The notes below the pieces were generated by a model. That model ran no database searches and was not told the DNA's origin. It worked only from the letters and a program-made list of their open reading frames with translations. Shown in pieces: positions 1 through 36,053 of a stretch of 36,053 nucleotides of DNA. The stretch comes from an uncultured Clostridia bacterium (GTDB lineage: Bacteria; Bacillota; Clostridia; Christensenellales; Borkfalkiaceae): the NCBI GenBank assembly GCA_904419945.1, contig CAJFTM010000012.1, forward strand, positions 1-36,053, written 5' to 3'. The position numbers were made by a program, and so were the translations under genes. Every line of letters begins with the position of its first letter. Positions within the stretch are counted from its first letter, which is position 1.

Positions 1-20
1 AAACTTCTTATGTCATCCAT
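1..20 (-). CDS. Start of an unidentified gene running off the left edge
   Basis: Only the first six codons (M D D I R S) lie inside the window. The start is supported by a strong Shine-Dalgarno (TCCTCC on the plus strand, 28-33) seven bases upstream of the ATG whose first base is at 20, and by a good sigma-A promoter further upstream (72-99). No function can be given from six residues. Confidence 0.6.
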
Positions 21-71
21 TTGGATGTCCTCCTTTTGATTCTTAGTTTGCAACTGCCAGGTCGCAACTCT

Positions 72-99
72 ATTATATCAAAAGGAGTTTTTATTTCAA
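72..99 (-). promoter_or_regulatory. Sigma-A promoter for the gene leaving the left edge
   Basis: On the minus strand, TTGAAA (94-99) is separated by 16 bp from a perfect TATAAT (72-77). It points at the ATG at 20, giving a leader of roughly 45 bases. Confidence 0.7.
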
Positions 100-124
100 C
101 ATTCATCGCTAAAGCTCTTTGCTA

Positions 125-147
125 CCCGCGGACTATCCGCGGGTTTT
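125..147 (+). terminator. Hairpin with short T run
   Basis: Perfect 8-bp stem (125-132 with 136-143, arms CCCGCGGA and TCCGCGGG, 3-base loop) followed by TTTT on the plus strand. No plus-strand gene ends here, so it may serve as an insulator between the lipoprotein gene and the next minus-strand promoter. Confidence 0.4.
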
Positions 148-154
148 GCTTTAC

Positions 155-178
155 AAAAAGGGCGGTCTCTGACCGCCC
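155..178 (-). terminator. Intrinsic terminator of the DUF4097-type lipoprotein gene
   Basis: Stem 160-167 with 171-178 (GGGCGGTC and GACCGCCC) followed on the minus strand by TTTTT (155-159). It lies just past the stop codon at 201. Confidence 0.8.
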
Positions 179-200
179 CTCTCCTGTCGATTTGTTCCCT

Positions 201-869
201 TTAAGCCGCCGTAAATGTAACGGCGATGTCGCCATTGTTGCAATTGACCAGCAAAGTCTTATCTCCGCCCTCTTTATTCTGCGGCAGATTGCACTCCCCT
301 TTCTTGAACTCGCACGAAATGGAAAAATCATCCCATCCGCCCAGAACGGAGCCCGTAATATTTCCGTTCTTTGCCGTCAGCTCCAAACGATTGCCGACGC
401 CGATCTTTTCAAAATTCAGATCTCCGCCATTGGCATCGAGCGATACAACGCCCTGTACGGACAGGGGCGCCACCTCGACCGCTTCGTTCGTCGTACGGAT
501 CGTGAGATCGGACAAGATCGCGTCGGGCACCAAAAGTTTGATCGTGCGATATTCCGCTCCGGGTTTGGTGCCGATATAATCTGTCCAATCCTTGTCCGTT
601 TGCAGCGTCATCGTCAGCTCGCCGCTCTCAGAAAGTTTTACCTCGTAAAACTCCTTTTCGCTTTCACTGTACTCGATGTGGACCTGCCCGTCATCTGAAA
701 GGCCGACTTCCACAGCCCGATCCTCTACGTCGATCACGACCGATCGAACGTCTGCTTCGCCGGAAGAATAGTTTTTTGCCTCAAACGTCTCGCTGCCGGA
801 ACAGCCGACCATCGTAAAAATTGCCGCAAACACCGCACATACGGCGAGCGCTGCCATCTGCTTTTTCAT
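201..869 (-). CDS. DUF4097-like secreted lipoprotein
   Basis: The 222-residue protein has a lipoprotein signal peptide: positively charged start, hydrophobic stretch, and a lipobox ending MVGC with the lipidated cysteine at residue 23. The mature part is made of short beta-strand repeats with alternating 'LTIRTTNEAVEV', 'VSLDANGGDLNF' and 'LELTAKNGNITG' segments. This pattern is typical of the DUF4097/adhesin-like beta-helix family, whose function is largely unknown. The start was placed at 869 because GGAGG (876-880) lies directly upstream; longer readings have no ribosome site. It is transcribed divergently from a MerR regulator, and its promoter carries the MerR operator, so it is probably the regulator's target. 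Family assignment is from pattern, not from a search. Confidence 0.75.
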   Translation of the reverse strand: MKKQMAALAVCAVFAAIFTMVGCSGSETFEAKNYSSGEADVRSVVIDVEDRAVEVGLSDDGQVHIEYSESEKEFYEVKLSESGELTMTLQTDKDWTDYIGTKPGAEYRTIKLLVPDAILSDLTIRTTNEAVEVAPLSVQGVVSLDANGGDLNFEKIGVGNRLELTAKNGNITGSVLGGWDDFSISCEFKKGECNLPQNKEGGDKTLLVNCNNGDIAVTFTAA

Positions 870-893
870 AAAAAACCTCCTTGTTTTGTCCGT

Positions 894-922
894 TTGACTT
901 TCCTTTTCCTGTCTGGTATAAT
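894..922 (+). promoter_or_regulatory. Sigma-A promoter of the merR gene
   Basis: TTGACT (894-899), 17-bp spacer, perfect TATAAT (917-922). The start site would fall at about 929, at the edge of the palindrome at 931-951, so a bound MerR dimer would sit on the initial transcribed region and probably represses its own gene. Confidence 0.75.
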
Positions 923-923
923 C

Positions 924-954
924 AGTATAAACCTTTGTGCAACACAAAGGTCAA
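924..954 (-). promoter_or_regulatory. MerR-type promoter and operator for the DUF4097-like gene
   Basis: On the minus strand a -35 TTGACC (949-954) and a -10 TATACT (924-929) are 19 bp apart, the overlong spacing diagnostic of MerR-activated promoters. The spacer is almost filled by a perfect dyad (ACCTTTGTG, 3 bases, CACAAAGGT; 931-951). This matches the known MerR mechanism, in which the activator distorts an overlong spacer. The downstream gene is the lipoprotein at 201-869. Confidence 0.8.
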
Positions 955-971
955 GGAGAAATCGCGGCAAA

Positions 972-1751
972 ATGAAAAAATTTTATTCTGTGGGAGAAGC
1001 GGCAAAACTGGTGGGAATGACGGCGGAGGCCCTGCGCCACTACGACCGGATCGGATTGGTCAGCCCGCATAAGACGGATGAATGGACAAAATACCGCTAT
1101 TATACCGAAGAAGAGATCGTGCGGCTGAATACCGTGCGCGCCCTGCGCTGCATGGATTTGCCGCTCGAAGAGATCAAAAAGGTTTTAAAGTTCAATGATT
1201 TCAATCATATTGTCGCATTTTTGGAACAAGCCGAACGGAGCGCCGACGAAAAAATTGCCGAATTGCAGAGCGTGAAGGAGCGAATCCGCCGCGCAAAAGT
1301 ATTCTATAAAAGCAAAAACGCGGGATCTCCCCTGCCCGACAGCATCTTTATCCGCGAACTGCCGACGCGCGTCATCTTGCTATCGGACAGCCTGACCGAA
1401 CCGACGATCGAAAACTTATGGAACTATCATCGCCATTTTTTTGCACAAATCGGCGAAGAAAACCGCGAAAAATTCGCCTTTGAGGATATAGCCGGGATCT
1501 ACGAAAAGGATGGACAGCGGCGGATGTTCACCATCTGTACCCGCAGTGCCCCGAACAAAGATCTGCTGCCCCTGCCAGCAGGGAAATATCTGTGTGCGGA
1601 GTGCACCGAGCAAACGCGCGGCGCAGTGCGCGGCGAACTGCTCGCGCGCGCAGAAGCGAACGGCCATGCCTCCCCGCCCTTCCTCGTGGAACTGGTGGTT
1701 TTAACGGGCATACTGCAATGGAAATACGAGATGCAGATATGGACAGAATAG
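972..1751 (+). CDS. MerR-family transcriptional regulator with GyrI-like effector domain
   Basis: The 259-residue protein starts with a MerR winged helix-turn-helix (residues 1-70; 'YSVGEAAKLVGMTAEALRHY' and the wing 'KYRYYTEEEI'). A dimerisation coiled coil follows at roughly 75-115. A C-terminal domain (about 125-259) has the general layout of BmrR/GyrI-like small-molecule binding domains ('KYLCAECTE', a conserved-looking aromatic C-terminus). Start choice: AAGGAG (953-958) is about 13 bases from the ATG, somewhat long but the best option. It is divergent from the DUF4097-like lipoprotein gene and shares its operator. By family logic it senses a hydrophobic or cationic compound or membrane stress and activates the lipoprotein gene; the ligand cannot be read from sequence. 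Confidence 0.85.
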   Translation: MKKFYSVGEAAKLVGMTAEALRHYDRIGLVSPHKTDEWTKYRYYTEEEIVRLNTVRALRCMDLPLEEIKKVLKFNDFNHIVAFLEQAERSADEKIAELQSVKERIRRAKVFYKSKNAGSPLPDSIFIRELPTRVILLSDSLTEPTIENLWNYHRHFFAQIGEENREKFAFEDIAGIYEKDGQRRMFTICTRSAPNKDLLPLPAGKYLCAECTEQTRGAVRGELLARAEANGHASPPFLVELVVLTGILQWKYEMQIWTE

Positions 1752-1863
1752 TCCTTCCTGCCGATCTTGGAACCGAAAGGCCGATTTTGGGATCCAAAAG
1801 CGCTTCCCTGCATTCCTCCCCCGCAGAGCGCCGAAGATGAAACCAGCGATCTTGCAACACCGA

Positions 1864-1892
1864 TTGACAGCGCGGCCCACATATGTTACAAT
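1864..1892 (+). promoter_or_regulatory. Promoter of the LysR-type gene
   Basis: Perfect TTGACA (1864-1869), 17-bp spacer, TACAAT (1887-1892). AAGGAG (1900-1905) follows seven bases before the ATG at 1913, so the leader is very short. Confidence 0.8.
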
Positions 1893-1912
1893 GCAGTCAA
1901 AGGAGAAATTTT

Positions 1913-2848
1913 ATGGAACTGCGGGAATTGCGCTATTTTTTGGCGGTAGCACAGGAACTGAACATCACGAAAGCGGCCGAATACCTGTACATATCACAGC
2001 CGAGCCTTTCGAAGCAGATGCAGAATCTTGAAAAGGAAGTGGGAAAGCCGCTCTTTGTGCGCAGCAACCGCAGGATCACGCTGACGGAAACGGGAATGCT
2101 GCTCAAAAAGAGGGCGGAAGAGATCCTCTCCCTCTATGAAAAGACGGAAGCAGATCTGTCTGCCCCGCCCGACGACATCGCCGGCGAAGTGTTGATCGGC
2201 GGAGGCGAAAGCTGGGCCGTGCGGACGGTCGCCCGGGCGGCCTGCGCAATGCAGCGGCAATATCCGGCCGTGCGCTTTCAATTTTACAGCGGCGACGCGG
2301 ACGCTGTGATCGAAAAATTGGAAAAGGGACTGATCGACTTTGGGATCGTGGTCGACCTTCCCGACCTGAAAAAATACAACTCGATGCGGCTGCCGGACGC
2401 AGACCGATGGGGCGTACTCATGCGCAGGGACAGCCCGCTCGCACAGAACGACACCGTAACCGCAGAGGAACTGCGCGCGCTGCCGCTGCTCTGCTCGATG
2501 CAGTCCATGCAGAAAAACAGCCAATTGATCGAATGGCTGGGCGGCAGCTCCCGCGGGCTCCGTATCGTCGGACAGTATAACCTGCTCTACAACGCCACGC
2601 TGCTCGTCCAATCGGGCATGGGATACGCCATCTGCCTCGACAATCTCGTCAATACTACGGGAGAAAGCCCCCTCTGCTTCAAGCCGCTCGATCCGCCGCT
2701 GTATACCCATTTGGATATCGTTTGGAAAAAGCACACTGCATTTTCAAAGCCGGCACAACTTTTCCTCGATTTTCTGCAAAGGGCGATCGCCGAGCAAACT
2801 GATACTGCCGAGGCAAAAGCGGGCTGCCGATCAGAAGCAAAAAAATGA
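1913..2848 (+). CDS. LysR-family transcriptional regulator
   Basis: The 311-residue protein has the standard LysR organisation. An N-terminal helix-turn-helix spans about residues 1-60 ('MELRELRYFLAVAQELNITK', 'LYISQPSLSKQ', 'FVRSNRRITLTETG'), followed by a linker helix and a periplasmic-binding-protein-like effector domain from about residue 90 ('EVLIGGGESWAV', 'GLIDFGIVV'). The start at 1913 is set by AAGGAG seven bases upstream and a strong promoter just before it. Unlike many LysR genes it has no tightly divergent neighbour; the next genes, on the same strand, are the HhH/DUF3795 and DUF1349 genes, which may be its targets or operon partners. Effector unknown. Confidence 0.9.
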   Translation: MELRELRYFLAVAQELNITKAAEYLYISQPSLSKQMQNLEKEVGKPLFVRSNRRITLTETGMLLKKRAEEILSLYEKTEADLSAPPDDIAGEVLIGGGESWAVRTVARAACAMQRQYPAVRFQFYSGDADAVIEKLEKGLIDFGIVVDLPDLKKYNSMRLPDADRWGVLMRRDSPLAQNDTVTAEELRALPLLCSMQSMQKNSQLIEWLGGSSRGLRIVGQYNLLYNATLLVQSGMGYAICLDNLVNTTGESPLCFKPLDPPLYTHLDIVWKKHTAFSKPAQLFLDFLQRAIAEQTDTAEAKAGCRSEAKK

Positions 2849-2907
2849 CCCCCTTTTGCAGCCGATCTCTATAAAGCGCAGCCGGATCTACTACATTATT
2901 ATAAAAT

Positions 2908-2930
2908 AAGGAGGAAACATGTAAAGAAAA
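2908..2930 (+). promoter_or_regulatory. Shine-Dalgarno followed by a start-stop (ATGTAA) element
   Basis: AAGGAGG (2908-2914) is followed after four bases by ATGTAA (2919-2924), a minimal start-stop pair. The real gene's ATG at 2931 lies 16 bases beyond the Shine-Dalgarno. Ribosomes could initiate and stop at 2919 and then re-initiate at 2931, or the close ATG could dampen translation. Confidence 0.5.
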
Positions 2931-3503
2931 ATGAGCGGATTACGAAAGATACCGAATATCGGCGAAAGGACGGAACGGGACCTGATCGCGATGGGATATA
3001 CGTCGATCGAATCCTTAAAGGGAAAGCGCGCCGAGGAACTGTACGCGGAAGAATGCGCACTGCGCGGATATACCCTCGACCGCTGCCAGCTATACCTGCT
3101 GCGCGCCGTCGAGTACTTTGTCAATACAGAAAAACCGGATCCTAAAAAATGTAAATGGTGGCACTGGAAGGACGAGTTTGTACAGCCCGCACCCTGCGGC
3201 ACCAGCTGTGCGCAGGACTGCTCCTTTTACCCGGCTTCCTGCCAAGGATGCCGGGCGATCAAAGGCCTTGTCTATTGGCTGCCCTACACCGGCGACAAGT
3301 GCTGCCCCATCTATGATTGCTGCGTCAATCAAAAGGGTTCCGAACATTGCGGTACTTGTACAAAGATCCCCTGCGAACATTGGCAGCTGCGAGACCCGAC
3401 ATTGCCGGACGATTTGATCGAACAAAATTTAGCGATGCGATTGGAGCGGCTGAAAACTTCGCCCGCCTCCGAAAATACCGAAAAAGAGGAGGAATCAAAG
3501 TGA
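2931..3503 (+). CDS. Helix-hairpin-helix (Cdd1-like) protein fused to a cysteine-rich DUF3795-like domain
   Basis: The 190-residue protein has two parts. Residues 1-65 resemble the 'pathogenicity locus'/Cdd1 helix-hairpin-helix family ('IPNIGERTERDLIAMGY', 'EELYAEECALRGYTLDRCQ'). Residues 74-150 are very cysteine-rich (Cys 74, 89, 93, 97, 104, 107, 124, 125, 130, 131, 140, 143, 148), spaced as in DUF3795 and suggestive of metal or Fe-S binding. The tail is charged. It overlaps the next gene by four bases (GTGA), so the two are probably translationally coupled. Functions of both domains are poorly known; the HhH suggests nucleic-acid contact. The Shine-Dalgarno is far (16 bases) because an ATGTAA intervenes. 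Confidence 0.75.
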   Translation: MSGLRKIPNIGERTERDLIAMGYTSIESLKGKRAEELYAEECALRGYTLDRCQLYLLRAVEYFVNTEKPDPKKCKWWHWKDEFVQPAPCGTSCAQDCSFYPASCQGCRAIKGLVYWLPYTGDKCCPIYDCCVNQKGSEHCGTCTKIPCEHWQLRDPTLPDDLIEQNLAMRLERLKTSPASENTEKEEESK

Positions 3504-4102
3504 ACCTGAAACAAATGCAGTGGACGCGCACGCCGAAAGTTTTTACCATAGGCGAAGACAAGATCGAGATCGTGACGGCGCCGCACACCGACCTGTGGCA
3601 GCGGACATACTACCACTTCCGCAATGACAGTGCTCCCGTCCTGCAGATGCGTACCGCAGAAAAATTTTTTTCCTTTACCGTCAAGACGCAATTTGAGAGC
3701 AAACGGCGCTTTGACCAGTGCGGCATCGCTCTATACATCGACAGCGAAAACTGGCTGAAAGCCTCCGTCGAATACGAGAACGAACATTTCCAGCATTTGG
3801 GAAGCGTCGTGACCGTAAACGGCTACTCTGACTGGGCGACGACCGCCATCGACGCATCCATCCGGAGCATGTGGTACCGCCTCAGCCGCCGCGAGGACGA
3901 CTTTTGCATCGAATGTTCGGCAGACGGCGTCCGGTTCAGCCAGATGCGCATCTGCCATATGCCTTCCGCCACGGGAGAAGTTCCCTTCGGCATCTATGCG
4001 TGCAGCCCGGAGGACTCCTCCTTCCGCGCCGTTTTTACTCGCTTTACCCTCGGCGAATGCCAATGGAAGGCGCATGTCGGCCAGCCGCCCGACTGTGATT
4101 AG
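3500..4102 (+). CDS. DUF1349-family protein
   Basis: The 200-residue protein is read from a GTG at 3500, chosen because GAGGAGG (3486-3492) is seven bases upstream and the GTG overlaps the preceding stop. It resembles DUF1349 beta-sandwich (concanavalin-like) proteins, with strand motifs such as 'FDQCGIALYIDSENWLKASV', 'MWYRLSRREDDFCIECS' and 'VPFGIYACSPEDSSFRAVFT'. Members are cytosolic, about 200 residues long, with possible carbohydrate-binding architecture; no catalytic activity is assigned. No signal peptide is seen. Coupling to the HhH/DUF3795 gene suggests a shared process. The transcript ends at the terminator at 4148-4188. Confidence 0.8.
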   Translation: MNLKQMQWTRTPKVFTIGEDKIEIVTAPHTDLWQRTYYHFRNDSAPVLQMRTAEKFFSFTVKTQFESKRRFDQCGIALYIDSENWLKASVEYENEHFQHLGSVVTVNGYSDWATTAIDASIRSMWYRLSRREDDFCIECSADGVRFSQMRICHMPSATGEVPFGIYACSPEDSSFRAVFTRFTLGECQWKAHVGQPPDCD

Positions 4103-4147
4103 AACGATATTCCCCATCTATGTCACGCATAATACTTTACAAACAGC

Positions 4148-4188
4148 AAAAAAGATCCCCGCATCCTATTCCTGCGGGGATCTTTTTT
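4148..4188. terminator. Bidirectional terminator between convergent genes
   Basis: A 13-bp stem (4151-4163 with 4173-4185, core GATCCCCGCA/TGCGGGGATC) is flanked by a T run on the plus strand (4183-4188) and an A run on the other side (4148-4153). It can terminate both the DUF1349 gene and the minus-strand cluster ending at 4197. Confidence 0.9.
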
Positions 4189-4196
4189 GATAATAT

Positions 4197-5486
4197 TCAA
4201 TTTGTGCGTGTATGCAGCATGATATCGATGATCTCTTTATCCGTCTGCGCCATACCCTCGTGCGCGAGGCGTCCGACATTGCGGATCGTGTTTTCCACTC
4301 CCTTGGTGACGATACCGTCGCCGCCATAGAATTGGTTGCCCTCCTGAAACATTTCATAACCGAGGATCCCTGCATCGACCGACTGCGAAATTTTGGCGGC
4401 ACAGGAAGCCTTGGCCCCGTCACAGATCATGCCGGAAACGATGGCCACCGCATTGACGACGGTATGCGCGATCTCCTCGGGACCGCCGCCGTACAGAAAA
4501 GCGATGCCCGCCCCCGCGCCGACACCTGCCGATACCGCGCCGCAATAGGCGGACAGGGTGCCGATACCCGTCTTTTGATGGATCGTGATGAGGTCGGACA
4601 GGGCGAGCGCGCGGTACATTTCCTCTTCACTCTTGCCCAACTCGCGCGCATAGACGATGACGGGGACCGAGGCGGTCAGCCCCTGATTCCCGCTGCCCGA
4701 GACGATGACGACGGGCATTTCGCAGCCGTTCATGCGCGCATCCGAACCGGCGGCGGCATAGGCGCGCGCTTTGAGGCGGATGTCGCCGTTCGCGCGCTTT
4801 AAAAGCACCTTGCCGATATTGGCTCCGTAAGGATTGCGCAGCCCCTCCTCGGCTATGGCCATATTGTACTCGACTTGCAGGGAAAGGACGGGTTTGATCT
4901 TTTCGAGGGGAACTTCCTTTGCAAATCGATAGATCTGTTCGACGCTCAGACAGGAGCGGTCCGTCCGCTTTTCCGTTCCGCAGGGGCCGATCTCCTTTTC
5001 ATACAGCGCCTTGCCGTCCAACTCTTTGCGGACGATATTGGTGTGAAAATCGACGATGCGCACGGACGCGATATGGTTTGCCGAACGCAGCGTTATACAG
5101 ACATCAAAGATATGCGGCGTATCGGCGAGCTCGACGCGAACGGGCAAAGTCCGGCGCAGCTGCTTGATCTGTTCGATCTGCTCCGCCGTGACGGAGGAAA
5201 TGACCTCCAGCTGCTTTTCGGCAATGCCCGCCGCAATGCCCGCGCAGACAGCAGCATCGATGCCGCGCATCCCGTCCGTATGCGGGACGACGACGCTCTT
5301 GACGTTTTTCAGGATATTGCCGCTGACGGCAATGACCGCCTCCTGCGGCATTTCACCCAACAATTCGCGCGCGGTCGCGGCCGCGTATGCGACGGAAATG
5401 GGTTCGGTACAGCCCATTGCCGGGCGCAGTTCTTCCTTCAAAATTGCGATATATTTTTCAAAAAGTGTCGGATCCATTGGTTTCAT
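4197..5486 (-). CDS. L-cysteine desulfidase-like enzyme (UPF0597 / serine dehydratase alpha family)
   Basis: From an ATG at 5486 this is a 429-residue protein, the usual length for the UPF0597/CyuA (YhaM) family. That family degrades cysteine to pyruvate, sulfide and ammonia using an Fe-S cluster. Visible signatures: 'LRPAMGCTEPISVAYAAA' with Cys26, 'HTDGMRGIDAA', 'VSGSGNQGL', 'SAYCGAVSAG' and 'MICDGAKASCAAKI'; the cysteines in these motifs are plausible cluster ligands. AAAGGA just before the ATG could act as an internal ribosome site. There is no stop codon between this part and the membrane domain encoded at 5487-5906, so it may instead be the C-terminal part of a 569-residue fusion. It ends the minus-strand opp cluster and would use cysteine released from imported peptides. 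Confidence 0.85.
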   Translation of the reverse strand: MKPMDPTLFEKYIAILKEELRPAMGCTEPISVAYAAATARELLGEMPQEAVIAVSGNILKNVKSVVVPHTDGMRGIDAAVCAGIAAGIAEKQLEVISSVTAEQIEQIKQLRRTLPVRVELADTPHIFDVCITLRSANHIASVRIVDFHTNIVRKELDGKALYEKEIGPCGTEKRTDRSCLSVEQIYRFAKEVPLEKIKPVLSLQVEYNMAIAEEGLRNPYGANIGKVLLKRANGDIRLKARAYAAAGSDARMNGCEMPVVIVSGSGNQGLTASVPVIVYARELGKSEEEMYRALALSDLITIHQKTGIGTLSAYCGAVSAGVGAGAGIAFLYGGGPEEIAHTVVNAVAIVSGMICDGAKASCAAKISQSVDAGILGYEMFQEGNQFYGGDGIVTKGVENTIRNVGRLAHEGMAQTDKEIIDIMLHTRTN

Positions 5487-5906
5487 TCTCTTCCTTTGCA
5501 GGAGATCGCGGATAAAAATGACTGCAAACGCAATGCCCGCGCAGGTCAGCGCACTGCCGAGCCCCGTATAAAACATTGCCGTGCAGCGATCGGGTATCCA
5601 CCCCATGGTGCGCAACAGGATGCCCATCGCCATCATGCAGATCATGAGGATGTATGCCTTGACGTCAAAAAACTTTAAAAAACAGTGCCTGCGCGCGCCG
5701 TCATACCCGTAGATCCGGCGCGTATGCTTGACGACAATGCGCCAAAACATCCCGCCGAAGAGCACAAAGACGGCAATGGCGGACACGATCATCCACCACT
5801 CCCATTTTACGATCAGGCACGCCGCGATGCCCAAGCGCAGGATATTGGCACCCGCAGCCGTCCAGACGAGCGCGGCGATCAGCACTAAATATTCTTTTTT
5901 GACCAC
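5487..5906 (-). CDS. Four-helix membrane domain, in frame with the desulfidase-like gene
   Basis: A GTG at 5906 overlaps the stop of the preceding ABC gene by one base (TAGTG), with a weak GGAAG upstream. It opens 140 codons that read without a stop straight into the enzyme at 5486. The segment contains about four hydrophobic helices ('YLVLIAALVWTAAGANIL', 'WWMIVSAIAVFVLFGGMFW', 'AYILMICMMAMGILL', 'GLGSALTCAGIAFAVIF') separated by basic loops. It looks like a small stand-alone clostridial membrane protein that normally ends after the 'RDLLQRKR' stretch. Either the stop has been lost, giving a membrane-tethered enzyme, or two products come from one frame. Function unknown. Confidence 0.6.
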
Positions 5907-6901
5907 TATTCTTCCGCCCGATCCGCATGCAGGAAGCAGGCGGCATAATGATCTTCTTCGATCTTGACCAGCGGCGGCTCGCTGAGGCTGCAGCAGGGCT
6001 GCTCCTCGGGACAGCGGCCGCAGAAACGGCAGCCGGGCGGCGGATTGATGGGGCTCGGCACCTCGCCCTGCAAGCGCTTGCGCTCGCGCGGGCAATCGAT
6101 ATCGACGTCAAAAATAGAGCCCATCAGTGCGCGCGTATACGGATGCGCAGGATTTTTGAAGATCTTTTGTACGTTCCCATACTCCATCACTTTGCCGAGG
6201 TACATGACGACGGCACGATCGCTGACGCGCTTGACGACGGCGAGGTTGTGCGAAATGAAGAGATAGGTAATGTGATATTTTTCCTGCAGATCCATCAGCA
6301 AGTTGAGGATCTGCGCATGGACAGACACGTCCAATGCGGAGACCGGCTCGTCGCAGACGAGGTACTTGGGTTTTAAAATGAGCGCGCGGGCAATGCCGAT
6401 ACGCTGCTTTTGACCGCCCGAAAAATCGGACGGAAAGCGATCCATATCCCCTTCCGAAAGGCCGACCTCCTTGAGCATATCGCCGACCGTTTTGCGCATC
6501 TCGGCATAGGTGTAGCCGCCCTTTATGCGCAGCGGCTCGGAGATGAGATCGAACACGCTGAAACGGGGATTGAGCGAAGAAAACGGATCCTGGAAAATGA
6601 CCTGCATGCTGCGGCGCGCTTCCTTTAACTGGCGGCTGGTCATCGCCGTCAGCTCCTGTCCGTCAAAAAAGATCTTGCCGGAATCGACGCGCTGCATGCC
6701 CAGCGTACAATTGGCGAGCGTACTCTTGCCGCAGCCGGACTCGCCCACGACGCCGAACGTTTCCCCCGGATAGATCTCGAGAGAGACGTCCGTGACTGCC
6801 TTGACGTAGCGCTTTTTTTGAAACGGGAAATCTTTTTTAACGGGAAAAGCCACGCTGACGTGCTCCATTTTGAGGAGGGGCTCTCTTTCATTGCTTGTCA
6901 T
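5906..6901 (-). CDS. oppF: Oligopeptide ABC transporter, ATP-binding protein (OppF type)
   Basis: The 331-residue protein is a nucleotide-binding subunit of a peptide importer. Walker A is 'GESGCGKST', the ABC signature is 'FSGGQKQRIGIARA', and Walker B is 'YLVCDEPVSALD', followed by the switch histidine in 'LFISHNLAVV'. The C-terminal Opp/Dpp domain carries the 'HPYTRALM' motif and the cysteine cluster 'CRFCGRCPEEQPCC' seen in this subfamily. The first 14 bases overlap the end of the oppD-like gene, indicating coupling. It pairs with the other ATPase to drive uptake through OppB/OppC. The F-versus-D label follows gene order. Confidence 0.93.
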   Translation of the reverse strand: MTSNEREPLLKMEHVSVAFPVKKDFPFQKKRYVKAVTDVSLEIYPGETFGVVGESGCGKSTLANCTLGMQRVDSGKIFFDGQELTAMTSRQLKEARRSMQVIFQDPFSSLNPRFSVFDLISEPLRIKGGYTYAEMRKTVGDMLKEVGLSEGDMDRFPSDFSGGQKQRIGIARALILKPKYLVCDEPVSALDVSVHAQILNLLMDLQEKYHITYLFISHNLAVVKRVSDRAVVMYLGKVMEYGNVQKIFKNPAHPYTRALMGSIFDVDIDCPRERKRLQGEVPSPINPPPGCRFCGRCPEEQPCCSLSEPPLVKIEEDHYAACFLHADRAEE

Positions 6902-7913
6902 AACGGATCTCCTTATAATTCCAGCAGCGCACGCAGCGGCCCCCCTCTAACTGCTCCAGCGGGGGCATCTCCTGTTTGCAGCGCTCCGTCGCATGGACGC
7001 AGCGGGGATGGAAATAACAGCCGGACGGCTTATGCATGGGGCTGGGCAGCGAAGACGGGATCTGGACAAAGCGCTTGCGGTCGTCGTTGATGCGGGCAAC
7101 CGAACCGAGCAGGCCGTGCGTATACGGGTGCAGCGGATTTTTGAACAGCTCGCGCGTGCGGGCGCACTCTACGATCTTGCCGCAGTACATGACATAGATC
7201 TTGTCCGCCATATTCATGACGATGGACAAGTCATGCGTAATGAGCATGAGGGATGTCTTCTGTTTGCGCTGCAACTCTTTGAGGATATCGAGCACCTGCG
7301 CCTGAATGGTGACGTCGAGCGCGGTCGTCGGCTCGTCCGCGATGATCAGGTGCGGATTGCAGGCAAATGCCATGGCGATGAGCACGCGCTGGCGCATACC
7401 GCCCGAAAGCTGATGCGGATATGCCTTGTAGCGCAGTTCCGCATCGCTGATGCCGACCAACTTGAGCGCCTCGATGGTGCGGCGCTTCGCCTCCTTTTTG
7501 CGGGCAAAACGGGACAGAGCTTTTCCCGTTTCGTCGCTGAAATGCTCTTTTCCGTGCGCGAGGAAGATCTCGTCGATCTGCCGCCCCACCGTCATGACGG
7601 GATTGAGCGCAGTCAGCGCGTCCTGAAAGATCATGGCGACGTCCTTGCCGCGCACTTTTTGCATCTGCTTGTCGGTCAGGTCCTTGATATCGATGCCGCC
7701 GAGGACGAGCTTGTCGACGCGGGTAATGGCGGGCGGAGAGGAGAGCAGCTTCATCACGGCGAGCGACGTGACGCTCTTGCCGCAGCCGCTCTCACCGACG
7801 ATCGCGACGCATTCGCCCTCATCGATCTCAATGTCGATCCCCTCGACTGCGCGCACGATCCCCGCTTCGGTCGGGAAGATGACCTTTAAGTTTTCCACTT
7901 CCAAAGCTTTCAT
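6888..7913 (-). CDS. oppD: Oligopeptide ABC transporter, ATP-binding protein (OppD type)
   Basis: The 341-residue ATPase has Walker A 'GESGCGKS', signature '[14 protein letters not shown]', Walker B '[12 protein letters not shown]' and switch 'LITHDLSIV'. The C-terminal peptide-transporter domain has '[11 protein letters not shown]' and the cysteines of '[14 protein letters not shown]'. A small insertion ('[20 protein letters not shown]') lies after the Q-loop region. Its ATG overlaps the oppC stop by four bases (ATGA) and its end overlaps oppF, so the genes are one operon. It energises peptide import together with OppF. Confidence 0.93.
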
Positions 7914-9154
7914 CTCTCCCCTCCCTTTTCGGCGTTCACCTCGGCCGCCGCATCTTCGGCGCGCGCTTCGGCAAACGGTGCCTCCGCGGCGGCCTGTTCT
8001 GCCGCGGCGATCTGCGCCGCCGGTACAAAAGCTCCCGCTGCCGCAGCCTGCGCACCGGCAACTCCCGCCGCAGCGACCTCTTCAACTGCCGCCCCTTCCG
8101 GCGCGGCCATCTCCGCTGCGATATCGGAAGGCCCCGCCTCTTCGAGGACGGGCGAAGGCGCCTGGTATTCGCCCTTCATTTTGCTGACATCATCCATAGA
8201 GGCAAACACCTCTTCCAAATATGTATTGTTGAGATGTTTGAATACTTTGAGCATATTGCTCCCCTTGCGCATGCGGGGATTGAGGATCTCTTCGAGAGCC
8301 AAGCCGATGCGCATAAAGGAATAGACGGACAGGAAGATGCCGACGCCGGGTGCGAGGATACTCCACCAATGGCCAAACAGCATGGCGCCGCTGCTCTGCG
8401 CATCGGCGAGCATTTTGCCCCAGCTGATCGCCGTCGGGTTGCCGAGGCCGAGGAAGCTGAGTCCCGCTTCGGCGACCATGATGCCCGCGCTGGTGAGCGC
8501 CGTGCTCATGATCAGCAAGTTGGAGACGGCCGGAAGGATATGCCTCCACATGATATACCAGCGGCTCGCGCCGGCGATCTCTGCCGCCTTGACATAATTT
8601 GCGTTTTTGATCAGCATGACCTGCGAGCGCACGACGCGCGCGAGGCCGGTCCAGCCGAATGCGGCGAAAACAATGACGATGACGACGTAACTCGTGCCGA
8701 GCACGTTGGTCATGACGATGACCAGCGGCAGCGTCGGGATGACGAGGAGAACGTCGACGATGCGCATGATGACGGTATCGACCCAACCGCCGAGATAGCC
8801 GGCCGCAACGCCCAAAAGAGAACCGAGCACCGCGATGACGAGGCCTGTGATCAGGCCGATGCTCAGGCTGGAGCGCGTGCCGTAGATGAGCATGGAAAAG
8901 ATATCCTGCCCCGTCGTGATGGATGTGCCGAGCAGGTGCTCCCACGAGGGTGTCGAGCCCTTAGCGGCGCGCTGCGTGACGTCGTACGGATCGTACGGGG
9001 CGATGAGCGGCGCGAAGATGGCGAGGATGGCGAGAAAGGCAAAGATGATCAGGCCGATCCGCCCCTGCTTGTGCATCCATAACTTCTTAAAAAATCGGCC
9101 GATCGCGTACAGAGCGCGCAGCAATTTGCAGCCGATATACTTCAATGTCTTCAT
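7910..9154 (-). CDS. oppC: Oligopeptide ABC transporter permease OppC with long alanine-rich tail
   Basis: From the ATG at 9154 the product is 414 residues. That start is six bases from GGGAGG (9161-9166); the ATG at 9157 is too close. Residues 30-295 are a standard OppC permease: N-terminal helix, periplasmic loop 'APYDPYDVTQRAAKGSTPSW', about six membrane helices, and the coupling loop 'EIAGASRWYIMWRHILP' at 192-208. Unusually, about 118 residues follow the last helix, and from about 341 onward they are mostly alanine and glutamate. OppC proteins normally end near residue 300. The tail would be cytoplasmic; its role is unknown. Overlaps oppB upstream and oppD downstream. Confidence 0.92.
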   Translation of the reverse strand: MKTLKYIGCKLLRALYAIGRFFKKLWMHKQGRIGLIIFAFLAILAIFAPLIAPYDPYDVTQRAAKGSTPSWEHLLGTSITTGQDIFSMLIYGTRSSLSIGLITGLVIAVLGSLLGVAAGYLGGWVDTVIMRIVDVLLVIPTLPLVIVMTNVLGTSYVVIVIVFAAFGWTGLARVVRSQVMLIKNANYVKAAEIAGASRWYIMWRHILPAVSNLLIMSTALTSAGIMVAEAGLSFLGLGNPTAISWGKMLADAQSSGAMLFGHWWSILAPGVGIFLSVYSFMRIGLALEEILNPRMRKGSNMLKVFKHLNNTYLEEVFASMDDVSKMKGEYQAPSPVLEEAGPSDIAAEMAAPEGAAVEEVAAAGVAGAQAAAAGAFVPAAQIAAAEQAAAEAPFAEARAEDAAAEVNAEKGGER

Positions 9155-10149
9155 CATCTGCCTCCCAGCGTCACGCGCGGATCTAGCAGGCAATAGACAA
9201 AGTCTGTCAAAAGATTGGCTACGAGCGCAAATGCGGACATGAAGATCATAATGCCCATCATCAGCGGGTAGTCGTTGTTGCTGTTTGCCGTCAAAAACAG
9301 GGTGCCCATGCCGTTCCAGTTAAAGATCTGTTCAATGACGACAGCGCCGCCGATAAGCGTACTCACGTTCATGCCGAACTGCGTCACGATGGGCAGCAGC
9401 GCGTTGCGCAGCGTGTGCCCGTAGATCACCTTGTTGTTGGAAAGGCCCTTTGCCTTCGCCGTCAGGATGAAGTCATCTTCCGATACGGCGATGACGCTGT
9501 TTCGGGTGGCCTGACCGTACGAAACGATGCTGCCGATCGCCATCGCAAATACAGGAAGCGACGCATTATATGCCACCTTTGATATCGCCTCCCAACTCCA
9601 ATCGAAGCCGGCGACCATGTTTTGATCGGTATAGGCTGGGAATATCTCCCACTCAAATCCGAGATAGAATGATAGGATAAGCGCAATAAAGAATGCCGGC
9701 AGGGCTGTCGTAAACGTCGACGCGTTCAGCAGCGCCCGATCCTGCCATCGCCCTCGTCGCCAGGCGGCCATCGTGCCGATGATCACGCCGATCACCAGCG
9801 AGATGAGCAGGTTGGAGACGGAAAGCACGAGCGTCCACGGGAGGCGTTCTGCAATCAAATCGATGACCGGTTCATTCTTTGTATACGAAGTACCGAGATC
9901 GCCTGTAAAAAGGTTGCCGAGATAGGTGATGTACTGCTGAAAGGTGGATCCATCCAGACCGTACTGCTGACGCACAAGCTCCTTGATCGCTTCATACTCG
10001 GCGTCAGTCATGCCGGCCGTCTGTGCGGGATAATAGCGAGAGGCCGGATCGTCTACGCCAATGCGCGGAATAAAAAAGCAGAGCGTGACCACAACGAAAA
10101 AGATAAACAGCGTGAGCAGGATGCGCTTGATAACATAGGATGCTTTCAT
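9154..10149 (-). CDS. oppB: Oligopeptide ABC transporter permease OppB
   Basis: The 331-residue integral membrane protein has the N-terminal helix 'YVIKRILLTLFIFFVVV', the external loop with 'QYGLDGSTFQQYITYLGN' and 'GDLGTSYTKNEPV', then five further helices. The coupling motif is 'TAKAKGLSNNKVIYGHTLRN'. It forms the translocation channel with OppC. The stop codon overlaps the ATGs of oppC. A three-base gap separates it from oppA. Confidence 0.93.
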   Translation of the reverse strand: MKASYVIKRILLTLFIFFVVVTLCFFIPRIGVDDPASRYYPAQTAGMTDAEYEAIKELVRQQYGLDGSTFQQYITYLGNLFTGDLGTSYTKNEPVIDLIAERLPWTLVLSVSNLLISLVIGVIIGTMAAWRRGRWQDRALLNASTFTTALPAFFIALILSFYLGFEWEIFPAYTDQNMVAGFDWSWEAISKVAYNASLPVFAMAIGSIVSYGQATRNSVIAVSEDDFILTAKAKGLSNNKVIYGHTLRNALLPIVTQFGMNVSTLIGGAVVIEQIFNWNGMGTLFLTANSNNDYPLMMGIMIFMSAFALVANLLTDFVYCLLDPRVTLGGR

Positions 10150-10152
10150 ATA

Positions 10153-12045
10153 TTACACCACCTTTTCCAAAACTTCGAGCGTATCCAAGTTGAATACAGT
10201 CTCGCCCGGGTTTACAACATAGCCGGTGAAGCGGTCTGTCCGCGCCACGGAAATCACATTGCTCGTATAAACAGGGATCTTATAATAATCCTCCGCCAGT
10301 CGTTGCTGGATTTGTTTGACTAGCTCGTACTTAGTATTCTGATTGAGAGTGGTACGCATCTCCTCAATCAGCTCGTTCAGCTCCTCGTCCATCAGCCTCC
10401 CATAATTGGAAGAGCGATTGTCTACCTGCACGAAATGCGAGCGGTACATGATGTCGACATTGGAGATATTGAGGATGGTCGCCTGGAAGGTCATATCGAA
10501 ATTACCGTCGAACAGGTAGGTATCCTCCGCCATCGATCCTTCCGCCTTGTACTCGACCTCGACTCCAATGCGCTGGAACTGCTGTTGCAAGTAGGACACC
10601 AGTTCCAATTCGCCCGGGTTTGCAAGGATCTCAAAGTGCAGGCGCTTGCCGTCGGCAAGACGATAGCCTTTGCTGTCCTTTTCCGGATAGATGCCGTCTA
10701 GGATGGCGTTTGCCTCCGCGACGCGGGCTTCGTAATCGCCGGAAAGGATGTCCGCCTCTGGGTTGTACAGTTCCGTCTGGCTGGGCAGCATCAATCCTGC
10801 CGATGCGGGCGTGCCTTCGCCGTTGAGGACGGAAGTGATAATCCTGTCTTGATCGATGGCGAGGGCGATTGCCTTGCGCACATCCTTATTTTTGAGGACT
10901 GTGCGCATGTCCGAATCCTGCTCTTCCTTCGGATTGACGTTCATGACCAACGTTTGAATCGAGGTCCCCTCCGCTTTCAACAATTCGATGCTCTCTTCCT
11001 CTTCAAATAATTGGCTGTAATTAGAGCTCATGGCAACGTCGAGCATATCGACATATCCCTTCAGCAGAGCATAGATCGCCGTATTTTGATCCAGATAGAG
11101 CATGAACTTGATCGTATCGACCTTATAGAGGGGCTGCGTGGGATCGTTTTCATCTTTGATATGATAATCCATCCCACGGTTTTGCAGGACGATCATCTGC
11201 GTGCTTGACTGCACCCTATCCAGTGTCCACGCCCCGCAGCCGACCGGATTTTCATATTGCTGCCGAAACGCTTCAGGCAGCTCCGAACTCGTATTGTTGA
11301 GCTTATGCTCCTCGGAGACGATTGGCTGCCAAATGTGCTCAGGCAGGATGAGTATGGAGGAAAAGAGCGTCGCCACCGCTCCAAGGACGGGGCGTACATG
11401 CAGGTACATGACCGTTTCGTGCTCGTCTTCCTCATACGGATACTTACCCCATTCGTCGTGATCAAAAGTATACATGCCCTGCGTCTGCAATACGCCGCCT
11501 TCCGATTTATGCATGAGGTCGGTCGTCCATGCAAGCGCCCCCGCATGGCCGGACAATGTATTGTCCGTCGCAATGTCCAGCGTATAATAGACATCCTCGA
11601 CGGTGACGGGTTCGCCATCGCTCCAAGTCGCGTCGTCAAACAGCGTCAGCTTGATGACCATGTATTCGGAATCGTTTTCCGCATAATACTGTTCGATCCT
11701 GTCGTAATCGTTTTCCCCGTTTTCGTTGACGAGGGGGGCACCGTTCAAGTCGGCATAACACCACTCCTTGGCGAGGCAGGGTTCGTATTGGCCAGTCTCC
11801 TCGTCCAGCGTGAACAGAGTGTTATAGATCAGGCTGGCGACAGTCGGAGCAACGCCGTCGCGCGACTGCCAAGGGAAAAAGGTCGTGGGAAAAGAGTCTG
11901 TCGAGACCTCGCCGACATAGAGCGTCGAACTTGTATCCTCCCGACGCTCCGCAATGGAGGTGCCGCACCCCGAAGCCAGCAGCGCGGTCAAAAGCATGGC
12001 GCCGCTCAGCGCGAATACGGTCACTTTTCGGAATAAATTTTTCAT
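10153..12045 (-). CDS. oppA: Oligopeptide-binding lipoprotein (OppA type)
   Basis: The 630-residue extracellular substrate-binding protein has a lipoprotein signal peptide with lipobox 'LASGC' (Cys27). Family 5 solute-binding features include 'WSDGEPVTVEDVYYTLDI', 'DVRKAIALAIDQDRI' and a C-terminal 'DEELNELIEEMRTTLN' segment. It delivers peptides to OppB/OppC. At 630 residues it is longer than many OppA proteins (about 540). No convincing Shine-Dalgarno precedes the ATG at 12045, while a strong hairpin (12130-12164) sits upstream in the mRNA; both may set its expression relative to the neighbouring genes. Confidence 0.92.
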   Translation of the reverse strand: MKNLFRKVTVFALSGAMLLTALLASGCGTSIAERREDTSSTLYVGEVSTDSFPTTFFPWQSRDGVAPTVASLIYNTLFTLDEETGQYEPCLAKEWCYADLNGAPLVNENGENDYDRIEQYYAENDSEYMVIKLTLFDDATWSDGEPVTVEDVYYTLDIATDNTLSGHAGALAWTTDLMHKSEGGVLQTQGMYTFDHDEWGKYPYEEDEHETVMYLHVRPVLGAVATLFSSILILPEHIWQPIVSEEHKLNNTSSELPEAFRQQYENPVGCGAWTLDRVQSSTQMIVLQNRGMDYHIKDENDPTQPLYKVDTIKFMLYLDQNTAIYALLKGYVDMLDVAMSSNYSQLFEEEESIELLKAEGTSIQTLVMNVNPKEEQDSDMRTVLKNKDVRKAIALAIDQDRIITSVLNGEGTPASAGLMLPSQTELYNPEADILSGDYEARVAEANAILDGIYPEKDSKGYRLADGKRLHFEILANPGELELVSYLQQQFQRIGVEVEYKAEGSMAEDTYLFDGNFDMTFQATILNISNVDIMYRSHFVQVDNRSSNYGRLMDEELNELIEEMRTTLNQNTKYELVKQIQQRLAEDYYKIPVYTSNVISVARTDRFTGYVVNPGETVFNLDTLEVLEKVV

Positions 12046-12129
12046 AGGCTACCGTTTATCTACTGTCTGAATAGGAAGAGCGTTGGCGCGCGGCGCACGC
12101 CCTGCCCTGCCGGGGAAAACCGATCTTTT

Positions 12130-12164
12130 GGCGGAGTAGCGCGCAGTACGCGCCCTACCCCGCC
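12130..12164 (-). promoter_or_regulatory. Strong GC hairpin between the FMN-barrel-like gene and oppA
   Basis: The minus-strand RNA can form about 14 bp (GGCGGGGTAG against CTACTCCGCC, then GCGC/GCGC with one bulged G) around a four-base loop. No T run follows, so it is not a standard terminator. Its position before a binding-protein gene fits an mRNA processing or stabilising structure. Confidence 0.5.
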
Positions 12165-12172
12165 GCAAAATA

Positions 12173-12835
12173 TTACTCTTTGGGCATCGGGTATTCGAGC
12201 TGAACGCCGAAGCCCTCTTTCGTTGCGCTGTTGTCATAGATCTCTTCGATGTCAAGCACGTATGCCGGATAAGAAAGCCAACGGTTCATATCCGGGGTAT
12301 GGTACATGTCGTGCTGCGCATTGATAAACTGCTGGTAGATCTCGCGCTTGCCCGACTCCATCTCGTCGTAAATGTGCATGGTGCCGCGGACCTCAAAGGA
12401 AACCATGGGCGGCTGATAGAACAGGAGCGTCGCCTGCGGATTGACTTTATAGTTTGCCCACGAATGCTTCTTCGCCATTTCCAGCGAACCGATATGCTCG
12501 AAATCGACGCGGTCGCGCGCCTCCTCGCCGTACATATACTTGATGAGCACGCCGAGTCCGCGCTTGGAATAGGTCTTGTCTTCGGGGTCGTACGTCTTGA
12601 TGTGCTTGATGTACGCCTCGAGCGTCTCTTCGAGGTATTCGGGCTTGGGCATGAAGCCGATGCCCTTGATACTGCCGTTCAGGCCAGCGGGGCCGTTGGA
12701 AATAAAGGCAGGGTCGTGCGAGCAGAAGCTCAGAAACATCTTTTCGGGAGTGATCGGCTCGTCGTTATAGATTTTCATGACCGCCTTAGCGCGGGTCGCA
12801 AATGCCCAGTTAAAGAATGCTTTGGATGATCTCAT
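12173..12835 (-). CDS. Pyridoxamine 5'-phosphate oxidase-like (FMN-binding split barrel) protein
   Basis: The 220-residue soluble protein has no signal peptide. The start is supported by GGAGAG about eight bases upstream (12845-12850). The C-terminal half has strands reminiscent of flavin-binding split barrels ('ATLLFYQPPMVSFEVRG', 'YPAYVLDIEEIYDN'). The N-terminal part ('FISNGPAGLNGSIKGIGF', 'RGLGVLIKYMYGEEARD') is less familiar. I would treat the family call as tentative. It lies between the duplicated-module lipoprotein gene and oppA on the same strand and may be co-transcribed with both. Confidence 0.5.
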   Translation of the reverse strand: MRSSKAFFNWAFATRAKAVMKIYNDEPITPEKMFLSFCSHDPAFISNGPAGLNGSIKGIGFMPKPEYLEETLEAYIKHIKTYDPEDKTYSKRGLGVLIKYMYGEEARDRVDFEHIGSLEMAKKHSWANYKVNPQATLLFYQPPMVSFEVRGTMHIYDEMESGKREIYQQFINAQHDMYHTPDMNRWLSYPAYVLDIEEIYDNSATKEGFGVQLEYPMPKE

Positions 12836-12876
12836 GGTTTATCTCTCCATATCAATAAAGTATTTTCTTCGTATTG

Positions 12877-14643
12877 TTAAGCTGCGGGAGTGAACGTCAG
12901 TTCTGCCGTGATCGGGCCGAGAACCATCGCAAATTGCAGGGTCGTGACGCCCTCTTCCGTATCGGCGACTGTAACGGTGCGCTCAGCCTCTCCGTCCGGG
13001 AACATGATGCCGTTGCCGGACACGAGATTCAGACCGATATAGCCCTCTTCGCTGAGCTCGCCCATCACAGGATGGGAGCCCTCGATCGTATAAGAACCGT
13101 CCACATACACGGTCAGTTCAAAAGTAAAATCCGAACCCATCGCCTCGTAGGAAGAGGTGTAGGTCTTGAATACTTCCGTCGGGGCCGCAATCGTTTCCAT
13201 CGTGACGGAGGCATTGCTCTGTGCCATGCTGCTCATGCGCAGGCTCGCGGACAAGACGCCGCCTTCCAAAGTCATCGTCTGTGCGGCATCCGCATACACA
13301 GAAGAAGTCAGGGCGCAGTCGGTGCCGCCCGTAACGGCATAGGTGCCGTAATCATAGCAGGAGTACGAAGAGCCCATCATGGAGAAAGACACGAACGCGC
13401 GGTAGGTATCATCTTCCAACAAGGTCAAATAATAGTTGTAGGTGGTCCCACCCATGCTATCCGTAGTATACTCCGCATAATAGACGCCCGCTTCAATCGC
13501 CGTTACCTCCGGCGGCTCCGGCTGTTCTACAGCTACGGGGTTAAGGGTAACTTTCTGCCTGGAGCTTCCGTCCATGCTGAACGACGCAGTCAGCACACCA
13601 TCTTTCGTCAAACTGATATCGGCAGGAGTGCTCATGCCGTCCGGCAACAAGATACCGGAAAGGGACATCATATTTTCGATACCGATAAACCCGGTCTCGG
13701 AAGCGGATTCCTCGCCATCCGCCATTGCAGAAAATTCATAAGCACCGTCTGCATAGATATCGAGGAAAAGTGTATATCCTTCATTGGTACCTTCATATGA
13801 GGCAACGATCTCGGTCGGCGCAGTTTTCAGTTTTTCTACTGTGATCTGCACAGTATCGGAAGCCATGCGGCTCATCCTTACGTCCGCCGTGTAGACGCCG
13901 TCTTTATCGACGGTGAGCGCCTCGGTCAAATTATCATCGGCCTCCGTTTCCGGATCGTCATAAACGGAGGAGGTCATGCGGCACATGGATCCGGATGCCG
14001 AATAGGTACCGTAATCGTAGCCCATGCACGCAGAGCCCATCGCTTCGAAGGTGACAAACGAGGTAAACTTGCCGTCCTCACGGATCGTCAAATAGTAATG
14101 ATATGTCGTCCCCATCATCCCTTCCGTCGTATGTTCTCCATAGTAAAGGCCCGGTTCGACTGTATTCTTGTTCGTATCGTCGCCGCCGCCGGAAGTATAC
14201 GGAACAGCGGCGATAGTGACCATCACGCCCGCATCGTTTTCCATCGGGCTGGTGAATGTAGCCGTTCCGTAAGGGATGGTGCCTTCAAACGCCAAACTGC
14301 CGTCAGACTGCTTGCTGAAATGGCAGGTATTCGTACCCACATCGACGGAATCTCCATTCACGGAAGAGAAGACCATCAGATAGCTGGAATCCGGCTGGCT
14401 GACAGTGCCAGCAGACTTCGCCTCGGCAAAGGTGTCGTTGGCGGCGAAAGTAAAAGCACCGTCTTCCTCGATTTTCAAATACACGGTCATGCCCATGCCC
14501 GCCTCAGACAGGTCAATCGAATAGACACCCGCCACATCGATGGGGTCTCCGTCAGAACCTTCGCCGGGTCCGCAGGCAGTCAGACTGACCGCCAGCGTCG
14601 CTGCCAACATGAGAGAAAGCAGGATCGCAAGGAATTTTTTCAT
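12877..14643 (-). CDS. Large secreted lipoprotein with an internal duplication
   Basis: The 588-residue protein begins with a lipoprotein signal peptide and lipobox 'LTAC' (Cys24), and has AGGAG eight bases before the ATG. Two modules of about 205 residues are clearly homologous: residues 162-368 and 382-587. Paired motifs are 'GLYYGEHTTEGMMGTTYHYY' with 'GVYYAEYTTDSMGGTTYNYY', 'YDYGTYSASG' with 'YDYGTYAVTG', and 'LPDG' with 'FPDG'. The N-terminal region (about 35-150) resembles a shorter, diverged version. All parts are beta-rich, acidic and low in lysine, consistent with a surface protein. I recognise no named family. Its position between hut and opp suggests a role in peptide or amino-acid acquisition, but that is inference. 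Confidence 0.8.
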   Translation of the reverse strand: MKKFLAILLSLMLAATLAVSLTACGPGEGSDGDPIDVAGVYSIDLSEAGMGMTVYLKIEEDGAFTFAANDTFAEAKSAGTVSQPDSSYLMVFSSVNGDSVDVGTNTCHFSKQSDGSLAFEGTIPYGTATFTSPMENDAGVMVTIAAVPYTSGGGDDTNKNTVEPGLYYGEHTTEGMMGTTYHYYLTIREDGKFTSFVTFEAMGSACMGYDYGTYSASGSMCRMTSSVYDDPETEADDNLTEALTVDKDGVYTADVRMSRMASDTVQITVEKLKTAPTEIVASYEGTNEGYTLFLDIYADGAYEFSAMADGEESASETGFIGIENMMSLSGILLPDGMSTPADISLTKDGVLTASFSMDGSSRQKVTLNPVAVEQPEPPEVTAIEAGVYYAEYTTDSMGGTTYNYYLTLLEDDTYRAFVSFSMMGSSYSCYDYGTYAVTGGTDCALTSSVYADAAQTMTLEGGVLSASLRMSSMAQSNASVTMETIAAPTEVFKTYTSSYEAMGSDFTFELTVYVDGSYTIEGSHPVMGELSEEGYIGLNLVSGNGIMFPDGEAERTVTVADTEEGVTTLQFAMVLGPITAELTFTPAA

Positions 14644-14721
14644 TTTTCCGTCTCCTAAAATAGATTTTTATAAATACCGCGAACAACCGCGGGATCTAAC
14701 CGAGCTTCCGGAAAAGCGCAC

Positions 14722-14762
14722 TTCCTTTGCCTGCGGCAAAGGAAAAAGGCATGCCTTTTTCC
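14722..14762 (-). terminator. Overlapping hairpins after fchA
   Basis: A perfect palindrome (14741-14762; GGAAAAAGGCA / TGCCTTTTTCC) ends in TTTTT on the minus strand and can act as a terminator. A second 10-bp hairpin (14722-14731 with 14735-14744) shares bases 14741-14744, so the two structures exclude each other. Confidence 0.5.
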
Positions 14763-14802
14763 GGGTGAAGAGCGGGGCGGGAGAATCGCCGCTCTCATTT
14801 AG

Positions 14803-15441
14803 TTACTGTATAAAATCCGCCGAAAGGGATGCAAGCTGCAGGATCTCGCGCTCGTCTGTGACCGCACTGCGCACGCAGGCGTCCGTTTCGGATGCGATCT
14901 GCGCACAGAAGGCCTCGTCGCGGATGGAGCCGAGATTGATGCGCACGTTGAGCGCGGCGCCGAGCACCGCCGCCCGGGCGAGCATCGCAGCGACAAGCCC
15001 GTCGCTCCGCGCATTCGGATTGCCGCGCGCGACGACTGCTCGAATGAGAGGAAAGAGGGAGCAAGCCGTCTGCGCCGTATGCAGCGGCACGCGGGCGGCA
15101 CTTTTCAGCCCCTCCTGCATTGCTGCGCGGCGGGCGGCGACGGCGGCTTCATCCGTCTTAGGCATGCGCAGCGCGGCCATATACGCGTTGAAACTGTCCG
15201 TATCCCGCTGGACGCAGGCGGAAAGCTCGGCGCGCAGTGCGTCTGCCTGTTCGGCAACGGTCTGCATCTCTGCTTCGGCATCGGCAAACTTCTCCCCCGC
15301 CGTCAGGCGGGAAACCATTGCCGCGAGCGCCGCCGAAAGTGCGCCGGCCAGTGCCGATACGCTGCCGCCGCCCGGTGCAGGCGACGAAGATGCCGTTTCG
15401 GCGAGAAATTCGGTGACCGTGCGGCCAATCAGTTCGCTCAT
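14803..15441 (-). CDS. fchA: Formiminotetrahydrofolate cyclodeaminase
   Basis: The 212-residue all-helical protein belongs to the FTCD C-terminal/FchA family. It converts 5-formimino-THF to 5,10-methenyl-THF, releasing ammonia. Recognisable motifs are 'SSPAPGGGSVSALAGALSAA' near the N-terminus, which contacts folate, 'RDTDSFNAYMAALRMPK', and 'NPNARSDG', followed by 'AALNVRINLGSI'. Length matches stand-alone cyclodeaminases. Its ATG overlaps the ftcD stop by four bases (ATGA), so formiminotransferase and cyclodeaminase, fused in mammals, are made together here as separate chains. Confidence 0.93.
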   Translation of the reverse strand: MSELIGRTVTEFLAETASSSPAPGGGSVSALAGALSAALAAMVSRLTAGEKFADAEAEMQTVAEQADALRAELSACVQRDTDSFNAYMAALRMPKTDEAAVAARRAAMQEGLKSAARVPLHTAQTACSLFPLIRAVVARGNPNARSDGLVAAMLARAAVLGAALNVRINLGSIRDEAFCAQIASETDACVRSAVTDEREILQLASLSADFIQ

Positions 15442-16334
15442 ATCAGACGGCTCTCCAACACTTGTTCAAAGGAGAAATTCTCCAGCTGCAGGTAATACTC
15501 TGCGCAGTCGACGAGCGCCTGCATGGGAACGAGCCCGACGATCTCGCTGCCCAGGACATTGACGCCGAAGCGCCGCGCCTCCATCTTGATCGTTTCAAAG
15601 ACGCGATAGATCGCTGTCTTGCTGTAATCGGTGAGATTCATCGAGACCTGCACGATGCCGCGCTCCTTCAGCTCGACCGCCATCGCTTTGCAGTAGCGGA
15701 AGCCGCCGTTGATATGGCGCACCATATGCACGATCCTGTCGGCGACGGTGAGGTCAGCCGTATCCAGATTGACATTGTATGCGACCAGTGGCGGCCGCGC
15801 GCCGATCGCCGTGACTCCGCCCGTCGGGTGGATGGTCGCAGGGCCGTAATCGGGCTTCCAGTGCTCCTGATCCTTCATCTTCTCTGCCATTCCCTCGAAT
15901 TGACCGCGGCGGATCTCCGCCAGGTTGATGCGGTTGGGAGCGGTGGCAGAACTTTCATACAAAAAGAAGGGCTGGCCGAACTTTTCGCTCGCCTCGGCTG
16001 CGACCGCCTTGGCTGCCGCGTCGGCATCTTCGACCGTCGTCTCCTTGACGGGAATAAAGGGAATGACGTCGACAGCGCCCATGCGCGGGTGCTGTCCCCG
16101 GTGCTTTGTCATGTCGATGAGTTCGAGCGCCTTGCCGACCGAGGCGACCACCGCGGCGACGAGCGCTTGCGGCTCACCGATCACGGTGACGACGGTGCGG
16201 TTGTGATCGGCGTCCGAAGAGTAGTCGAGCAGTTTGACACCCGCTTTGCCGCGGAAACAGCCGACGATCTGCTCGACCTTCTCCAAATCGCGCCCTTCGC
16301 TGTAATTGGGCACGCATTCCAAAAGTTTAGCCAT
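15438..16334 (-). CDS. ftcD: Glutamate formimidoyltransferase
   Basis: The 298-residue enzyme transfers the formimino group from formiminoglutamate to tetrahydrofolate, yielding glutamate. Motifs: 'LLECVPNYSEGRD' at the N-terminus, 'DHNRTVVTVIG', 'HRGQHPRMGAVDVIPFIPV', and 'GGVTAIGARPPLVAYNVNL'. The ATG at 16334 was chosen because AAAGGAG (16344-16350) precedes it and the family starts with this motif. It overlaps the end of hutI by eight bases and fchA by four. It is the fourth step of the histidine pathway here. Confidence 0.95.
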   Translation of the reverse strand: MAKLLECVPNYSEGRDLEKVEQIVGCFRGKAGVKLLDYSSDADHNRTVVTVIGEPQALVAAVVASVGKALELIDMTKHRGQHPRMGAVDVIPFIPVKETTVEDADAAAKAVAAEASEKFGQPFFLYESSATAPNRINLAEIRRGQFEGMAEKMKDQEHWKPDYGPATIHPTGGVTAIGARPPLVAYNVNLDTADLTVADRIVHMVRHINGGFRYCKAMAVELKERGIVQVSMNLTDYSKTAIYRVFETIKMEARRFGVNVLGSEIVGLVPMQALVDCAEYYLQLENFSFEQVLESRLI

Positions 16335-17556
16335 AAACGAGTTCTCCTTTTTTATAGACGCGGCGGACGAGATTCGCGCCCGTGCGGTATGGTAAAAATT
16401 CTTTTTGGGAGCAGGAATAGACGAGGAAATCTGCCTGTTTTCCCGCCTCGATGCTGCCGACACTGTCTTCACGGGCGCAGGCTGCCGCGCCGTTGACGGT
16501 GAGCGCCGTGAGCGTCTCCTCGATGCTCATGTGCATGTGGATGCAGCACAGCGCGACCGAAAGCGGCAAATCGTACGTACAGCAGCTGCCGGGATTGAAG
16601 TCGCTCCCCACGGCGAGCGCCGCGCCCCCGTCGATCAGCCTGCGGGCGGGAGCATACGGTTCCGCCAGACAAAACGCTGTGAGCGGCAGGACAGTGGCGA
16701 CTGTCTCCGACGCCGCGAGCGCGGCGATGTCCTCCTCCCTGACCCGCAGCAGGTGATCTGCCGAAACGGCGCCTGCGTGCACGGCCAGCCCCGCTCCGCC
16801 GAGCGGATACATTTCGTCCGCGTGCACTTTCAGCCGAAAGCCGAGGTCCGCCGCACGGCGCAGATACCGCTCGCTCTGCTCTATGGAAAAGACGCCCTTT
16901 TCGCAGAAGATATCGGCAAAGGCGGCGAGGCCGCTCTCCGCCGCGGCGGGAAGGCTCTCCGCGATACAATCATCGATGTAGCGGTCGGCATCCTCCCCGG
17001 CGGGCACGGCGTGCGCGCCCAAAAAAGTGGGGATGAGCTCAATGGGCTGCATCCGGTTCAACCGAGCGACCGCGCGCAGCTGTTTGAGTTCCGTTTGGGT
17101 ATCCAAACCGTAACCGCTCTTGACTTCGCATGTCGTGACGCCCATCGAGAGCATTTCGGAAAGATACGGGAGAGCGCTCTCGGCGAGCTCCTCTTCGCTC
17201 GCGGCGCGCGTCGCAGCGACCGTCGCCGCGATGCCGCCGCCCCCTTCCATGATGGACATATACGACTCGCCGCGCAGACGGCGGACAAATTCTGACGAGC
17301 GCTCGCCGCCGAACACGAGATGCGTGTGGCTGTCGACATACCCGGGCGTGACCAGCTTTCCGCCGCAGTCGACGGCGGGCAGGCCGGGAAATCTCCCTTC
17401 CAGCTCGCTCCGCTCCCCGACGGCGCGGATGATGCCGTCTTCGACGAGGAATGCGCCGTCACGGACGATGCCCGCATCCCCCATTGCGCGGCCGCGCTTT
17501 TTGCCGCCCGCGCACGTCACGAGTTCGGAAATGCCCTTGACGAGGTAACGGCTCAT
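16327..17556 (-). CDS. hutI: Imidazolonepropionase
   Basis: The 409-residue amidohydrolase opens the imidazolone ring to give N-formimino-L-glutamate. Metal-binding 'DSHTHLVFGG' is at about residues 75-84. Other conserved parts are 'FVRRLRGESYMSIMEGGGGI', 'VKSGYGLDTQTELK', 'LKVHADEM', 'SADHLL' and 'AVGSDFNPGS'. The ATG at 17556 overlaps the hutU stop (ATGA), with GGAGA about ten bases upstream. Length and motif order are normal for HutI. Confidence 0.96.
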   Translation of the reverse strand: MSRYLVKGISELVTCAGGKKRGRAMGDAGIVRDGAFLVEDGIIRAVGERSELEGRFPGLPAVDCGGKLVTPGYVDSHTHLVFGGERSSEFVRRLRGESYMSIMEGGGGIAATVAATRAASEEELAESALPYLSEMLSMGVTTCEVKSGYGLDTQTELKQLRAVARLNRMQPIELIPTFLGAHAVPAGEDADRYIDDCIAESLPAAAESGLAAFADIFCEKGVFSIEQSERYLRRAADLGFRLKVHADEMYPLGGAGLAVHAGAVSADHLLRVREEDIAALAASETVATVLPLTAFCLAEPYAPARRLIDGGAALAVGSDFNPGSCCTYDLPLSVALCCIHMHMSIEETLTALTVNGAAACAREDSVGSIEAGKQADFLVYSCSQKEFLPYRTGANLVRRVYKKGELVYG

Positions 17557-19547
17557 TTGAAAAATTTCTCCGTGAGGGCGTCGTCCGCGACGGCGGGGAC
17601 GGTGATGCAGTCGGTCGTCGTGCGGTTGTATTCCCGCGCAACTTCCATTGCGTGCTCGCAGCGCGCCCAGCTGCGGCGGGAGACGCCGATCATGGTATCC
17701 CAGACGATCGCCTTGCGGATGATCTCGTCCACCCGCTCGCTGCCGTCGAGCACCAATCCGAAGCCTCCGTTGATCGCCTTGCCGATGCCAACGCCGCCGC
17801 CGTTGTGCAGCGCGACGAGGCTCATGCCGCGCGCCGCGTTGCCGGCATAGCACTGTACGGCCATGTCGGCCGTCACATTGCTGCCGTCATAGATGTTGCT
17901 GGTCTCGCGGAAGGGCGAATCGGTGCCGCCCGTATCGTGGTGATCGCGTCCGAGCATGATCGGCCCGACTTCGCCGCTGCGCACCATTTCGTTGAATTTT
18001 AAGGCGATGTTGCGGCGGCCGTATGCGTCCTGGTACAGGATGCGGCACTTCGTCCCGACGACGAGGTTGTTCTTTTCCGCGTCGCGGATCCAGACGTAGT
18101 TGTCGCGGTCCTGTCCGCGGCGGTTGCGGTCGATGACCGACATCGCGGCGGCATCCGTCTTGTGCAGATCCTCCGCTTTGCCGGATAAGCAGCACCAACG
18201 GAAGGGGCCGTACCCGTAGTCAAAGAGAAGCGGGCCCATGATGTCCTCGACATAAGACGGGAAGATGAACCCGTCGCTCGTGTCGACGCCGTTTTTTGCG
18301 ATCTCCTTCGCGCCGGCATCAAAGACCGCCTTCATGAAGGAGTTTCCGTAATCAAAGAAATATGTCCCGCGCCCGACCAATGTGCGAATGAGCCGGAAGT
18401 GATGGACGAGCGTCTCGTTGACCATCCTGCAGAAACGAGGCTTATCTTCCGCCAACAGGCGGGTGCGCTCTGCAAAATCGATGCCCTGCGGACAGTAACC
18501 GCCGTCATACGGGACGTGGCAGCTGGTCTGATCGGACAGGAGATCGATATGGATACGGTTATTGACGGCATATTCGAGCAGATCGACGATGTTGCCGTAA
18601 TAGGCGATGGAGGTGCTCTCCCCTGCCGCACAGGCCGCCGCCGCGCGCGCAAACGCGTCCGCACAGTCGTCCGTCACCTGTTTGACCCAGCCCTGGCTGC
18701 GGCGGGTCTCGATGCGGGAGAAATCCACTTCCGCGATGATGCCGACCCCGCCGGCGATCTCGACCGCCTTGGGCTGCGCGCCGCTCATGCCGCCGAGGCC
18801 GGAGGTAACGAACAGTTTGCCGCGCAGGTCGCCGTCCTCGGGCACGCCGAGCACTTTGCGGCCCGCATTGAGGATCGTATTGAAGGTGCCGTGCACAATA
18901 CCCTGCGGCCCGATGTACATCCAGCCGCCCGCCGTCATTTGGCCGTAATTGGATACGCCCATCGCGGCGGCGCGCGCCCAGTCATCGGGATCGTCGAACA
19001 TGCCGACCATCAGGCCGTTGGTGATGATGACGCGCGGGGAAGTTTTGTGCGAAGCGAACAGCCCCATCGGATGGCCGCTCGCCATGACGAGCGTCTTGTC
19101 GTCGGTCAGTTCTTCGAGATAATGCTTGATCAGGCGATACTGCATCCAGTTCTGGCACACCTGGCCCGTTTCGCCGTATGTGACCAGCTCGTACGGGTAC
19201 AGCGCGACGTCGCGGTCGAGATTGTTGTCGATCATGACCTGAAAGGCTTTTCCTTCCAAACAGTTGCCCTTATACTCGTCGATGGGCTTGCCGTAAATGC
19301 GCCCCTTGGGCATAAAGCGGTAGCCGTAGATGCGGCCGCGCGCTTCCAGCTCCTCCACGAACTCGGGTGCGAGCTGTTCATGCCATTCTTTGGGGATATA
19401 GCGCAGGGCGTTTTTGAGGGCGAGCCTCTTCTGCGCGGCGCTCAGCTGCGCCGTGCGGCGGGGCGCCCTGCGGACACTCGGGTCAAATGTCGGATATTCC
19501 GGTAATTTTCCGTCTTCACTCAGACAATATTTCAAATCCGATTCCAT
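17553..19547 (-). CDS. hutU: Urocanate hydratase
   Basis: The 664-residue enzyme converts urocanate to 4-imidazolone-5-propionate using tightly bound NAD. Characteristic stretches include 'NNLDRDVALYPYELVTYGET', 'VMASGHPMGLF', 'GGWMYIGPQGIVHGTFNT', 'FVTSGLGGMSGAQPKAVEI', 'FDYGNSFMKAVFDAGAKE' and 'DHHDTGGTDSPFRET'. At 664 residues it matches the longer urocanase subfamily of some anaerobes rather than the ~550-residue enzymes. The ATG at 19547 has GGAG eight bases upstream; an in-frame TTG at 19553 is an alternative. It follows hutH directly. Confidence 0.96.
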   Translation of the reverse strand: MESDLKYCLSEDGKLPEYPTFDPSVRRAPRRTAQLSAAQKRLALKNALRYIPKEWHEQLAPEFVEELEARGRIYGYRFMPKGRIYGKPIDEYKGNCLEGKAFQVMIDNNLDRDVALYPYELVTYGETGQVCQNWMQYRLIKHYLEELTDDKTLVMASGHPMGLFASHKTSPRVIITNGLMVGMFDDPDDWARAAAMGVSNYGQMTAGGWMYIGPQGIVHGTFNTILNAGRKVLGVPEDGDLRGKLFVTSGLGGMSGAQPKAVEIAGGVGIIAEVDFSRIETRRSQGWVKQVTDDCADAFARAAAACAAGESTSIAYYGNIVDLLEYAVNNRIHIDLLSDQTSCHVPYDGGYCPQGIDFAERTRLLAEDKPRFCRMVNETLVHHFRLIRTLVGRGTYFFDYGNSFMKAVFDAGAKEIAKNGVDTSDGFIFPSYVEDIMGPLLFDYGYGPFRWCCLSGKAEDLHKTDAAAMSVIDRNRRGQDRDNYVWIRDAEKNNLVVGTKCRILYQDAYGRRNIALKFNEMVRSGEVGPIMLGRDHHDTGGTDSPFRETSNIYDGSNVTADMAVQCYAGNAARGMSLVALHNGGGVGIGKAINGGFGLVLDGSERVDEIIRKAIVWDTMIGVSRRSWARCEHAMEVAREYNRTTTDCITVPAVADDALTEKFFK

Positions 19548-19549
19548 AA

Positions 19550-21079
19550 TCAAAACTCCATAGGGCCGGCCGCCTTTTCTACCGCGGCGACGAGGGATCC
19601 GTCTACGATGAGAGCCTCCGAGAGGTTGATGTCATCATAGAGCGGTCTGTCCTCCGTGAGGTACGGGATCTTGGCGCGCACGCAGTCGTATGCGGCGCGG
19701 GTGCCGACGCCCATGCCCTTATCCCCTCGCAGATCGATCGCCTGGCAGGCACACATCAGCTCGATGGCAAGAACGCGGCGGGCATTGCCGAGGATCTCGC
19801 GCGCTTTGCGCGCCGCAATGGTGCCCATGGACACGTGATCCTCCTGATTGGCGCTGGAAGGGATCGAATCGACACTGGCGGGATGCGCGAGCACCTTGTT
19901 TTCGGAGACGAGCGCCGCCGCCGTGTACTGCACGATCATAAAGCCGCTGTTGACGCCTCCCTTTTCCACGAGGAAGGAGGGAAGGCCGGACAGGGATGAA
20001 TTGACCATTCGCTCGATGCGGCGCTCCGCGACGTCTGCGATCTCCGCGAGAGCAATGCCGAGGAAGTCAAAGGCGAGCGCTACGGGCTGGCCGTGAAAGT
20101 TCCCGCCGGAGATGGCCTCGGCTGTATCCGAAAAGACGATGGGATTATCGGTGACCGAATTGATCTCGATATCCACCTTCTGCCTGACATAATTGACGGC
20201 ATCCTTGCTGGCGCCGTGCACCTGCGGAGTACAGCGCAGCGAATAGGCGTCCTGCACGCGTACCTCGCCCTGCCGCGTCACGTTCTTGCTCCCTGCAAGG
20301 AGCGCGGAGACGATGCGGGCGGAATCGACCTGCCCCTTATGCGGGCGGATGGCATGCATGCGCGCCTGCAACGCATCGACGATGCCGTTCTGCGCTTCAA
20401 AGCTCATCGCCGCAGCGATATCCGCCACTTTGAGAAGTTCGAGCGCATCATAGACCGTCAGCGCGCCGACTGCCGTCATGAACTGGGTGCCGTTGATGAG
20501 GGCAAGCCCCTCCTTCTGCGTGAGTTCGAGAGTAGATATGCCGGCTGCACGCATTGCCTCTGCCCCGCTCATCACCTCGCCGCGGTATGTCGCCTTGCCA
20601 AGGCCGAGCAGCGGCAGAACCATGTGCGCGAGTGGGACGAGGTCGCCGCTGGCGCCCAACGAGCCCTTTTCGGGGACGAGCGGCGTCACGCCGCGGTTGA
20701 GCATTTCGACGAGGGCCTGCACCGTTTCGAGGCGGATGCCCGAATAGCCGTATGTAAAATTATTGACGCGCAGCAGCATGGCTGCCCGGACGACATCGGG
20801 CGAAAAAAAATCGCCCGCGCCGACCGCGTGCGATACGATCAGATTTTTTTGAAGAGCGTTCGTGTACTCCCTTTCGATGAAAGTCTCGCTGAACATCCCG
20901 AAGCCAGTGGTCACACCATAGACGACTTTTTCGCCGTCGACCAGCTTATCGACAACTTTACGCGAACGTATGATATTCTGTTCTGCTTTTAAGGAGAGTG
21001 AAACGGTCGCGCCCTGCCTCGCTACATTTACGATCTGCTGCAATGTGATCTCGTTTCCGGTAAGCACGATCTCGTTCAC
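19550..21079 (-). CDS. hutH: Histidine ammonia-lyase
   Basis: The 509-residue enzyme deaminates L-histidine to urocanate. The Ala-Ser-Gly triad that forms the MIO cofactor is intact ('GSLGASGDLVPLAH', residues 143-145). 'YGVTTGFG' near residue 54, 'NFHGQPVALAFDFLGIAL' and 'SIPSSANQEDHVSMG' are further family marks. I chose the GTG at 21079 because GGAGG (21086-21090) lies six bases upstream; the in-frame TTG at 21085 abuts the Shine-Dalgarno. It is the first gene of the hut run, with a promoter about 90 bases upstream. Confidence 0.96.
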   Translation of the reverse strand: MNEIVLTGNEITLQQIVNVARQGATVSLSLKAEQNIIRSRKVVDKLVDGEKVVYGVTTGFGMFSETFIEREYTNALQKNLIVSHAVGAGDFFSPDVVRAAMLLRVNNFTYGYSGIRLETVQALVEMLNRGVTPLVPEKGSLGASGDLVPLAHMVLPLLGLGKATYRGEVMSGAEAMRAAGISTLELTQKEGLALINGTQFMTAVGALTVYDALELLKVADIAAAMSFEAQNGIVDALQARMHAIRPHKGQVDSARIVSALLAGSKNVTRQGEVRVQDAYSLRCTPQVHGASKDAVNYVRQKVDIEINSVTDNPIVFSDTAEAISGGNFHGQPVALAFDFLGIALAEIADVAERRIERMVNSSLSGLPSFLVEKGGVNSGFMIVQYTAAALVSENKVLAHPASVDSIPSSANQEDHVSMGTIAARKAREILGNARRVLAIELMCACQAIDLRGDKGMGVGTRAAYDCVRAKIPYLTEDRPLYDDINLSEALIVDGSLVAAVEKAAGPMEF

Positions 21080-21167
21080 GGTCAACCTCCTCTTTTTTGA
21101 TTTTACTTTTTCATACGAGCCCGTCCCTTAGACCGCCGCTGCGATCGAACAAGCTGTATTAAGTTAT

Positions 21168-21196
21168 ATTTTATCACAGAATCGTCAAATTGTAAA
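21168..21196 (-). promoter_or_regulatory. Promoter of the hut operon
   Basis: On the minus strand TTTACA (21191-21196) is followed by a 17-bp spacer and TAAAAT (21168-21173), pointing at hutH with a leader of about 80 bases. The stretch 21197-21290 upstream is AT-rich and could bind a regulator; no clear operator dyad stands out. Confidence 0.65.
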
Positions 21197-21197
21197 T

Positions 21198-21548
21198 ACC
21201 CTTTCGACAAATTTCTGCAAAAATTGATAATAAAATTTTGAAAGTTAACATTTTGCCCTACTTATAGCCCTTTTTTATGGACTTACGCCCGCAAATGCCC
21301 CGCCTGCAAGCAGATGATACCCTTTTGCACGGCCGTCGCAATTTTGTCATATCGCGGAAGCCGACACAAATTTTGAAAAGCGCATTGACAATCGCCCGCT
21401 TCCGCGCTGCACTGAGTCCAATTTTATCCCTTTCGGGCGGTGCGAAATTCCTCCCCGACTGTCCTACCGTTGTTCCCTTCTCTTCTGCTGTTTTTTGTTC
21501 ATCGGCAAAGCCTGTTTTGAATCCGCAGGTTTTGGCTTACAACGAAGG
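21198..21548. other. Gene-free interval between pyrR and the hut promoter
   Basis: I see no convincing gene in this stretch of about 350 bases. The left part is AT-rich. The right part has no ribosome site tied to a good reading frame. A plus-strand reading frame through here continues antisense into pyrR and looks like a shadow. A strong hairpin with its T run on the plus strand closes the interval at 21549-21582, which leaves room for an unannotated plus-strand RNA. Confidence 0.5.
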
Positions 21549-21582
21549 GGCCCCGCCGTATGGTATACGGCGGGGCCTTTTT
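21549..21582 (+). terminator. Very strong hairpin just beyond pyrR
   Basis: A 13-bp perfect stem (21549-21561 with 21565-21577, GGCCCCGCCGTAT/ATACGGCGGGGCC, 3-base loop) is followed by TTTTT on the plus strand. On the minus strand the trailing sequence is CCCCTTCG, a poor U run. It is 13 bases past the pyrR stop and may end both directions. Confidence 0.75.
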
Positions 21583-21594
21583 GATTCCCGAAAT

Positions 21595-22131
21595 TTATTC
21601 TTTATCGTAAATGAGGACGGCATCCTCCCCGTCGTCCTCCACAAAGCGGACGGCGATCCCCTCCCGGCGGGAGGTGGGCACATTCTTGCCCGTATAATCG
21701 GGTTTGAAAGGAAGTTCGCGGTGGCCGCGGTCGACGAGCGCCGCAAAGCGGATGCGCGCGGGGCGGCCGAGCGCCATCACTTCGGAGAGGGCGGCGCGCA
21801 CCGTGCGGCCGGTATAGATGACGTCGTCGCACAGGACGACCGTCTTCCCGTCCACGGCAAAATTCACCTCGCTGCCCGCAAAACAGACTTCGGATGCGAG
21901 GTCCTCGAGATCATCGCGGTACAGAGTAATGTCGAACACGCCCAGCGGAAGATCGGTGCCCTCGACGGCGTCAATGCACGCTTTCAGGCGCTTGGCGACG
22001 GTGACGCCGCGGGTACGGATACCGATCAGCACGAGATCCTCCGCGCCGTCCTGCTCGACGATCTGGTGCGCCATGCGGCGGAAAGTATTGCGCATATCCT
22101 CCGCGTCCATCAGTTGTCCTTTGATCTTCAT
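21595..22131 (-). CDS. pyrR: PyrR bifunctional regulator / uracil phosphoribosyltransferase
   Basis: The 178-residue protein matches PyrR in length. The PRPP-binding loop is 'VVLCDDVIYTGRTVRAALSE', with 'LVLIGIRTRGVTVAKRL' in the N-terminal half and 'FAALVDRGHRELPFKPDYTG' further on. PyrR binds pyr mRNA leaders in response to UMP and has weak UPRTase activity. No pyrimidine biosynthesis genes are in this window, so its usual attenuation targets must lie elsewhere. Its ATG overlaps the preceding pseudouridine synthase stop (ATGA). Confidence 0.95.
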   Translation of the reverse strand: MKIKGQLMDAEDMRNTFRRMAHQIVEQDGAEDLVLIGIRTRGVTVAKRLKACIDAVEGTDLPLGVFDITLYRDDLEDLASEVCFAGSEVNFAVDGKTVVLCDDVIYTGRTVRAALSEVMALGRPARIRFAALVDRGHRELPFKPDYTGKNVPTSRREGIAVRFVEDDGEDAVLIYDKE

Positions 22132-23084
22132 GCCTTTTCTCCTCCGTCCCCCGCCCTGCCGCGCAATGCGTCGAGCACTTTGCGGAAATACGCGGGAAGG
22201 GGCGCTTCAAACGTCATGCGCTCTCCCGTGCGCGGATGGGTGAGCGTCAGGCGAAACGCATGCAGAAGCTGCCCGTTTAAGTTGAATTTTTGCTTTTTGC
22301 TGCCGTAAACGGGATCGCCGGTAACGGGATGCCCGAGGTATTTGCAGTGTACGCGGATCTGATGGGTGCGGCCCGTCTCTAAAACAAAGTGTACGAGCGT
22401 GTAGCCCTGCGGAAAGCGCTCGACAACGTCGTAGTTGGTCGCGGCGTATTTACCCTTGCCCGCCGGCACGACGGCCATCTTGAGGCGGTCGGCCGGATGA
22501 CGGCCGATGTATGTCTCCACGCGGCCGCTGTCCTGCCCGAAGATGCCGTCGCACAGGGCGAGATACTCGCGGGCGCACGTCTTGTCGGCAATCTGTGCGG
22601 ACAGAGAGAGGTGCGCCGCATCGTTTTTGGCGACGACGAGCAGACCGGACGTGTCCTTGTCGATGCGGTGAACGATGCCGGGGCGCACGACCCCGTTGAT
22701 GGAGCTGAGGCTGTTGAGCCGATACAGGAGCGCATTGACGAGGGTGCCGGACAGGTTGCCGCTGCCCGCGTGCACCGTCAGCCCCTGCGGCTTATTGATG
22801 ACGGCGATATCCTCGTCCTCATATACGATATCGATGGGGATATCCTGCGGCGTAAGATCGAGCGCGCGCGGCGGCGGAACATCGGCAACGACGACGTCGC
22901 CCGCAGCGACGGGACGGGAGGCCTTGGCAGGGACGCCGCCCAACGTGACCAGCCCGCCGTCGATCAGCTTTTTGGCGGCAGAACGGGTGATGCCGAGCCG
23001 TTCGGACAAAAACACATCCAGGCGCGGACAACCGGACTCGGCTCGCAGCTCGCTCCTCCCTTCAGTCACGGTCGTCTCCGCCAT
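22128..23084 (-). CDS. RluA/RluD-family RNA pseudouridine synthase
   Basis: The 318-residue protein combines an N-terminal S4 RNA-binding domain (about residues 18-75; 'RLDVFLSERLGITRSAAKKL') with a pseudouridine synthase domain. The catalytic aspartate is in 'HRIDKDTSGLLVVAKN'; 'KPQGLTVHAGSG' and 'ETGRTHQIRVHCKYLGHPV' are other family motifs. It isomerises uridines in rRNA or tRNA; the exact target cannot be read from sequence. The ATG at 23084 has GGGAG six bases upstream and overlaps lspA by 23 bases, a common lspA-rluD arrangement in Firmicutes. Confidence 0.93.
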   Translation of the reverse strand: MAETTVTEGRSELRAESGCPRLDVFLSERLGITRSAAKKLIDGGLVTLGGVPAKASRPVAAGDVVVADVPPPRALDLTPQDIPIDIVYEDEDIAVINKPQGLTVHAGSGNLSGTLVNALLYRLNSLSSINGVVRPGIVHRIDKDTSGLLVVAKNDAAHLSLSAQIADKTCAREYLALCDGIFGQDSGRVETYIGRHPADRLKMAVVPAGKGKYAATNYDVVERFPQGYTLVHFVLETGRTHQIRVHCKYLGHPVTGDPVYGSKKQKFNLNGQLLHAFRLTLTHPRTGERMTFEAPLPAYFRKVLDALRGRAGDGGEKA

Positions 23085-23751
23085 CCGCGTCTCCCGGCTG
23101 CGGAGGCAGCTTATGGGAAATCTGATCGGATCCGTCTGTTTTGCCAGGCTCTTCGGGCGGGAAATAGGGCTCCTCGTGCAATTCGCCCTTTTGTTCCGGC
23201 ATATGCAGCCCTTTGCCCTGCAGTTCTTCGACTGCCTCCTCGACCTCTTCTTCCTCTTCCTTCTTGTTCTTGCGGAAGACCGCATCCTGATCGACGAAGA
23301 GGAGGGCGACGATGAACAGGATGGCGCCGACGGTGATCTCGAGGTCGGCGACGTTATTGCTGAAGCGGGTAAACCCGAAATCCATGAAAATAAAATCGCG
23401 CACGGAGCCGATGGCGATGCGGTCGATGAGGTTGCCCACGGCCCCCGCAAAAATGACTACCAGCGACCAGCGCAGAAAGCGGCGATCTCTGGGCAGTTTC
23501 CACAGGAAAAAAAGGATGACCGCCGCAGCGATGCAGGTAATGATGATGACGACCAACTGCGTCGCCTCCCCCGTCTCGTCGCCGGGGATCTTCCAGCTGA
23601 ACGAGATCCCGTCGTTGTAGACGTTGTTGATGCCAAAAATGCGGCCCAGCCAATAGGTGGCCTCCATGCCGCCGTCATACAATGCAAAGGCAAGCGCCTT
23701 GCTCAGCTGGTCGGCAAAGATCAGCGCAAGGCATACAAGTGCGTAAACCAT
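23062..23751 (-). CDS. lspA: Lipoprotein signal peptidase (signal peptidase II) with long acidic tail
   Basis: The 229-residue aspartic protease cleaves lipoprotein signal peptides in the membrane. The catalytic aspartates are in 'GNLIDR' (Asp110) and 'NNVADLEITVG' (Asp136), and four transmembrane helices are visible. A cytoplasmic extension of about 75 residues from position 155 is dominated by Glu, Asp, Lys and Pro. Typical LspA is about 150-165 residues, so this tail is unusual. It is in the same operon as lgt, the preceding enzyme of lipoprotein maturation. Confidence 0.95.
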   Translation of the reverse strand: MVYALVCLALIFADQLSKALAFALYDGGMEATYWLGRIFGINNVYNDGISFSWKIPGDETGEATQLVVIIITCIAAAVILFFLWKLPRDRRFLRWSLVVIFAGAVGNLIDRIAIGSVRDFIFMDFGFTRFSNNVADLEITVGAILFIVALLFVDQDAVFRKNKKEEEEEVEEAVEELQGKGLHMPEQKGELHEEPYFPPEEPGKTDGSDQISHKLPPQPGDADGGDDRD

Positions 23752-23752
23752 A

Positions 23753-24379
23753 TTACCTCTTTTCGGAAGGATCGTTCGTTTTCTTTGCCGAAGACTCGCC
23801 CGTTTTCGGTTCGTCGTCCATCAGGCCGAGACTGCGGCACAGCTTTTCCAGATCGAGCTCACCCTTCGGATTGAGGACGTCGTCGAGATTGAAGCCGGTC
23901 GCTTCCTCCCCTTCCACATACTTTTCGATGACGGCCTTCGGATCGAATGTTTCGACGGGAGGCGGGACGGATACATCCTCCTCTTCCTGCGGGGCAAAGG
24001 CGCGCGAACGCCCGAGCAGCGCCGAAAGATTTTCCGCGAATACAGCATATTTGCGGGTATCCGCGCCCGGGTACAGCTCTTCCATCTGTGCGGCGAGCCG
24101 CTTCCACTTATCCGCAAAAAGGCGGAGCGTCTTCCACTCCGTTTCGGCAGACATACGGTAAAAAGCCTTGATCTCTTCCCCCTTCTCCTCGGCGGCGACG
24201 ATGGCGCGGCTGACCTTGCTCTCCTTATTTTTATATTCGGCAAGGCTGGCGCGCAAACTGCGGTTTTCGCCCACCAGCCCCTCCAGCCGATAATTGAGCT
24301 GGCGGATCTTGATATCGTATGCCTCACGCAGGCCGGCGATAAGTTTTTCCACTTCCTGTTGGGTGAATTTTTTAGCCAT
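23753..24379 (-). CDS. Coiled-coil protein, possibly DivIVA-like
   Basis: The 208-residue soluble protein is predicted mostly helical. A heptad-rich region ('LIAGLREAYDIKIRQLNYRL', 'GENRSLRASLAEYKNKESK') covers roughly residues 10-75. A second helical part ('AETEWKTLRLFADKWKRLAA') follows, then an acidic proline-containing tail. The N-terminus, with 'FTQQEVEKLIAGL', and the layout resemble small DivIVA/GpsB-like scaffolds, but key residues cannot be confirmed. The start overlaps the pncB end by eight bases. Family uncertain. Confidence 0.6.
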   Translation of the reverse strand: MAKKFTQQEVEKLIAGLREAYDIKIRQLNYRLEGLVGENRSLRASLAEYKNKESKVSRAIVAAEEKGEEIKAFYRMSAETEWKTLRLFADKWKRLAAQMEELYPGADTRKYAVFAENLSALLGRSRAFAPQEEEDVSVPPPVETFDPKAVIEKYVEGEEATGFNLDDVLNPKGELDLEKLCRSLGLMDDEPKTGESSAKKTNDPSEKR

Positions 24380-25811
24380 TGCTCCGGATCTCCGAAATCA
24401 ATTTATTTTTAATATCGAACAGCTTCTGCGACAGGTCGACTTTGTACACATGCGGATTATCCGGACGCTTGTACTCGTCCCAGAAGCTCTCCTTTTCCTG
24501 TTCGGCATACGTACAGATCTCCGCGAGCGAAGGGAGCGGACGGACGAGCTCGCCCCCGCGCAGGATCTGCTGCGTGAGCGGCCGCACGCGGTAATCGGTA
24601 AAGGTCGTGCGCTTCCACGTCTCTTTCGGGTGGAAGATGGTGAGCGGCTCGCTCTCGTCGATGACTTCCCCCCGCACGACGATGAGATCCGCCTCCGCCT
24701 TGCCGCTCTTTTTATCATAGATGCGGTACACATCCTTAAAGGCGGGATTGGTGATCTTGTCGGAATTGTCGGAGAGCTTGATCTTGGGGATCTCGCCCCC
24801 CTCTGCCGGATACAGGGCGGAGAGCTTGTACACGCCGCCGAGGGCAGGCATATCCGCGCTGGTGATCAGCTTGGTGCCGACCCCCCACAGGTCGATCTTG
24901 GCCCCCTGATTTTTGAGGGAGTTGATCAGATATTCGTCCAGATCGCCGGAGGCGCAGATGATCGCGTTCGGGTATCCGGCGTCGTCGAGCAGCTCGCGGG
25001 CGCGCTTGGACAGGTAAGCGAGGTCGCCGCTGTCGAGACGGATACCCTTGGGCTCGTGCCCCGCCGCGCGCAGCTCGTCAAACACGCGAATGGCATTGGG
25101 AACGCCGCTGCGCAACGTGTCGTATGTATCGACGAGCAGCAGACAGGCATCCGGGAACAAGCGCGCATAAGCGCGGAACGCCTCGTATTCGGACGGAAAA
25201 TTCATCACCCAACTGTGAGCATGCGTCCCCGCGACGGGGATCCCGAACATTTTTCCGGCGATCACGTTCGAAGTGGAACGGCAACCGCCGATGACGGATG
25301 CGCGCGCTCCGTATATGCCCGCATCCGGCCCCTGCGCGCGGCGCAGGCCGAACTCCATCACCGTGTCGCCCCTTGCCGCATACGCCACTTTTGCCGATTT
25401 GGAGGCAATGAGGGTTTGATGGTTGACCATATTCAGAAGGGCGGTTTCCACAAACTGCGCCTCGAGGATGGGCGCGCGGACAGTGATGATCGGCTCTTCG
25501 GGGAAGACGACGGTGCCCTCCGGCACGGCATACAGATCGCCCGTAAAGCGGAATGTACGCAGATATTCCAAAAACTCCTCGTCAAAGAGGCCGAGCGAAC
25601 GGAGATATTGGATATCATCCGCCTCAAAATGAATATTGCGGATATAGTCGACCGCCTGTTCGAGCCCCGCCGCGACCGAATAGGTAATGACGTTGTTGCG
25701 GCGGAAAAAGAGATCAAAGACGGCGATATCCCGCTGCTTGCCGTTGCGAAGATAGCCGTTCATCATCGTGAGCTGGTAAAGATCGGTCAAGAGAGTCAGA
25801 TTGCGCTCCAT
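24372..25811 (-). CDS. pncB: Nicotinate phosphoribosyltransferase
   Basis: The 479-residue enzyme makes nicotinate mononucleotide from nicotinate and PRPP (NAD salvage). Motifs: '[15 protein letters not shown]' at the N-terminus, '[18 protein letters not shown]' containing the catalytic histidine region, '[19 protein letters not shown]' and '[20 protein letters not shown]'. Length fits the longer bacterial type. The ATG abuts the lgt stop with no gap, and a GAGGAG within the lgt end serves as its ribosome site. Confidence 0.96.
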
Positions 25812-26912
25812 CTATTTGTTCTCCTCCGTCTTGTCCTCCGCACCGACGGCGGATCGATCGCCCGCTTTGGCCGCGTCTTCCTCGATTTTTTCGCCCTCTT
25901 TCGCGGCGACTTCCTCTGCAGGCGGCTCAAAGGGCGTCTCTTCCAGCGCCCTTCCCGCCGGTTCCGAAGGAGGGGGTGCCGCCTTGGCTTTGCGGGCGGC
26001 GAGGCGCTTTTTGCGCTCCTCCTCCATGGCGAGGCGCTGTTCCTTGGTATAGTAGGCAGGCCGATCGGCATACGCCAAAGCCTCATCGGCCGCGCCGAAC
26101 AGTCTGCCATATTTTTTATAATTCCAGATCAACAGACAGACCGCCAGCATCACGCCGGCAACTGCCATGACAATTGCCATGACCCAGGAGATCTGCACCT
26201 TATCGCCGAGAATATACTGCGGGTCGCGCAGAGGCTCCATGATTGCTCGGACGACGCCGTAGCCGAAGAGATAGCCAGCAAGCGAGAGGCCGCTCGGTTT
26301 TTTATGGAACTTCCACATCAGCGTAAACAGCAGAGCAAACACGATGAGGTTGAGCATACTTTCATAAAAGAAAAAGGCATAGTGCCAGCTGTGCGTATTC
26401 TCGATATAGACGGAAAAGGGAAACCATTGCAGCGACGGATCGGAAACAAGCCCGCCGTACACTTCCTGATTGAAGAAGTTGCCCCAGCGGCCGATTCCCT
26501 GCGCCAGGATGACGCCCGGCACGAGGCAGTCTGCGACGCGCAGAAAGTTGATCTTATGGATGACGCAGAAAAGCACGACGCCGAGCGCCCCGCCCATGAC
26601 GCCGCCGATAATGGACAGACCGCCCGCACGGATACCGTGATCCTCGTCGAACGAAAGCCAGTACTGAATTGGAACGCCGCCCGTGATGCAATAGAACAGG
26701 CGCGCACACACGATCCCGATCGGCAAAATACACAGTAAAAGATCGAGCACCCACTCCACGGGAATGTTCCGCCGCTTGAAGAGCAGCGCGACGACGACCG
26801 TCGCAAGGATGATACCGCAGACGATCATGATCGCATAATAATAGATCGTAAATCCGTCTCCGATGGGGATGGTAAACCCGCGAGGCGGAATATAGTAGTT
26901 CGGTTCGTTCAT
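25812..26912 (-). CDS. lgt: Prolipoprotein diacylglyceryl transferase with C-terminal extension
   Basis: The 366-residue membrane enzyme transfers diacylglycerol to the lipobox cysteine. Seven hydrophobic helices occupy residues 15-255. Signature 'LAQGIGRWGNFFNQEVYGG' contains the essential arginine and asparagine residues; 'GIRAGGLSIIGGVMGG' and 'FFYESMLNLIVF' are also typical. About 95 extra residues at the C-terminus are charged and rich in Ala, Glu and Pro. Lgt normally ends near residue 270-280. It heads the operon lgt-pncB-coiled-coil-lspA-rluD-pyrR. Confidence 0.95.
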   Translation of the reverse strand: MNEPNYYIPPRGFTIPIGDGFTIYYYAIMIVCGIILATVVVALLFKRRNIPVEWVLDLLLCILPIGIVCARLFYCITGGVPIQYWLSFDEDHGIRAGGLSIIGGVMGGALGVVLFCVIHKINFLRVADCLVPGVILAQGIGRWGNFFNQEVYGGLVSDPSLQWFPFSVYIENTHSWHYAFFFYESMLNLIVFALLFTLMWKFHKKPSGLSLAGYLFGYGVVRAIMEPLRDPQYILGDKVQISWVMAIVMAVAGVMLAVCLLIWNYKKYGRLFGAADEALAYADRPAYYTKEQRLAMEEERKKRLAARKAKAAPPPSEPAGRALEETPFEPPAEEVAAKEGEKIEEDAAKAGDRSAVGAEDKTEENK

Positions 26913-26977
26913 AAAAAATCTCCCGCACCCGTATCCTCTCCTGAGGGCAAGGCGCGCCGTTTGGTTATACGTGATTT

Positions 26978-27006
26978 ATTATAACACAACGAAAGAAAAA
27001 ACTCAA
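26978..27006 (-). promoter_or_regulatory. Promoter of the lgt operon
   Basis: Minus-strand TTGAGT (27001-27006), 17-bp spacer, perfect TATAAT (26978-26983). The leader to the lgt ATG at 26912 is about 60 bases and contains GGGAG close to the start. Confidence 0.8.
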
Positions 27007-27147
27007 TGCATTTTACAAAGAAAAGTAAGCAACGGCTGCTGTATGGGCAGATGAAGGATCCGTTTGAAAACAATCGACATTGACACATATATTTCAGGCA
27101 CACTACTCTGCAAAACCAAATCTTTTTCCGATAACCCTATACAATAC

Positions 27148-27177
27148 AAAAAAAAGGGAGCCCTGCAAGAGCTCCCT
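27148..27177 (-). terminator. Terminator of the mazF-like gene
   Basis: Stem 27055+100-type arms AGGGAGC (27155-27161) and GCTCCCT (27171-27177) with a nine-base loop, followed on the minus strand by eight Ts (27148-27155). Confidence 0.85.
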
Positions 27178-27199
27178 CCCCTGTGCGATCCCCCGCCCG

Positions 27200-27547
27200 T
27201 TATCGCGCGCATCCGAGACTGATGAGCAAAGCGCCGTCCACTTTGCGCATCGTATTGGGCGACAGCGCCCCGATGCGCTCCTTCAGCCGCCGCTTATCCA
27301 ATGTGCGGATCTGTTCGAGCAGGATGACCGAGTCCTTTTGCAGGCCGGATGCCTGACCGGCGATCTCGATGTGTGTGGGCAGGCGCGCCTTGGTCAGCCG
27401 GCTGGTAACTGCCGCCGCTATGACGGTGGGAGAATACTTATTGCCGACGTCGTTCTGTACGACGAGTACAGGGCGCACCCCGCCCTGTTCACTGCCCACG
27501 ACCGGGCTCAGATCCGCATAGTACAGTTCTCCCCTCTTGATCTCCAT
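27200..27547 (-). CDS. MazF/PemK-type endoribonuclease toxin
   Basis: The 115-residue protein matches the Gram-positive MazF (NdoA/EndoA) family in length and motifs: '[20 protein letters not shown]', '[14 protein letters not shown]', '[10 protein letters not shown]', 'LPTHIEI' and '[17 protein letters not shown]'. Such proteins cleave single-stranded mRNA at short sequences. No antitoxin reading frame is visible immediately upstream; the preceding gene is nnr, 230 bases away. The start at 27547 follows GCGAGG. In Bacillus the equivalent gene sits near alr with its antitoxin ndoAI; here both are missing locally, so the partner must be elsewhere or absent. Confidence 0.93.
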
Positions 27548-27574
27548 CCCTCGCGTCCTCGCAATTTCTCTTTC

Positions 27575-27637
27575 GGAAGCTCCCTCCCTTCTCAGTATAT
27601 GTAAAGCAAAGCCTCTGCTGTTCGGGAAGGAACTTCC
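27575..27637 (-). promoter_or_regulatory. Long inverted repeat in the mazF leader
   Basis: Arms 27575-27588 and 27624-27637 pair over 14 positions when G-U pairs are allowed (GGAAGTTCCTTCCC with GGGAGGGAGCTTCC on the minus strand); the next outer bases (27574 and 27638) also pair. The 35-base loop includes a TATACT that might be a -10 element. It could be an operator or an RNA structure. Confidence 0.45.
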
Positions 27638-27677
27638 GGATCGAATGCAGTATGGCCGAAAAGGAGATTTTTTATAC

Positions 27678-27703
27678 AAAAAAAGGGCCGACGGCCCTCT
27701 TTT
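27678..27703 (-). terminator. Terminator of nnr
   Basis: Short GC stem AGGGCC (27684-27689) / GGCCCT (27693-27698), three-base loop, followed on the minus strand by TTTTTTT (27678-27684). TTTT at 27700-27703 also allows plus-strand function. Confidence 0.75.
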
Positions 27704-27777
27704 GATAATATCCAGTCTGTATGCCAGACATAATACTGTACAAACACATTCTTTTTTCAGCGTGCTCAGCATTTTGC

Positions 27778-29265
<1,488 letters not shown>

Positions 29266-29347
29266 ACCGTCCCTCTCATAAATTCCTGCGATTTTCAGCC
29301 TTTTTATAGAAAGTTTCTAGAAAAATAACTACTATGTCTGACATGGA

Positions 29348-29965
29348 TCAGTCTTCTTCGTCCCCACGCAGCGAAGCGAGAGCATCTTTGGCTACATCAT
29401 GACCAAACCCCTTGGACAGGAGATGGCGATATGCCTTCGCCAACACTTCGCGCGTAGGCTGTCTGCCGCGCATATATTTTTCGAGAACGCGGCGGGCCGC
29501 TTCTTCCTCTCCCTCGATATTTGCAAGCGCCGCCGCGATCCCCTCTTCCGATGCTCCTTTTTTGCGCAGTTCCTGCGCGATCAGCCGCGGCCCCTTCGAG
29601 CGGGAGGCCGATTCGACATACTGTTCACAGTACTGCGCGTCATCCACAAAACGGTATTCGCGCAGCTTTTCCAAAACATAATCGCAGACTGCATCCACAT
29701 ACCCCTTCTTGCGCAGATAATCGCGCATCGCGCGCTCCGTCTTCATGCTGGCCGAAAGGTGCGTGAGAGCCTTATCCAACGCCTGCGCCTTCTCATTTTC
29801 CAGCTGGATCTCGTCTAAAAAGGCAGGTTCGACATGCTGCCCCGCGCGCAGGCGGTAGCGCACCGCGGTCTCCAATTTTAACCCGCAATAGAAGCTGCCG
29901 TCGACATATATGTTGCACCGCCCCTTGTCTTTGACCTGGGGCGTGATAGCTGTTATTTCAGACAT
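29348..29965 (-). CDS. recX: Regulatory protein RecX
   Basis: The 205-residue, mostly helical protein has the three-helix repeats of RecX, which modulates RecA filaments. Family segments are 'ALTHLSASMKTERAMRDYLR', 'LREYRFVDDAQYCEQYVES' and 'KGPRLIAQELRKKGASEEGI'. The ATG at 29965 was chosen over an upstream one because GCGAGG lies just before it. recA itself is not in this window. It sits between ilvE and nnr. Confidence 0.88.
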   Translation of the reverse strand: MSEITAITPQVKDKGRCNIYVDGSFYCGLKLETAVRYRLRAGQHVEPAFLDEIQLENEKAQALDKALTHLSASMKTERAMRDYLRKKGYVDAVCDYVLEKLREYRFVDDAQYCEQYVESASRSKGPRLIAQELRKKGASEEGIAAALANIEGEEEAARRVLEKYMRGRQPTREVLAKAYRHLLSKGFGHDVAKDALASLRGDEED

Positions 29966-29990
29966 AATACCTCGCAAATCCAAAAATCCC

Positions 29991-30038
29991 GTTTATTGAA
30001 ACAGTCCGCTGCCCTTACGGGCGCGGACTGCCATAAAC
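29991..30038 (-). terminator. Hairpin terminator after ilvE
   Basis: Stem CAGTCCGC (30002-30009) / GCGGACTG (30023-30030) with inner GCCC/GGGC, followed on the minus strand by only TTTC. Outer bases GTTTAT (29991-29996) and ATAAAC (30033-30038) extend the pairing. Strength is moderate because the U run is weak. Confidence 0.55.
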
Positions 30039-30082
30039 GATCGGATAGGGGCAACCGAAATCTGCCCTGCGGTACCGGCCGC

Positions 30083-31138
30083 TCAGAGTTTGACGACCCA
30101 GCCGAATTTATCTTCGAGGCGGCCGGTCTGGATACCGGTGATCGTATCGTACAGCCACTTGGTGATGGGGCCCATTTCGCCGCCATTAACGACGTAATCC
30201 TGCCCCTTATATTCCATCATGCCGACGGGAGAAATGACTGCCGCTGTACCCGTTCCAAATGCTTCGTTCAGCGTCCCTTTCTTCTGCGCCTCGATCACTT
30301 CATCGATAGAGACGCGGCGCTCGGAAACTTTGTACCCGTGCGCGCGCAACAACTCGATGCTGCTCTTACGGGTAATGCCGGGCAGAATGGAACCGACGAG
30401 AGCAGGCGTGACAACTTCGCCGTCCAGAACGAAGAACATATTCATCGAGCCGACTTCCTCGACATATTTCTTTTCGTTGGCATCCAGCCAAAGGACCTGG
30501 TCAAAGCCCTTCTTTTCCGCCTCTTCGCCCGCTTTTAAACTGACGGCATAGTTGGCGATGCACTTGGATTCGCCGGTGCCTCCGACGGTCGCGCGGGTGT
30601 AATAATCCTCGACGAGCAGGCGGGTCGGTGCGAGGCCGTGCGCATAATAACTGCCGACGGGCGAAAGAATGATAAAGAAGAGGTACTCGCTGCTGGCATG
30701 AACGCCCAGCGCGACGTTGGTCGCGATGATGGACGGACGGATGTACAGAGCGGTACCGGGCGCCGTCGGGATCCAATCTTTTTCGATGCGGAGCAGCTCG
30801 AACAGGCCGTCGAGGGCAACCTTTTCATCGATGCGCGGGATGCACATACGATCCGCCGAACGATTCATGCGCTTAAAGTTTTCCTCCGGGCGGAAGACGC
30901 GAATCTCGCCCTTTTCGTTGCGAAAAGCCTTTAACCCCTCAAAAATGCCCTGTGCATAGTGGAAAACGGTCGTTGCGAGATCGAACGGGACGGGGCCGTA
31001 CGGCTGAATGACCGGTTCTTCCCACTTGCCGTCCTTATACTTCATCGTCAACATATAGTCGGTGAAGATCTTGCCGAACCCGAGCTTACTCTGGTCGGCC
31101 GGTTTTTCCTTCAGTTTTTCCGCTTGGATGAATTTCAT
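30083..31138 (-). CDS. ilvE: Branched-chain amino acid aminotransferase
   Basis: The 351-residue PLP enzyme belongs to fold type IV. Lys192 in 'GGTGESKCIANYAVSLKAG' is the expected Schiff-base lysine. 'FHYAQGIFEGLKAFR', 'FRPEENFKRMNRSADRMCIP', 'ALYIRPSIIAT' and 'EAFGTGTAAVISPV' are typical of the eukaryotic-like/BCAT group of about 350 residues. It interconverts Leu, Ile and Val with their 2-oxo acids, so it can work in synthesis or fermentation. The ATG at 31138 follows AAGGAAG, and a good promoter lies at 31188-31216. Confidence 0.96.
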   Translation of the reverse strand: MKFIQAEKLKEKPADQSKLGFGKIFTDYMLTMKYKDGKWEEPVIQPYGPVPFDLATTVFHYAQGIFEGLKAFRNEKGEIRVFRPEENFKRMNRSADRMCIPRIDEKVALDGLFELLRIEKDWIPTAPGTALYIRPSIIATNVALGVHASSEYLFFIILSPVGSYYAHGLAPTRLLVEDYYTRATVGGTGESKCIANYAVSLKAGEEAEKKGFDQVLWLDANEKKYVEEVGSMNMFFVLDGEVVTPALVGSILPGITRKSSIELLRAHGYKVSERRVSIDEVIEAQKKGTLNEAFGTGTAAVISPVGMMEYKGQDYVVNGGEMGPITKWLYDTITGIQTGRLEDKFGWVVKL

Positions 31139-31187
31139 AATCCATACTTCCTTACCGTCGGGCAGACGCCCTGTTTTTTCTTTTTGT

Positions 31188-31216
31188 ATTATAGCACAAC
31201 CGTCCACATTTGTAAA
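31188..31216 (-). promoter_or_regulatory. Promoter of ilvE
   Basis: Minus-strand TTTACA (31211-31216), 17-bp spacer, TATAAT (31188-31193) preceded by TGC, giving an extended -10. The leader is about 45 bases; no T-box or leader peptide is apparent. Confidence 0.85.
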
Positions 31217-31269
31217 CGATTTGCAAATCGGATTATTCAAATTGCAGCGATCGATTTTGTCGATTGTTC

Positions 31270-31905
31270 CTATTTTGCGGGCGGAAACGGAAAGAGATAT
31301 TCTTCCCCCTCGCCGCACACAACGCGCCCTCCCATGAAATCGACCGCACCCGCCGAAAAAGCAGGTACATCTGCCGATCGGACGGCCGCAATGACGCACA
31401 CTTTGTCTGTATACCGCGTATCCTTGACGGTACACGCGCGCGAGGAGAGATAGCGCCTGAGAGCGTCATAATGCTCGTAGCTGACCGTCAGGCTCATATC
31501 GCGGCAGGGCGTAAATTCACGGATATCCGCTTCTGCGAGCAGCTCTGCAGCTGCCCCGGCATAGGCTCGGACCAACCCTCCGGCCCCCAATTTGATGCCG
31601 CCGAAATAGCGCGTGACGACGACTGCCGTTTCAAACAGTTTTTTGCTGCGGATCACTTCCAGAATGGGCATGCCCGCCGTACCCTGCGGCTCGCCGTCGT
31701 CTGAAAAGCGGAGCAAGTTGCCCGCCCTGTCCGCGACAAAGGCGAAGCAGTTGTGCGTGGCGAGGGAATGCTCCGCCCGCACCGCCGCGACAAAGGCGCG
31801 CGCCGCATCCTCGCCCGCCGCGTGCGCGCAGCGGGCGATAAAGCGGGAACGCTCGATCACTTTTTCATGCGTTGACTCCGAACATACGGAGAGATAACTC
31901 TGCAT
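31270..31905 (-). CDS. YigZ/IMPACT-family protein
   Basis: The 211-residue protein has the conserved IMPACT N-terminal domain ('IERSRFIARCAHAAGEDAAR', 'ATHNCFAFVAD', 'FSDDGEPQGTAGMPILEVI', 'VVVTRYFGGIKLGAGGLVRAY') and a smaller C-terminal ferredoxin-like domain. Family members are cytosolic and their function is uncertain (links to translation and stress in eukaryotes). Length is standard. It follows tyrS after a terminator-like hairpin and precedes ilvE, which has its own promoter. Confidence 0.93.
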   Translation of the reverse strand: MQSYLSVCSESTHEKVIERSRFIARCAHAAGEDAARAFVAAVRAEHSLATHNCFAFVADRAGNLLRFSDDGEPQGTAGMPILEVIRSKKLFETAVVVTRYFGGIKLGAGGLVRAYAGAAAELLAEADIREFTPCRDMSLTVSYEHYDALRRYLSSRACTVKDTRYTDKVCVIAAVRSADVPAFSAGAVDFMGGRVVCGEGEEYLFPFPPAK

Positions 31906-31930
31906 TGTTGGACCACCTGACGACTACGAT

Positions 31931-31980
31931 TGCGCACAATGCGCAAAATTACAGAAGGAGGGGCAAGCGCTCCTCCTTCC
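31931..31980 (-). terminator. Hairpins after tyrS
   Basis: GAAGGAGG (31954-31961) pairs with CCTCCTTC (31972-31979), loop of ten, followed on the minus strand by CTGTAATTTTG, a weak U-rich stretch. A second small stem TTGCGCA/TGCGCAA (31930-31946) follows. Termination may be partial, with read-through into yigZ. Confidence 0.55.
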
Positions 31981-32013
31981 GGATCCGGCACGCCGCACGG
32001 CGCAGGATCAACT

Positions 32014-33228
32014 TTATGCAAGCAGAACGCGGATATGCACCTTTTTGCCTTTATGAAGGACAAACTCCCCCTTCTCTTTTGCAGAGCCGGGGATGGGCGC
32101 ATTGACGTCATCTACCTTATCTTCGTCCACTCTTACGGCTCCCCCTTCGATCAGGCGGCGCGCCTCGCTCTTGGACTTCGCGACGCCGCAGGCGGCCATC
32201 GCATCAGCGACGGTCGCGGTATCGGCGGGAATGGTCGCGGAGGGCATGTTTTCGGCATCGCCGCCGAAAGCAGCCTTCGCCTGCGCCTGCGCGGCGTTCG
32301 CCTTCTCCTCGCCGTGGACCATCTTCGTCAGCTCGTAAGCGAGGCGCGCTTTGGCCGCGTTCATGCGCTCGTCTTGATGGGCGCAGAGTTCGGCGATCTC
32401 TTCGAGCGGGAGGAAGGTGAGGAGCTTGAAGCACTTTTCCACATCCGCGTCGTCCGTGTTGCGCCAGTACTGGTAGAACTCGTACGGAGATGTCTTGTTC
32501 TCGTCCAGCCAAACGGCGCCCTTCGCGGTCTTGCCCATCTTGCGGCCGTCGGACGTGGTGAGCAGGGTGAACGTCATTGCAAAGGCAGGCCGCTGCTCCT
32601 TGCGGCGGATGAGATCGGCGCCGGCGAGGATGTTGCTCCACTGATCGTCGCCGCCCAATTCCAAACGGCAGCCGTACTTGCGGTACAATACGAGGAAGTC
32701 GTATGCCTGCATGAGCATATAGTTAAATTCGAGGAACGAAAGCCCGCGCTCGTAGCGAGATTTGAAGCACTCCGCCGAAAGCATCTTGTTGACGGAGAAG
32801 TGCACGCCGATCTCGCGCAGAAAATCGATGTAGTTGAGATTGAGCAGCCAGTCGGCATTGTTGACCATGACCGCGCCGTTGTCGCCGTCAAAGCGGATAA
32901 AGCGCGCCATCTGTTTGCGGAAGCACTCGCAGTGGTAATCGACCGTCTCGCGCGTCATCATCTGGCGCATATCGGTACGGCCGGAAGGGTCGCCGATCAT
33001 GCCGGTGCCGCCGCCGATGAGCACGATGGGCTTGTGGCCCGCATCCTGCATATGCTTCATCGCGATCAGCTGCATGAAGTGCCCCACGTGCAGCGAATCC
33101 GCCGTCGGGTCAAAGCCGATGTAAAAGGGCACGGACTCTTTGCCGAGCATCTCGTACAGCTCATCCTCGTAGACGGTCTGCTTGATAAATCCCCTCTCGC
33201 GGAGGGTGTCCATCACATTTTTTGCCAT
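32014..33228 (-). CDS. tyrS: Tyrosyl-tRNA synthetase
   Basis: The 404-residue class I synthetase charges tRNA-Tyr. HIGH-type motif 'HVGH' is at residues 47-50 and the KMSKS-equivalent is 'KMGKT'. '[13 protein letters not shown]' and '[20 protein letters not shown]' are tyrosine-enzyme signatures. An S4 domain closes the protein ('[19 protein letters not shown]'). Length matches the TyrS2-like (TyrZ) type. Unusually for Firmicutes, the leader of about 130 bases shows no T-box motif. Confidence 0.96.
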
Positions 33229-33363
33229 TTATCCAACCTCTCTTCGTGCGGGGGCCTGCCCGCGCAGTATTTCCGTTGTCTGCGGCGCAGCGGCGTGCGC
33301 CATCCCGCCAAACTGCGGGCCCGCGCGACCCCCGCGAGCGCACCTGTCTGCCGCATCGTAATG
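33229..33363 (-). promoter_or_regulatory. GC-rich structured leader of tyrS
   Basis: The transcribed leader contains several small stems, such as CCCGC/GCGGG and GGCGCA/TGCGCC around 33280-33310. I find neither the T-box bulge (TGGNACCGCG) nor a terminator with U run. The leader's role is unknown. Confidence 0.45.
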
Positions 33364-33392
33364 ATTCTAACATATTTTCCGCCTTTTGTAAA
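33364..33392 (-). promoter_or_regulatory. Promoter of tyrS
   Basis: Minus-strand TTTACA (33387-33392), 17-bp spacer, TAGAAT (33364-33369) preceded by TGT as an extended -10. Confidence 0.75.
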
Positions 33393-33465
33393 CAGGTCCG
33401 CGCGCGAAAGCGCAATTCTTTCGCAAAAAAAATCAGAAGCGGCGCCGGAATCTTTGGCAAAAATA

Positions 33466-33494
33466 TTGATAAATTTTTGCGAGTATGGTATAAT
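33466..33494 (+). promoter_or_regulatory. Promoter of the scaffold-GGGtGRT operon
   Basis: TTGATA (33466-33471), 17-bp spacer, perfect TATAAT (33489-33494) preceded by TGG (extended -10). It fires away from the tyrS promoter, with about 70 bases between the two -35 elements. Confidence 0.85.
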
Positions 33495-33548
33495 TTTAAG
33501 CGGTCAAACTGACAATGTTACGGACAAATTTATATCGGAGGAAGTAGT

Positions 33549-34250
33549 ATGCACTATTCACGCGAAGTTGAAGAGATGATCTGCGTAACCAAGGGCCCCT
33601 ACCACGGCCCCGCGCCCATCCCCGAAGAAGGAAAATGGGTACAGGCAAAGGAGATCAAAGACATTTCCGGCCTCACGCACGGCGTCGGCTGGTGTGCGCC
33701 GCAGCAGGGCGCCTGCAAACTGACGCTCAACATCAAGGAGGGCGTCATCCAGGAAGCGCTCGTCGAAACGCTGGGCTGCTCGGGCATGACCCACTCGGCC
33801 GCCATGGCTGCGGAGATCCTGCCGAAAAAGACCATCCTCGAAGCGCTCAACACCGACCTCGTGTGCGACGCGATCAATACGGCGATGCGCGAGCTGTTCC
33901 TGCAGATCGTGTACGGCCGCAGCCAGTCTGCCTTCTCCGACGACGGCCTGGTGATCGGTGCCGGCCTCGAAGACCTCGGCAAAGGCACCCGCTCGCAGAT
34001 CGGCACCATGTATTCCACTGCCGCCAAGGGCGTGCGTTACCTCGAATTGACGGACGGCTACGTCAAGAGAATGGCACTGGATGCGAACAACGAAGTGATC
34101 GGCTATGAGTTCGTCAACTTCGGCAAGATGATGGACTTCGTGAAGGGCGGCATGGACGCCAACGAAGCGCTGCAGAAGGCGACCGGCCACTACGGCAGAT
34201 TCACCGAAGCAGACGGGGCGGTCAAGTACATCGACCCCCGCAAACAGTAA
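33549..34250 (+). CDS. NifU-like iron-sulfur cluster assembly scaffold protein
   Basis: The 233-residue protein is of the type always found beside GGGtGRT proteins and usually labelled iron-sulfur cluster assembly scaffold. Potential ligands are Cys49 and Cys56 ('GWCAPQQGACKL'), Cys77 ('TLGCSGMTHSAA') and Cys106. The central 'EALVETLGCSGMTHS' segment recalls the NifU/IscU fold. GGAGG (33537-33541) is seven bases from the ATG. The gene is followed after 14 bases by the GGGtGRT gene, so both are one operon. Its client proteins are unknown. Confidence 0.85.
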   Translation: MHYSREVEEMICVTKGPYHGPAPIPEEGKWVQAKEIKDISGLTHGVGWCAPQQGACKLTLNIKEGVIQEALVETLGCSGMTHSAAMAAEILPKKTILEALNTDLVCDAINTAMRELFLQIVYGRSQSAFSDDGLVIGAGLEDLGKGTRSQIGTMYSTAAKGVRYLELTDGYVKRMALDANNEVIGYEFVNFGKMMDFVKGGMDANEALQKATGHYGRFTEADGAVKYIDPRKQ

Positions 34251-34264
34251 GGAGGTAGCGAGCT

Positions 34265-35269
34265 ATGAGCATCACGTTTGAAGGTTACGAAAGAAGAATT
34301 GGCCAGATCCGTCCCGTCATGGACAAGTACGGCATCAAAGATTTTGAAGACGCGAAGCGCATCTGCAACGAGAAGGGCTTCGACGCATACGACATCGTGA
34401 AGGGCGTACAGCCCATCGCCTTTGAAAACGCCGGCTGGGCGTATACCCTCGGTTCCGCCATCGCCATCCAGAAGGGATGCACGAAGGCTGCGGACGCGGC
34501 GGAAGCCATCGGCGAAGGCTTGCAGGCGTTCTGCATCCCCGGCTCCGTCGCCGATCAGCGCAAAGTCGGCCTCGGCCACGGCAACCTCGCGGCCATGCTG
34601 CTGCGTGACGAGACCAAGTGCTTCTGCTTCCTCGCCGGCCACGAATCCTTTGCGGCCGCAGAGGGCGCGATCGGCATTGCGAAGAATGCGAACAAGGTCC
34701 GCAAAGAGCCGCTGCGCGTCATCCTCAACGGCCTCGGCAAGGATGCGGCGTACATCATCTCCCGCATCAACGGCTTCACCTATGTGCAGACCAAGTACGA
34801 TTACTATACCGGCGAACTGACCGTCGTGAAAGAGACCCCCTACTCCACCGGCGAGCGCGCGAAAGTCAAGTGCTACGGCGCGGACGACGTGAACGAGGGC
34901 GTCGCGATCATGATCAAGGAGAACGTTGACGTCTCCATCACCGGCAACTCGACCAACCCGACCCGCTTCCAGCACCCCGTCGCGGGCACCTATAAGAAAT
35001 GGGCTTGGGACAACGGCAAGAAGTACTTCTCCGTGGCATCCGGCGGCGGCACGGGCCGTACCCTGCACCCGGACAACATGGCGGCAGGCCCTGCCAGCTA
35101 CGGCATGACGGACACGATGGGCCGTATGCACTCGGATGCGCAGTTTGCGGGCTCCTCGTCCGTCCCTGCACACGTCGAGATGATGGGGCTGATCGGCGCC
35201 GGCAACAACCCGATGGTCGGCATGACCGTCGCTTGCGCAGTCGCTGTGCAGGAAGGTATGACCAAGTAA
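34265..35269 (+). CDS. GGGtGRT protein
   Basis: The 334-residue protein carries the name-giving motif 'SGGGTGRTLHPDN' at residues 259-271 and has normal full length. Other notable parts are 'GLGHGNLAAMLLRDETKCFC' and 'FLAGHESFAAAEGAIGIAKN'. Its biochemical role is not established; the family is co-encoded with a NifU-like scaffold in anaerobes, suggesting Fe-S or redox work. GGAGG is about nine bases before the ATG. The last 14 codons lie within a 47-bp core that recurs three times downstream (35349, 35471, 35890) with only synonymous changes, making the gene's 3' end part of a repeat array. Confidence 0.92.
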   Translation: MSITFEGYERRIGQIRPVMDKYGIKDFEDAKRICNEKGFDAYDIVKGVQPIAFENAGWAYTLGSAIAIQKGCTKAADAAEAIGEGLQAFCIPGSVADQRKVGLGHGNLAAMLLRDETKCFCFLAGHESFAAAEGAIGIAKNANKVRKEPLRVILNGLGKDAAYIISRINGFTYVQTKYDYYTGELTVVKETPYSTGERAKVKCYGADDVNEGVAIMIKENVDVSITGNSTNPTRFQHPVAGTYKKWAWDNGKKYFSVASGGGTGRTLHPDNMAAGPASYGMTDTMGRMHSDAQFAGSSSVPAHVEMMGLIGAGNNPMVGMTVACAVAVQEGMTK

Positions 35270-35272
35270 GTT
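35226..35272 (+). repeat. Gene-end repeat core, copy 1 (inside the GGGtGRT gene)
   Basis: The 47-bp core runs from CCGTCGCTTGCGCAG to TAAGTT and encodes the final residues V-A-C-A-V-A-V-Q-E-G-M-T-K and the stop. It is the reference for copies 2-4. Confidence 0.95.
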
Positions 35273-35291
35273 GGTTTATATGAAATTGAAA

Positions 35292-35321
35292 ACGGGTTCC
35301 CGACAGGGAGCCCGTTTTTTT
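35292..35321 (+). terminator. Terminator of the GGGtGRT operon (class I)
   Basis: Stem ACGGGTTCCC (35292-35301) / GGGAGCCCGT (35306-35315) with one G-T pair, then a run of seven Ts. Confidence 0.92.
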
Positions 35322-35322
35322 A

Positions 35323-35361
35323 GCGCAAGCGACATGGTCCTTTTTGGACCGTCGCTTGCGC
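35323..35361 (+). repeat. Inverted repeat joining unit 1 and copy 2
   Basis: GCGCAAGCGAC (35323-35333) is the exact reverse complement of GTCGCTTGCGC (35351-35361), which begins copy 2. Inside it GGTCC (35336-35340) pairs with GGACC (35346-35350) around TTTTT. Confidence 0.9.
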
Positions 35362-35395
35362 AGTGGCTGTGCAGGAAGGTATGACCAAGTAAGTT
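35349..35395 (+). repeat. Gene-end repeat core, copy 2
   Basis: Identical to copy 1 except one base: a valine codon GTC is GTG. The reading frame to the stop is intact but has no start: an in-frame TAG lies upstream at 35321-35323. It is followed by the same class I 3' sequence as the gene. Confidence 0.95.
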
Positions 35396-35414
35396 GGTTT
35401 ATATGAAATTGAAA

Positions 35415-35443
35415 ACGGGTTCCCGACAGGGAGCCCGTTTTTT
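35415..35443 (+). terminator. Class I terminator after copy 2
   Basis: Same 10-bp stem as at 35292-35315, followed by six Ts. The preceding 'TTGGTTTATATGAAATTG' is also duplicated, so the whole 3' region is repeated with a period of about 123 bases. Confidence 0.85.
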
Positions 35444-35444
35444 A

Positions 35445-35483
35445 GCGCAAGCGACATGGTCCACTTTGGGCCGTCGCTTGCGC
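35445..35483 (+). repeat. Inverted repeat joining unit 2 and copy 3
   Basis: GCGCAAGCGAC (35445-35455) against GTCGCTTGCGC (35473-35483). The inner arms are GGTCC and GGGCC, which still pair using one G-U, although the loop sequence has changed. Confidence 0.88.
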
Positions 35484-35517
35484 AGTCGCCGTACAGGAAG
35501 GTATGACAAAGTAAGTT
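35471..35517 (+). repeat. Gene-end repeat core, copy 3
   Basis: Three differences from copy 1, all third-position and synonymous (GCT to GCC, GTG to GTA, ACC to ACA). It is followed by class II 3' sequence (TAAGTTCACG...), unlike copies 1 and 2. Confidence 0.95.
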
Positions 35518-35556
35518 CACGAAAAAAGTTTTAAGCTGTTAAAACTTTTTTCCGTG
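35518..35556 (+). terminator. Class II hairpin after copy 3
   Basis: Long AT-rich stem: CACGAAAAAAGTTTTAA pairs with TTAAAACTTTTTT-CGTG with one bulged C and the loop GCTG. It can act as a bidirectional terminator. The same hairpin follows copy 4 at about 35937-35975. Confidence 0.7.
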
Positions 35557-35568
35557 AGTAAAAGACAA

Positions 35569-35606
35569 CCCCGCGGGCACGCGCAAGCGCTGACCGCGGG
35601 GGTTTT
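35569..35606 (+). terminator. Class II GC terminator
   Basis: CCCCGCGG (35569-35576) pairs with CCGCGGGG (35594-35601), followed by GTTTTC. A near-identical copy is at about 35988-36025. Confidence 0.75.
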
Positions 35607-35610
35607 CCTC

Positions 35611-35653
35611 GGGGCGGCATTTTTCAGGGCACACCACCCATAAATGCCGCCCC
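35611..35653. repeat. Inverted repeat around GGGGCGGCATTT
   Basis: GGGGCGGCATTT just after 35610 pairs with AAATGCCGCCCC (about 35642-35653), loop of about 20 bases. The left arm recurs at about 36029-36041 just before the window ends. Confidence 0.7.
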
Positions 35654-35816
35654 TTCACCTTTCCCCGTTCGCCGCCCACGCGGCGCATAGGGCAAAAGCC
35701 AAAAGTGTAATTTTGGCTTTTGCGAACCCATAAATGCCGCCCCTTCACCTTTCCCCGTTCGCCGCCCACGCGGCGCATAGGGCAAAAGCCAAAAGTGTAA
35801 TTTTGGCTTTTGCGAA
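35637..35816. repeat. Exact 90-bp tandem duplication with internal hairpin
   Basis: Bases 35637-35726 are repeated exactly as 35727-35816. Each copy ends with a perfect 13-bp stem (GCAAAAGCCAAAA / TTTTGGCTTTTGC, loop GTGTAA). I see no gene; the minus-strand reading frame across it is a by-product of the repeats. Confidence 0.92.
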
Positions 35817-35830
35817 AAAATTGAAAGCAG

Positions 35831-35860
35831 AAACGGGTTCCCGCAAGGGGGCCCGTTTTT
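35831..35860 (+). terminator. Class I-like terminator before copy 4
   Basis: ACGGGTTCCCG...GGGGGCCCGT stem, then TTTTT. Compared with 35292-35315 one A-T pair has become G-T, so the pairing is kept. It is followed by the inverted arm GCGCAAGCGAC and copy 4. Confidence 0.8.
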
Positions 35861-35863
35861 GCG

Positions 35864-35902
35864 CGCAAGCGACATGGTCCAACTTTGGGCCGTCGCTTGC
35901 GC
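35864..35902 (+). repeat. Inverted repeat joining unit 3 and copy 4
   Basis: GCGCAAGCGAC (about 35864-35874) is again the reverse complement of GTCGCTTGCGC at the start of copy 4 (35892-35902); the inner GGTCC/GGGCC arms flank a longer loop. Confidence 0.85.
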
Positions 35903-35936
35903 AGTCGCCGTGCAGGAAGGGATGACAAAGTAAGTT
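35890..35936 (+). repeat. Gene-end repeat core, copy 4
   Basis: Differs from copy 1 by three synonymous third-position changes (GCT to GCC, GGT to GGG, ACC to ACA). It is followed by class II 3' sequence almost identical to that after copy 3, running to the window edge. Confidence 0.95.
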
Positions 35937-36053
35937 CACGAAAAAAGTTTTAAGCTGTTAAAACTTTTTTCCGTGAGTAAAAGACAACCCCGCGGGCACG
36001 CGCAAGCGCTGACCGCGGGGTTTTTCCTCGGGGCGGCATTTTATGGGCACACC

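Follow-up and report, generated by a model that had tools for sequence, protein, structure and literature searches.

Tandem copies of a gene end in Candidatus Borkfalkia as a likely record of mobile DNA landing at the GGGtGRT gene

Background

A GGGtGRT gene (PF14057) in an uncultured bacterium of the genus Candidatus Borkfalkia is followed by further copies of its own last codons, which raises the question of how the coding end of a gene comes to be repeated in tandem. The copies lie at the right-hand end of the window, the whole stretch of 36,053 nucleotides of DNA analysed here. A sequence-only reading had likened them either to attachment sites of elements that integrate at the 3' end of a gene and restore it, or to an array of exchangeable gene ends. 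The titles and opening lines of abstracts found in the literature on GGGtGRT contained nothing about integration at this gene.

Results and discussion

A gene-end array in the window

The 47-bp core holding the last codons of the gene was found exactly where the sequence-only reading had placed it, at 35226, 35349, 35471 and 35890. The four 42-nt copies of the gene end begin at 35228, 35351, 35473 and 35892, with five differences between them, all of which are at third codon positions and synonymous, again as first described. The complete units of the array are 105-401 nt in length (Table 1), and unit 3 also harbours an interspersed repeat with two 90-bp tandem copies. No cargo could be recognised in these units, the list of open reading frames containing just small mechanical ones. 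A known structured RNA was dropped as a candidate, as an Rfam search of positions 33400-36053 yielded nothing reaching the gathering score.

Table 1. Features of the GGGtGRT gene end and the array that follows it (positions in the window)
Feature	Position	Strand	Basis or content
GGGtGRT gene (PF14057)	34265..35269	+	Pfam PF14057, E=2.3e-197; open reading frame; last codons are array copy 1, the proposed integration site
ATGGTCGGCATGACC-GT within the GGGtGRT gene	35213..35229	+	counterpart of the junction core ATGGTC...GACC-GT
Unit 1	35228..35333	+	gene end (stop 35267-35269), terminator, left hairpin arm
Terminator-like hairpin and T run, AAAACGGGTTCCC...GGGAGCCCGTTTTTTT	35289..35321	+	by-eye reading of the sequence; unit table
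Junction hairpin 1, AT bulge 35334-35335	35323..35361	+	fold -19.9 kcal/mol, z -8.5; pair counts
Unit 2	35351..35455	+	gene-end copy 2 (stop ends 35392), terminator as in unit 1, left arm
Junction hairpin 2	35445..35483	+	pattern position, pair counts
Unit 3	35473..35873	+	gene-end copy 3 (stop ends 35514), terminator, left arm
Junction hairpin 3	35863..35902	+	fold -18.2 kcal/mol, z -5.5; pair counts
Unit 4	35892..36053	+	gene-end copy 4 (stop ends 35933); exceeds the window, resumes on contig C22

The contig breaks off inside the array. Extension to the right, as had been suggested, leads to contig C22, the first 99 bases of which (C22:1-99) are identical to the last 99 of the window; the array finishes approximately 250 bases into C22 and is followed by a flank common to a relative, G016. 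The open reading frames in this flank appear BspA-like by eye. The break within the array, together with the presence of two alleles of the GGGtGRT gene in the bin G030, might point to repeat collapse or chimeric contigs. The array contig of G030 probably derives from another strain in the bin. An assembly artefact is very improbable as the source of the repeats: 17 of the 34 locus assemblies from the genus, the window's included, have arrays; in addition, their sequence is species-specific, the units differ from one another and the continuation on C22 is exact over 99 bp.

Arrays across the genus

Comparison of the locus between related genomes, proposed as a check on the window, thus showed the arrays to recur. 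Differences between copies in the same genome number 7, 6 and 49 at the first, second and third codon positions, respectively (p=2e-13), when copies lacking a recognisable stop are left aside (G024 unit 7, G026 units 2-3, G030 unit 3 and G061 unit 3) and copy 3 of G017 is counted. The original estimate that such a bias would arise by chance about 1 time in 240 corresponds to (1/3)^5 for the five positions of the window; the genus-wide figure is 49 third positions among 62 variable columns (binomial p=2e-13). The description of the differences as only synonymous holds in the window but not across the genus, where 43 of the 55 variable codons are synonymous and 12 nonsynonymous; a premature stop interrupts one of the G017 copies. 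Similarly, the argument that copies without a start codon must have arrived later needs amending, as a foreign origin is not required and a copy may be the displaced former end of the same gene.

Units across Borkfalkia are around 80-420 bp long, the first being short (62-114 nt) in all 16 array genomes with the gene end found, and the 3' UTRs of different units are unrelated. The gene of G016 is separated from a type-A unit, which is the first unit in G030, by a unit whose terminator differs. Some units are accounted for by local tandem duplication: units 1/2 and 3/4 of G000 are near-identical pairs, G024 has repeat pairs in alternation, and units 2 and 3 of G017 have a common 3' UTR. Arrays are distributed patchily in the genus, requiring 7 changes by parsimony on a tree of 31 genomes, 14 with arrays, that omits G030 (two alleles), G032 (gene cut by the contig) and G024 (no gene).

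Junction hairpins

Every junction between the window's copies is a hairpin of the form GCGCAAGCGAC-AT-GGTCC...GG(A/G)CC-GTCGCTTGCGC, and the likeness of the copies to the gene begins at ATGGTCGGCATGACC-GT; folding was carried out for two of the three junctions (hairpins 1 and 3). Across Borkfalkia junctions, the left arm follows the sequence of the GGGtGRT gene, the AT bulge is present in 35 of 38 pattern matches and the loops are variable. Terminal hairpins with no gene end after them are found in G024, G030:C5, G061 and G000/G016. Few third-position changes fall in the stem (3/38, against 25% were all such sites to vary equally; p=0.007, tested post hoc in one lineage). We infer that recombination takes place at this hairpin. 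Strict junction patterns had no match in viral contigs; the loose matches among those listed fit a rough chance estimate and were not used, and a second pattern match in G026 (C13:10270), resembling coding sequence, was taken as chance.

Measures of covariation between the arms, calculated from 29 of 34 junction rows after removal of five exact duplicates, are mixed. The covariation score (0.285 versus 0.133 in shuffled data) and the number of cells changed on both sides (48 versus 16) were each equalled in 0/500 shuffles. By contrast, the two measures least inflated by relatedness show no excess: pairs changed on both sides number 5 versus 4.3 (203/500 shuffles as high), and further pair types 11 versus 12.9 (490/500).

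The two higher measures, the bulge with its variable loops and the consistently short first unit would suit an integron-like system, in which the hairpin is recognised through its structure and the units are gene-end cassettes moved by a putative recombinase. Units of approximately 100 bp, comprising gene end, terminator and half site, would then be mobile within and between genomes, and a recombinase reading the shape of the hairpin would allow the site to follow the synonymous evolution of the gene. We regard this explanation as improbable, given the two covariation measures that do not exceed shuffles, the failure of any of 40 genomes to reach the cut-off for the integron integrase (TIGR02249), the small mechanical open reading frames of the window units, and right arms that track the gene's own codons rather than an attC box. 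It is just as doubtful, in particular, that miniature cassettes exchange the coding end of one gene through a recombinase that reads a bulged hairpin and not a fixed sequence.

An integration site in related Clostridia

Ten tyrosine recombinases encoded directly after the GGGtGRT gene end form a single clade (support 99/98), consisting of two viral integrases and eight homologues. When 21 homologues of the viral integrase were examined, each of the 8 sharing 49% identity or more was located 105-139 nt past a GGGtGRT stop, and the other 13 had no GGGtGRT gene end within 700 nt upstream. On one IMG/VR contig the gene end occurs twice, and an integrase of this kind follows each copy. A second copy of the gene end follows at a distance of 1.6-32 kb, on the same strand of the same contig, in G449, G492, G477, G451, G516 and G493, and at about 4 kb in G215. 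In seven copy pairs from outside Borkfalkia (G215, the viral pair and five of those six, G493 being omitted for its decayed second copy, as was G508, with copies on different contigs), differences are distributed 8/3/39 over the codon positions, 36 codons differing synonymously and 5 nonsynonymously. The element between the copies in G516 encodes a pPIWI_RE defence system and HipA. The gene of G492 now ends EEAMK* and its displaced copy EEAMKA*; an EEAMKA*-like ending occurs in 7 of 11 genus relatives read, and EEAMK* in 0/11.

With integrases beside the gene end in five families of Clostridia and cargo in the window's own family, comparison of these loci supports the GGGtGRT 3' end being an integration site for elements that restore the gene. 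The attachment-site idea is therefore supported for the locus by relatives, with their integrases and cargo between mostly synonymous copies, but in the Borkfalkia units no recombinase or cargo gene was recognised. The integrase clade has no match in 40 Borkfalkia genomes (E<=1e-10), an empty result that alone shows nothing; its signature hairpin GACACATCA...TGATGTGTC occurs at 0/32 Borkfalkia loci, and none of 25 loci, 24 of them at Borkfalkia tyrosine recombinases, adjoins a GGGtGRT gene end. The duplicated copies of relatives begin at GARATGATGGG in five cases, and the Borkfalkia core at ATGGTC...GACC; inspection of the relatives' elements by eye revealed no Borkfalkia-type junction hairpin. 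A single gene end was present within the fetched flank at 15 loci from other genera of the family, and no exact gene-end 14-mer was repeated within 1.5 kb at 16 loci (13 readable) from other families of the order.

Other partners were considered. Y1 transposases (IS200/IS605 or REP-type) were rejected as necessary partners, since PF01797 had no match in seven array genomes (G003, G009, G014, G017, G032, G035 and G061; 66-89% complete). A Xer/dif site at the replication terminus was likewise set aside, there being no sustained change in GC skew at the gene in G016:C2 or G034:C1. Nucleotide searches of phages and plasmids gave no match.

Possible exchange of gene ends between lineages

Divergence over the last 13 codons is approximately fivefold that of the gene body in two genome pairs, G000/G026 and G016/G019, with third-position divergence of 8/13 against 38/321 (Fisher p=5e-5) and 7/13 against 38/321 (p=5e-4), respectively. 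This is suggestive of gene ends having been swapped between lineages, in keeping with the notion of exchangeable ends. However, that notion is tempered by raised ends in some array-free pairs: G001/G007, G007/G025, G027/G034 and G011/G027 (the G011 contig ending at the gene). The mean ratio of end to body divergence is 1.49 in array-free pairs versus 1.88-1.90 otherwise, and one array pair, G013/G018, has no end difference.

Origin of the array

Duplication and homologous recombination alone are a serious rival to an origin by integration. A single partial duplication of the gene end in an ancestor would have created the hairpin junction, with no site-specific recombinase in Borkfalkia; unequal crossing-over and gene conversion among the almost identical copies would expand, shrink and homogenise the array and move ends into the gene. 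The duplicated units of G000, G024 and G017, the patchy distribution and the raised ends in array-free pairs are all compatible with this, as are the missing integrase clade and a lone PF00589 match on gene-bearing contigs, 22 kb distant in G016. It nevertheless seems unlikely on balance, in view of the use of the same gene end as an integration site in relatives, the terminal hairpins that no gene end follows, the unrelated 3' UTRs and the scarcity of third-position stem changes.

Most likely, the array is a record of repeated landings of mobile DNA at the gene end. The GGGtGRT 3' end would act as a chromosomal attachment site, at which incoming elements recombine, bringing their own in-frame last codons and terminator and displacing the resident end downstream. 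The Borkfalkia units, free of cargo, would be what is left of such elements or miniature versions of them. Each would combine a gene end that has been restored with a 3' UTR and half of an inverted-repeat recombination site, and part of their multiplication would be due to ordinary tandem duplication. On this proposal, the copies differ mainly at synonymous sites because each formerly served as the end of a functional gene. The recurrence and coding bias of the arrays, the gene-tracking hairpin arms and the hotspot in relatives favour it; the lack of recognised cargo or integrase genes in Borkfalkia units, the different core start, plain tandem duplication and raised array-free ends count against it, such that we rate an origin at an integration site, with partial tandem multiplication, at slightly better than an even chance. 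The founding of the Borkfalkia array was presumably the same kind of process, involving a putative recombinase.

These comparisons identify a recurrent integration site at the GGGtGRT 3' end, spanning six or more families of Clostridia, as well as the clade of integrases that uses it and a defence system found there. The locus may also represent a case in which synonymous differences record the replacement of a gene end. Should the Borkfalkia hairpin be a recombination site, it would illustrate how a site of this kind can keep its function while the coding sequence that contains it changes.

Comparison with known systems

Diversity-generating retroelements place a copy of the 3' end of a gene, lacking a start codon, downstream of that gene. 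The Borkfalkia copies resemble this in position, but their differences are mostly synonymous rather than protein-changing, and such a retroelement was set aside on that basis. The attC sites of integrons are poorly conserved in sequence and have extrahelical bases. Cassette arrays of integrons, with attC sites folded into hairpins, are described in PMC3053210 and PMC11641012; the Borkfalkia arrays similarly have tandem units with palindromic sites between them. Their junction hairpins have an AT bulge, and the covariation measures are mixed. Unlike integrons, they have no integron integrase or recognised cassette genes, and are anchored on the coding end of a conserved gene; an integron proper was rejected on the TIGR02249 result.

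SGI1 and related genomic islands are situated at the 3' end of trmE, and so likewise insert at the end of a protein-coding gene; the gene is a different one, and the opening of the abstract describes no miniature array (PMC8409611). A further parallel is with integrative and mobilizable elements (IMEs), ICEs and prophages encoding tyrosine recombinases, for which the part consulted of PMC5704250 describes integration at gene ends, tandem accretion and decayed CIMEs between att repeats. The shared features are a gene-end site and tandem, generally decayed elements flanked by repeats, whereas the Borkfalkia units are distinguished by their small size, lack of recognised cargo and bulged-hairpin joints. 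As expected of an element integrated at a 3' end, a direct repeat of the gene end flanks the insert and the coding sequence is restored. An integrase next to the att site, not found in Borkfalkia, is present on a viral contig and in 8 Clostridia from outside the genus, and cargo between the repeats, not recognised in the window units, is present in relatives such as G516.

The array and its junction hairpin

The GGGtGRT gene terminates in GTCGCTTGCGCAGTCGCTGTGCAGGAAGGTATGACCAAGTAA (42 nt), and this end occurs three further times in the window with its translation unchanged. The five columns that a sequence-only reading had found to vary between these copies were recovered, all at third codon positions and all synonymous. 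Units, each comprising a gene-end copy, a terminator or 3' untranslated region (UTR) and a left hairpin arm, measure 106 nt, 105 nt and 401 nt; the fourth continues past the contig end, as the window's right edge falls within the array. The first 99 bases of contig C22 are identical to the window's last 99, apparently a k-mer overlap left by the assembler. Further along, C22 holds one more 3' UTR and left arm, then flank common to the relative G016, beyond which lie opposite-strand ORFs, BspA-like by eye. Directly upstream of the GGGtGRT gene is a 233-aa ORF with no Pfam match, possibly one of its NifU-like iron-sulfur scaffold neighbours.

Coordinates of features at the GGGtGRT locus and of related features
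Feature	Location	Strand	Remarks
Upstream ORF	window 33549-34250		233 aa
GGGtGRT gene	window 34265-35269	+	PF14057, E=2.3e-197
Junction hairpin	window 35323-35361
Repeated gene ends	window, from 35351, 35473 and 35892
Interspersed repeat	window 35515-35815, 35934-36053; C22:1-190; C17:1499-1665; C7:39252-39405; C4:53989-54028
Tyrosine recombinase (L278)	G000:C48, 2237-3307		356 aa
Defence insert (L344)	G516:C17, 1792-11442		between two GGGtGRT gene ends

Successive copies are separated by a hairpin, for example GCGCAAGCGAC-AT-GGTCC-TTTTT-GGACC-GTCGCTTGCGC (-19.9 kcal/mol, z -8.5), in which the right arm forms the beginning of the next gene-end copy and an unpaired AT breaks the left arm, otherwise the reverse complement of the right. 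Loops vary in length and sequence. In sequence following the gene, with a gap of 0-4 bases permitted from GCRAC to GGTC, the bulge was AT in 35 of 38 matches and TT in one (G005, at a contig edge); the remaining two had zero bases and lay, by eye, outside array junctions. Across 29 distinct junctions aligned with one another, 90.1% of cells formed the 15-pair structure (81.0 when shuffled), 48 cells were altered on both sides (16.3) and the covariation score was 0.285 (0.133), values reached by none of 500 shuffles, with slid controls far below. Two measures, those that relatedness inflates least, did not exceed the shuffles: pairs changed on both sides numbered 5 against 4.3 (equalled in 203/500) and additional pair types 11 against 12.9 (490/500). 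Hence the arms clearly track each other, although independent compensatory events are few.

An interspersed intergenic repeat of about 230-300 bp, with several hairpins (TTCACGAAA...TTTCCGTGA, a GC-rich terminator-like hairpin, GGGCACAC...), follows the gene end in other species of Borkfalkia as well; the window's instances had no Rfam match at the gathering score. Near-identical direct repeats, 24 bp or longer and lying within 450 bp, were scanned for across 411 kb made up of the window, C22, a contig of G016 and a contig of G034. Outside the GGGtGRT locus of the window's genome (G000) and G034, the only matches were < 30 bp or looked like coding repeats. Since the scan overlooked G016's diverged copies, this rules out only near-identical arrays elsewhere.

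Distribution in Borkfalkia

The locus was examined in 34 of 40 genus genomes, leaving out G012, G015, G022, G029, G062 and G063, in four of which the GGGtGRT gene was not found. Junction hairpins were present in 17 of the 34 assemblies, among them Candidatus Borkfalkia faecigallinarum (G030:C5); two contigs (G005, G011) stop < 30 bases past the gene, so the presence of an array cannot be judged there. G034 has a decayed extra copy without a hairpin, and G024 has six hairpins and five full copies on a contig ending before it reaches the gene. A short first unit (62-114 nt) is common to all 16 array genomes with an identified gene end; their last unit often has a longer and presumably older 3' UTR. 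On the gene-body tree the array (14 of 31 rows) needs seven changes, starred branches forcing three. Units have been duplicated in tandem in G017 (2 and 3), G000 (1/2 and 3/4) and G024 (alternating pairs), and the type-A unit, which heads the array in G030, is separated from the gene in G016 by a unit whose terminator is new. Two GGGtGRT alleles occur within single bins of G030 (C46, C5) and G048 (C14, C32), reflecting strain mixture or, for G048, possibly the two ends of an insertion.

Divergence of the gene ends

Counting variable columns once per genome across the 17 array genomes, codon positions 1, 2 and 3 contributed 7, 6 and 49 (p=2e-13), and 43 variable codons were synonymous. The earlier claim that differences are only synonymous thus holds in the window but not genus-wide, where 12 variable codons are nonsynonymous; exceptions to the pattern are, for instance, V-to-A in G031, M-to-T in G030 and, in G017, both V-to-D and a premature stop. 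Most divergence therefore arose while the copies were coding ends, with some copies decaying later. In the VACAVA lineage third-position changes seem to avoid stem codons (3/38 against 25% expected if all such sites vary alike; p=0.007, post hoc).

Between G000 and G026, third positions differ at 38/321 sites in the gene body and 8/13 in the last 13 codons (p=5e-5); for G016 and G019 the figures are 38/321 and 7/13 (p=5e-4), the rise beginning just past the stem. These jumps suggest that gene ends have been exchanged between lineages; the closest two array-free pairs (G020/G023, G021/G025) lack them (3/13 each). Against such exchange, the ends of another array pair, G013/G018, are not different, and four somewhat more distant array-free pairs (G001/G007, G007/G025, G027/G034 and G011/G027, G011's contig ending at the gene) likewise diverge more at the end (0.46-0.62) than in the body (0.23-0.25). 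Across pairs with body divergence < 0.30, the mean end/body ratio is 1.49 without arrays (32 pairs), 1.88 with an array in one genome (56) and 1.90 in both (38). Raised ends in array-free pairs, and their ratio of 1.49, mean that part of the excess is general.

Integrases and inserts in relatives

Searching with a degenerate pattern of the gene-end peptide identified a single IMG/VR contig of 32 kb, on which two gene-end copies occur; a same-strand tyrosine recombinase (PF00589; 312-314 aa) lies behind each. The two integrase modules of this contig (IMGVR_UViG_3300018878_002442; L283/L284) are ~8 kb apart, with a resolvase and genes phage-like by eye, and are probably elements in tandem. Among 21 homologues from order and class samples, eight, all with at least 49% identity, sit 105-139 nt past a GGGtGRT stop; no such stop occurs in the 700 nt ahead of the other 13, whose identity is ~44% at most. 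A single clade (support 99/98) unites the eight with the two viral integrases, and seven of the eight have the motif GACACATYA within 250 nt before the integrase.

The GGGtGRT gene was matched in 123 of 151 genomes sampled from the window's family. In six of them the contig bears, on the gene's own strand, a second and partial gene end 1.6, 1.7, 2.5, 3.2, 10.4 or 32 kb on. Six is a lower bound, since this search is unlikely to see copies of 12 codons such as those of Borkfalkia, none of which it picked up. G508 has a further gene end on a different contig, and other genomes are split at contig ends; in G215, of a different family, an integrase is followed by about 4 kb and a second gene end. 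The G516 insert encodes PprPIWI, PprDinG and PprRE, the three-gene pPIWI_RE defence system, with HipA and an HTH protein; no integrase was found among the six ORFs scanned. The 32 kb between near-identical gene ends in G451 (C16; L342/L343) hold mostly carbohydrate uptake or breakdown-like genes, with no integrase obvious by eye.

In G492 the gene's own end reads EEAMK* and the displaced end EEAMKA*; the latter occurs in 7/11 relatives of its genus, the former in none. Seven gene-end pairs, six from elements and one viral, differ 8/3/39 times by codon position (36 synonymous and five nonsynonymous codons). Five copies (G492, G477, G451, G493, one viral) have a duplicated core that opens with GARATGATGGG or immediately ahead of it. 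In G516 and G508 the core begins at GGGCAACAACCC, and in G215, G290 and G449 its start lies farther upstream; the Borkfalkia core, unlike these, starts ATGGTC...GACC-GTYGC.

Origin and significance of the arrays

The integrase clade had no match in 40 Borkfalkia genomes, its signature hairpin was absent from 32 Borkfalkia loci, and no cargo was recognised in the arrays. The arrays may be very short remnants of elements of a different integrase; they may stem from one ancient event that homologous recombination then spread; or the junction hairpin may itself be a recombination site. Separately, G000 encodes a tyrosine recombinase (L278) that we take to be XerS-like, and many Borkfalkia genomes have PF00589 matches of similar size.

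Searches of the open-licence literature turned up no mention of the GGGtGRT gene end as an integration site. Integration at gene ends is a known phenomenon, and in principle this locus is ordinary; its form is unusual, being a miniature array whose bulged hairpin follows the gene sequence, and its usefulness lies in being a hotspot that carries defence cargo and has apparently gone unreported.
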